Of a stretch of DNA of 64,000 nt, positions 1-64,000 are shown in pieces. The stretch's first letter is position 1; every line of letters begins with the position of its first letter. The position numbers and the translations under genes are program-made. Origin of the DNA: an uncultured Clostridia bacterium (lineage in GTDB: Bacteria > Bacillota > Clostridia > Oscillospirales > Ruminococcaceae); assembly GCA_947624375.1 (NCBI GenBank), contig CANQKD010000001.1, positions 62,001 through 126,000 on the forward strand, given 5' to 3'. The notes beneath the pieces were generated by a model. The model was not told where the DNA came from and did not search any database. It worked only from the letters and a program-made list of their open reading frames with translations.

Positions 1-655
1 TAAGCGCGCCCATTACCGCGCCGCCTATATGTTTGTATTTCGTTGCCGCACAAAGAAGCACCACCGAGCCGAATATCCTGCCTGCGTTGAAACCAGATAC
101 GCTTACTGATGTAAGCAGAGATACCGCCGCCACATAAAGCACCGCAAGTGAGATACCGTGCCTGCCGTTTATATCCAGCAGACCGTTGGCATCTGTTCTG
201 TTCTTTGTAGAAACGGCAAAGTAAGATATTGCCGCGCATATAACAATACCGCTTACGAAATATATCATCTCACGAACAGATATCTCAAAAAATATTGAAA
301 CTATCGCAAGTGCCACTGCCATTCCCACCGCCGTGAATACCGCACTGCCCGTTGGGTCTGTCTTCTTTCTGCTTATTGAATAAAGAGAGCGAAAACCCAT
401 AACGAGCGTCATAGCCGCAGCCTGAAACACCATGTCGTCTAGCGTGCCGAACATTACCATTCCTGCAATTGCCGCAAGATAGCATAAAAGCGCGCACCGC
501 CCCGAAGAAGCTATCACCGCGATGCCAAGCACCGTCGGCATACCCACAAGCTGTGCGCGTGCGCTGATAAATGCCAGCAGTATCTGAAATACAGCCGATA
601 CCGCCGCAAATGCAGTATGTTCTTTTGAAGATCTGCCTTTTGTCCTACTGTTCAT
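1..655 (-). CDS. spoIIE: SpoIIE N-terminal membrane region (partial, runs off left edge)
   Basis: An open frame without a stop runs from the ATG at 655 to the window edge (218 codons), behind an AAAGGGA ribosome site. The translation is almost entirely hydrophobic helices separated by short basic loops (for example around ISRKKTDPTG), with a late segment GFNAGRIFGSVVLLCAATKY. This organisation resembles the multi-span N-terminal region of stage II sporulation protein E, which in Bacillus anchors a PP2C phosphatase at the asymmetric septum and dephosphorylates SpoIIAA to release sigma-F. The phosphatase domain would lie outside the window, so the name rests on the membrane region and on the Spo0A-type promoter architecture upstream. 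Another polytopic membrane protein remains possible. Confidence 0.6.
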   Translation of the reverse strand, partial: MNSRTKGRSSKEHTAFAAVSAVFQILLAFISARAQLVGMPTVLGIAVIASSGRCALLCYLAAIAGMVMFGTLDDMVFQAAAMTLVMGFRSLYSISRKKTDPTGSAVFTAVGMAVALAIVSIFFEISVREMIYFVSGIVICAAISYFAVSTKNRTDANGLLDINGRHGISLAVLYVAAVSLLTSVSVSGFNAGRIFGSVVLLCAATKYKHIGGAVMGAL

Positions 656-692
656 TTTTGTCATCCCTTTTGTTGTTTTTCTATATGAAAAC

Positions 693-725
693 ATTATAAC
701 AAAAAGAATTGGCAAATATTGTCAT
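693..725 (-). promoter_or_regulatory. Spo0A-type sigma-A promoter of spoIIE (21-bp spacer)
   Basis: On the minus strand ATGACA (720-725) is a 5/6 match to the -35 and TATAAT (693-698) a perfect -10, separated by exactly 21 bp instead of 17. In Bacillus the spoIIE and spoIIG promoters have the same 21-22 bp spacing and need Spo0A~P bound over the -35. No strong TGTCGAA box is seen; TGACAAT overlapping the -35 is a weak candidate. Confidence 0.5.
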
Positions 726-761
726 TTTGTGTTATGCTCGTAAAATTGAGCAAAATAAATA

Positions 762-783
762 TCCGTACATATAAAAGTACGGA
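762..783 (-). terminator. hairpin after rsmA
   Basis: A 7-bp perfect stem (TCCGTAC / GTACGGA) with an 8-nt A/T loop follows the rsmA stop codon by about 10 bases and is followed on the minus strand by a T-rich tract. It probably ends rsmA transcription before the spoIIE promoter. Confidence 0.55.
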
Positions 784-792
784 CATTTTTTA

Positions 793-1653
793 CTATATTA
801 TACTTTCAAGAGCGTTTGAAAAAGCAATGAACTGCCCCATTGTCAGGTTTTCGGGTCGTATCGTCTGCGGAAGACCTACAGATGCAATAACGTTGTTTAC
901 CGTTTGCTTATCTATGTTCATAGCAGAAGACACAGAATTAGCAAGAGTTTTACGCCGCTGAGAGAACGCTCCCCTTACCGTTTTAAAGAAAAACTCCTCG
1001 TTTGCAACGCCCTTTGGTGTATCATTATTCAGCCGCAGCCTTATAACGCAGCTGTCAACATTCGGCGAGGGCATAAAACTTCCACGTGATACATTAAAAA
1101 GCATTTCGGGCTCTGCGTAATAATTTACTGCTACCGTTACCGCGCCTGCTTCTCTGCTCGGCAGAGGCGCGCACAACCGCACACCTGCTTCTTTCTGCAC
1201 CATAACGGTTATGCGATCAAGCGGCAGTCGCTGTTCAAGCAGCATCATTATCACAGGCGATGTAATATAATAAGGAAGATTTGCACAAACAGAAACTCTC
1301 AGCCCTTCAAAATTCTTGCTGATCACTTTATTCAGGTCGGTCTTCATTACATCGGCAAAAATGACTTTTACATTGTCGTATTCTTTCAGCGTTTGAGAAA
1401 GTATGGGTCTAAGGCGCGTATCAATTTCAATTGCAACAACTTTTTTAGCACGCTTGGCAAGTTCATTTGTCAAAACACCAACGCCCGTGCCTATCTCCAG
1501 AATGCCGTGTTCGCTGTCAGCGCCGCCCATTTCGGCAATTTTAGGGCATACTGTAGGATTTATAATAAAATTTTGCCCCAGCGCCTTTGAAAAGCTGAAA
1601 CCGCTTTCCTCAAAAAGCTTTTTTATAACGCTGATATTTGTCAGATCTTCCAT
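793..1653 (-). CDS. rsmA: 16S rRNA (adenine1518-N6/adenine1519-N6)-dimethyltransferase
   Basis: 286 residues, normal length for RsmA/KsgA. This enzyme dimethylates two adjacent adenines in helix 45 of 16S rRNA using S-adenosylmethionine, late in 30S assembly. Visible motifs are LGQNF at residues 25-29, the SAM-binding loop EIGTGVGVLT around 53-62, and the catalytic NLPYYIT near residue 125, followed by the helical C-terminal domain. The start ATG has a clear AAGGAG site. It is transcribed alone from a consensus-like promoter and ends in a hairpin before spoIIE. Confidence 0.96.
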   Translation of the reverse strand: MEDLTNISVIKKLFEESGFSFSKALGQNFIINPTVCPKIAEMGGADSEHGILEIGTGVGVLTNELAKRAKKVVAIEIDTRLRPILSQTLKEYDNVKVIFADVMKTDLNKVISKNFEGLRVSVCANLPYYITSPVIMMLLEQRLPLDRITVMVQKEAGVRLCAPLPSREAGAVTVAVNYYAEPEMLFNVSRGSFMPSPNVDSCVIRLRLNNDTPKGVANEEFFFKTVRGAFSQRRKTLANSVSSAMNIDKQTVNNVIASVGLPQTIRPENLTMGQFIAFSNALESII

Positions 1654-1685
1654 ACTAAAATAAACTCCTTAATGTCTATAGAGAT

Positions 1686-1714
1686 ATTCTATTCTATTTT
1701 TCTTGATTTGTCAA
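1686..1714 (-). promoter_or_regulatory. rsmA promoter
   Basis: Minus-strand TTGACA (1709-1714), a 17-bp spacer and TAGAAT (1686-1691), about 35 bp upstream of the rsmA start. Confidence 0.65.
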
Positions 1715-1763
1715 GGATAATAGCCGCACAAAGTGATAAAACTATTTTTAAGGGGTGATAAAA

Positions 1764-1991
1764 ATGACAAACAGAACATTTACGCGCGGCGGAGAGATGC
1801 CGATAGCTCTGAGCAAAGCTTTATCTGCTGATGAACTTACAATGGCGCAGTTTTCTTCTTTGGAAAAGGACATACAGAAAACGCTGCTTTGCACGCAGCT
1901 GCCTTTATGCACGCCGTCTTCTCTCTCATCATATATAGATATGCAAGGGCGCGGCGACAACAACATATCGTACTCTGAGATAATGTTCTGA
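1764..1991 (+). CDS. orphan small protein, 75 residues, function unknown
   Basis: A short frame beginning at ATG 1764, preceded by AAGGGGTGA at a good distance; a GTG nine bases upstream lies inside that site and is less likely. The product is hydrophilic, with an N-terminal stretch RTFTRGGEMPIALSKALS, a helical middle (DELTMAQFSSLEKDIQKTLL) and a Ser-rich tail; there is no signal peptide or membrane segment. I do not recognise a family. It sits divergently from rsmA and upstream of the pur operon. Reality is supported only by the ribosome site and lack of any competing gene. Confidence 0.45.
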   Translation: MTNRTFTRGGEMPIALSKALSADELTMAQFSSLEKDIQKTLLCTQLPLCTPSSLSSYIDMQGRGDNNISYSEIMF

Positions 1992-2056
1992 CAGAAATTT
2001 GTCTAAAATGACTAATAGCATTTTGTAATTTCGATTTAATTTATATATAAAATGGC

Positions 2057-2085
2057 TTGAAAATATCGAACAAATATTGTACAAT
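2057..2085 (+). promoter_or_regulatory. pur operon promoter with a PurBox-like site in the spacer
   Basis: TTGAAA (2057-2062), 17-bp spacer, TACAAT (2080-2085). The spacer contains AATATCGAACAAA (2062-2074), which matches 11 of 13 positions of the Bacillus PurBox AWWWCCGAACWWT. A weaker inverted candidate (9/13) is at 2026-2038, but the distance to it is longer than in Bacillus. Confidence 0.6.
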
Positions 2086-2119
2086 ATAAATATAGACAAA
2101 TTTAGGTGGGTGCGTAATA

Positions 2120-2251
2120 ATGACAAGACCTTGCATTTTTGATACAGGGCTGCTGTGCGGCTGTTTCAACCGTATGATTTATTTTGCGCAAAACCTGAAA
2201 AATATTGATAAGAAAACAAGTGCGGCTTTATGCGGCACTTATCTTTTTTGA
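2120..2251 (+). CDS. possible 43-residue leader ORF of the pur operon
   Basis: Downstream of the promoter, AGGTGGG precedes an ATG at 2120 that opens a 43-codon frame (begins MTRPCIFDTG) ending in TGA at 2249-2251. The frame runs through the terminator-like hairpin and stops at the end of its T-tract, six bases before the purE ribosome site. It could be a translated leader that couples ribosome position to termination, a non-functional chance frame, or part of an untranslated leader. The peptide shows no obvious run of regulatory codons. Confidence 0.3.
   Translation: MTRPCIFDTGLLCGCFNRMIYFAQNLKNIDKKTSAALCGTYLF
2218..2249 (+). terminator. intrinsic terminator-like hairpin in the pur leader
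   Basis: AAGTGC pairs with GCACTT around an inner GC pair, followed by ATCTTTTTT, directly upstream of purE and downstream of the operon promoter. This is the arrangement of a conditional attenuator. I looked for guanine/adenine, ZTP and THF riboswitch consensus blocks in 2090-2217 and did not see them. A second copy of GTGCGGCT lies near 2155 and might compete for pairing. Confidence 0.5.
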
Positions 2252-2271
2252 CAGAAAAGGAAGTTTGTACT

Positions 2272-2769
2272 ATGAAAAAAGTAGCTGTTATCATGGGCTC
2301 GGACAGCGATTTTCCCGTTGTCAAGGGCGCGCTTTCAGAGCTGAAAAAATACGGTGTACCGTTTGAATGTAAGGTAATGTCAGCGCACCGCACGCCGCAG
2401 CTTGCCGCAGAGTTTGCAGCAAATGCAAAGAAAGACGGCTTTGGTGTAATTATTTGCGCTGCCGGAATGGCGGCACACCTTGCCGGAGTTATTGCAGGAA
2501 ACACCACTCTGCCGGTTATTGGCATACCTATAAAGTCTGCCGCGCTGGAGGGCATGGATGCGCTTCTTGCAACGGTAATGATGCCGCCCGGAATACCTGT
2601 TGCGACCGTTGCCATAAACGGAGCTAAAAATGCGGCTGTTCTGGCTGTGCAGATGCTCGCGCTTTCAGATGATGCTCTTGCCGCAAAGCTTGAAGAAGAA
2701 AAGAAAGCTATGATAGACGGCGTTATCGCAAAAGACAAGGCACTTCAGGAAGAAGTTGCAAAAATATAA
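2272..2769 (+). CDS. purE: N5-carboxyaminoimidazole ribonucleotide mutase (PurE class I)
   Basis: 165 residues. PurE converts N5-CAIR to CAIR in de novo purine synthesis; class I enzymes normally need PurK, which is not in this window. The phosphate-binding loop GSDSDFP at residues 9-15 and SAHRTPQ near 43 are intact, followed by the AAGMAAHLAGVIAG segment. The start ATG 2272 is chosen for AAAGGAAG 9 bases upstream. First gene of the pur operon; its stop codon touches the start of the next gene. Confidence 0.96.
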   Translation: MKKVAVIMGSDSDFPVVKGALSELKKYGVPFECKVMSAHRTPQLAAEFAANAKKDGFGVIICAAGMAAHLAGVIAGNTTLPVIGIPIKSAALEGMDALLATVMMPPGIPVATVAINGAKNAAVLAVQMLALSDDALAAKLEEEKKAMIDGVIAKDKALQEEVAKI

Positions 2770-3423
2770 ATGTCTTACAAATACGATACTGTTCTGTTCG
2801 ATCTTGACGGAACGCTTACAGACTCTGCCGAGGGCATAATCAACTGCGCTGTATACTCATTTGAAAAAATGGGGCTGCCGCTTTATGAGCGCGACTGGTA
2901 CAGAGTATTCATAGGTCCGCCGCTGAAAGTGACTTATTCTCAGAACTGCGGTCTTAATGAAGAAGACACCGTAAAGGCTATAGCTTACTTTCGGGAAAGA
3001 TACTTTACAAAAGGTCTGTTTGAAAACGCGGTCTACAGCGGAATTGAAGATATGCTGAAAAATCTGAAAAACGCAGGACTCAGACTTGCGGTCGCAACTT
3101 CAAAGCTTGAAAACATCGCAAAACAGATACTGGAGCATTTTAGGCTCTATAAGTATTTTGACTATATAGGCGGCGCACTGCCTGACGGCTCTCGAGATTA
3201 CAAAGATCAGGTAATAGAGTATGTTATGGATATACTGAACGCCGACAAGCGCAGGACTGTGATGATCGGCGACAGGATACATGATATACAGGGCGCGAAT
3301 AAAGTCGGTATAGACAGCATAGGTGCGCTTTACGGCTATGGCAGCCGCGAAGAACTTGAAAATGCAGGAGCTCTTTTTATTGCGGACACGCCGCAGGATA
3401 TAACCAAGTTACTATTAAATTGA
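2770..3423 (+). CDS. HAD-superfamily phosphatase in the pur operon
   Basis: 217 residues starting immediately after the purE stop, so probably translationally coupled; no strong ribosome site of its own is visible. HAD motif I DLDGTLTDS (residues 11-19), an alpha-helical cap of about 60 residues, motif II VATSK near 110, and motif IV GDRIHDIQGA near 166 are present. It belongs to the phosphoglycolate phosphatase / PpaX-like branch. Being embedded among pur genes suggests a nucleotide or phosphoribosyl phosphatase role, but the substrate cannot be read from sequence. Confidence 0.85.
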   Translation: MSYKYDTVLFDLDGTLTDSAEGIINCAVYSFEKMGLPLYERDWYRVFIGPPLKVTYSQNCGLNEEDTVKAIAYFRERYFTKGLFENAVYSGIEDMLKNLKNAGLRLAVATSKLENIAKQILEHFRLYKYFDYIGGALPDGSRDYKDQVIEYVMDILNADKRRTVMIGDRIHDIQGANKVGIDSIGALYGYGSREELENAGALFIADTPQDITKLLLN

Positions 3424-3459
3424 ATAAATAAAACATAAACTTTACAGGAGGAAACATCA

Positions 3460-4182
3460 ATGGAAAACATCATCAAAGGCGAACAGCTTTATGAAGGAAA
3501 GGCAAAGAAAGTCTTTGCTACAAACGACCCCGATCTCGTAATCGTTGACTACAAGGACGATGCAACGGCATTCAACGGCGAAAAGAAAGGCACTATCGTC
3601 GGCAAGGGCGTTATCAACAACAAAATGACAAACCTTATGCTCGGTCTGCTCGAAAAGGAGGGTGTTCCCACTCACCTTGTAGAGGAGATAAGCGACAGAG
3701 AGACTATAGTTAAAAAAGTTGAGATAGTTCCGCTGGAGGTAATAGTAAGAAACGTTGCGGCAGGCAGCTTTTCCAAAAAGCTGGGCATTGCTGAGGGCAC
3801 GCCTCTCAAACAGCCTACGCTGGAATTCAGCTACAAAAACGACGAGCTGGGCGACCCGTTCATAAACAGATACTACGCTTTAGGTCTTGACCTTGCCACT
3901 GAGGAAGAAATAGATGCTATCACCAAATATGCGTTTATGGTAAACGACTTTATGCTCAAATTCTTTAAGAAGATAAACATTGACCTTATCGACTTCAAGA
4001 TAGAGTTCGGTCGCTTCAAAGGTCAGATAATCCTTGCTGACGAGATTTCTCCCGACACCTGCCGTTTCTGGGATTCCACGACCCACGAGAAGCTCGACAA
4101 AGACCGTTTCCGCAGAGATATGGGCGGCGTTGAAGAGGCTTACAATGAAATGATGAAGAGGATAACAGGCGCTGCCGAATGA
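3460..4182 (+). CDS. purC: SAICAR synthetase
   Basis: 240 residues, typical length. PurC ligates aspartate to CAIR with ATP. Characteristic segments are the N-terminal [10 protein letters not shown] (residues 9-18), the motif [15 protein letters not shown] in the middle, and the C-terminal [10 protein letters not shown] and [21 protein letters not shown] lies 8 bases before the start. It follows the HAD gene by 36 bp in the same operon. Confidence 0.97.
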
Positions 4183-4216
4183 TCCATCTATAACATTTGC
4201 TGAAAGGAACAGTTTT

Positions 4217-5251
4217 ATGAAAAGTTTTTCTGAAAGCTATAAAAATGCAGGCGTTGACGTTACCGCAGGCTACAGAGCGGTAGAACTTATGAAAGAGCAC
4301 GTTGCAAAGACGACAACAAAAGGCGTGCTCAGCGGAATAGGCGGCTTTGGCGGTCTGTTTGAGCTTGACACCACAAATATTAACAAGCCCGTGCTTGTTT
4401 CGGGCACTGACGGCGTTGGCACAAAGCTGAAGATCGCTTTCCTTATGGATAAGCACGATACTGTGGGTATCGACTGCGTTGCCATGTGCGTGAACGACAT
4501 CATCTGCTGCGGCGCAAAGCCCCAGTTTTTCCTTGACTACATCGCGGTAGGCAAAAACTACCCTGAAAAGATAGCGCAGATAGTTTCAGGCGTTGCCGAT
4601 GGCTGTGTGCAGGCAGGCTGCGCACTTATAGGCGGCGAAACTGCCGAAATGCCCGGCTTCTACCCTGTTGACGAATACGACCTCGCAGGTTTTTCGGTAG
4701 GCGTTGTGGACAAGGACAAGATACTGAGGCCCGATACTCAGAAAGCCGGCGACATTATGATAGGCATAAAGTCAAGCGGCGTACATTCAAACGGCTTTTC
4801 ACTTATAAGAAAGGTGTTCGCGGTCACTGAGTCCAACCTTTCAAGATACGATACAGACCTTGGCGCTAACCTCGGCGACGTACTTCTCACGCCTACTAAG
4901 ATATATGTAAAGGCTATAATGCAGCTTCTCGAAGTGTGCAATGTTAAATCTATATCGCACATAACCGGCGGCGGATTCTATGAGAATATCCCTCGCTCTT
5001 TGCCGAACGGTATTTCCGTAAAAATAGAGAGAAACGCTGTTGACGTTCTGCCGATATTCAAGCTCATTATGGAAAAAGGCGGCATACCCGAAAGAGATAT
5101 GTTCAACACCTTTAATATGGGTGTCGGTATGACGGTAGTATTTGACAAAAACGATGTTGATAAGGCAATTGCTGCTATCAAAAACGCAGGCGAGGATGCT
5201 TATGTTCTTGGTGAGCTTATTGACAGCGACGAAGGCGTTATCATCTGCTGA
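4217..5251 (+). CDS. purM: phosphoribosylformylglycinamidine cyclo-ligase (AIR synthetase)
   Basis: 344 residues. PurM closes FGAM to AIR with ATP. Recognisable blocks are [11 protein letters not shown] near 36, the conserved [11 protein letters not shown] around 58, [17 protein letters not shown] near 87, and [11 protein letters not shown] near 137; the C-terminal half carries [12 protein letters not shown]. Start chosen at the ATG with AAAGGA upstream. It overlaps the ribosome site of the following small membrane-protein gene. Confidence 0.97.
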
Positions 5252-5261
5252 GGAAGATATT

Positions 5262-5678
5262 ATGGGCGCATTAGAGCTTTCGTTTATTTTTGTAGGATTT
5301 ATAGTTGCCGCGCTGGGCTGTGTAAACTATTCATACGGTAAAAGACTTAACAGCGACAGAATAGAAAAGTTTGAGGCTGCCGTTACTAATATACGAACGG
5401 TCTCCTCTACCCTTACGGGCACTTTGAGTACATACTGCCCCGAGGTAATTTATTCTCTTTACGGTATTGAGCAGAAAGCGCACTATGCAGGCGTTATGAA
5501 CAATTCGCAGATGTATTTCGGCGTTGGGGACAAGATAGAGATACTTGTTGACCCTCAGCGCGCAGATCAGTTTTTTCTTGAAAACGACAGCTTCTCAAAG
5601 ATCAAAAGCAGCCGTATTCTCATTATAATAGGCGCTGCCCTGTTGGTACTCGGCATTTTTATGGCGATAGGAGGATAA
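5262..5678 (+). CDS. DUF3592-like small membrane protein inside the pur operon
   Basis: 138 residues from ATG 5262, which has AGGAAG overlapping the purM stop codon; a longer reading that begins inside purM is rejected. An N-terminal transmembrane helix (residues 3-22), a soluble segment of about 90 residues including SMYFGVGDKIEILVDP-like beta strands, and a C-terminal helix (about 115-135) give the two-helix plan of DUF3592 proteins. No catalytic motif is visible. Four bases separate it from purN, so it is co-transcribed with purine genes, but no link to purine synthesis is evident. Confidence 0.7.
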   Translation: MGALELSFIFVGFIVAALGCVNYSYGKRLNSDRIEKFEAAVTNIRTVSSTLTGTLSTYCPEVIYSLYGIEQKAHYAGVMNNSQMYFGVGDKIEILVDPQRADQFFLENDSFSKIKSSRILIIIGAALLVLGIFMAIGG

Positions 5679-5681
5679 TAT

Positions 5682-6308
5682 ATGAAGAATATTTGTGTGC
5701 TTGTCTCGGGCGGAGGAACAAATCTGCAAGCGCTGATCGACGCCGAAAAAAGCGGTCAGATAAAAGGCGGAAAGATAACCTGCGTTATATCCTCCAAGGA
5801 GGGCGTTTATGCACTTGAAAGGGCAAAGCAGAACGGTATACCCACAAGGGTAATGTCACGCAAAGACTACGCTGACGTTGCATCATACACCAAAGCCGTG
5901 ACTGATGCGCTGCTTGAAGAAAAAGCCGACCTTATTGTTTACGCAGGCTTTATGACGATACTTGACGAGCAGATAGTAAAAGCTTTCCCATACAAGATGA
6001 TAAACATTCACCCGGCGCTTATACCATCTTTTTGCGGCAAGGGTTATTATGGGCTGCACGTTCACGAGGCTGTTTTGCAGCGCGGCGTGAAAATTTCAGG
6101 CGCGACGGTGCATTTTGTTACAGAAGTGTGCGACGGCGGACCTATCATATTGCAGGGCACTGTGCCCGTGCTTGATGATGACACGCCCGAGGTACTGCAA
6201 AAGCGCATAATGGAAAACGTTGAATGGAAACTGCTGCCGCAGGCTGTTTCGCTTTTCTGTGAAGATAAGATAGAAGTAGTCGGCGAGAGGACATATATTA
6301 AAAAGTGA
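5682..6308 (+). CDS. purN: phosphoribosylglycinamide formyltransferase (folate-dependent GART)
   Basis: 208 residues. PurN formylates GAR with 10-formyl-THF. The N-terminal VLVSGGGTNLQALI (7-20), the catalytic region MINIHPALIPSF with Asn and His near residue 107, and the later GATVHFV and DGGPII blocks are present. The usual SLLPAF reads ALIPSFCGKGYYG, normal for clostridial enzymes. GGAGG precedes the ATG by 7 bases. Confidence 0.95.
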   Translation: MKNICVLVSGGGTNLQALIDAEKSGQIKGGKITCVISSKEGVYALERAKQNGIPTRVMSRKDYADVASYTKAVTDALLEEKADLIVYAGFMTILDEQIVKAFPYKMINIHPALIPSFCGKGYYGLHVHEAVLQRGVKISGATVHFVTEVCDGGPIILQGTVPVLDDDTPEVLQKRIMENVEWKLLPQAVSLFCEDKIEVVGERTYIKK

Positions 6309-6318
6309 GGTAATCAAA

Positions 6319-7035
6319 ATGAAAACGCTTGACATCTACAAAGAGCTTTCCTCTAACCCGTACCCCGGCAGAGGAATTATAATCGGCAAGAGCGAGGACG
6401 GCAAAAACGCTGTTACCGCGTACTTTATCATGGGCAGAAGTGTGAATTCACGCAACAGGGTGTTTACAGAAACTGCCGACGGCATTAAGACCGAGGCAGC
6501 CGACCCTTCAAAGTTGTCAGATCCGCATCTGATAATATATTCGCCTGTTCGCGTTCTCGGCAACAAGACCATTGTTACCAACGGCGACCAGACAGACACC
6601 ATTTACGAACTTATGGACAAGCAGCAGACGTTTGAGCAATCGCTGCGCGGCAGAGAATATGAGGACGATGCCCCTAATTACACACCGAGGATATCGGGTA
6701 TTATGCACATTGAGAACGGCTCATACAACTACGCTATGAGCATACTCAAATCCGCTGACGGCGACCCCGACTGCTGTGAGAGATTTACTTTCTCTTACAC
6801 AAATCCCATAAACGGCATGGGTCACTTCATTCATACATATATCGGCGACGGCTCTCCCCTGCCCAGCTTTGAGGGCGAACCTAAGAAGATAGCTATTCCC
6901 AATGATATAGACGAATTTACAAACGGTCTGTGGAATGCTCTCAGCGAGGACAACAAGGTGTCGCTGTTTGTAAGATATATTGATATAAAGAGCGGTAAAT
7001 ATGTTTCAAAGATAGTAAACAAGTATACAAAATAA
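6319..7035 (+). CDS. purO: IMP cyclohydrolase, PurO-type
   Basis: 238 residues. The sequence fits the stand-alone IMP cyclohydrolase family first described in archaea (COG3363), which closes FAICAR to IMP and is unrelated to the N-terminal domain of bacterial PurH. Supporting features are the N-terminal NPYPGRGIIIGKS, YFIMGRSVNSRNRVF, and TNGDQTDTI. It directly precedes a gene for the AICAR transformylase domain alone, so the two together replace bifunctional PurH. RBS GAGGT seven bases before the ATG. Confidence 0.85.
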   Translation: MKTLDIYKELSSNPYPGRGIIIGKSEDGKNAVTAYFIMGRSVNSRNRVFTETADGIKTEAADPSKLSDPHLIIYSPVRVLGNKTIVTNGDQTDTIYELMDKQQTFEQSLRGREYEDDAPNYTPRISGIMHIENGSYNYAMSILKSADGDPDCCERFTFSYTNPINGMGHFIHTYIGDGSPLPSFEGEPKKIAIPNDIDEFTNGLWNALSEDNKVSLFVRYIDIKSGKYVSKIVNKYTK

Positions 7036-7055
7036 ACTTTCGGAGGTTGAAACAA

Positions 7056-8237
7056 ATGGCAAACGAAATGCTTTTAAAGTACGGCTGCAATCCTAATCAG
7101 AAGCCGTCAAGAGTTTTTATGGAGAACGGAAATGAACTTCCTATCGAGGTGCTCAACGGCAAGCCGGGCTATATCAATCTGCTCGATGCTTTCAACGGCT
7201 GGCAGCTTGTAAGAGAGCTTAAAGCGGCTACAGGCTGCTGTGCGGCAACGTCTTTCAAGCACGTTTCACCTGCCGGAGCGGCTATAGGCAAACCGCTTAC
7301 CGAGACCGAAGCTAAAATATACTTTGTTGACGACCTCGGCGAGCTTTCACCCCTTGCGTGCGCTTATGCAAGAGCGAGAGGAGCTGACAGAATGTCATCA
7401 TACGGCGATTTTATCGCACTTTCAGATGTCTGCGATGTTACTACCGCCAAGATGATACAGCGCGAGGTATCAGACGGTATAATCGCACCGGGCTACACCG
7501 ATGAGGCTCTTGAAATACTTAGATCAAAAAGAAAAGGAACTTACAATATTATAAAGATAGACGAAAATTACGTTCCCGACCCTGTTGAGAGAAAACAGGT
7601 GTTCGGCGTTACGTTTGAGCAAGGCAGGAACGAACTGAAAATAGACAACGATATGCTTGCTAACATCGTTACCGAAAACAAGGATATCCCCGACGACAAG
7701 AAAGACGACCTTGTTATTTCGCTCATCACGCTGAAATATACGCAATCAAACAGCGTTTGCTATGTTAAGAACGGACAGGCTATCGGCATTGGTGCAGGTC
7801 AGCAGTCAAGAATACACTGCACAAGGCTTGCAGGAAACAAGGCTGATATATGGTGGCTGAGGCAGCACCCAAAGGTAATGGGCTTGCAGTTTGTTGACAA
7901 CATAAGACGTCCCGACCGCGACAACGCAATTGATGTATATATTTCTGATGAATATATGGACGTTCTGGCTGACGGCGCATGGGAAAACATCTTCAAAGTA
8001 AAGCCCGAAGTGCTGACAGCCGAAGAAAAGAAAGAATGGCTGGCTAAAAATACCGATGTATGCCTGGGCTCTGACGCGTTCTTCCCGTTTGGCGACAACA
8101 TCGAGAGAGCAAGAAAATCGGGCGTTTGCTACATTGCAGAGCCGGGCGGTTCTATCCGTGACGACCACGTTATAATGACCTGCAACAAGTACGGCATTGC
8201 TATGGCGTTCACGGGAATGAGATTGTTCCACCACTGA
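7056..8237 (+). CDS. purH: AICAR formyltransferase, PurH transformylase domain only
   Basis: 393 residues. Contains the AICAR transformylase fold of PurH with the conserved SFKHVSPAGAA (catalytic Lys-His pair near residue 67) and, toward the end, the SDAFFPFGDNIERA and PGGSIRDD segments. The N-terminal MGS-like IMP cyclohydrolase domain of normal (about 510 residue) PurH is absent, matched by the separate purO just upstream. ATG 7056 is preferred over a TTG nine bases earlier because GGAGG lies 9 bases before it. Acts on AICAR and 10-formyl-THF. Confidence 0.93.
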   Translation: MANEMLLKYGCNPNQKPSRVFMENGNELPIEVLNGKPGYINLLDAFNGWQLVRELKAATGCCAATSFKHVSPAGAAIGKPLTETEAKIYFVDDLGELSPLACAYARARGADRMSSYGDFIALSDVCDVTTAKMIQREVSDGIIAPGYTDEALEILRSKRKGTYNIIKIDENYVPDPVERKQVFGVTFEQGRNELKIDNDMLANIVTENKDIPDDKKDDLVISLITLKYTQSNSVCYVKNGQAIGIGAGQQSRIHCTRLAGNKADIWWLRQHPKVMGLQFVDNIRRPDRDNAIDVYISDEYMDVLADGAWENIFKVKPEVLTAEEKKEWLAKNTDVCLGSDAFFPFGDNIERARKSGVCYIAEPGGSIRDDHVIMTCNKYGIAMAFTGMRLFHH

Positions 8238-8252
8238 TAGGAGGTATGCCCC

Positions 8253-9608
<1,356 letters not shown>

Positions 9609-9614
9609 GCAAAG

Positions 9615-9650
9615 CGGTCGATGAGTAAACCTCACCGACCGTTATTTTTA
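9615..9650. terminator. terminator between convergent purD and ABC permease gene
   Basis: CGGTCG ... TGAG / CTCA ... CGACCG stem (9615-9641) with a 5-nt loop, followed on the plus strand by GTTATTTTTATT. It ends the pur operon and overlaps the last codons of the convergent permease gene. Confidence 0.85.
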
Positions 9651-12098
9651 TTCTTCTTTGAGTACCTCTCGCGGCTCGTTTGAACCTATTATCATCAAAG
9701 GCATTATCATTGACAGCGCGAGGTAAAGTATTATTACTCCAGCGCATACAGCGATATGCCATACACCTAATGTTATGACTGTTTCTTTAAAGAATGTGAG
9801 TTTACCAACAATCAGCACCGCAGCCGCCATTATGCTTGCTATACCGCAGGTAATGGCAGAGTTTTTCAGACTGTGAAGCGCACACGTCCTCCACCTTGCA
9901 CCGCAGATGTAGAAAATAGCATAGTTTCGCAGCTGGCGTTTTGTGTATATCGCGCTTATTGATACCGTTGAAATGATAGTAAGTATAAATATACAAACCG
10001 CTATCGGGAATAGCGTATACATTTGTTCGTAGATATACTGCATACTGTTTAAGCGCACTTGTGAGAGCGGCGTATAAGCTATGCCTGCGCTGAAAAGGCG
10101 TTCGGCAAGCGCGTTATACTCGTCTTCAGCCATATCATCGCAAAAGATAAACTGCGTGCCGTAAAGCGGCCCGCTTGCCCCGAAAGCTGCATCAATATCG
10201 GTACGGCGCGATAAGAAAAACGCTCTCTGCTCATATTCTTCGCTGAACACACCGTAGACGTCCTCAATACTGTTTTTTGTCGGCGAAATGTTATAACCTG
10301 CAATTTTTGCCTTATCTTTAAGTACGCCCACCACTTTATATTTCATTGGCTTGGGATCTATGGGTTCTCCGTTCTCGTCATAACTCATTGTATATTCAAA
10401 TTCAAAAGTATCGCCAACATTGTATCTGCCGCCGCACGAAGCCATAACCACGGGTATTGCGCCCGAATTTTCATAAGTTTCGCTGCTGTCGCCCAGCCAC
10501 TTGCCGCTTTGCATTGGAGGAGTATACGCTTTTATAAATTCGTCCGAATAGGATATTCCCAAAAGCAGTTCATCGCCGTTAAAAGCATTCGTAAGTTCGT
10601 TTCTTATATATTCGGTATCGCTGCCTGTCAGGGCTTCAAAGTCCTCGGGGTAGGTAGCCATATCGTCAAGTATTGCCATGTAGCCGCGCCTTTCTATATA
10701 CTTTTTAAACGGCGCATATTCATCGTTTCTTGCGCTTATAGCTGAAACTATTATCACCATTACCGAAAGAACAACAACAAGCTGCAATACCTCAAAAACG
10801 TTCATTATGCCGTATTTTTTGGCGGTCGCGGTTCTTTTCCTCAGCTGCGCAAGGCTGTGTTTTGCTACCTGCACGCATATCATAAGAAGCATTACTGCCG
10901 TCAGCGAGACAGCATATATAACGAATATTTCGGCATAGAGCTTAAAGCTGTAAGCGCCCTGCAAATTTACAAAAACTTTTGAAAGCAGCGGTGTCAGCAG
11001 TTTGGAATACGCAAGCTCTGCAAGTGCAAAAAGCGGTAAGCTTACCACAAGACATTCGCACAGATATGATGCAGCCGCTTTGCCTTTTGTGCAGCCGCAA
11101 ATTCGCATTATCGCCAGCTGTGACGAGCGTTTTTCAAGTATATATCTGTAGAGAATTGCCATGTTCACGGCGGCAAGCACCGAAATAAGAACCGACAAAA
11201 GCATTATCGTTCTGTAAAACTCTATTTCGCTGACGTCTGTAAACTCTATAGGGTCTGCCGCAATCTTGTTGTCAGTCGCCGCAGAAATGCACTTTGAAAT
11301 ATCATCATAATACTGCTTCGTGATATTATCTTTGAACCGCATCTGAATAAGCACCTGTCTGCCCATTGAATAAAGCCGTGCGTTTTCAGGCGCGGCAAAC
11401 GGCGATATATACATACCTTTTTCATTCGGCAGACTGCCCTCGGGCGCAGGCATTACCTTATAATCTTCGCCGCCTATTTTTATGTATTCTTCGTCTTGCA
11501 AAGTGTTGTAGATGACATTTAACAAGCTGTCCTGCGCATCGGGCAAGGCATTTGTAAAGTGCGCATTTATGTCAAACATATCTTTTGTAACGTACACGAT
11601 TTTTTCGCCGCTTGTAAATTCTTCGGGAGAGCAAATGGCGGTAGGGCTGTAATTTTCAGACCAGCGTATCTCGCCGTCTACAGAAAGAGTGTTTGTAAAA
11701 CATAATACTCCCTCTTTGCTGTTTTCGCTGTAATAAACGCCGTCTACGCTGTCATCTGCGTTTATCACGGCAGGAGAAGTTGTCAGCCACATTATTGTCA
11801 TATCTTTTATGGCACGGCGTGTGCTGTCCGAAAGATCAGACACAAATCCCATTATCTGCTGTGGGGTAACATCTGCACAATACACGCTGCTTTCAGAGTA
11901 AAGCTGACTTTCAGTCTGCGAAAATGTCAGTTCCGCAGGGGCTTCGCCGCTGTCAATAAGCTTGTTGTAATTATAGTACACGCCGTAAGAAAAGCATATA
12001 ACAAGGCATGAGATGACAATATTCAGAACAAGCAGCAGCGACAGCAGCCTTTGCCCAGTGAACATATTTTTCAGATCTTTTCGCATAATGGAAAACAT
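9648..12098 (-). CDS. FtsX-type ABC transporter permease (paralogue 1)
   Basis: 816 residues. One N-terminal transmembrane helix (about 15-37), a large extracytoplasmic domain of about 250 residues, three helices with the FtsX-family segment RYILEKRSSQLAIMRICGC, a second extracytoplasmic domain, and a C-terminal FtsX module (IYTKRQLRNYAIFYICGAR, then two helices). This is the MacB/FtsX permease plan used in lipoprotein transport, antimicrobial efflux or sensing. No ABC ATPase or sensor kinase is adjacent. The gene follows its paralogue by 14 bp with an identical AAAGGAGGAAG site, so the pair probably forms a heterodimer. Confidence 0.88.
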   Translation of the reverse strand: MFSIMRKDLKNMFTGQRLLSLLLVLNIVISCLVICFSYGVYYNYNKLIDSGEAPAELTFSQTESQLYSESSVYCADVTPQQIMGFVSDLSDSTRRAIKDMTIMWLTTSPAVINADDSVDGVYYSENSKEGVLCFTNTLSVDGEIRWSENYSPTAICSPEEFTSGEKIVYVTKDMFDINAHFTNALPDAQDSLLNVIYNTLQDEEYIKIGGEDYKVMPAPEGSLPNEKGMYISPFAAPENARLYSMGRQVLIQMRFKDNITKQYYDDISKCISAATDNKIAADPIEFTDVSEIEFYRTIMLLSVLISVLAAVNMAILYRYILEKRSSQLAIMRICGCTKGKAAASYLCECLVVSLPLFALAELAYSKLLTPLLSKVFVNLQGAYSFKLYAEIFVIYAVSLTAVMLLMICVQVAKHSLAQLRKRTATAKKYGIMNVFEVLQLVVVLSVMVIIVSAISARNDEYAPFKKYIERRGYMAILDDMATYPEDFEALTGSDTEYIRNELTNAFNGDELLLGISYSDEFIKAYTPPMQSGKWLGDSSETYENSGAIPVVMASCGGRYNVGDTFEFEYTMSYDENGEPIDPKPMKYKVVGVLKDKAKIAGYNISPTKNSIEDVYGVFSEEYEQRAFFLSRRTDIDAAFGASGPLYGTQFIFCDDMAEDEYNALAERLFSAGIAYTPLSQVRLNSMQYIYEQMYTLFPIAVCIFILTIISTVSISAIYTKRQLRNYAIFYICGARWRTCALHSLKNSAITCGIASIMAAAVLIVGKLTFFKETVITLGVWHIAVCAGVIILYLALSMIMPLMIIGSNEPREVLKEE

Positions 12099-12112
12099 TT
12101 TTCTTCCTCCTT

Positions 12113-14623
12113 TTAATCTTCTTTGAGAACCTCTTTTGGCTGGTTAGAGCCTATTATCATCAGCGGCATGATCATTGAAAGCGCGAGGTAAAGAATTATC
12201 ACTCCTGCGCATACCCCAAAATGCCACCAACCGAACGAAATTACTGTTTCTTTCAGCAGCGTTAGCTTGCCTATTATCAGCACCGCAGCCGCAAGTACGC
12301 TTGCTATGCCGCAGGTTATCGCGCTGTTTTTAAGACTGCGAAGCGCGCACGTCCTCCACCTTGCACCGCAGATGTAGAAAATAGCATAATTTCTAAGCTG
12401 CCGTTTTGTGTATATCGCGCTGATAGATACGGTAGAAATTATTGTCAGAATAAATATACAAACCGCTATCGGGAAAAGCGTGTACATCTGCTCGTAAATG
12501 TATTGCATACTGCTATCGTATACCTGCGACAGTTCGACCGGGACTGCACCCACCTCATATACAATATCCGATTTCAGCTGAGCTATCTCATCGTCGCTCA
12601 TACCGTCGCAGTAGATGAACACCTGACCGTGCAGGCAGCCGTTAGCTCCAAAACAGGCGTATTCGTCGGATATCTTTGACAAAAACCAGTCGTTGTCCTC
12701 AAAGTCATCGCTGAACACCGAATAAAGATCTGCGAAGTTTCCGCGCCTTGTCTGGTCGTAGGAATACCCTGCAATATTCACCTTATCACGCAAAACGCCT
12801 ATTATCTTGTATTTTACGTTAATAACATCAGCCGGCTCGTTGTTTTCATCATAGCTCATGATTATATCATTTTCTATAACATCACCGACTTTGTATCTTC
12901 CGCCGCAGGAAGTAACTACAACAGGAATATAACCACTGTCAGCATATGTAAAGCCGGCCTCATCGAGCCATACTCCGTCTTGAAGCGGCGGTTTATACGC
13001 ATTTATATACTCGTCAGAATATGCTATTCCGTCTATCGGCGTATCGCCGTCATATGTATTTGAAAATTGGTTTGCAATATATTCTTTGCCGCCCAGCACT
13101 TCCTCCAGCTGTTCGGGATATACATCAAAATTATCTAATGTCAGCATTAGACCTTTTCGCTCTATCATATCACTGAATGAGGCGTACATTTCATATCTGG
13201 CTGTTATTGCAGAAGTTATCATTATCATTATTGCTAAAACTGCAGCTATCTGAAGCACTTCAAACAGCTTCATTACACCCAGTTTGCCGGTTGACTTCGG
13301 CGCACTTTTCAGCGTGACAAGGCTGTGCTTTTTAACTGTCAAGGTTATCATTATCAGCATAACCAGCATTGAGGCAACAATATATATGCCGAATATCGCC
13401 GCATACAGCTTAAAGCTGTAACACTGCTCCATGTAAGGGAAAAGCCCCGAAAGATGTGGCATTATCAGTTTGTGATAGATAAGCTCGGTAATGGCAAAAA
13501 GCGGTATGTTTATAACCAGACATTCGATCAGATACGAAAGTATAGCCCTGCCCTTTGTGCAGCCGCATATTCTGAAAATAGCAAGCTGCGAGGTGCGCTT
13601 TTCAAGAATGTAGCGATAAAGTATCGCCATATTTATTGCAGCCAGAACGGCTATGACCACAGAAATGAGCATTACCGTGCGGTAGTATTGCAGTTCTTTC
13701 ACATCGGTAAATTCAATAGGTTCAAGATAAAACTTGCCGCCTGTTGCTTCTTCAAGTGTCTTGGCAACTTTATCGTAGATACTGTGTGTTATGGGTCGGG
13801 TAAACGATATACCAAAAACAGAATAATCTTCTGCCTCAAAAACCTTTTCCACGCTTATTTTCAGATCGTCCGGTACAGATGTATAAGGGATCCTTATCAT
13901 ATCGTCACCCAAGATATCTCTGTCATCTATTCTTTTTATCTTATATTCTTCTCCGTTTATAATAATATGGTCGGTCTCTTCCGGGATCTTTCTTGAACCC
14001 ACCATAAGCAAACTGTTCGTGAACCCATGGGCATAATATTTGATAGGATCATAAAAGCCGCACCCTACAGCAACTACTTTTTCGCCTCTGTCAAACTCCT
14101 CCTGCGTGAAGATCTTTTTATCACTTTCACAAGGCAAAAGAGAGTCGCCTTTTACATCAAAGCTGATATTTATCTGTTCATAGCAAGGGTCTAGATCATC
14201 ACTGTAAGGCGCATTAACTTCAGTATTGTTTGCATATTCCTCCATTGATGCCTCATCATAATACTGCTGCTCTAATAACGGCGTTTTTATGTAACAAAGC
14301 ATTCCTACGTGATCAATAGCGTTTTTCACGTCGTCGTCAAAGGCAAGCGCGATCTCAGCAATATCTTCAAGCGAAATATCAGCGGCAGGCAGCGCAACAG
14401 GTGCATCTTCAAGCTCTGTAATATTATCTTTACTTGTTTCAACATCAAGATGGGTAATGCTTTCTTCTTCGCCCTGCGACAGTGTGTTATGAAAATTGCG
14501 GTAAAGCCCGTATGAAAAGCATATAACAAGGCAGGAAACCACAATATTCATAACCAGCAAAAGCGTCAGCATTCGCTGCTTTTTAAATTGCCCCTTGAGA
14601 TTTTTCCAGACCATTGAAAACAT
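12113..14623 (-). CDS. FtsX-type ABC transporter permease (paralogue 2)
   Basis: 836 residues with the same architecture as the downstream gene. The N-terminal 45 residues and the last 130 residues are very similar between the two (both contain SMQYIYEQMYTLFPIAVCIF and the GARWRTCAL module), while the extracytoplasmic domains have diverged strongly. This pattern points to tandem duplication with selection or conversion holding the membrane core constant. TAAAGGAGGA precedes the ATG. A long hairpin with a T-tract sits only about 25 bp upstream of this site. Confidence 0.88.
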   Translation of the reverse strand: MFSMVWKNLKGQFKKQRMLTLLLVMNIVVSCLVICFSYGLYRNFHNTLSQGEEESITHLDVETSKDNITELEDAPVALPAADISLEDIAEIALAFDDDVKNAIDHVGMLCYIKTPLLEQQYYDEASMEEYANNTEVNAPYSDDLDPCYEQINISFDVKGDSLLPCESDKKIFTQEEFDRGEKVVAVGCGFYDPIKYYAHGFTNSLLMVGSRKIPEETDHIIINGEEYKIKRIDDRDILGDDMIRIPYTSVPDDLKISVEKVFEAEDYSVFGISFTRPITHSIYDKVAKTLEEATGGKFYLEPIEFTDVKELQYYRTVMLISVVIAVLAAINMAILYRYILEKRTSQLAIFRICGCTKGRAILSYLIECLVINIPLFAITELIYHKLIMPHLSGLFPYMEQCYSFKLYAAIFGIYIVASMLVMLIMITLTVKKHSLVTLKSAPKSTGKLGVMKLFEVLQIAAVLAIMIMITSAITARYEMYASFSDMIERKGLMLTLDNFDVYPEQLEEVLGGKEYIANQFSNTYDGDTPIDGIAYSDEYINAYKPPLQDGVWLDEAGFTYADSGYIPVVVTSCGGRYKVGDVIENDIIMSYDENNEPADVINVKYKIIGVLRDKVNIAGYSYDQTRRGNFADLYSVFSDDFEDNDWFLSKISDEYACFGANGCLHGQVFIYCDGMSDDEIAQLKSDIVYEVGAVPVELSQVYDSSMQYIYEQMYTLFPIAVCIFILTIISTVSISAIYTKRQLRNYAIFYICGARWRTCALRSLKNSAITCGIASVLAAAVLIIGKLTLLKETVISFGWWHFGVCAGVIILYLALSMIMPLMIIGSNQPKEVLKED

Positions 14624-14647
14624 AAAAATTCCTCCTTTAAAATTCCT

Positions 14648-14720
14648 TGCAAAAAAACAAAATGCCCCTTTTTAATGTGTATAAAAAAGCTTTCACTAAT
14701 ATATACACATCAAAGGGGCA
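14648..14720 (-). terminator. long hairpin with T-tract between ilvN and the ABC permease genes
   Basis: TGCCCCTTT (14663-14671) pairs with AAAGGGGCA (14712-14720), continued by ATGTGTATA / TATACACAT with a one-base offset; on the minus strand the stem is followed by TTTTGTTTTTTT. It can end ilvBN transcription, but because a candidate promoter lies between ilvN and this hairpin it may also act as an attenuator for the permease genes. Confidence 0.8.
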
Positions 14721-14753
14721 AAATGTTACAAAAAATTTTAAAAATCAGCGAAA

Positions 14754-14783
14754 TATACAAAAATCGACTTTAAGTATTGTCAA
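14754..14783 (-). promoter_or_regulatory. candidate promoter for the ABC permease pair
   Basis: Minus-strand TTGACA (14778-14783), 18-bp spacer, TGTATA (14754-14759). The -35 is perfect and the -10 weak. A transcript from here would carry the hairpin at 14648-14720 in its leader. Confidence 0.4.
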
Positions 14784-14795
14784 ACATACACAAAA

Positions 14796-15299
14796 CTACA
14801 CTTTTCCTCTGAAAGAAAGCGTGTCGCTTCCCTTTTGCAGAGCTATAGTTCCTGTGCGTGCAATTTCAAGTATTCCGTAGGGCTCAACCAGCTGAACAAA
14901 ACGCTCCAGCTGCTGCGGCACATCTGCCAGCTGCAAGGTGAGCGTGGTAGGCGTAATGTCAAGTATTTTCGCCTCCATCACCTCTGCCACCGTAAGTATG
15001 TCACGACGCGCGGCGGCATCGGCAGAAAGCTTTACTATCATAAGCTCTCTTGCAATAAGTTCCTCATCGGGTATAGTTTTTACTTTAAGTACTTCTATAA
15101 GCTTGTTCAGCTGCTTTTCTACCTGCTCGGTCATGTGCTCATCGCAGGTAACTATTATGGTAATGCGCGATATATCGGGGTCGTCGGTAACGCCCACCGC
15201 AAGGCTGTCTATGTTAAATCCGCGGCGTGTAAACAGCCCAGATATTCTTGAAAGCACGCCTGCATGGTTCTCAACAAGCACTGATATCGTGTGTTTCAT
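14796..15299 (-). CDS. ilvN: acetolactate synthase regulatory (small) subunit
   Basis: 167 residues, the standard IlvH/IlvN length. An N-terminal ACT domain (HTISVLVENHAGVLSRISGLF with RRGFNIDSL) binds branched-chain amino acids for feedback inhibition; a C-terminal ALS_ss_C domain follows. The small subunit binds and stimulates the catalytic subunit. The start ATG overlaps the stop of the preceding large-subunit-like gene as TAATG, so they are translationally coupled. This subunit looks intact although its partner does not. Confidence 0.93.
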   Translation of the reverse strand: MKHTISVLVENHAGVLSRISGLFTRRGFNIDSLAVGVTDDPDISRITIIVTCDEHMTEQVEKQLNKLIEVLKVKTIPDEELIARELMIVKLSADAAARRDILTVAEVMEAKILDITPTTLTLQLADVPQQLERFVQLVEPYGILEIARTGTIALQKGSDTLSFRGKV

Positions 15300-16825
15300 T
15301 ACTCATTACCTCCCTGCTTTTTTATATCAACTTCAAGCAGAACGCTGCCGCTGCTTTGTGCAAATTTAGTCAAAGCCTCCTGCGCCTGCTCTGTTTTAGA
15401 GATCTTCAAGTATTCAATACCGCAAGCCTGCGAAAGTTTTTTTATATCTACCGAAGAAGCCTCGCCATATTTCAGTATAAGCAGTTTTACGGGTATGTTT
15501 TCTGATGCAAGTATTGTCATATCTGAGAACGAACAGCATAGAGAACGAAGGCTGCATATGCAGATAACTTCCCTGCCCTCTACATCGCCGCACGATGCCT
15601 TAACACCGATAGCCGTTGGCAGAGCAAAACCCGAACCGTTCATTCCTATGCGCGATATGAACCTGCCCTGCTTTATCTTCAGCGATTTTACAGCGTGTGA
15701 CTTTATACCTGCGCTTTCGCAGACAATCGCAGCATTTTCAGATATAACGTCTGACAGCAGCGAGAAGATATACTCCTCAGTCAGCTTTTCGCCAACGCCC
15801 TGCTGTGTGCGGTGGCTGTCAAGATACTTTCTCCAGCTGGCATGCTTGCACTGTTTTACCGCATCGCTAAGCTGGCTCAGAACATATTTGCAGTCGCCCA
15901 CAAGCGGCAGGTCGGCAGAAATATTTTTGCCTATCTCGGCAGGGTCAATATCAATGTGAAGTATAGTCTTGTTTTCAATACCCACCGGCAGCGACCACAG
16001 CCGAGCACCAACTATCAGAAGAACATCGCAATTGGCTATTGCCATATCAGTAAGCGTTGAAGACGGCTCACAGCAGCCAAAAAAGCGTTTGTCATCATAC
16101 GGAAAGACCGAGAATCCCCCTGCGGTAGAAACCGTGGGCATATCCAGCTTTTTAGAAAGCGCGCGCGCCTCGTCACAGGCATTAGAAGAAAACACTCCGC
16201 CGCCTACTATCATAAGCGGTCTTTCCGCCTTTTGCAGCGCCTGTGCAAACCGCTTTACCTGAGATGTATTGCCCTTTTGTATAGGGTTGTAGCCGCGTAT
16301 CATAACGCTTTCAGGGAACTCGGGTTCAATGTCCTGCCGCTGGATATCAACGGGTATGTCAATAAGCACAGGTCCGTGCCTGCCCGAAGAAGCAATATAG
16401 AACGCCTCTTTTATTATGCGAGGTATATCCTGCGCGTTTCTTACAAGATAGCTGTGCTTTACAAACGGCTCTACCGAACCTATAATGTCTGCCTCGTCCG
16501 AAACATCTCTGCCCAGAACATCAGATGACACCTGACCGGTTATAGCAATAAGCGGCACGCAGTCGGTATACGCCGCCGCCACTGCCGCTAGCATTTTAAG
16601 CGCACTTGCACCGCTGCCGCACACGCTAACGCACGGTTTGCCAGTCATCTGTGCGCAGCCGCCAGCCGCATGACCTGCGCTTTCCTCGCTGTTCATGGGC
16701 ACATATCTTATTGAGGAATTTTTAAGCGCTTCGCACACAGGCTCGATATTATAGCCCTCCACGCCAAAAACCACCGAAGTTTTCTCCGCTTCAAGGCATT
16801 TTACAATTGCTTCACTAACTAACAT
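15299..16825 (-). CDS. ilvB: acetolactate synthase large-subunit-like protein, ThDP motif degenerate
   Basis: 508 residues, roughly 45-60 shorter than usual IlvB. The N-terminal PYR domain keeps the residue aligning with the conserved Glu (E47 in NSEESAGHAAGG) and the middle domain is recognisable (RPLMIVGGGVFSS). In the C-terminal PP domain the ThDP/Mg motif GDG(x about 24-27)NN is absent: where ICIDGDGS is expected the protein reads ICICSLRS (about 421-428), and NNG is KYG (about 452-454). The helix after NNG is also missing. Other frames do not restore the motif. Coupled to an intact ilvN. Start ATG 16825 preferred over GTG 16834 because of GGGTGA spacing. Probably an altered or non-catalytic subunit; sequencing error cannot explain it simply. 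Confidence 0.85.
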   Translation of the reverse strand: MLVSEAIVKCLEAEKTSVVFGVEGYNIEPVCEALKNSSIRYVPMNSEESAGHAAGGCAQMTGKPCVSVCGSGASALKMLAAVAAAYTDCVPLIAITGQVSSDVLGRDVSDEADIIGSVEPFVKHSYLVRNAQDIPRIIKEAFYIASSGRHGPVLIDIPVDIQRQDIEPEFPESVMIRGYNPIQKGNTSQVKRFAQALQKAERPLMIVGGGVFSSNACDEARALSKKLDMPTVSTAGGFSVFPYDDKRFFGCCEPSSTLTDMAIANCDVLLIVGARLWSLPVGIENKTILHIDIDPAEIGKNISADLPLVGDCKYVLSQLSDAVKQCKHASWRKYLDSHRTQQGVGEKLTEEYIFSLLSDVISENAAIVCESAGIKSHAVKSLKIKQGRFISRIGMNGSGFALPTAIGVKASCGDVEGREVICICSLRSLCCSFSDMTILASENIPVKLLILKYGEASSVDIKKLSQACGIEYLKISKTEQAQEALTKFAQSSGSVLLEVDIKKQGGNE

Positions 16826-16859
16826 TTTTATCACCCGTCAAAAATAATACTATACTCAC

Positions 16860-16889
16860 ATTATACAAAAGCGTTCACTGATAAATCAA
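16860..16889 (-). promoter_or_regulatory. ilvBN promoter
   Basis: Minus-strand TTGATT (16884-16889), 18-bp spacer and a perfect TATAAT (16860-16865), about 35 bp upstream of the ilvB-like start. No T-box or leader peptide is seen. Confidence 0.55.
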
Positions 16890-16944
16890 GATTTGTCCGC
16901 TGTGCCTGTTTTTCCCATACCCCTTTCCAAAGACTTTTCCATTG

Positions 16945-17031
16945 TTTTTGGCGAGGGGTAATTCATTTTTTATCTGCTATAGACCGTAAATTCTACGCAT
17001 AATATACAGTATAATTACCCCTCGCCAAAAA
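16945..17031. repeat. 19-bp perfect inverted repeat with 49-nt spacer
   Basis: TTTTTGGCGAGGGGTAATT at 16945-16963 is repeated exactly in inverted orientation at 17013-17031. It lies in the 387-bp gene-free interval between ilvB and pnp, which holds no credible ORF. Imperfect outer inverted copies of TCTGCTATA are near 16972 and 17105. Possibly a small mobile or REP-like intergenic element. Confidence 0.8.
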
Positions 17032-17054
17032 TATAGAAGTTTTAGTGAGGGGGC

Positions 17055-17091
17055 TTGGGGGAAGACCCTTTTCCAAAAGGGTCTCCCCCAA
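17055..17091. repeat. compact 17-bp-stem hairpin
   Basis: TTGGGGG, one bulged A, AGACCCTTTT, a 2-nt loop, then AAAAGGGTCT and CCCCCAA. It is 24 bp from the 19-bp inverted repeat and, like it, has no T-tract on either strand, so it is not an ordinary terminator. It resembles the repeat modules scattered between genes in bacterial genomes, though copy number cannot be tested here. Confidence 0.75.
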
Positions 17092-17180
17092 TAGCAAGGT
17101 AGGTATAGCAGACAAATTCCGATTTATAGCATGGTATTAAAAATATTATACAACACCGCGCCGTCTTTGTCAATCACGGT

Positions 17181-17209
17181 ACAAAAAAAGACCGCACAAA
17201 GCGGTCTTT
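17181..17209 (-). terminator. terminator of pnp
   Basis: AAAGACCGC / GCGGTCTTT perfect 9-bp stem with a 5-nt loop, followed on the minus strand by seven to eight T, 13 bases after the pnp stop. Confidence 0.92.
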
Positions 17210-17221
17210 CAATGCTGTAAT

Positions 17222-19342
17222 TTATTCGGCAGATGCTTTCTTTGCGGCAATGTCAGCTAGAGCATCTTTTCTGGAGAGATTTATTCTTCCCTGGTCGTCT
17301 ATCTCCATAACCTTGACAACTATCTCATCGCCAATGGAAACGCAGTCTTCGACCTTTTCAACTCTCTTGTTATCCAGCTTGGAGATGTGAACAAGTCCGT
17401 CCTTGCCGGGGGCTATCTCTACAAAAGCGCCAAAGTTCATTATTCTTACTACCTTACCCTTGTAGATAGCGCCTATCTCGGGGTCAAAACCTATGGTATT
17501 TATAATGTCGATAGCCTTCTGAGCCTTTTCAAGGTCAAGACCCGAAACATATACGTTGCCGTCTTCCTCAATGTCTATCTTACACTCGCAGTCGGCAGCT
17601 ATCTTCTGAATTACCTTTCCGCCCGAGCCGATAACTTCTCTTATCTTGTCAACAGGTACTTTAGTGGTAAGCATCTTAGGCGCCCACTTGTTTACGCTCT
17701 CCCTCGGCGCAGGTATAGCTTTCAGCATTATCTCATCAAGTATATAATCACGCGCCTTATGTGTTTTAGCAAACGCTTCTTTGATTATATCATAGGTAAG
17801 ACCGTCAACCTTTATATCTACCTGAATGGCTGTAATACCCTTGTGAGTACCGCCTACCTTGAAGTCCATATCTCCGTAGAAGTCCTCTAGACCCTGAATG
17901 TCTACCATGGTCATCCAGCTGCCGTCCTCTTTGGTGATAAGACCGCACGAGATGCCAGCAACGGGGGCTTTTATCGGAACGCCTGCGTCCATAAGAGCGA
18001 GCGTAGAACCGCATATAGAGCCCTGCGATGTAGAACCGTTAGAAGAAAGCACTTCGGAAACCATTCTTATAGCATATGGGAAATCTTCTACCGACGGGAT
18101 AACAGGAACGAGCGCTCTCTCAGCAAGTGCGCCGTGACCTATCTCACGTCTGCCCGGACCTCTGCTGGGCTTTGTTTCGCCTACCGAGTATGACGGGAAA
18201 TTATACTGATGCATATATCTCTTTGATTCTTCTTCGTCAATGCCGTCCATTCTCTGGGCATCGCTTACAGGACCGAGCGTGCAGACTGTAAGTACCTGTG
18301 TCTGACCTCTTGTAAACAGTCCCGAACCGTGTACTCTCGGGAAAAGACCAACTTCAGCAGCAAGCGGACGTATCTCATCAATGCCTCTGCCGTCAACTCT
18401 CTTGCCCTCATACAGCCAGTTACGAACTATCTTCTTCTGAAGCTTATACATAACCTCGCCTATTATCTCGGGCAGATTTTCATACTTCTCGGAAAGAGTA
18501 TCAAGAACTTCCTGAGTGATAGGCACAAGTCTTGCATCACGAACGTTCTTGTCGTCGGTATCGAGAGCAACCTTTACTTTCTCACCAACAAGAGCCTCTA
18601 CCTCGTCCATCATGTCGTGGTCAAGCTCCATAGACTCAAACTCAAACTTAGGCTTGCCTATCTGCTTCTGTATGTCAGAGATAAAAGCAACCATTTTCTT
18701 TATCTCTTCGTGACCCTTGATTATAGCTTCGAGCATAAGGTCGTCGGGTATCTCGTCAGCGCCTGCCTCTATCATAACCACCTTTTCGGCAGAACCTGCC
18801 ACGGTAAGATTGAGCCTGTTGTTCTCGCCGCGCTGCTCCAGCGTAGGGTTAAGAACCAGCTCGCCGTCAACGTAACCTACGTTTATGCTTGCAACAGGTC
18901 CGTTCCAAGGTATATCTGATATTGAAATAGCGATAGATGCTGCAATTGCGCCTGTTATTTCGGGCGAGTTATCGGGGTCAACCGCAAGAACGGTCATAAC
19001 AACTGAAACGTCGTTTCTCATATCCTTAGGGAAAAGCGGTCTGATAGGTCTGTCAACGCAGCGCGAAGCCAGTATTGCCTTGTCGGAAGGCTTGCCCTCT
19101 CTTTTAAGATAAGAACCCGGTATCTTGCCTACAGAATAAAGTTTTTCCTCAAAGTCTACCGAAAGAGGAAAAAAGTCGATACCCTCTCTCGGCTGCTTGC
19201 TTGCGGTAACATTGCCCATAACAACGGTCTCGCCGTATCTTACGATACATGAACCGTTCGCAAGTCCGCACATTTTGCCTGTTTCTACTACAAGCGGTCT
19301 GCCTGCATAGGTCGTTTCAAATGTCCTGAAATTTTCAAACAT
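17222..19342 (-). CDS. pnp: polyribonucleotide nucleotidyltransferase (PNPase)
   Basis: 706 residues, family length. Phosphorolytic 3'-5' exoribonuclease of the RNA degradosome. Two RNase PH domains are visible: the first has GKMCGLANGSCIVRYGETVV, the second has the catalytic segment with GIPAGI-like SSNGSTSQGSICGSTLALMDAG and the metal-ligand region VDIQGLEDFYGDMDFKV. C-terminal KH (VIGSGGKVIQKI) and S1 (GKVVRIMNFGAFVEI) domains complete it. AGGAGGACAAACC precedes the ATG. It follows rpsO, as in most bacteria. Confidence 0.97.
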   Translation of the reverse strand: MFENFRTFETTYAGRPLVVETGKMCGLANGSCIVRYGETVVMGNVTASKQPREGIDFFPLSVDFEEKLYSVGKIPGSYLKREGKPSDKAILASRCVDRPIRPLFPKDMRNDVSVVMTVLAVDPDNSPEITGAIAASIAISISDIPWNGPVASINVGYVDGELVLNPTLEQRGENNRLNLTVAGSAEKVVMIEAGADEIPDDLMLEAIIKGHEEIKKMVAFISDIQKQIGKPKFEFESMELDHDMMDEVEALVGEKVKVALDTDDKNVRDARLVPITQEVLDTLSEKYENLPEIIGEVMYKLQKKIVRNWLYEGKRVDGRGIDEIRPLAAEVGLFPRVHGSGLFTRGQTQVLTVCTLGPVSDAQRMDGIDEEESKRYMHQYNFPSYSVGETKPSRGPGRREIGHGALAERALVPVIPSVEDFPYAIRMVSEVLSSNGSTSQGSICGSTLALMDAGVPIKAPVAGISCGLITKEDGSWMTMVDIQGLEDFYGDMDFKVGGTHKGITAIQVDIKVDGLTYDIIKEAFAKTHKARDYILDEIMLKAIPAPRESVNKWAPKMLTTKVPVDKIREVIGSGGKVIQKIAADCECKIDIEEDGNVYVSGLDLEKAQKAIDIINTIGFDPEIGAIYKGKVVRIMNFGAFVEIAPGKDGLVHISKLDNKRVEKVEDCVSIGDEIVVKVMEIDDQGRINLSRKDALADIAAKKASAE

Positions 19343-19451
19343 GGTTTGTCCTCCTATAAATTTTTTGCGGCAGCAGCTTTAGCAATAAACACAACGCTTA
19401 TGATAAAGCGCTCTGTTTAATGCTAATCGCCACTGCTCATATATACACTGA

Positions 19452-19482
19452 AAGGCAGCGGCACATTGAATGCTGCTGCCTT
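19452..19482 (-). other. rpsO-pnp intercistronic hairpin
   Basis: AAGGCAGC / GCTGCCTT with additional inner pairs, located 12-43 bases after the rpsO stop and not followed by a T-tract. In other bacteria the rpsO-pnp junction carries processing stem-loops (RNase III sites in Escherichia coli); the same role here is inference. Confidence 0.45.
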
Positions 19483-19494
19483 AGCGTACAGTTG

Positions 19495-19761
19495 TTACTT
19501 TCTGATACCGAGCTTAGCAATAATTGCTCTGTATCTTTCAATATCCTTCTTTGCAAGGTAGTTAAGAAGGTTTCTTCTGTGACCGATCATCTTATAAAGA
19601 CCTCTTCTGGAGTGATGATCGTTCTGGTGTGTTTTGAGATGCTCAGTAAGATCGGCTATTCTCTTTGAAAGGATAGCTATCTGTACTTCGGGAGAACCCG
19701 TGTCGCTCTCGTGATTTCTGTTCGCTTCAATGATAGCGTTCTTTTCTTCTTTTCTCATCAT
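19495..19761 (-). CDS. rpsO: 30S ribosomal protein S15
   Basis: 88 residues from the ATG pair at 19756-19761. Binds 16S rRNA helices 20-22 in the central domain. The full S15 pattern is present: [36 protein letters not shown], and [21 protein letters not shown] longer reading beginning upstream is rejected because it is N-terminally unlike S15 and lacks a ribosome site; AAGAGGT lies 10 bases before the chosen start. Neighbour of pnp. Confidence 0.95.
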
Positions 19762-19895
19762 AGTGGTTCGTACCTCTTTCTTAAATTTTTTCCTGTGACG
19801 AAGATAATGGCTGATACGTTTCCGCATTGCGGCTATATCCGAATATCTGCGTTCACGGTAATATTTCACAGTCAGATTAACATCGACTGCACAAC
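19762..19895 (-). promoter_or_regulatory. rpsO leader (about 135 nt), possible S15 autoregulatory RNA
   Basis: The predicted transcription start near 19895 leaves a leader of about 135 nt before the S15 start, longer than needed. S15 commonly represses its own mRNA through structured leaders. I see short pairings such as GGATATAGCCGCAATGCGG but cannot assign a known S15-binding class. Confidence 0.3.
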
Positions 19896-19901
19896 ATTTA
19901 A

Positions 19902-19930
19902 ATTGTACCATATTACAGGCAAAATGTAAA
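19902..19930 (-). promoter_or_regulatory. rpsO promoter
   Basis: Minus-strand TTTACA (19925-19930), 17-bp spacer, extended -10 TGGTACAAT (hexamer 19902-19907). Confidence 0.7.
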
Positions 19931-19975
19931 GAGTGTTCACAAATTATTAAGAATTTATTTAAATTTGCTGACTCC

Positions 19976-20833
19976 TTATTCTATGCCGTGCTTTATTTTT
20001 GCCGCCGTAAGAGTATTTTTCATAAGCATAGCTATAGTCATAGGTCCTACACCGCCGGGAACAGGCGTTATAAAGCTTGCCTTTTCTTTTGCGCTGTCAA
20101 AGTCAACGTCGCCGCACAGTTTGCCGTTTTCAAGCCTGTTCATGCCTACATCTATAACGACCGCGCCCTCTTTTATCATATCTCCGCTCACAAGCTTCGG
20201 CACGCCGACAGCAACTACGAGTATATCGGCTTTTCTGCAATGCTGCGCAAGGTCTTGCGTCTTAGAGTGGCATATAGTCACAGTACCGCTCTGGTGCAAA
20301 AGCAGCATCGACATCGGCTTGCCTACTATATTGCTCCTGCCGACCACAACACATTCTTTGCCCTTTATCTCAACTCCCGTGGAAGTTATGAGCTCCATTA
20401 TACCGGCAGGCGTGCAGGGCAAAAAGCTGTACTCCCCTATCATTATCTTGCCGACATTCACCGGGTGGAATGCATCGACGTCTTTTTCGGGAGATATGCT
20501 GTTTATAACTGCCTTTTCGTCAAGATGCTTCGGCAGCGGCAGCTGAACAAGTATGCCGTTCACATTGTCGTCTTTGTTGAGCTTATCGATAAGCTGCAAA
20601 AGCTCCTCCTGCGTGGTTTCAGCGCTCAGTGCATATTCATATGAAGTAAATCCAACCGTTTCGCAAGCCTTTTTCTTGTTATTTACGTATATGCGCGATG
20701 CAGGGTCATCACCCACAATAACCACCGCAAGACCTATGTTTATGCCGTATTTGGCTTTTACAGCCGCTGTTTCCTTTGCTATTTCTTCTTTCACTCTTGC
20801 CGAAACGGCTTTTCCGTCAATAATGTTTGCCAT
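19976..20833 (-). CDS. folD: methylenetetrahydrofolate dehydrogenase / methenyl-THF cyclohydrolase
   Basis: 285 residues, standard FolD. Interconverts 5,10-methylene-THF and 10-formyl-THF with NADP, providing formyl donors for purN, purH and fmt in this window. The catalytic Tyr-Lys region [16 protein letters not shown] near 48, the [11 protein letters not shown] motif near 96, and the nucleotide-binding [17 protein letters not shown] near 165 are present, with [14 protein letters not shown] at the C-terminus. It follows lgt by 6 bp. Confidence 0.97.
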
Positions 20834-20839
20834 ACTTTA

Positions 20840-22153
20840 TTACTCCTCGTTGTTTTTTTCATCGCTGTCAGTGGCAGTTTCGCTCTCTACAGCTTCATCT
20901 GCTTCGTCATCTTCATCAAGAATACTCTCATATTCTTCGGTATCTTCTTTTATCAAGCCGTTTTTAAGGTCGGCGAAATACTTCTTTTCAGCCTCTTTAA
21001 GCTCTTTAAGCTTTGCAAGATGCGCCTTGTCGCCATCTTCGCCGAACTTTTCGTCATACTCTTTCTGAAGTCCCGAAAAATCCTTGCCCTCAGACTTAGC
21101 CTTTGAAATGCTCTTTTTAAGAGCTTTTTTCTCAGCCGATCTTTCAATATCAAGCCTGTATGCCGCAAGCTGCACTTTTGAACCCTCGGTCTGGCAATAG
21201 AGTTTGCTTTCACCAGCACGCTTTGCCATACCCCTGAATATGATTATCAGAACAATAGATGCCAGCACACAAGTGCCTGCAACAAGCTGCGAAACGCGGA
21301 TATTTCCAAGATAAAGGCTGTCAGTGCGAAGACCTTCTATAAAGAATCTGCCAAGACCGTACCAGCCTATATAAAGCAGGAACACCTCGCCGTCAAACTT
21401 TCTGTGCTTGAAATACAGATGCAGCAACACAAAGCCCAGCAAGCACCACAGCGATTCATACAAAAAGCAAGGGTGAACAGGCAGATAGCAATTCAGCTTG
21501 TCGCCTGTTTTCAGAAAATAATCATCGCTTACATTTACAAGGTAGCTTATCGTCGTCTGGCTCATCATGCCCCACGGCAGCGTTGTGTTAGTGCCGAATG
21601 CCTCTTGGTTGAAGAAGTTTCCCCACCTGCCTATGCATTGACCTATCAAAAAGCACGGGCCGCATATATCAAGCATGGCAAGCAGGCTTTGTTTATGCAT
21701 TTTCACGATTATTCCGCCTACCAGCACCGCGCCTATAAGACCGCCGTATATTGCAAGTCCGCCGCTTCTTGTGTTGAAGAAATCCTTGAAACCTACACCC
21801 GTATCGTTAAACACCACATAGTAAAGCCTTGCGCCGAATATAGCGCCTACCAGACCGCCTATTATAGCATCAGACATTTTATCGGGGTTAAGACCGGTAG
21901 GCACCATTTTTTTGTAGCCGTAGAACAGCGCCAGCACTATTCCTATCGCGATAAGAAAGCCGTACCAGTATACCTTGAAGTTTATGCCCGGTATCGTGAA
22001 GCACACCCTGTCAATGGATATGCCCGAATTAAAGATATTGTCCGAATCGCCAAAGAACGGAAAATACGTCTTATCCGGGTTATCCTTTATGGTGGCTATC
22101 GTTTCTTTGCTCACCTCTTTTGCAAGCATTAAAAGTCCGTTTAATGATGTCAT
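20840..22153 (-). CDS. lgt: prolipoprotein diacylglyceryl transferase with charged C-terminal tail
   Basis: 437 residues from ATG 22153 (GGAGAGG upstream); upstream in-frame starts lack a ribosome site. Lgt transfers diacylglycerol from phosphatidylglycerol to the lipobox Cys of prolipoproteins. The membrane core of about 280 residues carries the signature GRWGNFFNQEAFG and HPCFLYESLWCL. After the last helix (VLASIVLIIIFRGM) there is an extra cytoplasmic tail of about 125 residues, rich in Lys/Glu, predicted helical, ending in an acidic Asp/Glu/Ser stretch. The tail is not part of normal Lgt (260-290 residues) and its role is unknown. Confidence 0.93.
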   Translation of the reverse strand: MTSLNGLLMLAKEVSKETIATIKDNPDKTYFPFFGDSDNIFNSGISIDRVCFTIPGINFKVYWYGFLIAIGIVLALFYGYKKMVPTGLNPDKMSDAIIGGLVGAIFGARLYYVVFNDTGVGFKDFFNTRSGGLAIYGGLIGAVLVGGIIVKMHKQSLLAMLDICGPCFLIGQCIGRWGNFFNQEAFGTNTTLPWGMMSQTTISYLVNVSDDYFLKTGDKLNCYLPVHPCFLYESLWCLLGFVLLHLYFKHRKFDGEVFLLYIGWYGLGRFFIEGLRTDSLYLGNIRVSQLVAGTCVLASIVLIIIFRGMAKRAGESKLYCQTEGSKVQLAAYRLDIERSAEKKALKKSISKAKSEGKDFSGLQKEYDEKFGEDGDKAHLAKLKELKEAEKKYFADLKNGLIKEDTEEYESILDEDDEADEAVESETATDSDEKNNEE

Positions 22154-22166
22154 ATTCCTCTCTCCA

Positions 22167-23471
22167 TTATGTTTTATTGTTCTTGTCAGCAGGCAGCACC
22201 AAAGACATTGCCATGCGCCCTTGGTCAAAAAGCTCGGGAAGATCTTTTGTAATATCCTCAAAGGTCATTTGCGCAAAGACTTCAATATTATCAAACACTT
22301 CTATTCCCATAAGCGCAGAACTCAGCATCAACTCCGCACAGTACTGAACCTTGTCAAATCCGCGTATCATGCTGCCGTATCTTGCTTTTTTAAGAATGTC
22401 AAACCGCTCTCTGTCAAGTCCATTCTGTACAGCCGCAGAAAGTTCTTCCTGTATCCGCCTTGCGACCGCATGAGGGTCTTTTGATTCTCCGCTGAATACG
22501 TTGTAAAAATATCCAGGACCGTAGCAGCTTTCGGTCGAGAATGAAGAATTTATCAGCCCTTCTTCCGTCAGCTTGTTATATAGCTTAGAAGTATTCCCAA
22601 GCAAAAGCTCCATTATCATAGAAGCCTCATAGCTCTTTTTAAGCTGCTCTTTTCCGCTGTAGGGGCGGCACTTGTAACCTATATTGAAAATAGGCTGACC
22701 CACAGGAAAAACCGATGTAATTTCCTTTTGTGCAATTCTGTCTGGTTCGTTGAACGGTTTTACCTCGGGCTTTATATTTTTTGATGGCACAAGCAGTTCA
22801 TCGCAGATCTTCAGCACCTCGTCAACGTCAATATTTCCTGCAATACACAGAACCATATTGTTCAGATTATAAAACGTATTGTAACACTGATACAAAAGCT
22901 CGGGCGTTATCTTTGCTATAGATTCCACCGTGCCTGCAATATCTATCCTGACCGGGTGCTGCGCATACAGGCAATTGAGCAGGTCATAAAACGACTGCCT
23001 TTCGGGATTGTCGCGGCTCATCTGGATTTCCTGACCTATTATGCCTAGTTCTTTTTCAATAGTCTCTTTTGTAAAGTACGGCTTTTGCACGAACGAAAGC
23101 AGCACTCTGAGCGAATCCGCATAATTTGCCGTGCAGCTGAAAAGGTATGCTGTGTGGTCAAAGGTGGTGTATGCGTTGCCCATAGCGCCCGTTTTAGCAT
23201 ATAGTTCAAAAGCATCGCAGTCTTCATTTTCAAAAAGCTTGTGCTCTAAAAAATGAGCTATTCCCTCGGGAACATCGGTGTAGTTTTCTTCACCCTCAAC
23301 GCGAAAACTGTTGTGCAGAGAACCGTATTTTGCCGCGAACAGCGCTTCCGTTGTGGTAAAGCCCTCCATCTGCCACAGAAAAATATCAAGTCCGCTGGGG
23401 TGCTTTACATAAACGTAACTGTCGCTGCCCTTTTTGTCGGTGAAGACCTTTCTTTCATATTCACTGCTCAT
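22167..23471 (-). CDS. M16-family zinc metalloprotease, YfmH-like
   Basis: 434 residues from ATG 23471, preceded by GGAGG. The inverse zinc motif HFLEH (in GIAHFLEHKLFE, near residue 72) and the downstream Glu region ELGIIGQEIQM identify the catalytic half of an insulinase-type (M16) pair. Related to Bacillus YfmH, annotated in some genomes as EF-P 5-aminopentanol modification-associated protein. It overlaps the stop of the upstream M16 gene by 11 bases, so the two are co-translated and likely form one heterodimeric protease. Confidence 0.88.
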   Translation of the reverse strand: MSSEYERKVFTDKKGSDSYVYVKHPSGLDIFLWQMEGFTTTEALFAAKYGSLHNSFRVEGEENYTDVPEGIAHFLEHKLFENEDCDAFELYAKTGAMGNAYTTFDHTAYLFSCTANYADSLRVLLSFVQKPYFTKETIEKELGIIGQEIQMSRDNPERQSFYDLLNCLYAQHPVRIDIAGTVESIAKITPELLYQCYNTFYNLNNMVLCIAGNIDVDEVLKICDELLVPSKNIKPEVKPFNEPDRIAQKEITSVFPVGQPIFNIGYKCRPYSGKEQLKKSYEASMIMELLLGNTSKLYNKLTEEGLINSSFSTESCYGPGYFYNVFSGESKDPHAVARRIQEELSAAVQNGLDRERFDILKKARYGSMIRGFDKVQYCAELMLSSALMGIEVFDNIEVFAQMTFEDITKDLPELFDQGRMAMSLVLPADKNNKT

Positions 23472-24753
23472 TGTGCTCCTCCTCTCCGCTAGTCGGTCGC
23501 AGAGCGTACACAGAATCAAGCCTGAAACTGTTTGCGGCAGAAATTATATCCTCACGCGTAACGGCATTTAGCTTATCTATCACTTCATTCGGCGTATAGC
23601 AGCTGCCTCTGCGGCACTGCACCATATACCACGAAATAAGCGAAAGCATACTGTCATAGTTGCTGCGGAATGCGCCTGTTATCATAAGCTTTGTTTCTGC
23701 AAGCTCTTTTTCGGTTATATCGCCGCCGCACAGCAAAGAAAACTGCTCATTTATAGCATCTGTAGTTTTTTCGAGGTTTTTATCATCAATGCCGCTTTCA
23801 ACCAGAAGCGTATTGCTGTATTCGGCAAAAATAGAAGAACAGCTGTAGCACAGGCTCATTTTCTCACGCACGTTCATAAACAGCTTTGAGGTCGGTATCA
23901 GCCCGAACAGCGCCGCCAGCAGTTTTGCGGCATAAAGATCGCATTTTTCCGACTTATACGCCATTACCAGCCTTGTCTGTTTTATATCCATATTCTCCGA
24001 CATTTTCTCTGCCTGCGGCTTTATCTGCGAAGGAACATAATACTTTGGCTTGTGAACATTTCCCCTCGGTATCGCAGAAAAAGCATCTTCCAGCATCTTT
24101 ACTGCATCTGAAACATCTTCCGAACAGCCTATATATATTTCTATATGCGAATCCGCCAGAAAAGACTTGTAAAGCTCATAAACCTGCTCATTTGTAACGT
24201 TCTCGGCATCTTTGCGCTCACCGTATATGACCGCGCCAAGCTTCTCGCCGCGGAATATCAGCTTTGAAGTAGCCTGCTTTAATGCATATGAGCCTTTGTT
24301 GTTTATCTCCGAGTCTATCTCATCCAAAAGCTCCTGCTTTAAAAGAGAGAATTCTTTGCTGTCAAATGCGCCGTTTTCGGTCTTAGGCGAAAATATTGCG
24401 CTTAGCAGCACTTTTACAAGCTCCGCTGTCACCTTTTCGCCGTCTATGGTATATCTGTCAGCAATGCAGCCTGCCAGAAACGTTGTTACATAGTTGTTGC
24501 CCACTATTTTTTCCGAATCCGAAAAAGTCGCATCATAAAGTGAGGCAAGCTTCATATTAAGCGCCTCACGCGTGGGATGATCGGCACTTGACACCGACAA
24601 GATATTGGGCAGCAGCGCTCTCGCCGGCGTTTGTGACGGTTCAAAATCGCTAACAAACTGCACCGCTATAAAATTTGTCTTGAACTTGTCGTCACGTATC
24701 TCGCTTATATACACGCCGTCGGCAAGCTGTTTTCTGTTATATTTTACAGGCAA
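23461..24753 (-). CDS. M16-family non-catalytic partner, YfmF-like
   Basis: About 430 residues. It has the two-lobed M16 fold signature (QLADGVYISEI near the N-terminus, FNVREKMSLCYSCSS-like segment in the second half) but no HxxEH zinc motif, as expected for the inactive subunit that completes the substrate chamber. TTG 24753 is preferred over GTG 24762 because AGAGGTG overlaps the GTG itself and is well spaced for the TTG. First gene of the M16 operon. Confidence 0.82.
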   Translation of the reverse strand: MPVKYNRKQLADGVYISEIRDDKFKTNFIAVQFVSDFEPSQTPARALLPNILSVSSADHPTREALNMKLASLYDATFSDSEKIVGNNYVTTFLAGCIADRYTIDGEKVTAELVKVLLSAIFSPKTENGAFDSKEFSLLKQELLDEIDSEINNKGSYALKQATSKLIFRGEKLGAVIYGERKDAENVTNEQVYELYKSFLADSHIEIYIGCSEDVSDAVKMLEDAFSAIPRGNVHKPKYYVPSQIKPQAEKMSENMDIKQTRLVMAYKSEKCDLYAAKLLAALFGLIPTSKLFMNVREKMSLCYSCSSIFAEYSNTLLVESGIDDKNLEKTTDAINEQFSLLCGGDITEKELAETKLMITGAFRSNYDSMLSLISWYMVQCRRGSCYTPNEVIDKLNAVTREDIISAANSFRLDSVYALRPTSGEEEHNEQ

Positions 24754-24801
24754 TAAAAGCACCTCTTTCGCTATCGCGCTTGTGTATTTACATTAAGATA
24801 T

Positions 24802-24810
24802 ATTATAACA
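24802..24810 (-). promoter_or_regulatory. extended -10 promoter of the M16 operon
   Basis: Minus-strand TGTTATAAT, a perfect -10 with a TGn extension; the -35 region is poor (TGGAAA at about 17 bp). Located about 50 bp before the first start codon. Confidence 0.45.
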
Positions 24811-24870
24811 CAACTTTTCAGAAATTTCCATAGTTTCAGAGCTATTTTATAAATTTTCATTAAACCGTCA

Positions 24871-24911
24871 CAAAAATAAGATCCCGATGCAAAATTTATA
24901 TACATCGGGAT
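24871..24911 (-). terminator. terminator of nrdDG
   Basis: ATCCCGATG / CATCGGGAT 9-bp stem (24881-24911), followed on the minus strand by CTTATTTTTG, 12 bases after the nrdG stop. Confidence 0.88.
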
Positions 24912-24922
24912 AGAAAATATTG

Positions 24923-25429
24923 TCAGTTCCAGTCAGCTAAAACGGCATGGTCCTCTTCAAGAGAGCTTTTAACATCTATAACGCGCTGATTTCTGCTGCC
25001 CTTGAAATGAAGCTCCAGACTTCTCTGCGAAAGCTCAAATCTGCCGTCTATCAGAAAATCAACATAATCAAGCAGCTCGCGCCAGCCGTTTGTATCATTC
25101 GCGCCCTCAATAAGCTGTTCATAGGTATAGCCCGTATAGGTTATGACGTTCAGACCGTGTTCTCTGGCTGCTTTCGCTATGGGTACTAAAGCCTTTGCCT
25201 GACACATCGGTTCTCCGCCGCTCAGGGTTATGCCGTCTAGCAGCGGATTTGACAAAAATTTTGAAATGATCTCATCGATATCTGCCTCACTGCCGCCGTT
25301 AAAATCATGCGTCTGCGGATTATGACAACCCTCGCAATGATGCGGACAGCCCTGTGTAAACACCGTAAATCTTATTCCCGGTCCGTCAACTATAGAATCA
25401 TTGACCGTGCCTGCGATCCTGAGTTTCAA
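24923..25429 (-). CDS. nrdG: anaerobic ribonucleotide reductase activating protein
   Basis: 168 residues. Radical-SAM enzyme that generates the glycyl radical on NrdD. The cluster motif CxxxCxxC is at C28-C32-C35 (QGCPHHCEGCHNPQ), followed by TLSGGEPMCQ. The only start in a suitable place is TTG 25429, with AAGGGA nine bases upstream; this matches the usual NrdG N-terminus and length. It follows nrdD by 26 bp and ends at a strong terminator. Confidence 0.95.
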   Translation of the reverse strand: MKLRIAGTVNDSIVDGPGIRFTVFTQGCPHHCEGCHNPQTHDFNGGSEADIDEIISKFLSNPLLDGITLSGGEPMCQAKALVPIAKAAREHGLNVITYTGYTYEQLIEGANDTNGWRELLDYVDFLIDGRFELSQRSLELHFKGSRNQRVIDVKSSLEEDHAVLADWN

Positions 25430-25455
25430 ATCAAACTTTCCCTTCTTTTACGATA

Positions 25456-27768
25456 TTACAGACTGTGCTTTACTCTGTCCTCTACCTCGGCGCGCTTAGC
25501 GTTGTTGAATCTGTCAAGCGTACCAACAAGGTAGCCTGTTATTCTTCTTATACGCTCAAAACCTACCTGATGTTCTTCCTCGGTACGTCCGCACTTAGGG
25601 CAAACATCGCCTATTATGCCGGTATAGCCGCAGCAGGGGTCGCGGTCAACAGGGTGGTTGATAGAGCCGTATCCCACGCCGTTTTCTTTCATGCAGCGAA
25701 CTATCTTTTCAAACGCCGGCAGGTTTTGCAGCGGGTCGCCGTCAAGCTCAACATAGCTTATATGACCTGCGTTTGTCAGAGCGTGATATGGCGCTTCTAT
25801 CTTTATCTTCTCAAATGCGCTGATAGGATAATATACAGGAACATGGAAAGAGTTAGTATAGTAATCTCTGTCGGTAACGCCCTTTATTATGCCGAAGCGC
25901 TCTTTATCCATTCTTACAAATCTGCCCGAAAGACCCTCGGCAGGGGTCGCAAGCAGTGAGAAGTTAAGCGTATACTTCGCGGTCATTTCGTCCATGCGCT
26001 TTCTCATCTTGGTGATTATTTCAAGACCGAGCTCTCTCGCCTCTTCACTTTCACCGTGATGCTTGCCTATAAGAGCCACAAGGCACTCTGCAAGACCTAT
26101 AAAGCCAACGGAAAGCGTACCGTGTTTGAGTATCTCGCCTACCTCGTCGTTCGGACCGAGTTTGCGTGAATCTATCCACACGCCCTGACCCATAAGGAAC
26201 GGATAGTTCTTTACCTTTTTGCTGCTCTGTATACGGAAACGATGCAGCAGCTGGTCAACACAGAGATCTATCATTTCATCAAGGCTGTCAAAGAAAGTGC
26301 CGATGTTCCTGTTAGCTTTTATAGCAAGCCTCGGCAGGTTTATCGAGGTAAAGCTGAGGTTGCCTCTGCCGGTGACAATTTCTCTGCTCGGGTCAAAAAC
26401 GTTGCCTATAACTCTTGTGCGGCAGCCCATGTAAGCGATCTCGGTGTTGGGGTCGCCCTCTTTATAGTAAGGCAGGTTGAACGGAGCATCTATAAACGAG
26501 AAGTTCGGGAACAGCCTCTTAGCCGAAACACGTATAGCAAGCTTGAACAGATCATAGTTGGGGTCTTCGGGGTTATAGTTCACGCCCTCTTTTACTTTGA
26601 ATATATGTATCGGGAATATAGGAGTTTCGCCGTTGCCAAGGCCTGCCTCCTGAGCGAGAAGCACGTTCTTTATAACCATTCTGCCCTCTACAGAAGTATC
26701 AGTACCATAGTTTATAGAGCTGAACGGTGTCTGAGCGCCTGCACGGGAGTTCATGGTATTAAGATTGTGTATAAGAGCCTCCATAGCCTGATATGTAGCT
26801 CTGTCAGTCTCTTTTTCGGAAGTCTTGTAAGCAAACTTCTGTATCTTGTCGGCAGTAGCGCTGTCGGTAAATCCTATCAGCAGTTCTTTTTCAGCCTTGA
26901 AATAGTTCTCGTCCATGTTAAGGGCAGGCTTCAGACCCTGCTGCGAGAGCTTTTCCTTTATCTGCTTTGCGATATTTTCCGCATCTTCAACGCCCGCAAG
27001 CAACTCCAGAGCTCTTGCAATGTTATCAACATAGCGGTGTGTGAAAGTCTTTCTTACGCCGTCAGCCATTGCATAGTCGAACATAGGCACGCTCTGACCG
27101 CCGTGCTGGTCGTTCTGGTTAGACTGTATAGCAATGCAGGCAAGAGCGGCATAGCTGGAAATATCGTTAGGCGTTCTCAGATGACCGTGCCCTGTAGAAA
27201 ATCCGCGGTCAAACAAATTTTTCAGATCTATCTGGGTACAGGTAGTCGTAAGGGTATAGAAATCAAGGTCGTGTATATGTATATCGCCCTCAGCGTGAGC
27301 CTTAGCGTGCTTGGGATCAAGAACATACATCTCATAGAACTCTTTAGCGCCGACAGAGCCGTATTTGAGCATAGTACCCATTGCGGTGTCGCCGTCTATA
27401 TTGGCATTCTCCCTCTTTATGTCGCTGTCCTTAGCCGCCTTGAATGTAAGGTCTTCATACACTTTCATAAGGCGTGTATTCATTTCTCTTGCCCTTGTGC
27501 GGTTAGAACGGTAAAGTATATAAGCCTTTGCTGTGGCAGCATGACCTTCTTCTATAAGCACCTTTTCAACGATATCCTGTATCTGCTCAACGGTAGGTGT
27601 TTCAAGGTCGTTTGCCATAAGCTCGTCACCTACTTTGCCTGCGAGAAGCAGCGCCTCGTCATAGTCTGTGCCGCCCACAGCCTGCGCGGCTTTGAAAATA
27701 GCGTTGGCTATCTTCTCAATGTTGAACGTTACTGTTCTTCCGTCTCTTTTGCGTATCCTCGTGATCAT
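25456..27768 (-). CDS. nrdD: anaerobic ribonucleoside-triphosphate reductase
   Basis: 770 residues. Class III reductase making dNTPs under anaerobic conditions. An N-terminal ATP-cone (ITRIRKRDGRTVTFNIEKIA) gives allosteric control; the central barrel has THDLDFY-like IHDLDFYTLTTTCTQ; the C-terminal zinc site is CCGYTGIIGDVCPKCGR, and the glycyl radical site is in RITGYLVGTLDRF near residue 744. Transcribed with nrdG from a promoter overlapped by NrdR-type boxes. No aerobic reductase is in the window, which fits a strict anaerobe. Confidence 0.97.
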   Translation of the reverse strand: MITRIRKRDGRTVTFNIEKIANAIFKAAQAVGGTDYDEALLLAGKVGDELMANDLETPTVEQIQDIVEKVLIEEGHAATAKAYILYRSNRTRAREMNTRLMKVYEDLTFKAAKDSDIKRENANIDGDTAMGTMLKYGSVGAKEFYEMYVLDPKHAKAHAEGDIHIHDLDFYTLTTTCTQIDLKNLFDRGFSTGHGHLRTPNDISSYAALACIAIQSNQNDQHGGQSVPMFDYAMADGVRKTFTHRYVDNIARALELLAGVEDAENIAKQIKEKLSQQGLKPALNMDENYFKAEKELLIGFTDSATADKIQKFAYKTSEKETDRATYQAMEALIHNLNTMNSRAGAQTPFSSINYGTDTSVEGRMVIKNVLLAQEAGLGNGETPIFPIHIFKVKEGVNYNPEDPNYDLFKLAIRVSAKRLFPNFSFIDAPFNLPYYKEGDPNTEIAYMGCRTRVIGNVFDPSREIVTGRGNLSFTSINLPRLAIKANRNIGTFFDSLDEMIDLCVDQLLHRFRIQSSKKVKNYPFLMGQGVWIDSRKLGPNDEVGEILKHGTLSVGFIGLAECLVALIGKHHGESEEARELGLEIITKMRKRMDEMTAKYTLNFSLLATPAEGLSGRFVRMDKERFGIIKGVTDRDYYTNSFHVPVYYPISAFEKIKIEAPYHALTNAGHISYVELDGDPLQNLPAFEKIVRCMKENGVGYGSINHPVDRDPCCGYTGIIGDVCPKCGRTEEEHQVGFERIRRITGYLVGTLDRFNNAKRAEVEDRVKHSL

Positions 27769-27838
27769 TCTGACTATCTCCCCTTATTTTATTTTAATAT
27801 TTTTAATTAGTACATCTTGAAGAACACGGCAAGGTCAA

Positions 27839-27854
27839 TCACAATATATTGTGG
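27839..27854 (-). promoter_or_regulatory. NrdR box 1 of nrdD
   Basis: TCACAATATATTGTGG contains a perfect 14-bp palindrome CACAATATATTGTG that matches the NrdR box consensus (ACAC-A/T-ATAT-A/T-GTGT). It lies just downstream of the predicted transcription start. Confidence 0.75.
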
Positions 27855-27873
27855 TTGAAAGTCGCTACATAAC

Positions 27874-27902
27874 AGTATACAGTATTGTGTCCTTCAAGTC
27901 AA
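27874..27902 (-). promoter_or_regulatory. nrdD promoter overlapped by NrdR half-box
   Basis: Minus-strand TTGACT (27897-27902), 17-bp spacer, TATACT (27874-27879). The spacer and -10 contain ACACAATACTGTATAC (27875-27890), whose first half ACACAATA is an exact NrdR half-site; the second half is degenerate. Centre-to-centre distance to box 1 is about 36 bp. The rest of the 355-bp gap (27903-28074) holds an imperfect A/T-flanked hairpin near 27918-27958 and nothing else I recognise. Confidence 0.65.
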
Positions 27903-28064
27903 GGGGGTAGAGCAACTTTTTTGCCTTCCGAAAGATAAAATTATCGAGGCGTTTTTTGTTTACATTGCACAAACAACAATACACCTTTACAACCCTTGCA
28001 AAATGCAAACCGCGCTGCATAGGCGCAGGCAGGCAAACGTGCAATATTTCAAAAAACCACCCCA

Positions 28065-28107
28065 AAGCAAAACAGCAGTCTGTAAAGAAATAAACTTTAC
28101 AGACTGC
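28065..28107 (-). terminator. terminator of the 97-residue membrane protein gene
   Basis: GCAGTCTGTAAAG / CTTTACAGACTGC, a perfect 13-bp stem with a 7-nt loop, followed on the minus strand by TGTTTTGCTTT. Confidence 0.85.
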
Positions 28108-28124
28108 GTATCATCATTTTTCAG

Positions 28125-28418
28125 CTATTCATTTAAATCAGTATCGCCGTCATCAGTATCAGAACTATCTTCACTATCGGCTGCATCATCCGCGGAGCTG
28201 TCACCGCCATTGATATAAACGGTAGTCACCACTGCCGCAGACAATCCGTCATCCGTCTGGTTTTCTTTGCTCAGCACATCATCAAGCGATGTTTTATACA
28301 TATATATCGCAAAGAAACCCACCAGTATGATCACAACTATAAATACTATTATCTTTATGTTAAGCGATACTTTCTGCCACACAGTAAGCGGCTTTTTCTT
28401 TTCGTTTTGTTTTCCCAT
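28125..28418 (-). CDS. small single-span membrane protein with acidic tail
   Basis: 97 residues from ATG 28418 (GGAGAAACAAAA upstream). Basic cytoplasmic start (MGKQNEKKKPLT), one transmembrane helix at about 20-42, then an extracytoplasmic segment that ends in a run of Asp, Glu and Ser residues. No family recognised. It is the last of a three-gene block after a HlyD-like lipoprotein and a polytopic protein, which suggests an envelope role. Confidence 0.6.
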   Translation of the reverse strand: MGKQNEKKKPLTVWQKVSLNIKIIVFIVVIILVGFFAIYMYKTSLDDVLSKENQTDDGLSAAVVTTVYINGGDSSADDAADSEDSSDTDDGDTDLNE

Positions 28419-28443
28419 TTTTGTTTCTCCGTTCCGCCAAAGC

Positions 28444-29277
28444 TTAATACACACCTATAAATTCAAGGTAGTTCTTTTCGGGTAGCCTTACGGTCGAGTT
28501 CGTTTCCTCGCTCTCGCCCTCCATTTTATAGGTCAGCGTATCGCTTCCGCTCCAGTATACCTCGGGCACTTTGCCTCTGCCGTAGAAAAACTTTACTTTT
28601 CTTTTTATACCCTTTTGTTTAAGCGTGAAAAACTTAAAGCTCTTGTCCTGTCCGTGCGGAACAACATATATAATAACCTGTCCGTCCTCTTTGTTCTGAA
28701 CGTCGCACAGATAAAACTCCATTGTTCCATCTGGCGAAACGGTGTTGTCATTTGCAGTCAGCTGCATAACATAGTTCATATCATACATTGAATACACCGG
28801 GTCATCGGGCGATAAATTTGCATCAAGCACGGTCTCTACAGCCGATGAACCAAACAGCATATTGAATATAAAGTATGCAAAAATACCGAGCACATACAGC
28901 ATAATATAAATAGTACCCAATAGCACTTTAAGATTATTCGGCACTGTTATATAGAAGAACATTATTATAGCAACTATCAGCGGCGGCACAAATATAACGA
29001 TATTGTGCATATTGAATATCACAAGAAAGAACACTATCGGAAGCAGCAAAAGCCCCGTTATCTTCGTTATAATAATGTCTTTCGTGTAAAGCATGAAAAC
29101 AAGGAACAGTGCGCTTAAAATAAAATGCACTGCAAAGAACGCACCCTGCGCACCCCTCTTTATCTCTAGGTCATATAAAAATGTAGCAACGGTCAAAAGC
29201 AGCACCTCTGCTATATACAGAAGATTGAATACTGCCAGACCTCTCTTTACCCATATGTTTTTTAAGATGTCTTTCAT
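28444..29277 (-). CDS. polytopic membrane protein with C-terminal extracytoplasmic domain, unknown function
   Basis: 277 residues. Five to six hydrophobic helices cover the first 150 residues (for example FNLLYIAEVLLLTVATFLY and MLYVLGIFAYFIFNMLF), followed by about 120 residues rich in beta-strand patterns with no catalytic motif. I do not recognise a family. It lies 29 bp after the lipoprotein gene and 25 bp before the small membrane protein gene, so all three are probably one operon. Confidence 0.7.
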   Translation of the reverse strand: MKDILKNIWVKRGLAVFNLLYIAEVLLLTVATFLYDLEIKRGAQGAFFAVHFILSALFLVFMLYTKDIIITKITGLLLLPIVFFLVIFNMHNIVIFVPPLIVAIIMFFYITVPNNLKVLLGTIYIMLYVLGIFAYFIFNMLFGSSAVETVLDANLSPDDPVYSMYDMNYVMQLTANDNTVSPDGTMEFYLCDVQNKEDGQVIIYVVPHGQDKSFKFFTLKQKGIKRKVKFFYGRGKVPEVYWSGSDTLTYKMEGESEETNSTVRLPEKNYLEFIGVY

Positions 29278-29306
29278 TTTGAAAAAGTCTGCCTTTCGTT
29301 CATTTA

Positions 29307-30326
29307 TCAGCTGTCATTAGTCTTATCAGATGTATTGACTATCAGCTGTTCGCCGCCTTCAAGACCGCTTATTATCTCCACTTTTCTGCCGTTTTTGTCA
29401 ACAATGCCCGTCTCAACGTCCATTTCTACCTTTGTACCGTCAATAAGCACGTTTACATACTGTCTGCCGCCGGAGGACTTCAAAGCCCTCTGGTCTATAA
29501 CAATGGTATTCTCTTTATAATTCACACTGAAATACACATGGATAGGACCAAACTCATTGAATTCCGTGCCTTCGGGAAGGTCAATGATATAATTCACACC
29601 GCCGCCGTTTATACCGCCTTCAACGGTTATTATATCCACCACTCTGCCCTCAACAGGCTCTGAATTGCCTTGCGATACCTTTACCTGACTGCCGAAATTT
29701 ACATTTTCAATAGGTTCGTTGTTTACGAACGCGCAAAGATATTTGCTGCTTGTGTCTGCTATCTCGCACAGATACTGCCCTGCCTGCACCTGCATTCCTG
29801 CGTGGAGCTCATCGCCGCCCATGGTTATCTTGCCGCTGCACGGAGCATATATCTCAGACAAAGAGGCCTTGTCCAGCAGCTTGTTGTAATTATTCTGCTC
29901 CAGTTCATAATTTATCTTGGCTTTTTCAAGCTCTGCTCCCGTAACGCCCGATGCCGCCAAATTATCGTAGGTCTCTTTCGCGCTGTCGGTAACGACCTTC
30001 TGCGTTTCAAGTTCATCTGAAAGGTCTTCTGAAATAAGCTCACAGATAAGCTGACCCTCTTCAATGGTGTCACCGGTAAAGAGCTTGCCTATCACACCGT
30101 TTTGTTTGATATACACATACTCTTTATAAGGATAGCCAAACTCGGTATTCTGAATATCATACACCGAGCCTATCGAGCCTACCTCGACCGTTTTGGTATC
30201 ATATTTTATCTCTGTAGCGTCGATAATAATATCCTCGACTTTGCTGCTGTCGTCATTTTTACCGCAGGCAGACAAAGAAAGCATCATCACCGCCGCCATT
30301 AAAGCCGCCGCTGACCTTTTGAACAT
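29307..30326 (-). CDS. HlyD-like membrane-fusion/adaptor lipoprotein
   Basis: 339 residues from ATG 30326 (GGGGAGGT seven bases upstream). A signal peptide ends in the lipobox LSAC, so it should be a lipoprotein processed after Lgt. A lipoyl/barrel-sandwich half (VIGKLFTGDTIEEGQLICEL), a short coiled-coil hairpin (about 105-160) and the returning half (IYAPCSGKITMGGDELHAGM) give the adaptor fold of RND/ABC efflux systems in gram-positives. No transporter ATPase or permease is adjacent; the orphan permease pair near 9.6-14.6 kb is a conceivable but unproven partner. Confidence 0.82.
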   Translation of the reverse strand: MFKRSAAALMAAVMMLSLSACGKNDDSSKVEDIIIDATEIKYDTKTVEVGSIGSVYDIQNTEFGYPYKEYVYIKQNGVIGKLFTGDTIEEGQLICELISEDLSDELETQKVVTDSAKETYDNLAASGVTGAELEKAKINYELEQNNYNKLLDKASLSEIYAPCSGKITMGGDELHAGMQVQAGQYLCEIADTSSKYLCAFVNNEPIENVNFGSQVKVSQGNSEPVEGRVVDIITVEGGINGGGVNYIIDLPEGTEFNEFGPIHVYFSVNYKENTIVIDQRALKSSGGRQYVNVLIDGTKVEMDVETGIVDKNGRKVEIISGLEGGEQLIVNTSDKTNDS

Positions 30327-30462
30327 AAAAAGACCTCCCCTCACAACATGACATACTACTTATATTTTAGCATTATCAAATTAAAATTACAATATCAACA
30401 AATTCAATTTATAAACATTGTATAAACACACAAACCTACAAGGAGTTTTTTGTATATCTTGA

Positions 30463-31557
30463 CTATATAAGTTCTGCGATTATGCTGTTTGATACCAAGA
30501 AACCCTTTGCGGTAAGTGAAAGCGTTTTGCCGTCATACTCTGCCATACCATGCTTACAAAGCCTCTCTGCCAGCAATTCAAGCTTATCCTCATTTCCGCC
30601 AAGCTCTTTGTATCTCTGCACGCTCATGCCGTCTGAAAGCCTTAAAGAAAGCATGGTGTATTCTTCAAGAGCGTTACATTCGCCGTCTTCCGGAAGTTTT
30701 TCGGGCGCGTTTATATAACCCAAAATATCTCTGTCATAATAATATCTTTTGCCGCCGATGAAAGAATGTGCAGACGCCCCGAAACCGTAATAAGGGGCAA
30801 GCTGCCAGTATTTCATGTTATGCAGCGAACGCATACCGCCTTTGCAGAAGTTTGAAATTTCGTACTGCTCAAATTCGTTTTCTTTAAGCCTTTCAACTGC
30901 CGCAAGGTACATTTCCGCGCTCGTGTCATCATCTGCAATACTGTTTCTTATTTCATCGCAGTCATACGGCGTACCGGTCTCTATTTTGAGCATATACGCT
31001 GAAATATGCGTTATCGGCAGCGAGCATAGTTTATCTACAGAATACATCAGGCTGTCGATGCTTTGCCCCGGTATGCCCATCATTATATCACAAGAGATAT
31101 TTTCAAAGCCTGCCTCGTGCGCTTCAAGCACCGACATTTGTGCCTGTTCAAAGCTGTGCAGCCTGCCAAGCTTTTTTAGTTCACTGTCAACGCACGACTG
31201 CACGCCGAATGATATCCTGTTAAAGCCTGCTTTTGCAAGCTCTTTATAGTAATTTTTATCTGCTGTAAAGGGGTTGCTCTCTGCCGTAATTTCTGTATCT
31301 TCTGCGGTGTTAAAGCTGCTTTTTACCGCATCGCAAATATCGCAAAGCAGCTTTGCAGGCATAAGGGTAGGTGTTCCGCCGCCGAAATATATCGAATCTA
31401 CCGCTATATCTTTATTGCCGGTATTCTGTATATCGCGTATGAGCGCATTTGAATACTCGTCAAACATACTTTCCGCCCCTGCGAGAGAGTAAAAGTCGCA
31501 GTATGGGCATTTTCTTGCGCAAAACGGTATATGTATATAGACCCCTGCTTTACTCAT
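30463..31557 (-). CDS. hemW: HemW-like radical SAM heme chaperone
   Basis: 364 residues. The motif CxxxCxxC is in IPFCARKCPYCDF near residues 14-23, followed by the Phe-rich signature and YFGGGTPTLM. HemW proteins were long annotated as oxygen-independent coproporphyrinogen oxidase but act as heme chaperones; the CNxxC-type extra Cys of HemN is absent at the N-terminus. ATG 31557 overlaps the stop of the upstream gene (ATGAGTAA) and has GGTGA five bases before. In Firmicutes hemW commonly follows lepA, as here with three small genes between. Confidence 0.9.
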   Translation of the reverse strand: MSKAGVYIHIPFCARKCPYCDFYSLAGAESMFDEYSNALIRDIQNTGNKDIAVDSIYFGGGTPTLMPAKLLCDICDAVKSSFNTAEDTEITAESNPFTADKNYYKELAKAGFNRISFGVQSCVDSELKKLGRLHSFEQAQMSVLEAHEAGFENISCDIMMGIPGQSIDSLMYSVDKLCSLPITHISAYMLKIETGTPYDCDEIRNSIADDDTSAEMYLAAVERLKENEFEQYEISNFCKGGMRSLHNMKYWQLAPYYGFGASAHSFIGGKRYYYDRDILGYINAPEKLPEDGECNALEEYTMLSLRLSDGMSVQRYKELGGNEDKLELLAERLCKHGMAEYDGKTLSLTAKGFLVSNSIIAELI

Positions 31558-32017
31558 CGTCGTCACCGAATGCATTGTCTATAAAGCTTTTGGTATCCTG
31601 CGAATTGCTGCGCATTTTTCTCACCGCCGCACGGCCGCCGCACCTTGCAATACACACAATGTACCCTGCAACATAGCAGGTAAATATTTTTATGATATAG
31701 ATAGAAATATCTCTGTATGACAGATAAAAATACTTAGAGCGGCTTTCAAGAAAGTCAACTATATGTCTGTGAACGATTATCTGCAAAAACAGACCCAGAC
31801 CGACACTCAGCAGCGTAAAGAACACCAGACCGCACAAAGCCTTTGGCAGGCTGTATTTTGCAAGCACAAAACCCATAAGAACGCAGCCGAAAAGCGCGAG
31901 AGCTACCGCGAACCCACGCATCACATTTGCATAACATTCATACAAAAGCGGAAAGACAGCCGCACCTATAAGTCCGCCTATAATCGACTGTTTTATATAG
32001 TTCTGTTCGTTCTCCAT
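31550..32017 (-). CDS. four-span membrane protein, unknown function
   Basis: 155 residues. About four hydrophobic helices occupy residues 12-130 (for example GLIGAAVFPLLYECY and LCGLVFFTLLSVGLGLF), followed by a basic, then acidic tail ending in DDDE. No recognised family. Its stop codon overlaps the hemW start, and it sits 18 bp after a 43-codon frame, inside the lepA-hemW operon. Confidence 0.65.
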   Translation of the reverse strand: MENEQNYIKQSIIGGLIGAAVFPLLYECYANVMRGFAVALALFGCVLMGFVLAKYSLPKALCGLVFFTLLSVGLGLFLQIIVHRHIVDFLESRSKYFYLSYRDISIYIIKIFTCYVAGYIVCIARCGGRAAVRKMRSNSQDTKSFIDNAFGDDDE

Positions 32018-32034
32018 ATAAAGAGTATGCCTTT

Positions 32035-32166
32035 CTAAAGTTTTATCAAAGCCGTGACAAAATAAAGTATCACAGCAAACATAACAAATGAAAATACAAA
32101 CCCAAGCGCTATTGCAAGTATTGCGTTAAGGTCGAATACGCCGCCTTTTTTTGGTAAGCAAAACAT
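32035..32166 (-). CDS. 43-residue single-span protein overlapping the preceding gene
   Basis: ATG 32166 with GAGG six bases upstream opens a 43-codon frame of the form MFCLPKKGGVFDLN followed by one strong transmembrane helix (IAIALGFVFSFVMFAVILYF). It overlaps the end of the 117-residue gene by 41 bases in another frame; the overlap includes seven consecutive A at which a one-base change would join the two frames. It may be an independent small gene or the detached end of its neighbour. Confidence 0.5.
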   Translation of the reverse strand: MFCLPKKGGVFDLNAILAIALGFVFSFVMFAVILYFVTALIKL

Positions 32167-32479
32167 TCGTATCCTCTGAGCGTTTGTAAAACAGCCGCTT
32201 GCCCAGAAATTCGGCAGGAAAAACCGTGCTTGCCTCTTTGCCGTCTATAACATACCATGCAACTTTAAAGCGAGAGTTTTCTTTCTGTGCTATTTCTTTG
32301 AAGCGCGCTTTTACACGTTTGCAGGTAAAAAGCCGAAAGAGAGAAAACGCAAAGAAGCAAAACATTGCAAGGCACAAAAGGTCAAGCAGCCCAAGCAGCA
32401 AAAGACCTATATCAAAAAAGTTCACGCCCACTAACAGAAGTATCACAAGCAGCACGGCAAACGCGATAAGAAATTCCAT
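32126..32479 (-). CDS. two-span membrane protein after lepA, 117 residues
   Basis: From ATG 32479 (AAGGAGCGGAGA upstream, overlapping the lepA stop region). Two hydrophobic helices (about 2-42) precede a basic cytoplasmic part with KRVKARFKEIAQKE and a small beta-strand region VAWYVIDGKEAS. It ends in a basic run TKKRRRIRP just after an A7 tract; see the overlapping 43-codon frame. No recognised family. Confidence 0.6.
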   Translation of the reverse strand: MEFLIAFAVLLVILLLVGVNFFDIGLLLLGLLDLLCLAMFCFFAFSLFRLFTCKRVKARFKEIAQKENSRFKVAWYVIDGKEASTVFPAEFLGKRLFYKRSEDTNVLLTKKRRRIRP

Positions 32480-32489
32480 TCTCCGCTCC

Positions 32490-34292
32490 TTATTCATCAA
32501 GCTTGAGAACTGACATGAACGCCTCCTGCGGCACTTCAACGCTGCCAAGTTTGCGCATTCTTTTCTTGCCCTCTTTTTGCTTTTCCAGAAGCTTTTTCTT
32601 GCGCGTTATATCGCCGCCGTAGCATTTTGCAAGAACATCTTTGCGGTATGCTTTAACGGTCTCTCTCGCGATTATCTTGCCGCCTATAGCCGCCTGAACG
32701 GGTACTTCAAACATCTGGCGCGGAATGTTATCTTTAAGCCTTTCTACCATTTTTCTGCCGCGCGCATATGCATTATCAGCGTGCACAATGAATGAAAGCG
32801 CATCTACCATTTCGCCGTTGAGCAGTATATCAAGCTTTACAAGCTTGCTTCTCATATAACCTTTCAGCTCATAATCAAAAGATGCATATCCTCTTGTGCG
32901 GGATTTCAGCGCATCAAAAAAGTCATACACTATCTCATTGAGCGGCAGGTCGTAATGAAGGTCAACGCGGTTTTCTTCTATATACTTCATATCTCTGAAA
33001 ACGCCTCTGCGCTGCTGGCAAAGATCCATTATATTTCCCACGTGCTCCGAAGGAGAATATATATGCGCCTCAACAAAAGGTTCTTCGGCGTATGAAATAA
33101 GCGTAGGGTCGGGATAATTTGTAGGATTATCGATATAAAGCGTTTCACCGCTTGTCATAATCACTTTATAAATAACCGACGGCGCAGTTGTTATAAGGTC
33201 AAGGTCATACTCGCGCTCCAGCCGCTCCTGTATTATCTCCATATGCAAAAGTCCCAGAAAGCCGCATCTGAAGCCAAAGCCGAGAGCCACCGAAGTTTCG
33301 GGTTCAAACGAAAGAGATGCATCGTTAAGCGCAAGCTTTTCAAGAGCCTCTCTCAGATCCTGATACTTTGCTCCGTCTGCCGGGTACACGCCCGAGAACA
33401 CCATAGGGTTTACCTTTTTATAGCCCGGCAGAGGCTCGCTGCACGGGTTTTCAACGGTCGTAACGGTATCGCCCACACGCGTGTCACCTATATTTTTGAT
33501 AGAAGCCGCGATATAACCTACCTCGCCTGCTTTCAGTTCACCTGTCGGCACAAGGTCTGTAGCGCCCATACTGCCTATTTCAACGGTCAAAAACTGTGCG
33601 CCCGTCGCCATAAGTTTTATTGTATCGCCGACTTTTATAGTACCCTGCTTTACCCGAACATAGATAATAACACCCTTGTAGCTGTCGTAATAGCTGTCAA
33701 ATATAAGCGCCTGCACAGGGGCGTTTTCATCGCCTTTAGGGGCAGGTATATCGGTTATAACTCTTTCAAGAACATCTCTTACGTTAAGACCTGTCTTAGC
33801 CGAGATGCGCGGCGCATCCATAGCAGGTATGCCTATTATATTCTCGATCTCGCTGCACGCTCTGTCGGGGTCGGCAGAGGGCAGGTCTATCTTGTTGATA
33901 ACCGGCATAACTTCAAGGTCGTGTTCTATAGCAAGATATGTGTTTGCCAGCGTTTGCGCCTCAATTCCCTGAGATGCATCTACAACAAGAATAGCACCTT
34001 CGCACGCCGCCAGTGAGCGCGAGACTTCATAGTTGAAGTCAACATGACCCGGGGTATCTATAAGGTTGAAAATATACTCCTCGCCGCTCAGGGACGTATA
34101 TTTAAGCTTTACAGCCCTTGCTTTTATAGTAATTCCGCGTTCTCTTTCAATATCCATATTGTCGAGAAGCTGATCTTCCATATCTCTGAGCGCAACAGTA
34201 GACGTAAGCTCCAGAATCCTGTCGGCAAGCGTAGACTTTCCGTGGTCTATATGCGCTATAATACAAAAGTTTCTTATATTTTCCTGTTTCAT
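32490..34292 (-). CDS. lepA: elongation factor 4 (LepA)
   Basis: 600 residues, exact family length. Ribosome-dependent GTPase that promotes back-translocation or late 30S maturation. G1 [14 protein letters not shown] (13-26), G3 [13 protein letters not shown]4 [10 protein letters not shown], and the LepA-specific C-terminal domain with [14 protein letters not shown] and [13 protein letters not shown] are present. First gene of the operon leading to hemW; its stop lies at the ribosome site of the next gene. Confidence 0.98.
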
Positions 34293-34326
34293 ACGTTTAC
34301 GCCCTTTGAAATGTTTATGTATCTGA

Positions 34327-35805
34327 TTACTGATGCAGTCTGCCGCTTATCGCTGTTACCTTGCGCAGTTTTTCTGCAAGATTGTCTGTAGTATCTCTGC
34401 TGTCGATACGCCAGCGCCAGTTTGTTCCGCAGGTAGAGGGCACATTCATTCTTGCCTCGTTGCCCAGCGAAAGCACTTCCTGCATCTGTGTTATAGCAGT
34501 ATCTGCAATACTTGTAAAGCAGCAGTGAATGAACTTCCAGTTTACGTCGTTCTGATCATCTGCGCCGATATAGTCGCGGATAAAATCTCTGTAGTAGTCG
34601 CCGCAGCTGTTGTACCAGCCCATTATGGTCTCGCTGTCGTGCGTGCCTGTATATGCAACACAGTTTGTATTTTTGAAATTGCACGGCAGATATTCGCTCT
34701 GGCAGTTGGGGTCAAAACCAAACTGCATCATCTTCATGCCGGGGAATCCGCAGTCGTCAAGCAGCTTTCTGACACTTTCGGTGATAAAGCCAAGGTCTTC
34801 CGCTATTATCCTTACATCGCCCAGCTTTTTCTTCGCCATTTTGAACATCTCAGAGCCGCAGCCTTTTTTCCACTCGCCGTGCTCTGCCGTTTCGTTTTCA
34901 GCCGGTATAGCGTAAAATGTATCAAATCCGCGGAAGTGGTCTATCCTTACAACATCGTAGATCTTCTCTGCAAATGCTATGCGGTCTATCCACCATTTGT
35001 AGTCCTGTTTTTTCATAACTTCCCAGTCATAAACGGGGTTGCCCCACAGCTGACCTGTCGGCGCAAAACCGTCGGGAGGGCAGCCTGCAACGTTCACGGG
35101 CTTTTTGTCCTCGTCAAGATCGAAAAGCTCGGGGTGCTGCCATACATCAACGCTGTCAAGCGCGCAATATATAGGTATATCGCCTATTATCTCAATGCCG
35201 TTTTCATTTGCATACTTTTTGAGTTTGCCCCACTGCGTAAAAAATTCATACTGCAAAAAGCGGTGAAGATCTATCTCCTCACCGAGGCGTTCTTTTGCCT
35301 CTTTTACTGCAAAACTGCGGCACATTACAAGATCCCAGCTCCAGTCATACCACGCCTTGCCGCCGTTATCGTTCTTGATAGCCATAAACAGCGCGTAATC
35401 ATCAAGCCAAGCCGCGTTTTCTTTGCAAAACTTGTTGTAATCTTCATCGGGTACAAAGCGTGAGAATGCCTTTTTCAGCACGCCCCAGATGTTCTGATAT
35501 ATCAGAGCATAATCTACATAGCCTTTTTCTTTTGACCATTCAACGTTTTTGTACTCATCGGCTTTCAGCAGACCGTCTTCTTCAAGCTGCTCAAAGTCTA
35601 TAAAATACGGATTACCTGCATAAACCGATACCGACTGATAAGGCGAATCACCGCAGCTTGTTGGGCTGAGAGGCAGTATCTGCCAGTAATGCTGACCTGC
35701 TTTTTTCAGCCAGTCAACAAAAGCATACGCCTCCTTGCCCATTTTTCCTATTCCGTACTTGTTTGCCAGACTGGAGATGTGCATTATCACACCGCTGTAT
35801 CTCAT
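34327..35805 (-). CDS. malQ: 4-alpha-glucanotransferase (GH77)
   Basis: 492 residues, typical of bacterial amylomaltase. Transfers alpha-1,4-glucan segments during maltodextrin or glycogen use. Conserved GH77 blocks are [34 protein letters not shown], the nucleophile region [19 protein letters not shown] near residue 295, IAEDLGFIT near 345 and [13 protein letters not shown] near 395. AAAGGAGTCAG precedes the ATG. It stands alone between lepA and the dnaI-like gene. Confidence 0.95.
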
Positions 35806-35841
35806 AAAACTGACTCCTTTAAATTATATTTATATATCGCC

Positions 35842-36795
35842 TTAATGCGACATTCTTCTCTTCATGCGAACATCTCTGCCGCGAAATTCCACAGGAACGA
35901 ACATACCGAGCAGCCGAGAAACTATGCGCTCATTATACCGCGTATTAAGCTCTTTATAAGAAAGATTTGTAGAAACTATAGTAGGCAGCCTGTAATTTAT
36001 ACGCGAATTTATTATATCGTATATCTGCGCATCGTTAAAGCCCGAGCGAAACTCCGAACCTATGTCGTCCAATATCACAAGATCCGCGCTGAGCAGCATA
36101 TCCACGGTATCGCCCTCCGACCTGCCGTAATGCTCCTGCTCTATTTTTCTAAGAAAATTTGAAAGGCTGTCATAAGCCACGCTGAAACCGCGCTCCAGCA
36201 CTCTTTTTGCAATAGCAGAAGAAAGCAGCGTCTTGCCAAGCCCCGTTCCGCCAAAGAAAAACATCATATCACTCTGGGTGGAAAAGGTTTCGGCATAGTT
36301 TACGCACATATCAAGTATTGCTTTCATTTCCTGCCTGTTTTCTTCCGGGTAGACATTCAGATCAAACTGTGAAAAATCATTCAGCGCTATGTGGCAGTCT
36401 TTGTGAAGCTGCTCTATTGAATACTTACGTGCCAGAGTTTCAAGGCAGGTGCATCTGTTACCGTTTACAAAACCGGTATCGCCGCATTTTTCGCATTTAT
36501 AGTGAACATCGAGATAATCTTCCGGGTAGCCGAAAGAAACCAGCAGCTGCCTGCGCGCTTTCTGTGCTTCAAGGTTTTTATCGGCTATCTTTCCTATTAT
36601 CTCGCCTACGTTTGATTCCGTCATAGCCTGAGCTATCTCTTTTACCGTGCCCGACAAAATTTTATTCACGCGCGCTATCTCGGGAAATTTGCTTTCGATC
36701 TCCTTTATGCGATCTTCGCGCTGAGCTTTGACCGCCGCCCTGCGCTCGTCAATTTCCGCCTGAGCGCGCAAAAACGCTTTGCTGTCGTATTTCAT
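35842..36795 (-). CDS. DnaI/DnaC-type replicative helicase loader
   Basis: 317 residues from ATG 36795 (GAGGTGATCGAT upstream). A coiled N-terminal domain, a Cys cluster CEKCGDTGFVNGNRCTCLE near 100-118, then an AAA+ domain with Walker A GGTGLGKTLLSS near 180 and Walker B LVILDDIG near 240. This matches the DnaI plan of Firmicutes, where it loads the DnaB-type helicase during primosome assembly. It follows the dnaD gene by 23 bp, so the two primosome genes are co-transcribed. Confidence 0.88.
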   Translation of the reverse strand: MKYDSKAFLRAQAEIDERRAAVKAQREDRIKEIESKFPEIARVNKILSGTVKEIAQAMTESNVGEIIGKIADKNLEAQKARRQLLVSFGYPEDYLDVHYKCEKCGDTGFVNGNRCTCLETLARKYSIEQLHKDCHIALNDFSQFDLNVYPEENRQEMKAILDMCVNYAETFSTQSDMMFFFGGTGLGKTLLSSAIAKRVLERGFSVAYDSLSNFLRKIEQEHYGRSEGDTVDMLLSADLVILDDIGSEFRSGFNDAQIYDIINSRINYRLPTIVSTNLSYKELNTRYNERIVSRLLGMFVPVEFRGRDVRMKRRMSH

Positions 36796-36818
36796 ATCGA
36801 TCACCTCGATTCATGTTT

Positions 36819-37799
36819 TTAATTGCTTGTAGAAAGTTTGGGCTTGTAGTTTTTCATAAATTCCTCAAACTCTTCTATATCATATGACTTGCCGTTTTCA
36901 GAGTTTGCGCCATATCCACTCTTGCGTGAATTTAAAAGCTCCTGCGCCTGCTGAACGGTTTTTACGCCTGCCTCGTGCCAAGAATGCAGTATCTTGTTTA
37001 TGTAGCTGAGCTTTACGCTGTGGGTATCGGTATTATCAATAGATATCTCCCCTGCCATTTCAATAAGGTCGGTTGAAATACCCATTTCCTGCCACTGTGT
37101 AAAATATTCCTGCTGCTTTTTTGTAGTCTTTGAACTGAGCCCCAGCGCGCGTTTTACCTCGCTTTCAAAGCTGTGGTATTCTTCAAGACGAATAACTTCG
37201 CGCTCAACATCTTTAGGGGACACAATGCCTCTCTCGTTCCAGTTCTTTGCAACGCTTCTTATGTAAGCCATAGTGCCTTTGCCGATGCGGCTGCAATACT
37301 GCGTAAGCATTACTACCGATGCCACCGGGAAGCCGTAATATTCATAGATATCTACAAAAGCCGCCTGCTCGGAAGAATTTATAGTGCGCTCCAGCGCCTT
37401 TTCAACAGAAGCAAACATAGTCCGTATATCAGGCGAGTCCTCGGCAAGTTTTTGCAGATCCGCAGGCGAGTAGCGAATGACAGTTTTCTTCTCTGCAGCG
37501 CTGTGTGAAACTGTGCTTGCTTTCGCCTCGGTATGCTCTTTGATAACGCCCTCTTCTTTGCCGTTTATGATAAGGATACCCAACGAGTTCCAATAAAGCA
37601 GAGCCTCCTCTGCGGTCTCCTCGCTTACGCCGCACTTTTGGGCAACATAAGCGGTGTCAACGCTCGGCGAACCGTCAGCAAAAACACAGAGCAGCACCTT
37701 TATAAAGTCACCGCTCGAAAGCCTGAGATGCTTGTCAGCCACGGCACAAGGCACGCTGAAAAAGCTTCCCCACTTATTTATATCAATAGTGTATTTCAC
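36819..37799 (-). CDS. dnaD: DnaD-domain primosome protein
   Basis: 326 residues. N-terminal winged-helix part (residues 1-100, CGVSEETAEEALLYWNSLGI) and a C-terminal DnaD/DnaB_2 repeat with GFPVASVVMLTQYCSRIGKG and a second helical unit with INKILHSWHEAGVKT. DnaD-type proteins help remodel origin DNA and recruit the helicase loader. The start is GTG with GAGGTGAACTGTC upstream. A consensus promoter with a TGn extension precedes it. Confidence 0.85.
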   Translation of the reverse strand: MKYTIDINKWGSFFSVPCAVADKHLRLSSGDFIKVLLCVFADGSPSVDTAYVAQKCGVSEETAEEALLYWNSLGILIINGKEEGVIKEHTEAKASTVSHSAAEKKTVIRYSPADLQKLAEDSPDIRTMFASVEKALERTINSSEQAAFVDIYEYYGFPVASVVMLTQYCSRIGKGTMAYIRSVAKNWNERGIVSPKDVEREVIRLEEYHSFESEVKRALGLSSKTTKKQQEYFTQWQEMGISTDLIEMAGEISIDNTDTHSVKLSYINKILHSWHEAGVKTVQQAQELLNSRKSGYGANSENGKSYDIEEFEEFMKNYKPKLSTSN

Positions 37800-37837
37800 G
37801 ACAGTTCACCTCGCTTTGCAAAAACTCATACATATAT

Positions 37838-37866
37838 ATTGTATCACATTCTGAGATATTTTTCAA
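37838..37866 (-). promoter_or_regulatory. promoter of dnaD-helicase loader
   Basis: Minus-strand TTGAAA (37861-37866), 17-bp spacer, extended TGATACAAT (hexamer 37838-37843). No terminator is seen between it and the tyrS stop 24 bp upstream. Confidence 0.7.
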
Positions 37867-37889
37867 CAAATTTCTGACAATTCCGACGG

Positions 37890-39107
37890 TCATTCCACTA
37901 CCACTTTATGGAAAACTTTTTTACCTTTCTTGATAACAATACCATCGCCTATCTCAATCTTTACAGACGGGTCGCTTATTTTTTCATCGTTTACCGATAT
38001 ACCGCCCTGCTGAACGAGCCTTCTGCCCTCGCTGTTAGATGAGGCAAGCTTTGCGCGGACAAGCAAATCAAGTATGCCTATCTTGCCGTCAACAAGGTCG
38101 GCAGAGGGTATTGAGGTAGTAGGCATATCTGCGCTGTCAGAGCCGCTGCCGAAGATAGCCTTTGCGGCTGTAAGAGCTTTCTGAGCCTCTTCCTCTCCGT
38201 GAACAAGCTTTGTAAGCTCAAACGCCAGCAGTTCCTTTGCCTTGTTGAAGTCAGCTCCCTGCATGGTCTTTTCCATTTCTTCAATTTCTTCGATAGGCAC
38301 AAAAGTCAGCATTTTCAGGCACTTGATAACATCGGCATCTGCAACGTTTCTCCAGTACTGGAAGAAATCATACGGCGATGTCTTTTCGGGGTCGAGCCAT
38401 ACCGCGCCTTTTTCTGTCTTGCCCATTTTCTTGCCCTCTGAGTTGAGCAGCAGAGTAATCGTCATTGCATATGCGTCTTTGCCGAGTTTCTTTCTTATAA
38501 GCTCAGTACCGCCGAGCATATTCGCCCACTGGTCGTCGCCGCCGAACTGCATATTGCAGCCGTAATCCTGAAACAGCTTGTAAAAGTCGTAAGACTGCAT
38601 TATCATGTAGTTGAATTCAAGGAATGTAAGACCTCTTTCCATACGCTGCTTGTAGCACTCAAATGTGATCATCTTGTTTACAGAAAAGCACGCGCCCACC
38701 TCGCGCAGAACGTCGATGTAGTTCAGGTCAAGCAGCCAGTCGGCGTTGTTTACCACCATTGCTTTGCCGTCAGAAAAATCGATAAAACGGCTCATCTGCT
38801 TTTTGAAACATTCAACGTTGTGCTCGATAGTTTCCTTTGTCAGCATCTTGCGCATATCGGTCTTGCCCGAGGGGTCGCCTATCATACCAGTGCCGCCGCC
38901 GACAAGCGCAATAGGCTTGTTGCCTGCCATTTGCAGACGTTTCATAAGGCACAGCGCCATAAAGTGACCAACGTGCAGGCTGTCGGCAGTGGGGTCAAAT
39001 CCGATGTAGAATGTAGCTTTGCCGGTGTTGATAAGCTCTTTTATCTCCTCCTCGTCGGTAAGCTGCGCCAGCAGACCTCTTCTTTTAAGTTCTTCAAATA
39101 CTGTCAT
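37890..39107 (-). CDS. tyrS: tyrosyl-tRNA synthetase
   Basis: 405 residues. Class I synthetase: the HIGH-type motif is in [12 protein letters not shown] near residue 45, and KMSKS appears as KMGKT (in [11 protein letters not shown]). Tyr-binding region [22 protein letters not shown] is intact, and the C-terminal S4-like RNA-binding domain ([20 protein letters not shown]) is present. It is transcribed behind the GNAT gene under a T-box whose specifier is a Tyr codon. RBS GAGGAGAAG before the ATG. Confidence 0.97.
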
Positions 39108-39124
39108 TTTCTTCTCCTCATTTT

Positions 39125-39586
39125 CTATAAAATTTTCATATCTAATATTTTAGTGCGTTCGTTAAATCCCACGGATCTGTAAAATTTATATGCATCTTCG
39201 TTGAAAGACTTAACACCGAGCCGCAAGTCGGTGCAGCCTTGTTCTTTAGCATATTGACTTACAAACGCCATAAGACTTTTTCCTATACCGCGGCGGCGAA
39301 AACATTCTTTTACCGCAAAACAGTCTACCATGCACACCTTGCGCGGATATTTGGTCGGTTCGTCTATGTTTATTATCTTAACGGCTGCATATGCGTTTAT
39401 ACCGCTGTCATCATTCACCAAGATACTCTGATCTTCTACCAGCAAATACTTAGAAAGTATCTCTTTGAAATACTCCTGCGGCATAGAACGAAAGTCAGTC
39501 GGGTCGCAGCTAACGTGCAGCTCGTGAAGCTCAAAAGCTATCTGTGCAAGCTGCTCTGTATCGCTTTGAACGGCTTTTCTCAGCAT
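39125..39586 (-). CDS. GNAT-family acetyltransferase, co-regulated with tyrS
   Basis: 153 residues. The GNAT acetyl-CoA loop is [12 protein letters not shown] near 105-117, preceded by [13 protein letters not shown] (strand beta-4) and followed by [21 protein letters not shown], so the fold is complete. The substrate cannot be predicted. GAGGTGATCTT precedes the ATG. It lies directly after the T-box terminator and 18 bp before tyrS, so it should be induced when uncharged tRNA-Tyr accumulates. Confidence 0.85.
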
Positions 39587-39610
39587 AAGATCACCTCTGC
39601 TTAAATACCA

Positions 39611-39873
39611 AAAGCCCCCGAAGAGAAACTCTCCGAGGGCGAATAGAAACGCTGTACCACCTCAGTTTTATTGCAGGTTCTTTAACGCTGCAACCTTTCA
39701 AACGCGCTGTAACGTGCGCACACGAAAACGCCTACTATAATTTCAGCGCTTTGGCTCAGAGATGTATTTCACGAAATGAGCGGCGCTGCCTTACACCAGC
39801 CGGCAGCTCTCTTTGCCCGTCAGTATCGCTACTTCTTCCCGTCGCAGCCTTTATAATATAAAAAACTGATGAC
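39611..39873 (-). promoter_or_regulatory. T-box riboswitch, tyrosine specific (UAC specifier)
   Basis: On the minus strand the leader has the AGTA motif (GAAGTAGCG), the stem I AGAG...GGCTGGTG distal elements, a specifier region GAAATACATCTC that offers UAC, the conserved T-box GAGGTGGTACAGCG (about 39650-39663), and a terminator stem GCCCTCGGAGAG / CTCTTCGGGGGC followed by TTTT (39611-39640). Uncharged tRNA-Tyr should stabilise the antiterminator and allow GNAT-tyrS expression. Specifier assignment also rests on tyrS being downstream. Confidence 0.88.
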
Positions 39874-39880
39874 GGTATTT

Positions 39881-39909
39881 ATAATAACATATTTTCTTTC
39901 CATTGTCAA
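39881..39909 (-). promoter_or_regulatory. promoter of the T-box/tyrS operon, embedded in the end of sigG
   Basis: Minus-strand TTGACA (39904-39909), 17-bp spacer, TATTAT (39881-39886). The TGA stop codon of sigG is inside the -35 hexamer. Confidence 0.75.
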
Positions 39910-40682
39910 GAGCGCAGCTGTTTTTTTATTGTATCGAGCGCACCTTTTTCAAGCCGCGATACCTGCGCCTGCGAAATTCCTATCTGTTTTGCGACTTCCA
40001 CCTGCGTTTTGCCTTTCAGATATCTCATATAAAGAATATTTTTCTCTCTGTCGCACAGGTTTTTTACTGCCTCTTTCAGTGAAAGCTCATCAAGCCAGCC
40101 CTGATCGTCGGTCTTGTCGCTTATCTGATCGAGAACATACAAGTCATCGCCGCTGTCTGAAAAAACAGGTTCATACAGCGAAAGCGGGTCAGTTATCGAC
40201 TCCAGCGCCATAACTACGTCAGTCAGCGGAGCATTTATATCGCTTGCTATCTCTGAAACGGTCGGTTCGCGCTGCATTGATGCCGTCAGTTTTTCTTTGC
40301 TCTGCATAGCCTTGAAAGCCAGGTCTCTCAGCGAACGCGAAACTCTCACAGGCGAATTATCACGCAAATGCCGCCTAAGCTCCCCTGCTATCATTGGCAC
40401 CGCATACGTTGAAAACTTTACCTGAAGCGAAGTATCAAAGTTATCTATCGCCTTTATAAGCCCTATAACGCCCACCTGAAACAGATCGTCGGGGCACTCG
40501 CCCCTGCCAAGATACTTTTGCAAAACGCTCAGCACCAGCCGCAGATTGCATATTATAAGCTGCTCTCTTGCCGGCTTGTCCCCTTTTCTCGCTCGATTTA
40601 TCAGTTCTATTTTTTCGCTCTCTTTTAACGTCTTTAACCTTGATGTGTTTACACCGCTGATCTCTACCTTATTATACTGCAT
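39906..40682 (-). CDS. sigG: forespore-specific sigma factor sigma-G
   Basis: 258 residues. The N-terminal NKVEISGVNTSRLKTL is the hallmark of SigG (the region that binds the anti-sigma factor), followed by regions 2.1-2.4 (NLRLVLSVLQKY, DDLFQVGVIGLIKAIDNFD, FSTYAVPMIAGELRRHLRD), region 3, and region 4 with YLKGKTQVEVAKQIGISQAQVSRLE. SigG drives late forespore genes after engulfment. ATG 40682 has AAGGAG eight bases upstream. Its upstream region carries a sigma-G/F-like promoter, and the next gene upstream is a Cys-rich probable spore protein. Confidence 0.95.
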   Translation of the reverse strand: MQYNKVEISGVNTSRLKTLKESEKIELINRARKGDKPAREQLIICNLRLVLSVLQKYLGRGECPDDLFQVGVIGLIKAIDNFDTSLQVKFSTYAVPMIAGELRRHLRDNSPVRVSRSLRDLAFKAMQSKEKLTASMQREPTVSEIASDINAPLTDVVMALESITDPLSLYEPVFSDSGDDLYVLDQISDKTDDQGWLDELSLKEAVKNLCDREKNILYMRYLKGKTQVEVAKQIGISQAQVSRLEKGALDTIKKQLRS

Positions 40683-40720
40683 GATCAATGCTCCTTAAAG
40701 TGGTATAATACATCCTTGCT

Positions 40721-40749
40721 TAATATTCCCTTTTTTGTCTTCCATATTC
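40721..40749 (-). promoter_or_regulatory. sigma-F/sigma-G-like promoter of sigG
   Basis: Minus-strand GAATA (40745-40749) fits the sigma-G -35 GHATR; after 17 bp AATATTA (40721-40727) matches CATNNTA at 6 of 7 positions. The overlapping GGGAATATT also fits the sigma-F -10 GGNNANANT. No good sigma-A promoter is seen. Confidence 0.5.
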
Positions 40750-40752
40750 GTG

Positions 40753-40787
40753 AAAAATAAAAACTGCGTGCCGCACTGACACGCAGT
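40753..40787 (-). terminator. terminator of the Cys-rich protein gene
   Basis: ACTGCGTG / CACGCAGT 8-bp stem with 9-nt loop (40763-40787) followed on the minus strand by TTTTTATTTTT. Confidence 0.88.
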
Positions 40788-40804
40788 AATTTAAGGAGGT
40801 AATG

Positions 40805-41623
40805 TTAGTTATTGCAATTCTGACCGTCATTTTGCTCATCTGAAACAGCGCAGCCGCATGAAGTGTCTTCAAGGTCTTTAGGGAAAAATTCCGATACAGG
40901 GAACGCCAGCTTGTCGAACAGCTCGCAGGGGCTGTCAGTGTTGGAAGTACATTCCTTTTCTGGCAGGCAGTATTCAAACGTAGGCACGAGCAGCGAAACT
41001 CGCCTTTGCAGCTGAACGATAGAGAACATTCCCACCGTTACATAAACAAACTTATTGCCTACAGGCACAGGCTGAATGTCGTCGCAGTTGCAGCTGAGGC
41101 AAACGTCTGTTGCTGGGCAGGTCGGCAGAGGACGGCAGGTAGTTTTGATGTCAAGAACAATAGGGTCTACCACGCTTACACAGGCAACAGGCAAAGTTGA
41201 TTTGCAGGTGCAGCAGCAGCCGTCGTTCGATTCGTACTCGCTGACCTGATTTGAACAGAATGTCTTGGTGTGACCGTCGCTGCCGTAGAGTATAACCTTT
41301 TTGGTGAACGCGCTTGTGCCCGATATCTGCGTAGGCACGCCGTTTGCCGTCGGGTAAACATCAACGTACACCGTAAAAGCATATGTAATATCTACCGAGT
41401 AAAATCCGGCATGAAACGGTACAGGCTCGATAGCAAAGCTTACGGTGTCTACCTCAACGCAGCTGCTTTTTACATAACAGCTCGAGTTTACAAGCTGCTG
41501 ATCCGCCGCCGAAAAGGTCACGGGCATATCTTCCAGGCAATCCTTGTCGGAGCATGAATCGAAGATCTTTGAAACATCAATGCAAGCCGCTTCTTTGAAA
41601 GCGCCGTTAGGGTTTTCATTCAT
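40805..41623 (-). CDS. cysteine-rich probable spore-associated protein, unknown function
   Basis: About 272 residues with more than 20 Cys, many in clusters (DGCCCTCKS, CPATDVCLSCNCDD, DTSCGCAV). No signal peptide or membrane helix, so it is cytoplasmic or a mother-cell product. The middle third shows alternating strands (GFYSVDITYAFTVYVDVYP; GNKFVYVTVGMFSIVQLQRR) that look like a beta-sandwich. Cys richness, position before sigG and a sigma-K-like promoter suggest a spore coat or envelope protein, but no family is recognised. ATG 41623 is used; GTG 41632 is the alternative and is closer to AAAGGA. Confidence 0.65.
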   Translation of the reverse strand: MNENPNGAFKEAACIDVSKIFDSCSDKDCLEDMPVTFSAADQQLVNSSCYVKSSCVEVDTVSFAIEPVPFHAGFYSVDITYAFTVYVDVYPTANGVPTQISGTSAFTKKVILYGSDGHTKTFCSNQVSEYESNDGCCCTCKSTLPVACVSVVDPIVLDIKTTCRPLPTCPATDVCLSCNCDDIQPVPVGNKFVYVTVGMFSIVQLQRRVSLLVPTFEYCLPEKECTSNTDSPCELFDKLAFPVSEFFPKDLEDTSCGCAVSDEQNDGQNCNN

Positions 41624-41644
41624 ATTGATCACTTATTCCTTTCG

Positions 41645-41684
41645 CAGTATTACAGTTTTGCAGTATTGCAGTTATGCAGTTTGA
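41645..41684. repeat. five tandem 8-bp repeats in a 5' leader
   Basis: CAGTATTA, CAGTTTTG, CAGTATTG, CAGTTATG, CAGTTTGA occur back to back, each beginning with CAGT. They lie between the putative sigma-K-like promoter and the start of the Cys-rich protein gene, so they are in its leader. The remainder of 41740-41900 shows no gene or structure I recognise. Confidence 0.75.
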
Positions 41685-41699
41685 AGAATTACTTCTCTA

Positions 41700-41727
41700 T
41701 ATTGTATTCTTACCGCTAAGGAAAAGT
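41700..41727 (-). promoter_or_regulatory. sigma-K-like promoter of the Cys-rich gene
   Basis: Minus-strand AC (41726-41727), 17 bp, AATACAATA (41700-41708), which matches the sigma-K -10 CATANNNTA at all fixed positions except the first. The motif is short, so chance occurrence is possible. Confidence 0.3.
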
Positions 41728-41903
41728 TACCGATTTTGAGTGAAATTATTTTTGGGATAGGTGCAAAGGATATAAATAATTTTGAGGGTATGGATTCATG
41801 CGCATAAATGTGTAAAAATCGTGTAAAAAAGGGCGAGGGCTTTTTTCAGCACTTGACCGCCATAAGGCAATCAATGTGTAGTGAATAGTGATTAGTGAAT
41901 AAT

Positions 41904-41937
41904 AAAAAAATTCCTTAACTTGCGTTAAGGAATTTTT
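41904..41937 (-). terminator. terminator of tRNA-Ser
   Basis: On the minus strand AAAAAATTCCTTAAC, a 4-nt loop GCAA and GTTAAGGAATTTTTTT form a 15-bp stem directly after the CCA end, ending in T residues. Confidence 0.92.
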
Positions 41938-42030
41938 TGGCGGAGAAGGAGGGATTCGAACCCTCGATGAGCTATCAACCCATACACGAGTTCCAGTCGT
42001 GCGCCATAAACCGGGCTAGGCGACTTCTCC
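41938..42030 (-). tRNA. tRNA-Ser (anticodon GGA)
   Basis: A class II tRNA of 93 nt including an encoded CCA. The acceptor stem GGAGAAG / CTTCTCC, discriminator G, D arm GCCCGG, anticodon arm ACGACTGGAACTCGT with loop CTGGAAC (anticodon GGA, reading UCC and UCU), long variable arm (GTATGGGTTGATAGCTCATC region) and T arm GAGGGTTCGAATCCCTC are all present. It is a single tRNA unit with a perfect consensus promoter and its own terminator. Confidence 0.96.
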
Positions 42031-42102
42031 AGAATTGCCCTGGGCATAAAGCCCAAAGCCATTCAAAAATAAAAACAAGTAAAACAAAACAGCTACCTTA
42101 GT

Positions 42103-42131
42103 ATTATAACACAGTCGGTTTTGAATGTCAA
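42103..42131 (-). promoter_or_regulatory. tRNA-Ser promoter, perfect sigma-A consensus
   Basis: Minus-strand TTGACA (42126-42131), 17-bp spacer, TATAAT (42103-42108) with a TGn extension. About 65 nt of 5' precursor, containing a small GGGC/GCCC hairpin, precede the tRNA. Confidence 0.85.
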
Positions 42132-42162
42132 CAGTTTTTGTTAGTTAAAATATTTATTTATC

Positions 42163-42756
42163 TCACTTATCTTCCGGCAGCTGCGGCACGGGTTCTTTGT
42201 TTTCCAGAAGATAGTCTACCACCTTGCTGTAAAACGCAGACGGGTCAAGCATCAGCCGCTTTTTCATAAGCTCTGCCTGCTCCTTATCTGGCGCAAATAA
42301 TGATAGCTGCATCAAATTCACGTCATTCGCATCATTGCAGGTGCAGTGCAGCATACAGCCTATCTTTTTCTCCTCTATCTCAATTTTCAGGGTGTTATCA
42401 TTTTTAAGCCTCGTAAAGAACTGTATGCCTGCGGTCATTATCCTGTCGCGAAAGCTCTGCGGCACTATCGACTTAAACTCAATAGCGCACCGCTTGCCCT
42501 TTTCCTGCAAGACATACTTTTCGCTGTCGCCGGTGTCCTCCAAAGTTACCATGCCCGTTTCAAGCATGGAGGATACAGCCTCCATGAAAAAGAAATAGTT
42601 TACTATGCCGTCACCCGTGGCAATTTCTGTCAGCTGGCGCGGAGAAACGGGTCTGTTTATCTGGTACAGAAAATAACAGATAAGCACCTTTACGGCATAA
42701 ATATCCGTAAGATTGAGCATATTCGGAGAAACATACTTTTCAAAATTAGCATCCAT
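42163..42756 (-). CDS. DUF4364 family protein (winged-helix type)
   Basis: 197 residues. The N-terminal 75 residues (LTDIYAVKVLICYFLYQINRPVSPRQLTEI, ending in MLETGMVTL) look like a winged helix-turn-helix; the rest is an alpha/beta region with a conserved-looking RIMTAGIQFFTRLKN. This fits DUF4364, common in Clostridia and of unknown role; regulator function is inference. It starts 14 bases after aroC, so it may be the last gene of the aro operon. Confidence 0.75.
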   Translation of the reverse strand: MDANFEKYVSPNMLNLTDIYAVKVLICYFLYQINRPVSPRQLTEIATGDGIVNYFFFMEAVSSMLETGMVTLEDTGDSEKYVLQEKGKRCAIEFKSIVPQSFRDRIMTAGIQFFTRLKNDNTLKIEIEEKKIGCMLHCTCNDANDVNLMQLSLFAPDKEQAELMKKRLMLDPSAFYSKVVDYLLENKEPVPQLPEDK

Positions 42757-42770
42757 TTTTATCGCTCCGA

Positions 42771-43862
42771 TCAGAAGTTCGGATATTCAAGCATATGAGA
42801 TAGCAGCGCGATATTCACCGCCGCCTCAACGCACGGCACTGCACGCGGCACAACACAAGGGTCGTGTCTGCCGGTTATCTTCAAAGTCTCCTCTTTCATG
42901 GTAGACATATCTACAGTTTGCTGCGGCTTGCCAATAGACGGTGTAGGCTTCATCGCTACCCTGAGAGTTATAGGCATACCCGATGAAATACCGCCGAGTA
43001 TACCGCCGTGATTATTTGAGCGGGTAACAACATGACCCTGATCGTTTACATAAAACTCATCGTTGTTTTCGCTGCCGAGCATTTTTGCGCAGTTAAAGCC
43101 AACGCCGAACTCAATTCCCTTAACGGCAGGAATAGCAAAAACAAGCTGAGCAATGCTGTTTTCAAGACCGTCAAATATAGGCGAACCTATGCCGGCAGGA
43201 ACGTTTACAGAAATGCACTCTATTATTCCGCCAACGCTGTCGCCTGCCTGAGCGGCTCTTTCAATATCATTCTTCATGCGCCTGCCCTTGGCATCGTTCA
43301 AAACGGGGAAGCCCTTTTTGCGAAGCTCTATAATATCATCTCTTGTTGTGGTGACTGCATCAAAGCTGTCGTCTTTAATTTTATGTATCTCTGCGATATG
43401 TGCGCCCGTGTAAATGCCTCTGCGCTCGAGTATCTGACCAGCAACAGCCCCTGCAAAACACAGCGGTGCGGTAAGTCTGCCGGAGAAATGGCCGCCGCCC
43501 CTGGGGTCGTTAAAGCCGTTATATCGCAGTGCACCCGTATAATCCGCATGGCCCGGGCGAGCAAGCTTGCTTACTTTAAGATAATCATGGGAATGTGGGT
43601 CATCGTTGGTTATAAAAGCGCAAAGCGGCGTGCCGGTGGTCTTTCCGTCAAGAAATCCCGACATTATGGACGGCATATCCTTTTCCCTGCGCTGTGTCGA
43701 ATACGCTTCCTTTTTGGGTGCGCGCCTTGACATGAAAGTTATCAGCTTTTCAAGGTCTATATATTCCCCTGACGGAAGGTGATCCATGACAACACCTATT
43801 GCAGGGCCATGGCTCTCGCCGAAGATAGATATTTGTATTCCTTTGTTCCAGATCGATGACAT
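42771..43862 (-). CDS. aroC: chorismate synthase
   Basis: 363 residues. Converts EPSP to chorismate with reduced FMN. The signatures GESHGPAIGVVMDHLP near 15, the RRAPKKEAYSTQRREKD region, GGHFSGRLTA near 120, and the third signature region RSNNHGGILGGISSGMPI near 280 are intact. It lies 46 bp after aroA in an aroB-aroA-aroC operon. Confidence 0.97.
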   Translation of the reverse strand: MSSIWNKGIQISIFGESHGPAIGVVMDHLPSGEYIDLEKLITFMSRRAPKKEAYSTQRREKDMPSIMSGFLDGKTTGTPLCAFITNDDPHSHDYLKVSKLARPGHADYTGALRYNGFNDPRGGGHFSGRLTAPLCFAGAVAGQILERRGIYTGAHIAEIHKIKDDSFDAVTTTRDDIIELRKKGFPVLNDAKGRRMKNDIERAAQAGDSVGGIIECISVNVPAGIGSPIFDGLENSIAQLVFAIPAVKGIEFGVGFNCAKMLGSENNDEFYVNDQGHVVTRSNNHGGILGGISSGMPITLRVAMKPTPSIGKPQQTVDMSTMKEETLKITGRHDPCVVPRAVPCVEAAVNIALLSHMLEYPNF

Positions 43863-43908
43863 TTTTATTCCCCCTGTTTTACGGTCTCAGATTATTGCTT
43901 GATCATAT

Positions 43909-45120
43909 TCAAAGTTGCTGCAAAATTCCGCCAAGACGAGCATATTCCTCAAAAAAGTCGGGATATGATTTTGTAACGCACTGAGCGCCTTTTATAATTA
44001 CCTTTCCTGTTGAAACGGTTGCGGCAATAGCGCTTGCCATAGCTATTCTATGGTCGTTGCAGGCATCAACTTCGCCGCCGCTAAGCCTGCCGCCTTTTAT
44101 GACTATATCTTCGCCTATACACTCAGCATCGCCGCCAAGTGAGTTTATCATGTTGCATACGGTCTCTATCCTGTCGCTCTCTTTCAGGCGAAGTCTTGAT
44201 ATATTTCTTATATACGAAACACCCTCGCACTGTGATGCCAGCACCGAAAGCACGGGCACTATATCAGGCGTATCCATACAGTCAACATCTATTGCTTTGC
44301 CGTCAAAACGGCTGCATATGTCATAAATAGCTCTGTCGCCCTGAACGCTTTTGTGATCCATATTTTTTATATCAATATCACTGCCCAGAGCATTTGCAAC
44401 GCAGAAAAACGCTGCCTGCGACCAGTCGCTTTCAATGCTGTGTGTACACGCTTTATAGGTCTGACCGCCTTTTATAAAATACTCATCTTTGCCGCATTCT
44501 ATCTGTATACCGAAATTTTTAAGACAATTCAGTGTCATATCGACATACGGTTTTGATTGCAGCGGCGAGAGCAGTTTCAGGTGTGAATCTTCATTACACT
44601 TCGGCAAAGCCAGCAGCAGACCCGATATAAACTGCGAAGATATATTGCCCTCCAGCTCATACTCGCCGCCGGTAAGAACGCCCTCTATAGTCAGCGGCAG
44701 ACCGCTGCCAGAAAACTTTATGCCGTGTTTTGACATTTGCTCTATATACGGGGCAAGAGGTCGTTGCGGCAGCTTGCCCTCGCCTATAAAGGTCGCATTC
44801 ACGCCGAGCGCGGCAGCCACGGGAATTATAAGCCGCAGCGTAGTGCCCGATTCAACGCAGTCTACCACTACATTACCTTGCGGACAAACAGCGCCCGAAA
44901 TAACAGCTGTACCATCGCTTTCGTTGATATTAAGAGAAGCGCCTATCGCCTTGCAAGCCCCCAGAGCCGCCTGTATATCTTTCGGGGCAAGACATAGGTC
45001 TTTAAGCACAGTATTACCGTTTGCAAGAGCCGAGGCTATTATATACCTGTGCGCATCACTTTTTGAAGTCGGCACAGATATACAGCCGTGCAGCTTTGAT
45101 GGTGTTATGGCTATATCCAT
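43909..45120 (-). CDS. aroA: 3-phosphoshikimate 1-carboxyvinyltransferase (EPSP synthase)
   Basis: 403 residues from ATG 45120; AAGGAG lies nine bases upstream, better than for the TTG six bases earlier. PTSKSDAHRYIIASALANG near 14 binds shikimate-3-phosphate, GTTLRLIIPVAAALG near 92 is the phosphate loop (LRLI in place of the usual MR), and SDRIETVCNMI and CNDHRIAMA near 355 are conserved. Second gene of the aro operon, 16 bp after aroB. Confidence 0.96.
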   Translation of the reverse strand: MDIAITPSKLHGCISVPTSKSDAHRYIIASALANGNTVLKDLCLAPKDIQAALGACKAIGASLNINESDGTAVISGAVCPQGNVVVDCVESGTTLRLIIPVAAALGVNATFIGEGKLPQRPLAPYIEQMSKHGIKFSGSGLPLTIEGVLTGGEYELEGNISSQFISGLLLALPKCNEDSHLKLLSPLQSKPYVDMTLNCLKNFGIQIECGKDEYFIKGGQTYKACTHSIESDWSQAAFFCVANALGSDIDIKNMDHKSVQGDRAIYDICSRFDGKAIDVDCMDTPDIVPVLSVLASQCEGVSYIRNISRLRLKESDRIETVCNMINSLGGDAECIGEDIVIKGGRLSGGEVDACNDHRIAMASAIAATVSTGKVIIKGAQCVTKSYPDFFEEYARLGGILQQL

Positions 45121-45136
45121 ATACAAAAGCTCCTTA

Positions 45137-46246
45137 TCAAAGCTGGGTTATAACAGCCGCAACTTCGTTTTCCTCTACCTCTTTGGTATAGCAGCCGTCA
45201 AAGCACATCATAGCGCCTATCTCTTTCTGGAAAACAAACCTCAGCTTGCCGTTGCGGACCTTTTTATCTGTATACAGCTTATCTATAATAAGCTCTTTTC
45301 TTACATTTTCGGGTATGCGTGTAGGCAGACCTACCCTTTTCAGCAGATCTTCAACACGCTTTACATTCTCGCGCGAGATATAGCCATACCTCTCGCCAAG
45401 TCTCATCTGTGCCACAAGACCTATAGCTACAGCCTCGCCGTGAAGCATCATATAGCCGCTTGCGGTCTCCAAAGCTCTGCCAACGCTGTGACCTAGGTTG
45501 AGAACGCTTCTCAGGTCCTGTTCTCTTTCGTCCCTCATAACAACGTTATACTTTATCTTGCAGTTACATTCGGCAACGTGTTCGCACACATCAAAATCAA
45601 ATGTAAACACTCTTTCTATATTTTTTTCAAGATATTCAAAGAAGTCCTTGTCGCCTATGCAGGAGTGCTTTATAGTCTCAGCAAGGCCGCTTCGTATCTC
45701 CCTTTCGGGAAGCGTTATCCACGAAGCGATATCGATGTAAACTTTCTTAGGCTGGTTGAACATACCTATCTGATTGGTGGCAAGCGCAGTATCTACCGCA
45801 ACTTTACCGCCTATAGATGCATCGGCAGCCGAGAGCAGTGTTGTTGAATAGATAACGAACGGCACACCTCTGCCGAAAGTACCTGCAACAAATCCTGCAA
45901 GGTCTGAAACCACACCGCCGCCAACGGCAACTACCATGCAGTCGCGCCGCAGACCCGAACCGAGCATAGAATCCTCAACAAAGCCTTTTGTTTCGCGTGT
46001 CTTGCTGAGCTCTCCTGCCTGAATGGCGAACAGGTGCGCGTGATAGCCCTCGTCTATCAGCATATCGCATATTTTTGCGCCGTAAAGCTTTAAAACATTA
46101 GTATCGGTAATAACGGCAAAATTCTTTATATTTCCGAACATACCGCTTTTGATATCGCCGATAAGCTTATCTTCAAGATTTCTTCCTATCTCGATATTGT
46201 AAGAATCATCTACCGTTTTTACAAGCTCGCATCTGAATTCGCTCAT
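45137..46246 (-). CDS. aroB: 3-dehydroquinate synthase
   Basis: 369 residues from ATG 46246, which overlaps the stop of the upstream gene (ATGA) and has GGGTGG seven bases before. NAD-binding GGGVVSDLAGFVAGTFGRG near 100, KVAVDTALATNQIGMFNQPK near 140 and the zinc-ligand region with GLAETIKHSCIGD and LNLGHSVGRALE are present. Converts DAHP to 3-dehydroquinate, first step after DAHP in the aromatic pathway. Confidence 0.96.
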   Translation of the reverse strand: MSEFRCELVKTVDDSYNIEIGRNLEDKLIGDIKSGMFGNIKNFAVITDTNVLKLYGAKICDMLIDEGYHAHLFAIQAGELSKTRETKGFVEDSMLGSGLRRDCMVVAVGGGVVSDLAGFVAGTFGRGVPFVIYSTTLLSAADASIGGKVAVDTALATNQIGMFNQPKKVYIDIASWITLPEREIRSGLAETIKHSCIGDKDFFEYLEKNIERVFTFDFDVCEHVAECNCKIKYNVVMRDEREQDLRSVLNLGHSVGRALETASGYMMLHGEAVAIGLVAQMRLGERYGYISRENVKRVEDLLKRVGLPTRIPENVRKELIIDKLYTDKKVRNGKLRFVFQKEIGAMMCFDGCYTKEVEENEVAAVITQL

Positions 46247-46788
46247 AGTCTGTCCACCCAATCCTTTTCTTCATATTCATCGTCATCGTAAATTACGTTA
46301 TACTGCTTTTTATCATATTTAAGCTGCTCATGCAATTCATTTAACAAAAACAGCTTGGTCTTTGTAACAATAAACGGCACTGTCAGCATCTCTCCGCTTT
46401 TGAGAGTTATAACAAGGTCACCGCTGCTGCTCTGAACAGTCTTAACAACATCTTCAAAACGTATATCAAACGCCTTTTTCTTTCCGAAAAATGACTTCGT
46501 TTCATGCGTAAAACCATCATCGGTGACCACAGTTTTTTCTCTCGGGTCGCTCATAGAAGCAAGCTGCGCCGTTACGACATTTAAAGCCGCCGAAGCCACT
46601 GCCAGAAAGCATATTGCTATCTTTGCAAAAATGCCCTCGGCGGTAAGCCCCAGCAGGAACACCGCCGCTGACATTATATAAATAACTATGCTTCTCGTCC
46701 TTAATTTTTTCCTTTTGACAGCCACAGCAGCCATTTGTCGGCGAACAGCGGCTATGTCTTTTTTATCGGGATACTCATACAGCAGCAT
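46243..46788 (-). CDS. YcxB-like two-span membrane protein
   Basis: 181 residues. A basic N-terminus, two hydrophobic helices (about 33-50 and 56-75), and a beta-rich cytoplasmic domain with FFGKKKAFDIRFEDVVKTVQ and GEMLTVPFIVTKTKLFLL, an arrangement seen in YcxB-like proteins, then an acidic tail. The stop overlaps the aroB start, so it is translated in the same operon as aroB-aroA-aroC; no connection to the aromatic pathway is visible. Confidence 0.7.
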   Translation of the reverse strand: MLLYEYPDKKDIAAVRRQMAAVAVKRKKLRTRSIVIYIMSAAVFLLGLTAEGIFAKIAICFLAVASAALNVVTAQLASMSDPREKTVVTDDGFTHETKSFFGKKKAFDIRFEDVVKTVQSSSGDLVITLKSGEMLTVPFIVTKTKLFLLNELHEQLKYDKKQYNVIYDDDEYEEKDWVDRL

Positions 46789-46814
46789 AAAGCCGTACCT
46801 TTCGCTTTAGCGTT

Positions 46815-48485
46815 TTACATACCTTTAAGTTCGTCAAGACGTCTTATCTCTTTTCTGATGATCTTGCCGCTTATCGTCTTGGGAAGCTCATCAACAAACT
46901 CTATAACTCTCGGGTACTTGTAAGGTGCAGTGGCGTGCTTTACATAGTTCTGAAGCTCTTTTACAAGCTCATCTGAGGGCTTGAAATTCTTTGTAAGAAC
47001 TATGGTAGCCTTTACAGCCTGACCTCTTATCGGGTCTTTAACTGCTGTAACAGCGCACTCAAGTACAGAGGGGTGCTCCATAAGAACGCTCTCTATCTCA
47101 AAAGGTCCTATACGGTAGCCGGAAGACTTTATAACGTCATCAGTTCTGCCAACATACCAGAAATAGCCGTCCTCGTCTTTCCATGCAGTATCGCCCGTGT
47201 GGTAAAGACCGTCATGCCACGAAGCGTTATTATCCTCTTCGTTTCTGTAGTAACACTTCATCAGACCCTTGTGGTACTGACCCTCGGTGCGTATGCATAT
47301 CTCGCCAACTTCGCCGCACTGTACTTCGTTTCCGTCACTATCTGCCAGAACAACGTCATACAGCGGAACGGGCTTGCCCATAGAACCGGGCTTCGGCTCC
47401 ATGCCGTAAAGATTTGCAACTATCGGCACAGATTCCGTCTGACCAAAAGCCTCCATAAGTTTCAGACCGGTATACTCATAAAACCTGTTGAAAACTTCCG
47501 AATTGAGAGCCTCACCTGCGATGCAGGCATATTCAAGGCTTGAAAGATCGTAGTTTTCTATGCCCTCTTTAATAAAGAAGCGATACATTGTAGGCGGCGC
47601 GCAGAAAGATGTTATCTTATACTTTTGAATGATAGAAAGCAGCTTTGCACTGTTGAATCTTTCAAAGTCATAGATAAACTCTGTAGCACCGCAGGTATAC
47701 TGACCGAACAGCTTGCCCCACGCACATTTGCCCCAGCCGGTATCGGATACTGTCAGGTGCAGTGTGCCGTCATGAACATGGTGCCAGTGCTTTGCAGTCA
47801 TTATATGCGCGGCAGAAAGATAGTGGCTGTGCAGTATCATCTTCGGGTAGCCTGTTGTTCCAGAGCTGAAATACAGCAGCATAGGTTCATCAACAAGGGT
47901 GTCTACCCTTTCAAGTTCATCGCTGTACTTTTCTATCTCGGTATCAAAGTCTGTCCAGCCCTCGCGCGGGTGGCGTGTAATAAATTTTTCTATAATCCCG
48001 TCATACTTTTTGCAAGCGCCCTCTATATGGTCGGCAACTTCGCCGTCGCCCGTGGCAACAACATACTTTACAGTTGCCGCCTCAAAGCGGTATGTATAGT
48101 CTTTTTCAAGCAGCTGGTTGGTGGCAGGTATTCCTATAGCGCCAAGCTTTATAAGTCCGTAAACACACAGCCAGAACTGATAGTTTCTTTTAAGTACGAG
48201 AAGTACCATGTCGCCTTTTTTAACGCCGTGGTCTCTGAACATATTGGCAACTTTATTTGTAAGCTTTGAAAGCTCCCTGTAGGTGAATATCTTCTCTTCG
48301 CCCTCTTCATGCAGCCAGTGAATAGCTGCCTTATCGGGAACTTCTTTTGCCAGTCTGTCGATAACATCATAGGCAAAGTTGTAGTTGGGCGGTGTATCAA
48401 GCTCAAACTTAGTGATATGTCCGTCTTTATCGTACTCTTCTTTAACAAAATTTTTATAAAAATTATTAAGGTCAAATTCGTGCAT
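46815..48485 (-). CDS. AMP-forming acyl-CoA synthetase (medium-chain/acetyl-CoA type)
   Basis: 556 residues from ATG 48485 (GGAG eight bases upstream). ANL-superfamily adenylation domain: P-loop YFSSGTTGYPKMI near 200, EAFGQTESV near 335, the hinge YHTGDTAWKDEDGYFWYVGR near 420, and the catalytic Lys region PKTISGKIIRKEI at the C-terminus. It activates a carboxylic acid as acyl-AMP and transfers it to CoA; acid chain length cannot be read. It lies 107 bp after an HTH-cupin regulator gene; the pairing suggests regulation by its substrate or product. Confidence 0.9.
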   Translation of the reverse strand: MHEFDLNNFYKNFVKEEYDKDGHITKFELDTPPNYNFAYDVIDRLAKEVPDKAAIHWLHEEGEEKIFTYRELSKLTNKVANMFRDHGVKKGDMVLLVLKRNYQFWLCVYGLIKLGAIGIPATNQLLEKDYTYRFEAATVKYVVATGDGEVADHIEGACKKYDGIIEKFITRHPREGWTDFDTEIEKYSDELERVDTLVDEPMLLYFSSGTTGYPKMILHSHYLSAAHIMTAKHWHHVHDGTLHLTVSDTGWGKCAWGKLFGQYTCGATEFIYDFERFNSAKLLSIIQKYKITSFCAPPTMYRFFIKEGIENYDLSSLEYACIAGEALNSEVFNRFYEYTGLKLMEAFGQTESVPIVANLYGMEPKPGSMGKPVPLYDVVLADSDGNEVQCGEVGEICIRTEGQYHKGLMKCYYRNEEDNNASWHDGLYHTGDTAWKDEDGYFWYVGRTDDVIKSSGYRIGPFEIESVLMEHPSVLECAVTAVKDPIRGQAVKATIVLTKNFKPSDELVKELQNYVKHATAPYKYPRVIEFVDELPKTISGKIIRKEIRRLDELKGM

Positions 48486-48592
48486 TTTTATTACTCCATT
48501 CTTAATATCGCCGCTGTTTTTCCACAGCAACGCAAAGCGGTCGGCATTCTGCGAAAAGCCGCTGCTTTGTAAAATATTTAGTTTGTTCCGTC

Positions 48593-49159
48593 TTACTTGT
48601 CTATCAAGACGGCGAGAAATTCACAGTCTGTGCCGCCGACGGCAATCATACCGTGACTCTTTCCCGAATCGTAATAAACCGAATCGCCCTCGTATAAAAT
48701 TACCTCATGTCCCTCGGTTATAAACCTTAGAGTGCCTTTGAGGATATAATCCCATTCCTGTCCCTCATGCGTGGACATTTTGATAGGCTTGCCCTGTTCT
48801 TCTTCGATATAGGGCGCAACGACGAGCATCGGTTCGATCTTCTTTTCTTTGAACAGATATGCGAGATGATGATACTCGAAGCGGTCGCGCCTTGCAACGG
48901 GCAGACCCTTGCCTTTTCTTACAACAGAAAAATTAGACAGCGTGGGAGAAACACCGGTAAGTATCTCTACCATATCGCAACCAAATATTTCTGCGCACTT
49001 ATACAAAAATGAAACAGAGAAATCCTTTTCGCCGTTTTCTATCTTTTCGTAATCGGACTTTGATATACCTGTAAGATCGCTGAATTCTTCTATAGTAAGG
49101 TCACAGGCAGTTCTTAGCCCTTTAAGTCTGTAGCCGACTTCTTTCATATTATATTCCAT
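48593..49159 (-). CDS. XRE-type HTH regulator with C-terminal cupin domain
   Basis: 188 residues. An N-terminal HTH (DLTIEEFSDLTGISKSDYEKIENG, residues about 20-43) and a C-terminal cupin_2 barrel (STHEGQEWDYILKGTLRFI and GDSVYYDSGKSHGM) typical of ligand-sensing PuuR/SutR-like repressors. Cupin metal ligands are partly visible (His in THEG, Glu, His in SHGM). It is upstream of the acyl-CoA synthetase gene in the same direction and probably controls it. Start ATG has moderate GAGGTTGATAA support. Confidence 0.88.
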   Translation of the reverse strand: MEYNMKEVGYRLKGLRTACDLTIEEFSDLTGISKSDYEKIENGEKDFSVSFLYKCAEIFGCDMVEILTGVSPTLSNFSVVRKGKGLPVARRDRFEYHHLAYLFKEKKIEPMLVVAPYIEEEQGKPIKMSTHEGQEWDYILKGTLRFITEGHEVILYEGDSVYYDSGKSHGMIAVGGTDCEFLAVLIDK

Positions 49160-49165
49160 AAATTA

Positions 49166-49825
49166 TCAACCTCGCAATAACTTGATTACAGAGCCGCAAA
49201 GCTCCATCGGCGAATCTATAACGATATCGCAGCAAGCGTTTTCAAGCACATCTCTGCCGCAGTATCCCCACGAGCAGCCTATGCACTTTAAACCGGCGTT
49301 TTTCGCCGTTTGCGCGTCAACGTCTGAATCGCCCACAATAACGCAGTCGTCTTTCGATACGCCGAGCTGCGCCATTATGCTGAAAATAATGTCAGGCTGC
49401 GGTTTCTTTCTGACATTCTCCCGACTTCCCTGTATCACATCGAACATACCCTCGCCAAACAGTGCATTGACTATTTTTCTGCAAAACTCAAAAGGCTTGT
49501 TGCTTGCCACCGCAAGTTTCGCTCCGTTTTCTTTAAGACGAAGCAAAGCCTCTTCAATGCCATTGTAAGGCAGCGTTTTGCACAGACATCTCTCCTCATA
49601 TAGAGCAGAAAAGCGATCAAATACAGCCTTCTCGGTAACCGTTCCCCTGATGTTTTCGGGAACAGACCTTGTAACGAGCATTTTTGTGCCGTTGCCGACA
49701 AACATTCTGTATTCCTCGTAAGAATGAAGCGGCAGACCCAGCTCTTTCAATGCGCCGTTCACACTGTCGCCAAGGTCGAATAATGAATTGACAAGTGTAC
49801 CGTCGAGATCAAAGATGACAGTCAT
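49166..49825 (-). CDS. HAD-family phosphatase, phosphoglycolate phosphatase-like
   Basis: 219 residues from ATG 49825 with GAGGTG eight bases upstream. HAD motif I DLDGTLVNSLFDL (5-17), motif II AVASNKP near 107, motif III Lys in RKKPQPD, and motif IV VGDSDVDAQTAKNAG near 165 make a complete C1-cap phosphatase. Substrate unknown; Gph, PpaX and sugar-phosphate phosphatases share this plan. It is followed by the HTH-cupin gene within 7 bp, suggesting one transcript. Confidence 0.88.
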   Translation of the reverse strand: MTVIFDLDGTLVNSLFDLGDSVNGALKELGLPLHSYEEYRMFVGNGTKMLVTRSVPENIRGTVTEKAVFDRFSALYEERCLCKTLPYNGIEEALLRLKENGAKLAVASNKPFEFCRKIVNALFGEGMFDVIQGSRENVRKKPQPDIIFSIMAQLGVSKDDCVIVGDSDVDAQTAKNAGLKCIGCSWGYCGRDVLENACCDIVIDSPMELCGSVIKLLRG

Positions 49826-49864
49826 CTTATCCGCACCTCTAAGCATTACATAATTAGTTTACAT

Positions 49865-49873
49865 ATTATATCA
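49865..49873 (-). promoter_or_regulatory. extended -10 promoter of the HAD gene
   Basis: Minus-strand TGATATAAT, a perfect -10 with TGn extension, 40 bases before the ATG; no clear -35. Confidence 0.4.
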
Positions 49874-49929
49874 CAAATAAATTAAATTTTTATGAACATA
49901 CCATGTACTATTTATTACTTGTTGCATTT

Positions 49930-49947
49930 TCGCCCTAATATTTGGGC
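49930..49947. other. small hairpin in the HAD-bglX divergent spacer
   Basis: CGCCC / GGGCG with an 8-nt A/T loop between two divergent promoters. Too weak for a terminator; could be a regulator site. Confidence 0.3.
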
Positions 49948-49992
49948 GTTTGTACAAAAAACACGCCTTTAACACCTCTGATAAAATTATTC

Positions 49993-50021
49993 TTGCACTA
50001 AAGCGTTTTATATGCTATACT
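49993..50021 (+). promoter_or_regulatory. promoter of the GH3 beta-glucosidase gene
   Basis: TTGCAC (49993-49998), 17-bp spacer, TATACT (50016-50021). A start near 50028 gives a leader of about 40 nt with TAGGAGGTC before the ATG. Confidence 0.65.
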
Positions 50022-50067
50022 TAAAATAACATATTACCGAGTATTTTCGGTCTTAGGAGGTCAAAAT

Positions 50068-52347
50068 ATGAATATAGAAAAAATACTTTCCGAGATGACG
50101 CTTGAAGAAAAGGCTTCACTGTGTTCCGGCAGCGATTTCTGGCACACAGAGTCACTTAAACGTTTCGACATTGAGCCTATAATGCTCTCAGACGGCCCTC
50201 ACGGTCTGAGAAAGACCAACCGCAACCATTGCGTAACGGAAGCCAATGACGAGACCGCAATTGCGGTATGCTTCCCTGCTGCCTGCGCAACGGCATCTTC
50301 ATTTGACAAAACGCTTCTTGAAAAAATGGGCAAGGCTATCGGTGATGAGTGTCAGGCTGAGGACATAGCTGTAATACTCGGTCCGGGCGTGAATATAAAG
50401 CGCTCTCCCCTCTGCGGCAGAAACTTTGAATATTTCTCAGAAGACCCCTATCTTGCATCGCACCAGGCTGCGGCGCTTATCAAAGGCATACAGAGCAAGG
50501 GCGTGGGAACTTCTATAAAGCACTTTGCCTGCAACAATCAGGAAACGCGCAGAATGGCTGTAAGCGCCAACGTTGATGAGCGCACGCTGCACGAGATATA
50601 TCTCAGCGTGTTTGAGTATGCTATAAAAGAAGCCAAGCCGTGGACCGTCATGGCATCGTATAATCGCATCAATGGCGAATACACCACGCAGAGCAAATAT
50701 CTGCTGACCGATATACTTCGCGAAAAATGGGGCTTTAAAGGTCTTGTAATGAGCGACTGGGGCGCGGTTGACGAGCGCGAAAAAGGCGTTGAAGCAGGGC
50801 TTGACCTGCAAATGCCCTCCTGCCACGGCAAGACGGACGAAATAATAGTTGAAGCAGTAAATAGTGGAAAGCTTGACGAAAAGTACGTTGATGAATGTGT
50901 AAGGAACGTTCTGAAGCTTTATGACAAATACAAGACCAACCACAAGGGCGGTCAGTGGGATCCGAAAAAAGACCACGAGCTTTCACGGAAGATAGCCACA
51001 GAATGTGCTGTACTTCTGAAAAATGACGGCGACATACTGCCGCTTGACAAGAGCAAAAAGATATGTTTTATCGGCGCGTTTGCTAAAACACCGCGTTTTC
51101 AGGGAGGCGGTTCTTCGCACATAGAATGTACCGAGATAACCTCGGCTCTCGATGCCGTCAAAGAATACTGCGATGTAAAATTTGCTATGGGCTTTGAGGC
51201 AGAGAGCAACGATCCCGATGAAAAGCTTATCTCAGAGGCTGTAGAGCTTGCCAAAAACAGCGATGTTGCTGTAATATTTGCAGGTCTGCCCGATTCATTC
51301 GAGTATGAGGGCGGTGACAGAAAGCATATGCGTATGCCAGACTGCCAGTGCGAGCTTATAAAGCGTGCGGCGGCTGTAAACAAGAATATAGTAGTCGTGC
51401 TGCACAACGGCTCACCTATGGAAATGCCGTGGATAGACAGCGCAAAGGGCGTGCTGGAAATGTATCTTGCAGGTCAGGCGAGCGGCGGCGCGGCTTGTGA
51501 TCTGCTGTTTGGCAAAGTAAACCCGAGCGGCAAGCTTGCCGAGACATTCCCTCTCCGCCACGAAGATACCCCTGCATTTATAGGCGAATTCGGCTGCGGC
51601 GACAACGTTTATTACAACGAGGGCTTGTATGTAGGCTACCGCTGGTATGACAAGCGCAAGCTGCCTGTGCTTTTCCCGTTTGGCTACGGGCTCAGCTACA
51701 CTAAGTTTGAGTATTCCGATATAAAGCTGTCGGCAGATGAGATAAACGCCGACGGTGAACTTACTGTGAGCGTAACCGTCAAAAACGTTGGCAGCCGTGC
51801 AGGCAAAGATGTTGTTCAGCTATATGTGAGCGACAAGCATTCATCGGTCGACAGACCTGTACGCGAACTGAAAGGCTATGAAAAAGTGGCTCTTGAAGCA
51901 GGCGAAAGCAAGAAAGTATTCTTCAAGCTGGACAAGACCGCCTTTGCCTATTACAGCACCGATGAGCACGACTGGGTGGTCGAAGACGGCAGATACGACA
52001 TAGAGATAGGTTCATCTTCAAGAGACATAAGGCAGGCGGCGTATATTTTCATAAACAACGGCTATCTGCCCAAAGTGCACTTTACCATAAACAGCATTGT
52101 CGGCGATATTCTTGCCCACCCTGCCGCTGCAGAAGTTTTTGTAGACTTTTTAAGGTCAGAAGTTGCCAAAGAGGGCGGTCAGGTAGGCATACAAAGCGTT
52201 GACGACTGCCCTGCCGACCTTATGCAGGTATTTTCTGATATGAGTGTGCGCACAACGCTTGATTTTGTAGCTTCTAAGGGCATAACGCGTGAAAAGCTTA
52301 TCGCCACCATAAACAGGCTGAACGACATTGTAAACGACGAAAAGTAA
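50068..52347 (+). CDS. GH3 family beta-glucosidase (cytoplasmic)
   Basis: 759 residues, no signal peptide. GH3 N-terminal barrel with LSDGPHGLRKTN near 40, SIKHFACNNQETRR near 155 and the nucleophile Asp in VMSDWGAVDEREKGVEAG near 230; GH3 C-terminal domain with AVIFAGLPDSFEYEGGDR supplying the acid/base region; a fibronectin-like domain (DVVQLYVSDKHSSVDRPVREL). After it, about 95 residues (from HFTINSIVGDILAHP) form an extra helical tail. It hydrolyses beta-glucosides such as cellobiose or cello-oligomers taken up by the cell. Transcribed alone. Confidence 0.93.
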   Translation: MNIEKILSEMTLEEKASLCSGSDFWHTESLKRFDIEPIMLSDGPHGLRKTNRNHCVTEANDETAIAVCFPAACATASSFDKTLLEKMGKAIGDECQAEDIAVILGPGVNIKRSPLCGRNFEYFSEDPYLASHQAAALIKGIQSKGVGTSIKHFACNNQETRRMAVSANVDERTLHEIYLSVFEYAIKEAKPWTVMASYNRINGEYTTQSKYLLTDILREKWGFKGLVMSDWGAVDEREKGVEAGLDLQMPSCHGKTDEIIVEAVNSGKLDEKYVDECVRNVLKLYDKYKTNHKGGQWDPKKDHELSRKIATECAVLLKNDGDILPLDKSKKICFIGAFAKTPRFQGGGSSHIECTEITSALDAVKEYCDVKFAMGFEAESNDPDEKLISEAVELAKNSDVAVIFAGLPDSFEYEGGDRKHMRMPDCQCELIKRAAAVNKNIVVVLHNGSPMEMPWIDSAKGVLEMYLAGQASGGAACDLLFGKVNPSGKLAETFPLRHEDTPAFIGEFGCGDNVYYNEGLYVGYRWYDKRKLPVLFPFGYGLSYTKFEYSDIKLSADEINADGELTVSVTVKNVGSRAGKDVVQLYVSDKHSSVDRPVRELKGYEKVALEAGESKKVFFKLDKTAFAYYSTDEHDWVVEDGRYDIEIGSSSRDIRQAAYIFINNGYLPKVHFTINSIVGDILAHPAAAEVFVDFLRSEVAKEGGQVGIQSVDDCPADLMQVFSDMSVRTTLDFVASKGITREKLIATINRLNDIVNDEK

Positions 52348-52402
52348 CGCATCTGCCGCCTGCGGAATATTATGTAGTAAATTTCGTTATGGGGGTAGTT
52401 GA

Positions 52403-52486
52403 ATGAAAATAATCGTCATCAAGCCGCCTAAAGCAGTGGCAGGAGCGCTGAGACTGATATTCGGCATCAAAAAGTGTCGGAACTGA
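52403..52486 (+). CDS. spoVM: stage V sporulation protein SpoVM, 27 residues
   Basis: ATG 52403 with GGGGGT seven bases upstream encodes a 27-residue amphipathic peptide with the SpoVM pattern: MK, IKxPK (IKPPK at residues 6-10), a small-residue turn (AGA), an Arg two residues later, then FGIKK and a polar end. SpoVM of Bacillus is 26 residues, marks the curved forespore membrane by sensing positive curvature and anchors the coat ATPase SpoIVA. Its place next to rsgA-prkC-prpC is the conserved neighbourhood of spoVM in Bacillus. It converges on rsgA through a shared terminator. Confidence 0.85.
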   Translation: MKIIVIKPPKAVAGALRLIFGIKKCRN

Positions 52487-52491
52487 AAAAG

Positions 52492-52530
52492 AAACATCCG
52501 TCGGAGAAATATCTTCGGCGGATGTTTTTA
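52492..52530. terminator. terminator between convergent spoVM and rsgA
   Basis: AAACATCCG / CGGATGTTT with additional inner pairs around an A/T loop; a T-tract follows on the plus strand (TTTTTATTGC) and an A/T region on the other side, so it may serve both genes. Confidence 0.82.
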
Positions 52531-53442
52531 TTGCTTTTTATACTGTTTGTACTTCCACTCGGGAATAATCTTTGCTTCTTCATACATAGCTTTGTAGCTT
52601 TCGTGGCGTGAGGAGCATATTTTGCCCTCTGCCATAGCTTCAAGTACCGCACAGCCGCTTTCTTTGGTATGGCTGCAATTTATAAATCTGCATTTTCCCA
52701 GGAACGGTCTGAACTCGCGAAAGCATTCTGCTAAGTCTTCTTTGAAAATTATATCATACTGTGATGTATCAAAGCTTGAAAAGCCGGGTGTATCTGCAAC
52801 ATATCCCCCACCTGAAAGCTTATACAGCGAAACGTGCCGAGTTGTGTGCCTGCCTCTGCCAAGTTTGCGGCTAATTTCGGCTGTTTTTTCTTTAAGGTCG
52901 GGAAACATACCGTTGAGCAGCGTTGTTTTGCCCACCCCCGTATTGCCAGCAAACGCCGACACCTGACCGCTTATGCGCTGTTTCAGCACATCTGCAAGTG
53001 TTTCATCACCGCCGCTTATACAGAAGACCTCAACACCGCAGCCGTTGTAAAGCTCTTTAAGCTCTTCGGCAGGCGTTATATCGGTTTTCGTAAATACTAT
53101 GACAGGGTCTATATTTTTATACTCTGCAACAGCTATGAATTTATCAAGCAAAAGCAAATTCGGCGAAGGCTGACAGGACGACACAACAAGTATCAGGTTA
53201 TCGATATTAGCAAGCGGCGGACGTACAATAAAATTCCTGCGACTGCACACTTCAACGATAACGCCCCTGCCCTCGCCCGTCTGCTCTATTGAAACAACAT
53301 CACCGCAGCAGGGCGAAATGCCCTTATTTCTGAATGAGCCCCTCGCGGTACATTCATATACACTATCGGAGACATCTACAAAATAAATGCCTCCGATAAG
53401 TTTTACTATCGTACCCGAGAGTTTTATATTCTCACGGTCCAT
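52528..53442 (-). CDS. rsgA: ribosome small-subunit-dependent GTPase A
   Basis: 304 residues. Circularly permuted GTPase for late 30S maturation: N-terminal OB-fold (IVKLIGGIYFVDVSD), then G4 FTKTDITP before G1 AGNTGVGKTTLLNGMF near 172 and G3 VADTPGFSS near 215, and a C-terminal zinc site CRFINCSHTKESGC. Start ATG lies 8 bp after prkC. In Bacillus this protein (CpgA) is a PrkC phosphorylation substrate, which fits the neighbourhood. Confidence 0.96.
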   Translation of the reverse strand: MDRENIKLSGTIVKLIGGIYFVDVSDSVYECTARGSFRNKGISPCCGDVVSIEQTGEGRGVIVEVCSRRNFIVRPPLANIDNLILVVSSCQPSPNLLLLDKFIAVAEYKNIDPVIVFTKTDITPAEELKELYNGCGVEVFCISGGDETLADVLKQRISGQVSAFAGNTGVGKTTLLNGMFPDLKEKTAEISRKLGRGRHTTRHVSLYKLSGGGYVADTPGFSSFDTSQYDIIFKEDLAECFREFRPFLGKCRFINCSHTKESGCAVLEAMAEGKICSSRHESYKAMYEEAKIIPEWKYKQYKKQ

Positions 53443-53449
53443 ATAAGTT

Positions 53450-56053
53450 TTAATCTACCTTTTCAAACTTGCTTCTGTCAGCAAAGATATTTCTCGCAAA
53501 CTCAACTTCACGGTAACCGTATGTATTATCATCACCTACCGAGAAGGTAAACTCATCACCTGCATGAAATTCTTTCAGCCGCTTGGAGGGATCGGAAAGG
53601 TCATAGAAGAAACCGTCTTCTATAGCTACATAAGTGCCGGGCTCAGAAAGATCATAATAAGGTGGTTCTGCAGTTGTTACAGGAGTCGTCTCGGATTTGG
53701 TCGGTTCTGTCGTTGTCACATCAGTCGGCTCCGTTGCAGGCGGTTCGGTGACAGGCGGCTCAGTAACAGGAGGAGTTGTAACTTCTGCAACGCCCTCAAC
53801 AGTTATATTAAGGTTGCCTGTAACTTCCTTTACGGTATAAGTGCCGTCTGCGTTCTTAGAAACAGCCGAGCCGTTTACTCTTACCACCATAGCGCTTGAA
53901 TTAAACCCGCTGTCTACACTTACAGAGAATGTGTAATCGCTGCCCTCGGTAACTGTTTCTGCACCTGCGAACTTTACACCTGCAGTCTGTGTGAAGTTTA
54001 CCGTATAGCTTGCCTTTGTGGTAGTTTCGACTATCTTGATAAATGCATCTTTATCAACAGAAGTCTGTGTAGCGGTCTTAGCCGAGAAATCGGCAGTGAA
54101 CACAGCATACTTTACAGCCTTGCTGGTCTTGTCGTTTACAGCCTCTACCATGAGAGTCTGCACGCCGGTTCCTGTAACGTTCTTTATCGTAATATTAGTG
54201 CCTGCATAATATTCAGCTTTTTCAACAGTTGAATGCTGAATTATCGAGCCGGAATCATTATACACGTTGAATGTGAACGAACCGCTTGCCCCGGCAGGTA
54301 TAGGCACTGAAAGATCTACAGAGCCTGCGCCCTCAACACCCGTTGAAACGCCTATTATTATTTCCTTGTCACGAGGTATCGAAGTGCCCTCTGTAACGCT
54401 CTGGCTTACTACCGTTCCCTTTGCAGGATCTTTTACATCAACATCTTTGAACTTGATATTTGTAAATCTCTTTGCTGCAAGAGCTTCCTGAGCCTCTTCT
54501 TTTGTAAGACCTATTACCTTGGGCATCTCGGAGCTGTTTGAAAGAGGTCCGTAGCTTACATATACAACTATTGTTGAGCCTGCTTCCGCACTTGTGCCGC
54601 TTTCGGGGTCTACTTTGAATATAACGTCCACATCGTATTCATCGCTCCAGTCGGACATTTTCTTTACTTCAAAGCCCAGCTGCTTCAATTCATTTTCGAT
54701 AGAATCGCTGTACTTGTGACCTACAAGATCTTCGGGCACCTGTATCATTCTTGGTCCTTTGCTGACCTTTACACTGACGTTTATGCCCTTATTTGACGTC
54801 TTGCCCTCTGCAACGCTCTGGTCGAATATCAGACCTTCGCCGTATTCGGAATTGTACTCCTCAACGACGTTGAAATTGATCATATCTTTATACTGCTCAG
54901 CAGCCTGCGTATAAACAGTATTTATAAGGTTAGGCATTTCAAAAGAACCGTCATCGGAAGACTTGTTGAACTTGCTTATTACGCCGAAAATTACAACACA
55001 CGCGATGATAACTACTGCAACAGCCGAAGCGCAAAGTATCGGGAAGACATAGCTTTTTCTGGGTTCTTCCTCTTCCTCGTCGTCATACTCGTCGTCGTAC
55101 TCGTCATCATCTTCTTCCTCGTATTTCCTGGAGGCAGCAGGCGTTACCGGTGTGAAGTACTTTGTGCCGCCTTCGCTGTCTTCTTCCTCCTCATCTTCAC
55201 GGGGGATATATCCGAAAACTACCGACTGATCCATCTTGAAAGTATCGATATCCTTTATCATCTCGGCGGCTGACTGATAACGCTTTGCAGGCTCTTTTTC
55301 AACAGCGTGCATAACTATCTCTTCAAGAGCCTCCGGTATAGAAGGCACATATGTACGCGGGTATGTAGGCTGATCCTGCATATGCATAAGAGCCACAGAC
55401 ACGGGATTTTCACCATCGAACATTTTTCTTCCCGTGAGCATTTCATACAGCATAACACCTACGGAGTATATATCGCTTCTTTCATCGGTATAATCTCCGC
55501 TTGCCTGCTCGGGCGAGATATAGTGCACCGAGCCTATGGTCTTTTCTGACATTGTCTTGCCGTCAACTCTTGAAAACCTGGCAATACCAAAGTCCATGAC
55601 CTTTATAGTGCCGTCAGCAAACAGCATAATGTTCTGCGGCTTTATGTCACGGTGTATAATTCCCCTGTCGTGCGCATGCTGCAATGCTCTGAGTATCTGC
55701 GTTATAAAGTGCAGTGCATCTTTCCAGCGCAGTGCGCCCTGCTGCTCGATAAATTCCTTCAGCGTTATACCATCGATATACTCCATAACGATAAACTGAA
55801 TGTCATCGTTAAAACCAACGTCGTATATCTTTACGATATTGGGGTGCGAGAGTACCGCAATAGCCTTGCTCTCGTTCCTGAAACGCTTCAGAAACTCCTC
55901 GTTCTCGGAAAACTCGGGCTTGAGTATCTTCACAGCGACAACTCTGTTTTCCATAATGTCAACTGCCTTGTATACGTCCGCCATTCCGCCGATGCCGATA
56001 AGCTCCGTTATTTCGTATCTTCCGTCAAGCTTTTTGCCGATATTAAGATCCAT
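53450..56053 (-). CDS. prkC: PASTA-domain Ser/Thr protein kinase with long extracytoplasmic tail
   Basis: 867 residues from ATG 56053 (AGGAG eight bases upstream). Kinase domain 10-275: glycine loop GIGGMADVY, VAVK, HRDIKPQN near 135, DFGIAR, SPEQ. A strongly acidic juxtamembrane stretch (Asp/Glu/Tyr, about 305-330) precedes one membrane helix near 340-360. Outside are three PASTA repeats (about 370-570), which bind muropeptides or lipid II, then about 290 additional residues: a beta domain, an Ig-like segment, a Thr/Pro linker with VTEPPVTEPPATEP and a final 60-residue domain. PrkC normally ends soon after its PASTA repeats, so the tail is unusual. Confidence 0.95.
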   Translation of the reverse strand: MDLNIGKKLDGRYEITELIGIGGMADVYKAVDIMENRVVAVKILKPEFSENEEFLKRFRNESKAIAVLSHPNIVKIYDVGFNDDIQFIVMEYIDGITLKEFIEQQGALRWKDALHFITQILRALQHAHDRGIIHRDIKPQNIMLFADGTIKVMDFGIARFSRVDGKTMSEKTIGSVHYISPEQASGDYTDERSDIYSVGVMLYEMLTGRKMFDGENPVSVALMHMQDQPTYPRTYVPSIPEALEEIVMHAVEKEPAKRYQSAAEMIKDIDTFKMDQSVVFGYIPREDEEEEDSEGGTKYFTPVTPAASRKYEEEDDDEYDDEYDDEEEEEPRKSYVFPILCASAVAVVIIACVVIFGVISKFNKSSDDGSFEMPNLINTVYTQAAEQYKDMINFNVVEEYNSEYGEGLIFDQSVAEGKTSNKGINVSVKVSKGPRMIQVPEDLVGHKYSDSIENELKQLGFEVKKMSDWSDEYDVDVIFKVDPESGTSAEAGSTIVVYVSYGPLSNSSEMPKVIGLTKEEAQEALAAKRFTNIKFKDVDVKDPAKGTVVSQSVTEGTSIPRDKEIIIGVSTGVEGAGSVDLSVPIPAGASGSFTFNVYNDSGSIIQHSTVEKAEYYAGTNITIKNVTGTGVQTLMVEAVNDKTSKAVKYAVFTADFSAKTATQTSVDKDAFIKIVETTTKASYTVNFTQTAGVKFAGAETVTEGSDYTFSVSVDSGFNSSAMVVRVNGSAVSKNADGTYTVKEVTGNLNITVEGVAEVTTPPVTEPPVTEPPATEPTDVTTTEPTKSETTPVTTAEPPYYDLSEPGTYVAIEDGFFYDLSDPSKRLKEFHAGDEFTFSVGDDNTYGYREVEFARNIFADRSKFEKVD

Positions 56054-56080
56054 TGATTTCACTCCTATATATTAGTTATA

Positions 56081-56830
56081 TCAATCGTAATTACAGATCA
56101 TGGCGAGGGTTATATTATCCTTGCCACCCTGAGAATTAACATAGTCAATAAGCCCGGCGACAACTTTATCGCCTTTCTCTTTGTTCTCTGACCGCGCGTG
56201 TATAGCTTCATACAGCATATCGTCACTGCAATAGTTTGAAAGACCGTCGCTGCATAAAATTATCTCGTCCCCGCGCGAAATATCTATCTCGAAGAAATCT
56301 ACCTCAACTTCTTTTTCAACGCCGACAGCTTTTGTTATATAGTGCCGCATATCGTGTGTGGAGATCTCTTCTTTATTTATTTTGCCCTGCTCGTAAAGCA
56401 TCTCAACGTAGGTATGGTCAACTGTTACCTGCTCAATGCCGCCAGAAGAAAGATGATAAGCTCTTGAATCGCCAACACTTGCGATATATGCAATATCGTC
56501 TTTCACTATAGCCGCTACACAGGTAGTGCCCATGCCCTTTTTCTCCTGCTCCTCGGCAGCCTTTTTGTATATCAGCGTATTCGCCGCCGATACCGCCGTA
56601 ACCAACAGATTCTTCATGCTCATCGGGCTGAAAGTGCTGCGGTAATTCTGCTTTATCCTGTCATGAACAGCATTTACCGCAATACTGCTTGCAAGGCTGC
56701 CAAAGCCTGCACCGCCCATGCCGTCGCAAACCACAGCGCACACAGCGCCGTCATCGAACGAGCTGAACAAAAAGCTGTCCTGGTTCTCTTTGCGTTTCAT
56801 ACCAATATCACTTGCCGCACAAACAAACAA
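56081..56830 (-). CDS. prpC: PP2C-type Ser/Thr phosphatase
   Basis: 249 residues. Metal-dependent phosphatase that reverses PrkC. Motifs: SDIGMKRKENQDS near 8-20, VVCDGMGGAGFGSLAS near 35, SVGDSRAYHL near 118, and the C-terminal GGKDNITL. The start is TTG 56830, with AAGGGGTGA eight bases upstream; an internal ATG would cut off the first metal-binding strand. It lies 27 bp before prkC in the usual phosphatase-kinase order. Confidence 0.95.
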   Translation of the reverse strand: MFVCAASDIGMKRKENQDSFLFSSFDDGAVCAVVCDGMGGAGFGSLASSIAVNAVHDRIKQNYRSTFSPMSMKNLLVTAVSAANTLIYKKAAEEQEKKGMGTTCVAAIVKDDIAYIASVGDSRAYHLSSGGIEQVTVDHTYVEMLYEQGKINKEEISTHDMRHYITKAVGVEKEVEVDFFEIDISRGDEIILCSDGLSNYCSDDMLYEAIHARSENKEKGDKVVAGLIDYVNSQGGKDNITLAMICNYD

Positions 56831-56882
56831 AATATGTCACCCCTTTATGTCAGAAAGCGAACAAAGCCGCCTGATAATATAC

Positions 56883-57932
56883 CTATATGCCATACTGTCT
56901 TCTCAGCTGACCGCAGGCCGCGTTTATGTCCGCGCCCAAAGTACGCCTTACAGTAACATTCATTTTAAACTTTTCCAGTGTTTCCTTAAATCTCATTGTT
57001 GACCGCCTTGACGACCTGTAATCCCTCTCGTCTATTTTATTTACGGGAATAAGATTCACATGGCACATCATGCCGTCTAAAAGGTCTGCCAGTTTTCTGG
57101 CATCTTCATAGCTGTCATTCACGCCCTCTATCACCGCGTACTCAAAACTTACGCGTCTGCCTGTGGCTTTGAAGTAATCTCGGCAGGCGGTGACAAGCTC
57201 ATATATATCATATTTATTATTCACAGGCATTATACTGCTTCGCGACTCGTTATCCGCAGAATGGAGAGATACCGAAAGTGTAATGCCCAGTTTAAGTTTG
57301 GCAAGCTCGTATATCTTCGGTACTATCCCACAGGTAGAAAGCGAAATGTGCCGCAGACTTATATTCATACCCTCGGGTGAAGAAATAAGCTCAAAAAACC
57401 TTACCACGTTATCGTAATTATCAAGCGGCTCGCCTATGCCCATAAGCACTACTCCGGAAATTTTCCTTCCGCTGTCGCGCTGGGCGGTGTATATCTGCAT
57501 AAGCATTTCAGACGGCAGAAGGTTCCTGCAAAAGCCTGCCTTTGTTGAAGCGCAGAAGCTGCACCCCATTTTGCACCCCACCTGTGTTGATATACACAAC
57601 GTGTTGCCGTGCTCATATTCCATAAGAACAGACTCAACGTGCTCGCCGTCATAAAGCCTATATAGATATTTTAACGTATTATCGGTACAAGAGGCAAGCC
57701 TTTTAGCAATAAATAGTGAATTTACACAAAAAATTTCGTCCAGCCTTACTCTTAACTGTGCAGAAAGATTGGTCATAGAGGAAAAATCGACCACTTGCTT
57801 AACGTGCAGCCACTGATATATCTGTTTCGCCCTGAATTTCTTTTCACCCATGCTTTCGATCATTTCTTCAAGCTCGGGCAAAGTCATGCTGAGAATGTCG
57901 GTTTTACCGTTTATCAAAATAGTCTGCCGCAT
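56883..57932 (-). CDS. rlmN: 23S rRNA (adenine2503-C2)-methyltransferase
   Basis: 349 residues from ATG 57932 (GAGGTG upstream). Radical-SAM enzyme with CxxxCxxC in VGCKMGCSFCAST near 117-125, GIGEPLDNYDNV, and the SAM-binding LSVSLHSADNESRS; the catalytic C-terminal Cys in VRRTLGADINAACGQL is present. It methylates A2503 of 23S rRNA and A37 of some tRNAs. It lies 17 bp after rsmB and 50 bp before prpC in the conserved cluster. Confidence 0.96.
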   Translation of the reverse strand: MRQTILINGKTDILSMTLPELEEMIESMGEKKFRAKQIYQWLHVKQVVDFSSMTNLSAQLRVRLDEIFCVNSLFIAKRLASCTDNTLKYLYRLYDGEHVESVLMEYEHGNTLCISTQVGCKMGCSFCASTKAGFCRNLLPSEMLMQIYTAQRDSGRKISGVVLMGIGEPLDNYDNVVRFFELISSPEGMNISLRHISLSTCGIVPKIYELAKLKLGITLSVSLHSADNESRSSIMPVNNKYDIYELVTACRDYFKATGRRVSFEYAVIEGVNDSYEDARKLADLLDGMMCHVNLIPVNKIDERDYRSSRRSTMRFKETLEKFKMNVTVRRTLGADINAACGQLRRQYGI

Positions 57933-57948
57933 AGCACACCTCTTTATG

Positions 57949-59262
57949 TCAACCATCTTTTTTAAGCTTTGCGATAAAGAAACCGTCACCGCCGAACATA
58001 TCCGGTGTCATAGTCACAAACGGTTCTTTCAGCCCCAGATCATCACAAACATTTACAGGCGTGAAGCCTTTGTTTTCCTGCAAAAACTTTTCTGCCACCT
58101 GCTCGTTTTCTGCCTTTGATACTGTACAGGTAGAATACACAAGCACGCCGCCGTCTTTTACATACTGCGCCGATGTTTTAAGTATATCGTACTGTATCTC
58201 CGGCAGCCGTGCAAGCTCTTCGGGCTTTTTATACTTTATCTCGGGCTTGCGCCTTATTACCCCAAGTCCCGAGCACACAACATCGCAGAGCACTTTATCA
58301 GCCTTTGGCAAAGAAGCATTTATCTTTCGCGCGTCGTTGACCGCAGCTGTAATGCACTTTATACCCAGCCTTTCAGCACCGCTTTTTATAAGCGAAACTC
58401 TTTTTTCATGTAGATCAAAGGCGTACAAACTGCCGCTGTCTTTCATAAGCTGGGCGCAGGTAAACGCCTTTCCGCCCGGCGCGGAGCATACATCTATCAA
58501 AGTGTCGCCCTCTTTGGGGTCAAGCGCCATACAGCATAACTGCGAAGATATATCCTGAACGTGGAACAGCCCGCTTTTAAAGGCTAGCGTATTTTCAATA
58601 TCTCCGCCGCTGAGAAGCTGCACACAATCGGGTATCTTATCATTCACAGCGGCTTTATAGCCGTCTTGCGAAAGCGCATCGACCAGCTGCTGAGCAGAGC
58701 ATTTCAAAGTATTTGCTCTCAGTGTTACAGGCGGCTTGCCCACAGAGCTTTCCAAAAGCGAAAGAGCCGTTTTTTCGCCGTATTCATCAAGCCATTTATG
58801 TACGAGCCATCGTGGGCTCGAATATTCAAGTGAGAGCTCGTCTTCACGGTCTTTCGGCGTTGGCAGCGGCATACCGTCTCTGATAAAGCTTCTCAGAACG
58901 CCGTTTACAAAACCTGCCGCCGAGGGATTTTTCATCATATGCTTTACAAGCCTTACCGACTCATTCACCGCAGCGCTCGGAGGTACCGACTTCATATACA
59001 AAAGCTGATACAGCCCCATTTGCAGCACGCACACAGCCTCGTTTGAGAGCTTGTCCATCGGTATTTTAGAACGCTCCGCAATTATCCTGTCAAGCGTTAC
59101 GAGCCTTTCCAGAGTGCCGTATGCCAGAGCCGCCGCAAAGCGTTTTTCTTCATCTGAAAGCGCACCCTTGCTTATATAGCTGTCAAACGCGATGTTTGAA
59201 TACGCGCCGCTGTGTCTGCAATTGTAAAGCAAGTGATACGCTGTTTCTCTCGGGTCTGCCAT
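57949..59262 (-). CDS. rsmB: 16S rRNA (cytosine967-C5)-methyltransferase
   Basis: 437 residues from ATG 59262, one base after the upstream stop codon. An N-terminal NusB-like helical domain (ADPRETAYHLLYNCRHSGAY, residues 1-140), then a Rossmann methyltransferase with DVCSAPGGKAFTCAQ near 255, KVLCDVVCSGLGVIRRKPE containing the catalytic Cys pair region (DVVCSG) and YSTCTVSKAENE. Uses SAM to make m5C967. Weak own ribosome site suggests coupling to the Zn peptidase gene. Confidence 0.95.
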   Translation of the reverse strand: MADPRETAYHLLYNCRHSGAYSNIAFDSYISKGALSDEEKRFAAALAYGTLERLVTLDRIIAERSKIPMDKLSNEAVCVLQMGLYQLLYMKSVPPSAAVNESVRLVKHMMKNPSAAGFVNGVLRSFIRDGMPLPTPKDREDELSLEYSSPRWLVHKWLDEYGEKTALSLLESSVGKPPVTLRANTLKCSAQQLVDALSQDGYKAAVNDKIPDCVQLLSGGDIENTLAFKSGLFHVQDISSQLCCMALDPKEGDTLIDVCSAPGGKAFTCAQLMKDSGSLYAFDLHEKRVSLIKSGAERLGIKCITAAVNDARKINASLPKADKVLCDVVCSGLGVIRRKPEIKYKKPEELARLPEIQYDILKTSAQYVKDGGVLVYSTCTVSKAENEQVAEKFLQENKGFTPVNVCDDLGLKEPFVTMTPDMFGGDGFFIAKLKKDG

Positions 59263-59263
59263 A

Positions 59264-59998
59264 CTATCTTCGGCGGTTGTTGCTTCTGCCGGCAACTATG
59301 ATGAACAGCCGCAAAAGCGTCATAAGTGTGGAAGCCAGAGCCGCAACATAGGTAAGCGCGGCAGCCGAAAGCACCTTTCTTGCGCCTACAAGCTCATCGG
59401 GCTGTAGTATATCATAGCTTTCAAGCGTTTTTAAAGCGCGCGAACTTGCGTTGAACTCAACAGGCAGCGTAACAAACTGAAAAACAGCTACCAGTGCATA
59501 CAGCGCCACGCCGAAAAATGCTATCCTTATGCCTGTGTCATTGTTTGAGTTATACGAAAAGCCTGCAATTACAAGACCTATCATTATAAACAAAGTTGAA
59601 AACCTTGCGCCGAAATTCGTTATCGGTATTATCGCCGAGCGGATCTTTATCGGCACATAGCCTTCCGAATGCTGCAGCGCGTGACCGCACTCATGCGCCG
59701 CAACGCCTATAGCCGCCACCGAAGTGCTGTCAAACACCGAATCGGAAAGGTGAACGGTATTGTCTGTAGGGTTGAAGTTATCGGTCAGCTGTCCGGGTAT
59801 CCTCTCGATGTTCACATTGTTAAGTCCGTTGCTGTCAAGTATCATTCTTGCCACCTGCGCTGCCGTATACCCTTTTCGGCTGTAGTATGTTGAATACTTT
59901 TTGTACGATGAATTTACCTTGCTCTGCGCATACAGTGCAAACAGTATGGCAGGTATCATCAGCAGTATAGTCCAGTCATACCAATATACGAACGGCAT
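59264..59998 (-). CDS. membrane zinc metallopeptidase, YugP family
   Basis: 244 residues. N-terminal membrane helix (WTILLMIPAILFALYAQ), then a HExxH-type site in GVAAHECGHALQHSEG near 105, and two or three further hydrophobic helices. This is the plan of the neutral zinc metallopeptidase family PF04298 (Bacillus YugP), function unknown. Its position between fmt and rsmB is common in Clostridia. Confidence 0.9.
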   Translation of the reverse strand: MPFVYWYDWTILLMIPAILFALYAQSKVNSSYKKYSTYYSRKGYTAAQVARMILDSNGLNNVNIERIPGQLTDNFNPTDNTVHLSDSVFDSTSVAAIGVAAHECGHALQHSEGYVPIKIRSAIIPITNFGARFSTLFIMIGLVIAGFSYNSNNDTGIRIAFFGVALYALVAVFQFVTLPVEFNASSRALKTLESYDILQPDELVGARKVLSAAALTYVAALASTLMTLLRLFIIVAGRSNNRRR

Positions 59999-60038
59999 TT
60001 AGATCTTCCTTTCAAAAAGAACAAAATTCACTAAAAAA

Positions 60039-60971
60039 TTACATATTGCCTATCATCTCGCCGTCGGTGAGGTGTCTGCCTCTTACAAAATCTTCCGACG
60101 ACATTCTCTTAGCGCCCTCTGCCTGCACAACAACGAACCTTACGCTTCCTTTTCCGCAGGCTACTATAAATTTTTCGGCATTTATAAGCTGCCCCGGTGC
60201 GCCCTGTATCTCGTCCTCGCTGACAAGCTCGCTTTTATATACCTTTATGCGCTTGCCCCTCACGCTTGTAACGGCGCACGGCCAGTCTGAAAGACCGCAG
60301 ATATGCTTATTTACTGTATACGCATCTTTAGTAAAATCTATCTCGCACATATCCTTGCTCAGCATCGGCGCATAGCTTGAAAGCTCGTCGTTTTGTGGTA
60401 TCGGTGTAAGCTCTGACAGCCTTTCAAGCGCATCGACCATAAGCTGCGCGCCCATTTGCGAAAGCCTGTCAAAAAGCTCGGCAGAAGTTTCGTTAATGCC
60501 TATATCTGTCTCACTTTGCAGCAGAATATCTCCCGTGTCAAGGCCCTCGCCCATCTGCATTACCGTAATGCCTGTTACCCTGTCGCCGTTGAGAACACTT
60601 CTCTGTATCGGCGCAGCGCCTCTGTACTTGGGCAGCAGCGAGCCGTGAACGTTTATACAGCCAAACTTAGGAAATTCAAGCACTTCTTTCGGCAGTATCT
60701 TTCCGTATGCAGCCACTATTATCAGATCGGGCTGATATCTGCTCAATATTTCCACGGCAATATCGGGGGCTTTTTTAAGGCTTTCCGGCTGATGAACGGG
60801 CGTGCCGTGCTGTAAAGCCAGTTCCTTTACAGGCGACGCTTTCATTTTGTAGCCTCTGCCTGTAGGTTTGTCCGGCTGCGTAAACACAGCGCACACCTCA
60901 TGTTCACTGTTATAAAGCGCCTGAAGCGTAGGAACGGCAAAATCAGGCGTTCCCATAAAAACGATCTTCAT
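60039..60971 (-). CDS. fmt: methionyl-tRNA formyltransferase
   Basis: 310 residues. Formylates initiator Met-tRNA with 10-formyl-THF. N-terminal formyltransferase domain has VFMGTPDFAVPTL (4-16), the catalytic INVHGSLLPKYRGAAP near 107-122 and the later FDRLSQMGAQLM; a C-terminal tRNA-binding domain of about 100 residues follows. It is after def in the usual pair, here with the order def-fmt on the minus strand. Confidence 0.97.
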   Translation of the reverse strand: MKIVFMGTPDFAVPTLQALYNSEHEVCAVFTQPDKPTGRGYKMKASPVKELALQHGTPVHQPESLKKAPDIAVEILSRYQPDLIIVAAYGKILPKEVLEFPKFGCINVHGSLLPKYRGAAPIQRSVLNGDRVTGITVMQMGEGLDTGDILLQSETDIGINETSAELFDRLSQMGAQLMVDALERLSELTPIPQNDELSSYAPMLSKDMCEIDFTKDAYTVNKHICGLSDWPCAVTSVRGKRIKVYKSELVSEDEIQGAPGQLINAEKFIVACGKGSVRFVVVQAEGAKRMSSEDFVRGRHLTDGEMIGNM

Positions 60972-61006
60972 AAAACATACTCCGTCTTTGAAATTATTGT
61001 ATGCAG

Positions 61007-61459
61007 TTATCTTTCAACGTATTCTTCAATAAGGTCAACAAACAGTCTGCCCTCAAGGTGATCCAGCTCATGGCAGACGGCTCTTGCAAAAAGACCCTCT
61101 ACTTCTTTTTTATACCATATGCCGTTTCTGTCCTGCGCTTTGAACTTGACCTGCATAGGTCTTGTAACATAGCCCCACTCGTTAGGGCAAGAAAGGCAGC
61201 CTTCAACATCTCTCTGTGTGCCCGATGATTCCAGTATTTCGGGATTTATAAGCTCATAGTAGCCCTCGCCTGCATCGATAACACAAATTCTTTTGAGAAA
61301 CCCCACCTGCGGAGCTGCAAGACCCACACCGTCGGCGGCTGAAAGCGTTTCGTGCATATCGTCAAGAAGTTTTGCAAGTTTTTCGTCAAACGCCGTTACG
61401 GGCTTGCACACCTTGTGAAGTATAGGTTCTGATTTATTGAATATTATCCTCTTAGCCAT
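61007..61459 (-). CDS. def: peptide deformylase
   Basis: 150 residues. All three PDF motifs are present: GVGLAAPQVG near 44, EGCLSCPN with the Cys ligand near 88, and VCHELDHLEG with the two His ligands near 130. Removes formyl from nascent N-terminal Met, paired functionally with fmt. 35 bp separate it from fmt. Confidence 0.97.
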   Translation of the reverse strand: MAKRIIFNKSEPILHKVCKPVTAFDEKLAKLLDDMHETLSAADGVGLAAPQVGFLKRICVIDAGEGYYELINPEILESSGTQRDVEGCLSCPNEWGYVTRPMQVKFKAQDRNGIWYKKEVEGLFARAVCHELDHLEGRLFVDLIEEYVER

Positions 61460-61473
61460 ATTAACACCCTTTT

Positions 61474-63933
61474 TTATATTATATCACCGTTCATATCGGC
61501 AAAAATGCGTATGTCCGAGTATTCACGCTCTTTCAGAAAATCTGACAGAGTATCTGAAATTATCTTTCTTGTAGCGCGGTTGTTCTTGCATTTCAGAATA
61601 AGTCTGTATCTGTACCGGTTGTTTACCTTGCCCACAGAATACTGCGACGGTCCCAGCACATACAGCGGGAGCTTTGTTTCGCACTCGCTTTTATTTTTTT
61701 CAAGAAGAGATGCAAAATGCTTTGCCGCCGCCCTTACTTTTTCATCTGCAACACCGCTCAGACCAATTATGCACAGGTCACAGAACGGCGGATATATCTG
61801 CGTTTTTCTGAAACTTATCTCCTGCTCGAAAAAGCCTTTGTAATCCTGCCTTGCCGCAAGCTCTATAACGTAATGGTCGGGGCTTGATGTCTGCAAAAAC
61901 GCTCTGCCGCGCTTTTCACCTCTGCCGCCCCTGCCTACTACCTGAGTTATCAGCGAAAAGGTTCTTTCAGAGCTTCTGAAATCGCCCCTGTACAGAGAAT
62001 TATCTATAGAAAGCACACCCACAAGCGTTACCGTCGGAAAGTCAATGCCCTTGGCTATCATCTGCGTGCCGAGCATTATGTCATACTCGCCGTTTGCAAA
62101 TGCCTGAAAATTCTTCTCATATGCAAACCGCGATGAAGTAGTATCAGCATCCATTCGCAGAATTTTTGCGTTCGGGAACTGCTCTGACAGCACATCTTCT
62201 ATCTTCTGCGTGCCGCTGCCGCCCATTGAAAAGTCTTTGCAGCCGCACTGACAGGTAATATTTGCCGAGCTGGAATATCCGCAGTAATGGCACATAAGTC
62301 TGCCGTTTGCCTTGTGGTATGTAAGCGGTATGCTGCAATGCGGGCACTGCACCACCGTTCTGCACTCACGGCAGGTAAAGTGGGGACTGTAGCCGCGCCT
62401 GTTTATCAGCAGTATCGCCTGTTCTTTTCTTTCTAAAGTTTTGGTTATCTCATCTATAAGCACGCCGCTGAGCACACCCTCGCAGCCCATTTCGCGTTCG
62501 GTCTCCATATCAACAACCGCCACTTCCGGCAGAAGCGCACCCGAAAACCTTTTCTTCAGCTCAAAATAATGAAATCTGCCTGTTTTCGCGTAATAATATG
62601 TTTCAAGCGACGGCGTTGCGGAAGCCAGCAGCAAAGTTGCATTGTTATGTCCGCAGCGCTGTATCGCCACATCTCTTGCATGATATCTCGGAGAGCTTTC
62701 AGACTTATAGCTGTGCTCGCCCTCCTCGTCTATTATTATTATCCCTATGTTCTCCAAAGGAGCAAATACCGCGCTTCTTGTGCCGACGGCAATTTTAGCC
62801 TTGCCGCTTTTCAACCGTTTGTATTCATCTACCCTCTGCCCAAGCGAAAGGTTTGAATGTATTACCGCCACGGTATCGCCGAAATACGCCCTGAATTTAC
62901 CTACTGTCTGCGGCGTGAGCGATATTTCCGGTATCAGCACCAAAGCCGTTTTGCCTATGCTTAAAGTATGCTCGATAAGCTTTATAAAAACCGAAGTTTT
63001 TCCGCTGCCTGTAACGCCGTATAAAAGCGCACCGCATGGCTTGCCTGCATCTACAAGCGCCGAGATACCGTTATAAGCACGCTGCTGCTCGTCGTTAAGT
63101 TCCAATTCCTCAGCGTGAAGTTCTTCGCCGTCCGTGAGCATATCAACGTTTCTTAAAGATTCATATTCATACTCGTATGCTATACCGCCTTTTACCAGAT
63201 TTTTTATAATAGTCTGAGTAACGCCGGTCGCATAAAGCAGCTCTTTCACAGAAGCAGCCGAATTTTCAAGCAGGAATTCAACTACCTTTTTTTGCTTCGG
63301 CGTGATGGTATATCCCGAAGGGTCTTCAACAAAACTATCTGTCAGCGATACCATTTTTACAGTTTCATCGCCAACACGCCGTTTTATATCGTCCTCCTGC
63401 TCGATAACACCCTTGTCGATAAGGCTTTTTATTATCTTTATCTTTCCTGCATCTTCATCGGTATTCAGTATCTCGTCTATATCTTTCGGTTCCTCGGCAT
63501 TTTTCAAAGCATCTACAATCTGCTGCTCCTTGGGTGTAAGTTCACATTCTATCGCCATATTCGCAAGCTTATATCTTTGCGTATAGCGATACGAAAACCC
63601 TGCCGGAACAATAGCTTTGTATGCATCGAAATATGTACAGAAAGTATTCTCTTTAAGCCACAAAACAAGCTTTATAAGCTCTTCGTTTATAAGCGGCTGT
63701 TCTTCAAGAATTTTAGATATAGGTTTAAGCTCTGCCTCATCGGTTTGCGCGTATATCCTCACAACAAAACCTATGCGCTTTATGTTTCCCTTGCCGAAAG
63801 GCACAAGCACCCTTGCACCGCACTTGAGCGTATCATACATATGCCGTGGGATACTGTAGCTGTAAAGTGCATCAAAGCTATAAGCGGCGCAGCTTACTGC
63901 CACATCAGCCGCAAGTTGTCCTGCTGCGAGCAA
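61474..63933 (-). CDS. priA: primosomal replication protein N' (PriA helicase)
   Basis: 819 residues. N-terminal DNA-binding domain (DVAVSCAAYSFDALYSYSIP), helicase core with Walker A GVTGSGKTSVFI near 311, a Walker B region reading IDEEGEHSYK, two zinc-binding Cys clusters (CRECRTVVQCPHC and CHYCGY ... CQCGC), and late helicase motifs (GTQMIAKGIDF, VVGRGGRGEKRG). The Walker B has DEEG where DEEH is usual. Start is TTG 63933 with GAGGAG seven bases upstream. Restarts stalled replication forks. First complete gene of the def-fmt cluster in this window. Confidence 0.95.
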   Translation of the reverse strand: MLAAGQLAADVAVSCAAYSFDALYSYSIPRHMYDTLKCGARVLVPFGKGNIKRIGFVVRIYAQTDEAELKPISKILEEQPLINEELIKLVLWLKENTFCTYFDAYKAIVPAGFSYRYTQRYKLANMAIECELTPKEQQIVDALKNAEEPKDIDEILNTDEDAGKIKIIKSLIDKGVIEQEDDIKRRVGDETVKMVSLTDSFVEDPSGYTITPKQKKVVEFLLENSAASVKELLYATGVTQTIIKNLVKGGIAYEYEYESLRNVDMLTDGEELHAEELELNDEQQRAYNGISALVDAGKPCGALLYGVTGSGKTSVFIKLIEHTLSIGKTALVLIPEISLTPQTVGKFRAYFGDTVAVIHSNLSLGQRVDEYKRLKSGKAKIAVGTRSAVFAPLENIGIIIIDEEGEHSYKSESSPRYHARDVAIQRCGHNNATLLLASATPSLETYYYAKTGRFHYFELKKRFSGALLPEVAVVDMETEREMGCEGVLSGVLIDEITKTLERKEQAILLINRRGYSPHFTCRECRTVVQCPHCSIPLTYHKANGRLMCHYCGYSSSANITCQCGCKDFSMGGSGTQKIEDVLSEQFPNAKILRMDADTTSSRFAYEKNFQAFANGEYDIMLGTQMIAKGIDFPTVTLVGVLSIDNSLYRGDFRSSERTFSLITQVVGRGGRGEKRGRAFLQTSSPDHYVIELAARQDYKGFFEQEISFRKTQIYPPFCDLCIIGLSGVADEKVRAAAKHFASLLEKNKSECETKLPLYVLGPSQYSVGKVNNRYRYRLILKCKNNRATRKIISDTLSDFLKEREYSDIRIFADMNGDII

Positions 63934-63953
63934 ACCTATTCTCCTCTTCCCAT

Positions 63954-64000
63954 TTAGTTAGCCTTCTTTTCGTACATCTTGTATTCGCCGTTTGCAAGTT
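63954..64000 (-). CDS. C-terminal end of a truncated gene, possibly rpoZ
   Basis: Only 14 codons before the stop are inside the window; they read LANGEYKMYEKKAN. A gene at this place before priA is commonly rpoZ (RNA polymerase omega) or coaBC, and the ANGEY(K)-type ending is compatible with omega proteins, but 14 residues are not enough to assign it. Confidence 0.35.
   Translation of the reverse strand, partial: LANGEYKMYEKKAN

Follow-up and report, generated by a model that had tools for sequence, protein, structure and literature searches.

A 27-codon open reading frame at positions 52403 to 52486 of the window, which is the whole 64,000-nucleotide stretch of DNA analysed here and comes from a probable gut bacterium, very probably encodes a working spoVM gene, and its product is an ordinary SpoVM of the known family. 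SpoVM is a very small peptide that binds membranes and serves as the base of endospore coats. The earlier note had recognised this frame as a SpoVM micro-gene in an rsgA-prkC neighbourhood. Both parts of that description are borne out, with rsgA and prkC lying on the opposite strand and converging with spoVM. The gene and its surroundings are arranged as follows.

50068 to 52347, forward strand: GH3-type glycosidase gene, the upstream neighbour of spoVM but no part of its function (best NCBIfam model NF041610, 834.8 bits, under its cut-off of 1300)
52344 to 52373, forward strand: promoter-like block GTAAC-N16-GAATATTAT, upstream of spoVM
52391 to 52395, forward strand: ribosome-binding site GGGGG, 7 nt before the spoVM ATG
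52403 to 52486, forward strand: spoVM, with ATG start, 27 codons, and TGA stop; product MKIIVIKPPKAVAGALRLIFGIKKCRN
52490 to 52529, no strand assigned: hairpin terminator between spoVM and the convergent rsgA (-26.1 kcal/mol, z -7.25)
52528 to 53442, reverse strand: rsgA (TIGR00157, 206.4 bits over a cut-off of 100)
53450 to 56062, reverse strand: prkC, encoding a PASTA Ser/Thr kinase (NF033483, 563.3 bits over 450)
56081 to 56830, reverse strand: prpC/stp, encoding a PP2C phosphatase (NF033484, 247.8 bits over 230)

The NCBIfam model NF033436 (SpoVM_broad) matches residues 1-24 of the peptide with 32.4 bits (E 6.6e-8), and the same stretch reached 30.0 bits (E 1.9e-6) in the whole-genome profile search. 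With a cut-off of 31 bits, the family match is marginal, being barely over the cut-off as a protein and just below it in the genome search. The Pfam search of the peptide matched no family, and the PDB sequence search with it found nothing. Its length of 27 aa falls among the 22-30 aa of its relatives, and its N-terminal end meets a pattern near MK(I/V)VV.K.PK. The comparison with other SpoVM peptides, which the earlier note had proposed as a check, was made in two alignments. The first (A1) aligns the window peptide with 27 others and contains 28 of 30 peptides, as the near-duplicates from genomes G001 and G004 were omitted; these are present in the second (A2), which aligns it with 37 others in 38 rows and omits G039, G018, and G035. 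The amphipathic moment of residues 10-24 is 0.496, which is unremarkable and not significant for this composition, as 1,017 of 10,000 shuffles reach it. The remark that a gene of this size would be missed holds historically, since 70 spoVM genes left out of genome annotation are given in Table 2 of Galperin 2012 (PMC3533761), but not at present, as the NCBIfam model now finds it. The finding confirms a gene of a kind long missed by annotation.

We then inspected the sporulation genes of the same genome. Two of them, sigG and a probable spoIIE, had been named by the earlier note in support of a genuine or recently lost sporulation programme, and both lie at least partly in the window.

1 to 583, reverse strand: 5' part of spoIIE, running on past the window edge (open frame in the window at 2 to 715)
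39906 to 40688, reverse strand: sigG (NF006071, 379 bits over 372; TIGR02850, 368.9 bits, under 457)

The spoIIE gene is real and occupies G000:C1:60394-62583 on the reverse strand, so that its 5' part corresponds to window positions 1-583. Its match to TIGR02865 (248 bits, E 5.3e-74) is under the cut-off of 490.8 bits; among 41 genomes, comprising this one and 40 relatives, SpoIIE was matched in 38 and exceeded that cut-off in none. Just upstream of sigG, a 275-aa cysteine-rich protein is encoded at 40805-41632 on the reverse strand, for which the NCBIfam and Pfam searches gave no family match.

A search of the genome for spoIVA, likewise put forward earlier as a test, found SpoIVA at G000:C7:87987-88691 (profile search, E 1.5e-117). 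The protein has 491 aa, and its matches to all three SpoIVA Pfam domains span the full or almost the full domain length, each over the cut-off (PF09547, 389.2 bits; PF20438, 230.6 bits; PF20439, 115.9 bits). Directly upstream of spoIVA is a SipL homologue, which scores 86.5 bits with PF12673, over the cut-off, and has a LysM match slightly below cut-off. The glycine seventh from the C terminus of SpoIVA, which would be G486 in the 492-residue protein of B. subtilis, is kept in all 21 SpoIVA sequences read, this one included. The genome also has Spo0A, SpoVAD, SASP, and SpoIIID (108.1 bits, under the cut-off of 111.5), together with SigE (NF006158, 352.9 bits over 339; TIGR02835, 337.2 bits, under 348.6) and a SigK-type factor (subfamily model, 278.8 bits over 252; TIGR02846, 264.9 bits, under 298.65). 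Across the 41 genomes, SpoIVA was matched in 39, Spo0A was over its cut-off in 38, and SpoVAD, SASP, and SpoIIID were matched in 38, 34, and 34, respectively. Spo0A is matched over its full length at two places in the genome, with scores that are nearly the same (G000:C2:237552-238301 and G000:C8:918-1667); G008 likewise has two, each close to a contig end.

These genes bear on whether the peptide is a relic in a genome that recently lost sporulation. Such a reading would suit the report that C. difficile can largely do without SpoVM (PMC5607322), and other members of the order, such as G068, G081, and G093, have neither a SpoIVA nor a SpoVM match. Against it, the matches listed for ten sporulation genes of the genome (Spo0A, SpoIIE, SigE, SigK, SigG, SpoIIID, SpoIVA, SipL, SpoVAD, and SASP) are all open frames with no internal stop, and we regard a relic as quite improbable. 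Because these genes are present, the word genuine in the earlier description fits, whereas recently lost is unsupported, every marker tested being an open frame. The presence of SpoVM, SpoIVA, SipL, and the sigma factors makes the lineage a probable spore-former.

Short frames are abundant, with 854 of at least 20 aa in the window, and one could arise by chance between the glycosidase gene and the rsgA terminator. To test for chance, 123 distinct SpoVM peptides, all from outside the family to which this genome belongs, were combined into a profile. The spoVM frame scored 39.6 bits, compared with 4.8 for the runner-up among the 854 window frames and 14.9 for the best of 46,945 frames in 40 dinucleotide-preserving shuffles of the window, in a control that is not fully independent since the peptides were found via alignment A2, which includes the window peptide. 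The frame is also kept in all ten genomes of the genus, this one included, and its variable sites fall mainly on the third codon position (9, 7, and 22 at positions 1, 2, and 3, respectively, over 25 codons in 10 genomes). With a ribosome-binding site and a terminator in addition, a chance frame has a negligible probability. Neither outcome that the earlier note had named as a refutation, a genome lacking spoIVA or a frame that relatives do not conserve, was obtained.

Compared with four close relatives, the window spoVM differs from each by one to five synonymous and two nonsynonymous codon changes, the nearest having one synonymous and two nonsynonymous. Four of the ten genus members exceed the NF033436 cut-off in the genome search. 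Among the 41 genomes, this model gave a match at E 1e-3 or better in 34, of which 22 are over and 12 under the cut-off. A tuned profile built from 28 SpoVM peptides was run on 11 genomes with a weak or missing match. It added five short SpoVM-like frames (G025, G036, G037, G039, and G040) and lifted detection from 34 to 40 of the 41 genomes, the last one counted (G018) being a partial match that was not trusted. A match in G035 (E 0.89) lies in a long frame and was rejected as not SpoVM. Whether distant versions of SpoVM hide in clostridia in which none has been detected is a question posed by Galperin 2012 (PMC3533761).

The elements flanking spoVM recur in its relatives. A G-rich block likewise precedes the spoVM start in the congeners. 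The promoter-like block, which in the window shares its 5' end with the stop codon of the glycosidase gene, is found as GTAAC-N15/16-GAATATWAT upstream of spoVM in nine of the ten genus genomes, and its GAATATWAT half in all ten. It precedes spoVM also in the two genomes (G003 and G005) where spoVM lies on the opposite strand, and hence probably belongs to spoVM. The pattern, chosen after reading the site, occurs once in the window versus 0.01 expected. Genome-wide it is not enriched, with two matches in this genome and two for the reversed control. The second match (L248) is inside an open reading frame without any sporulation sign, which we take to be helix-turn-helix-like. The block presumably resembles mother-cell sigma-factor promoters; as the genome count equals that of the control, a sigma-E or sigma-K reading was kept as a resemblance only. 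At the 3' side, the hairpin was equalled in stability by none of 200 shuffles.

We then compared the gene neighbourhoods. In loci taken with flanks of at most 1.5 kb, rsgA adjoins spoVM in 20 of 30, the window included; it lies upstream on the same strand in 11 of them and is convergent in nine, the window among these. The order glycosidase-spoVM-rsgA occurs in all ten genus genomes, with spoVM directed toward rsgA in eight and away from it in G003 and G005. In several relatives spoVM sits between rsgA and sipL-spoIVA, and in G037 and G017 (loci L076 and L083) prpC, prkC, rsgA, spoVM, sipL, and spoIVA are contiguous on one strand, whereas the window spoVM is beside rsgA only. It is on contig C1 and spoIVA on C7, both well inside the contig. 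Since relatives have the rsgA-spoVM-sipL-spoIVA arrangement, the rsgA-prkC surroundings in the window are probably a remnant of a coat-morphogenesis cluster. Taking that arrangement as ancestral, the older cluster would have been split in the genus of the window. SpoVM would then have remained by rsgA with its own promoter-like block, on the other strand in eight of the ten genomes, and sipL-spoIVA would have come to lie on another contig. That the peptide is a SpoVM relative with another role tied to rsgA-prkC, as its place beside rsgA while sipL-spoIVA sit elsewhere might suggest, is highly implausible, given that the same neighbourhood includes sipL-spoIVA in relatives and that both orientations of spoVM with respect to rsgA occur in the genus. 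In comparison with four close congeners, PrkC is much less conserved in its C-terminal part (56-58% identity) than the adjacent RsgA (92-94%). For the glycosidase, the best model NF041610, the cut-off of which was not reached, is that of an exo-alpha-(1->6)-L-arabinopyranosidase.

A working SpoVM remains the preferred reading, and by analogy it most likely acts as in Bacillus, where it would hold SpoIVA on the forespore membrane. Following work on Bacillus subtilis and C. difficile, the peptide would be made in the mother cell, and its putative amphipathic stretch of about residues 10-24 would lie in the outer forespore membrane. Toward the N terminus, the helix would be broken by Pro8-Pro9, which would help select the convex forespore surface, Ile6 would contact the C terminus of SpoIVA, and the SpoIVA ATPase and then SipL would assemble on SpoVM as the base of the coat. 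We take residues K2, I6, K7, P9, K10, G14, R17, and G21 of the window peptide to agree with B. subtilis SpoVM, Ile6, Pro9, and Arg17 thus presumably being shared; the B. subtilis peptide presumably has Leu8-Pro9 where the window peptide has Pro8-Pro9. The two are alike in length (26 aa in B. subtilis), in the N-terminal basic-hydrophobic segment, and in having SpoIVA as partner. Unlike B. subtilis spoVM, the window gene has a convergent rsgA and a glycosidase gene as neighbours, and its genome has SipL. PMC5607322 names Ile6 and Pro9 as functional SpoVM residues, and SpoVID, SafA, and CotE as Bacillales proteins. The C. difficile SpoVM is of the same family, again with SpoIVA and SipL in one genome. 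According to the same paper (PMC5607322), spoVM of C. difficile lies close to rpmB and shares a transcript with CD25622, in contrast to the window spoVM with its place beside rsgA and its own promoter-like block.

We extended the survey to 197 genomes of the order with a 38-row SpoVM profile at E 0.01 or better, a threshold at which about two chance matches are expected over the 197 if the E-values are calibrated. SpoVM was matched in 151 genomes and SpoIVA in 185. The two co-occur, though not strictly: 146 of the 185 SpoIVA-positive genomes have a SpoVM match, compared with five of the 12 SpoIVA-negative ones, leaving 39 and seven, respectively, without (Fisher p 0.008, which is not a clean probability as the genomes are related). 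The SpoVM peptides were read in 149 of the 151 genomes, G147 and G160 being without a listed place. SpoVM lies within 5 kb of spoIVA in at least 39 of these 149 genomes; the pairs were picked by eye from the match lists, and the count is a lower bound because not all spoIVA places were listed.

The 149 peptides of the order fall into four natural forms with respect to prolines 8 and 9. Pro9 is present in 137, of which 119 lack Pro8 and 18 have it. The other 12 comprise four with Pro8 only (candidates from G039, G108, G119, and G212) and eight with neither proline, namely those of G055 and of seven genomes of one family (G047, G077, G102, G112, G134, G161, and G181; loci L227-L233). The window peptide is of the Pro8-Pro9 form, as in eight of the ten genus genomes, and G005 and G007 have Ser8-Pro9. 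According to Ribis 2017 (PMC5607322), Pro9 alone among the residues of SpoVM is completely conserved, and it is essential for recognition of positively curved membranes. A review (PMC12004969) states that SpoVM P9A loses localisation and that a 2017 study reintroduced prolines at positions 7-13. Literature searches, in a coverage that largely leaves out subscription papers, listed no title or abstract describing a natural SpoVM that lacks Pro9. We judge the odds to be about even that the forms without Pro9 still function as SpoVM and reach the forespore although they lack the proline break, a feature considered essential for recognising curvature; the Pro8-Pro9 form may then be an intermediate through which the proline changed position. 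These variants are the part worth a specialist's second look, the window peptide merely hinting at their spread, and, being natural peptides, they could go straight into the curvature-sensing assays that have been applied to SpoVM of B. subtilis.

All but one of the 12 forms without Pro9 are weak matches (E 5e-6 to 7e-4), the two stronger ones being G181 (1e-8) and G212 (2e-7). Six of the 12 are within 5 kb of spoIVA, all belonging to the seven-member family (all but G134), and in four of them spoVM is also flanked by rsgA on its opposite side. For the Pro8-only forms, G055, and G134, no spoIVA was found nearby within the fetched stretches; rsgA is near spoVM in G134 and G212. Within the family, the spoVM genes of the closest pair compared, G047 and G102, show seven synonymous codon differences and not one nonsynonymous, and those of G112 and G077 show 11 synonymous and five nonsynonymous. 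A SpoIVA tree was made from 21 of 24 loci (G211, G063, and G017 were dropped, as they were not recovered by motif). In this tree all seven members fall together in a supported clade, whose 11 rows also include a single Pro9 form and three genomes in which SpoVM was not matched. The synonymous changes and the SpoIVA clade are compatible both with a SpoVM that has changed yet still works and with a SpoVM that is being lost. G055 belongs to one genus with G068, G081, G093, and G116; of these five, G055 alone has a SpoIVA match, along with its SpoVM candidate without Pro9, and three of the other four are listed without SpoVM. A recent loss of sporulation is possible in this genus.
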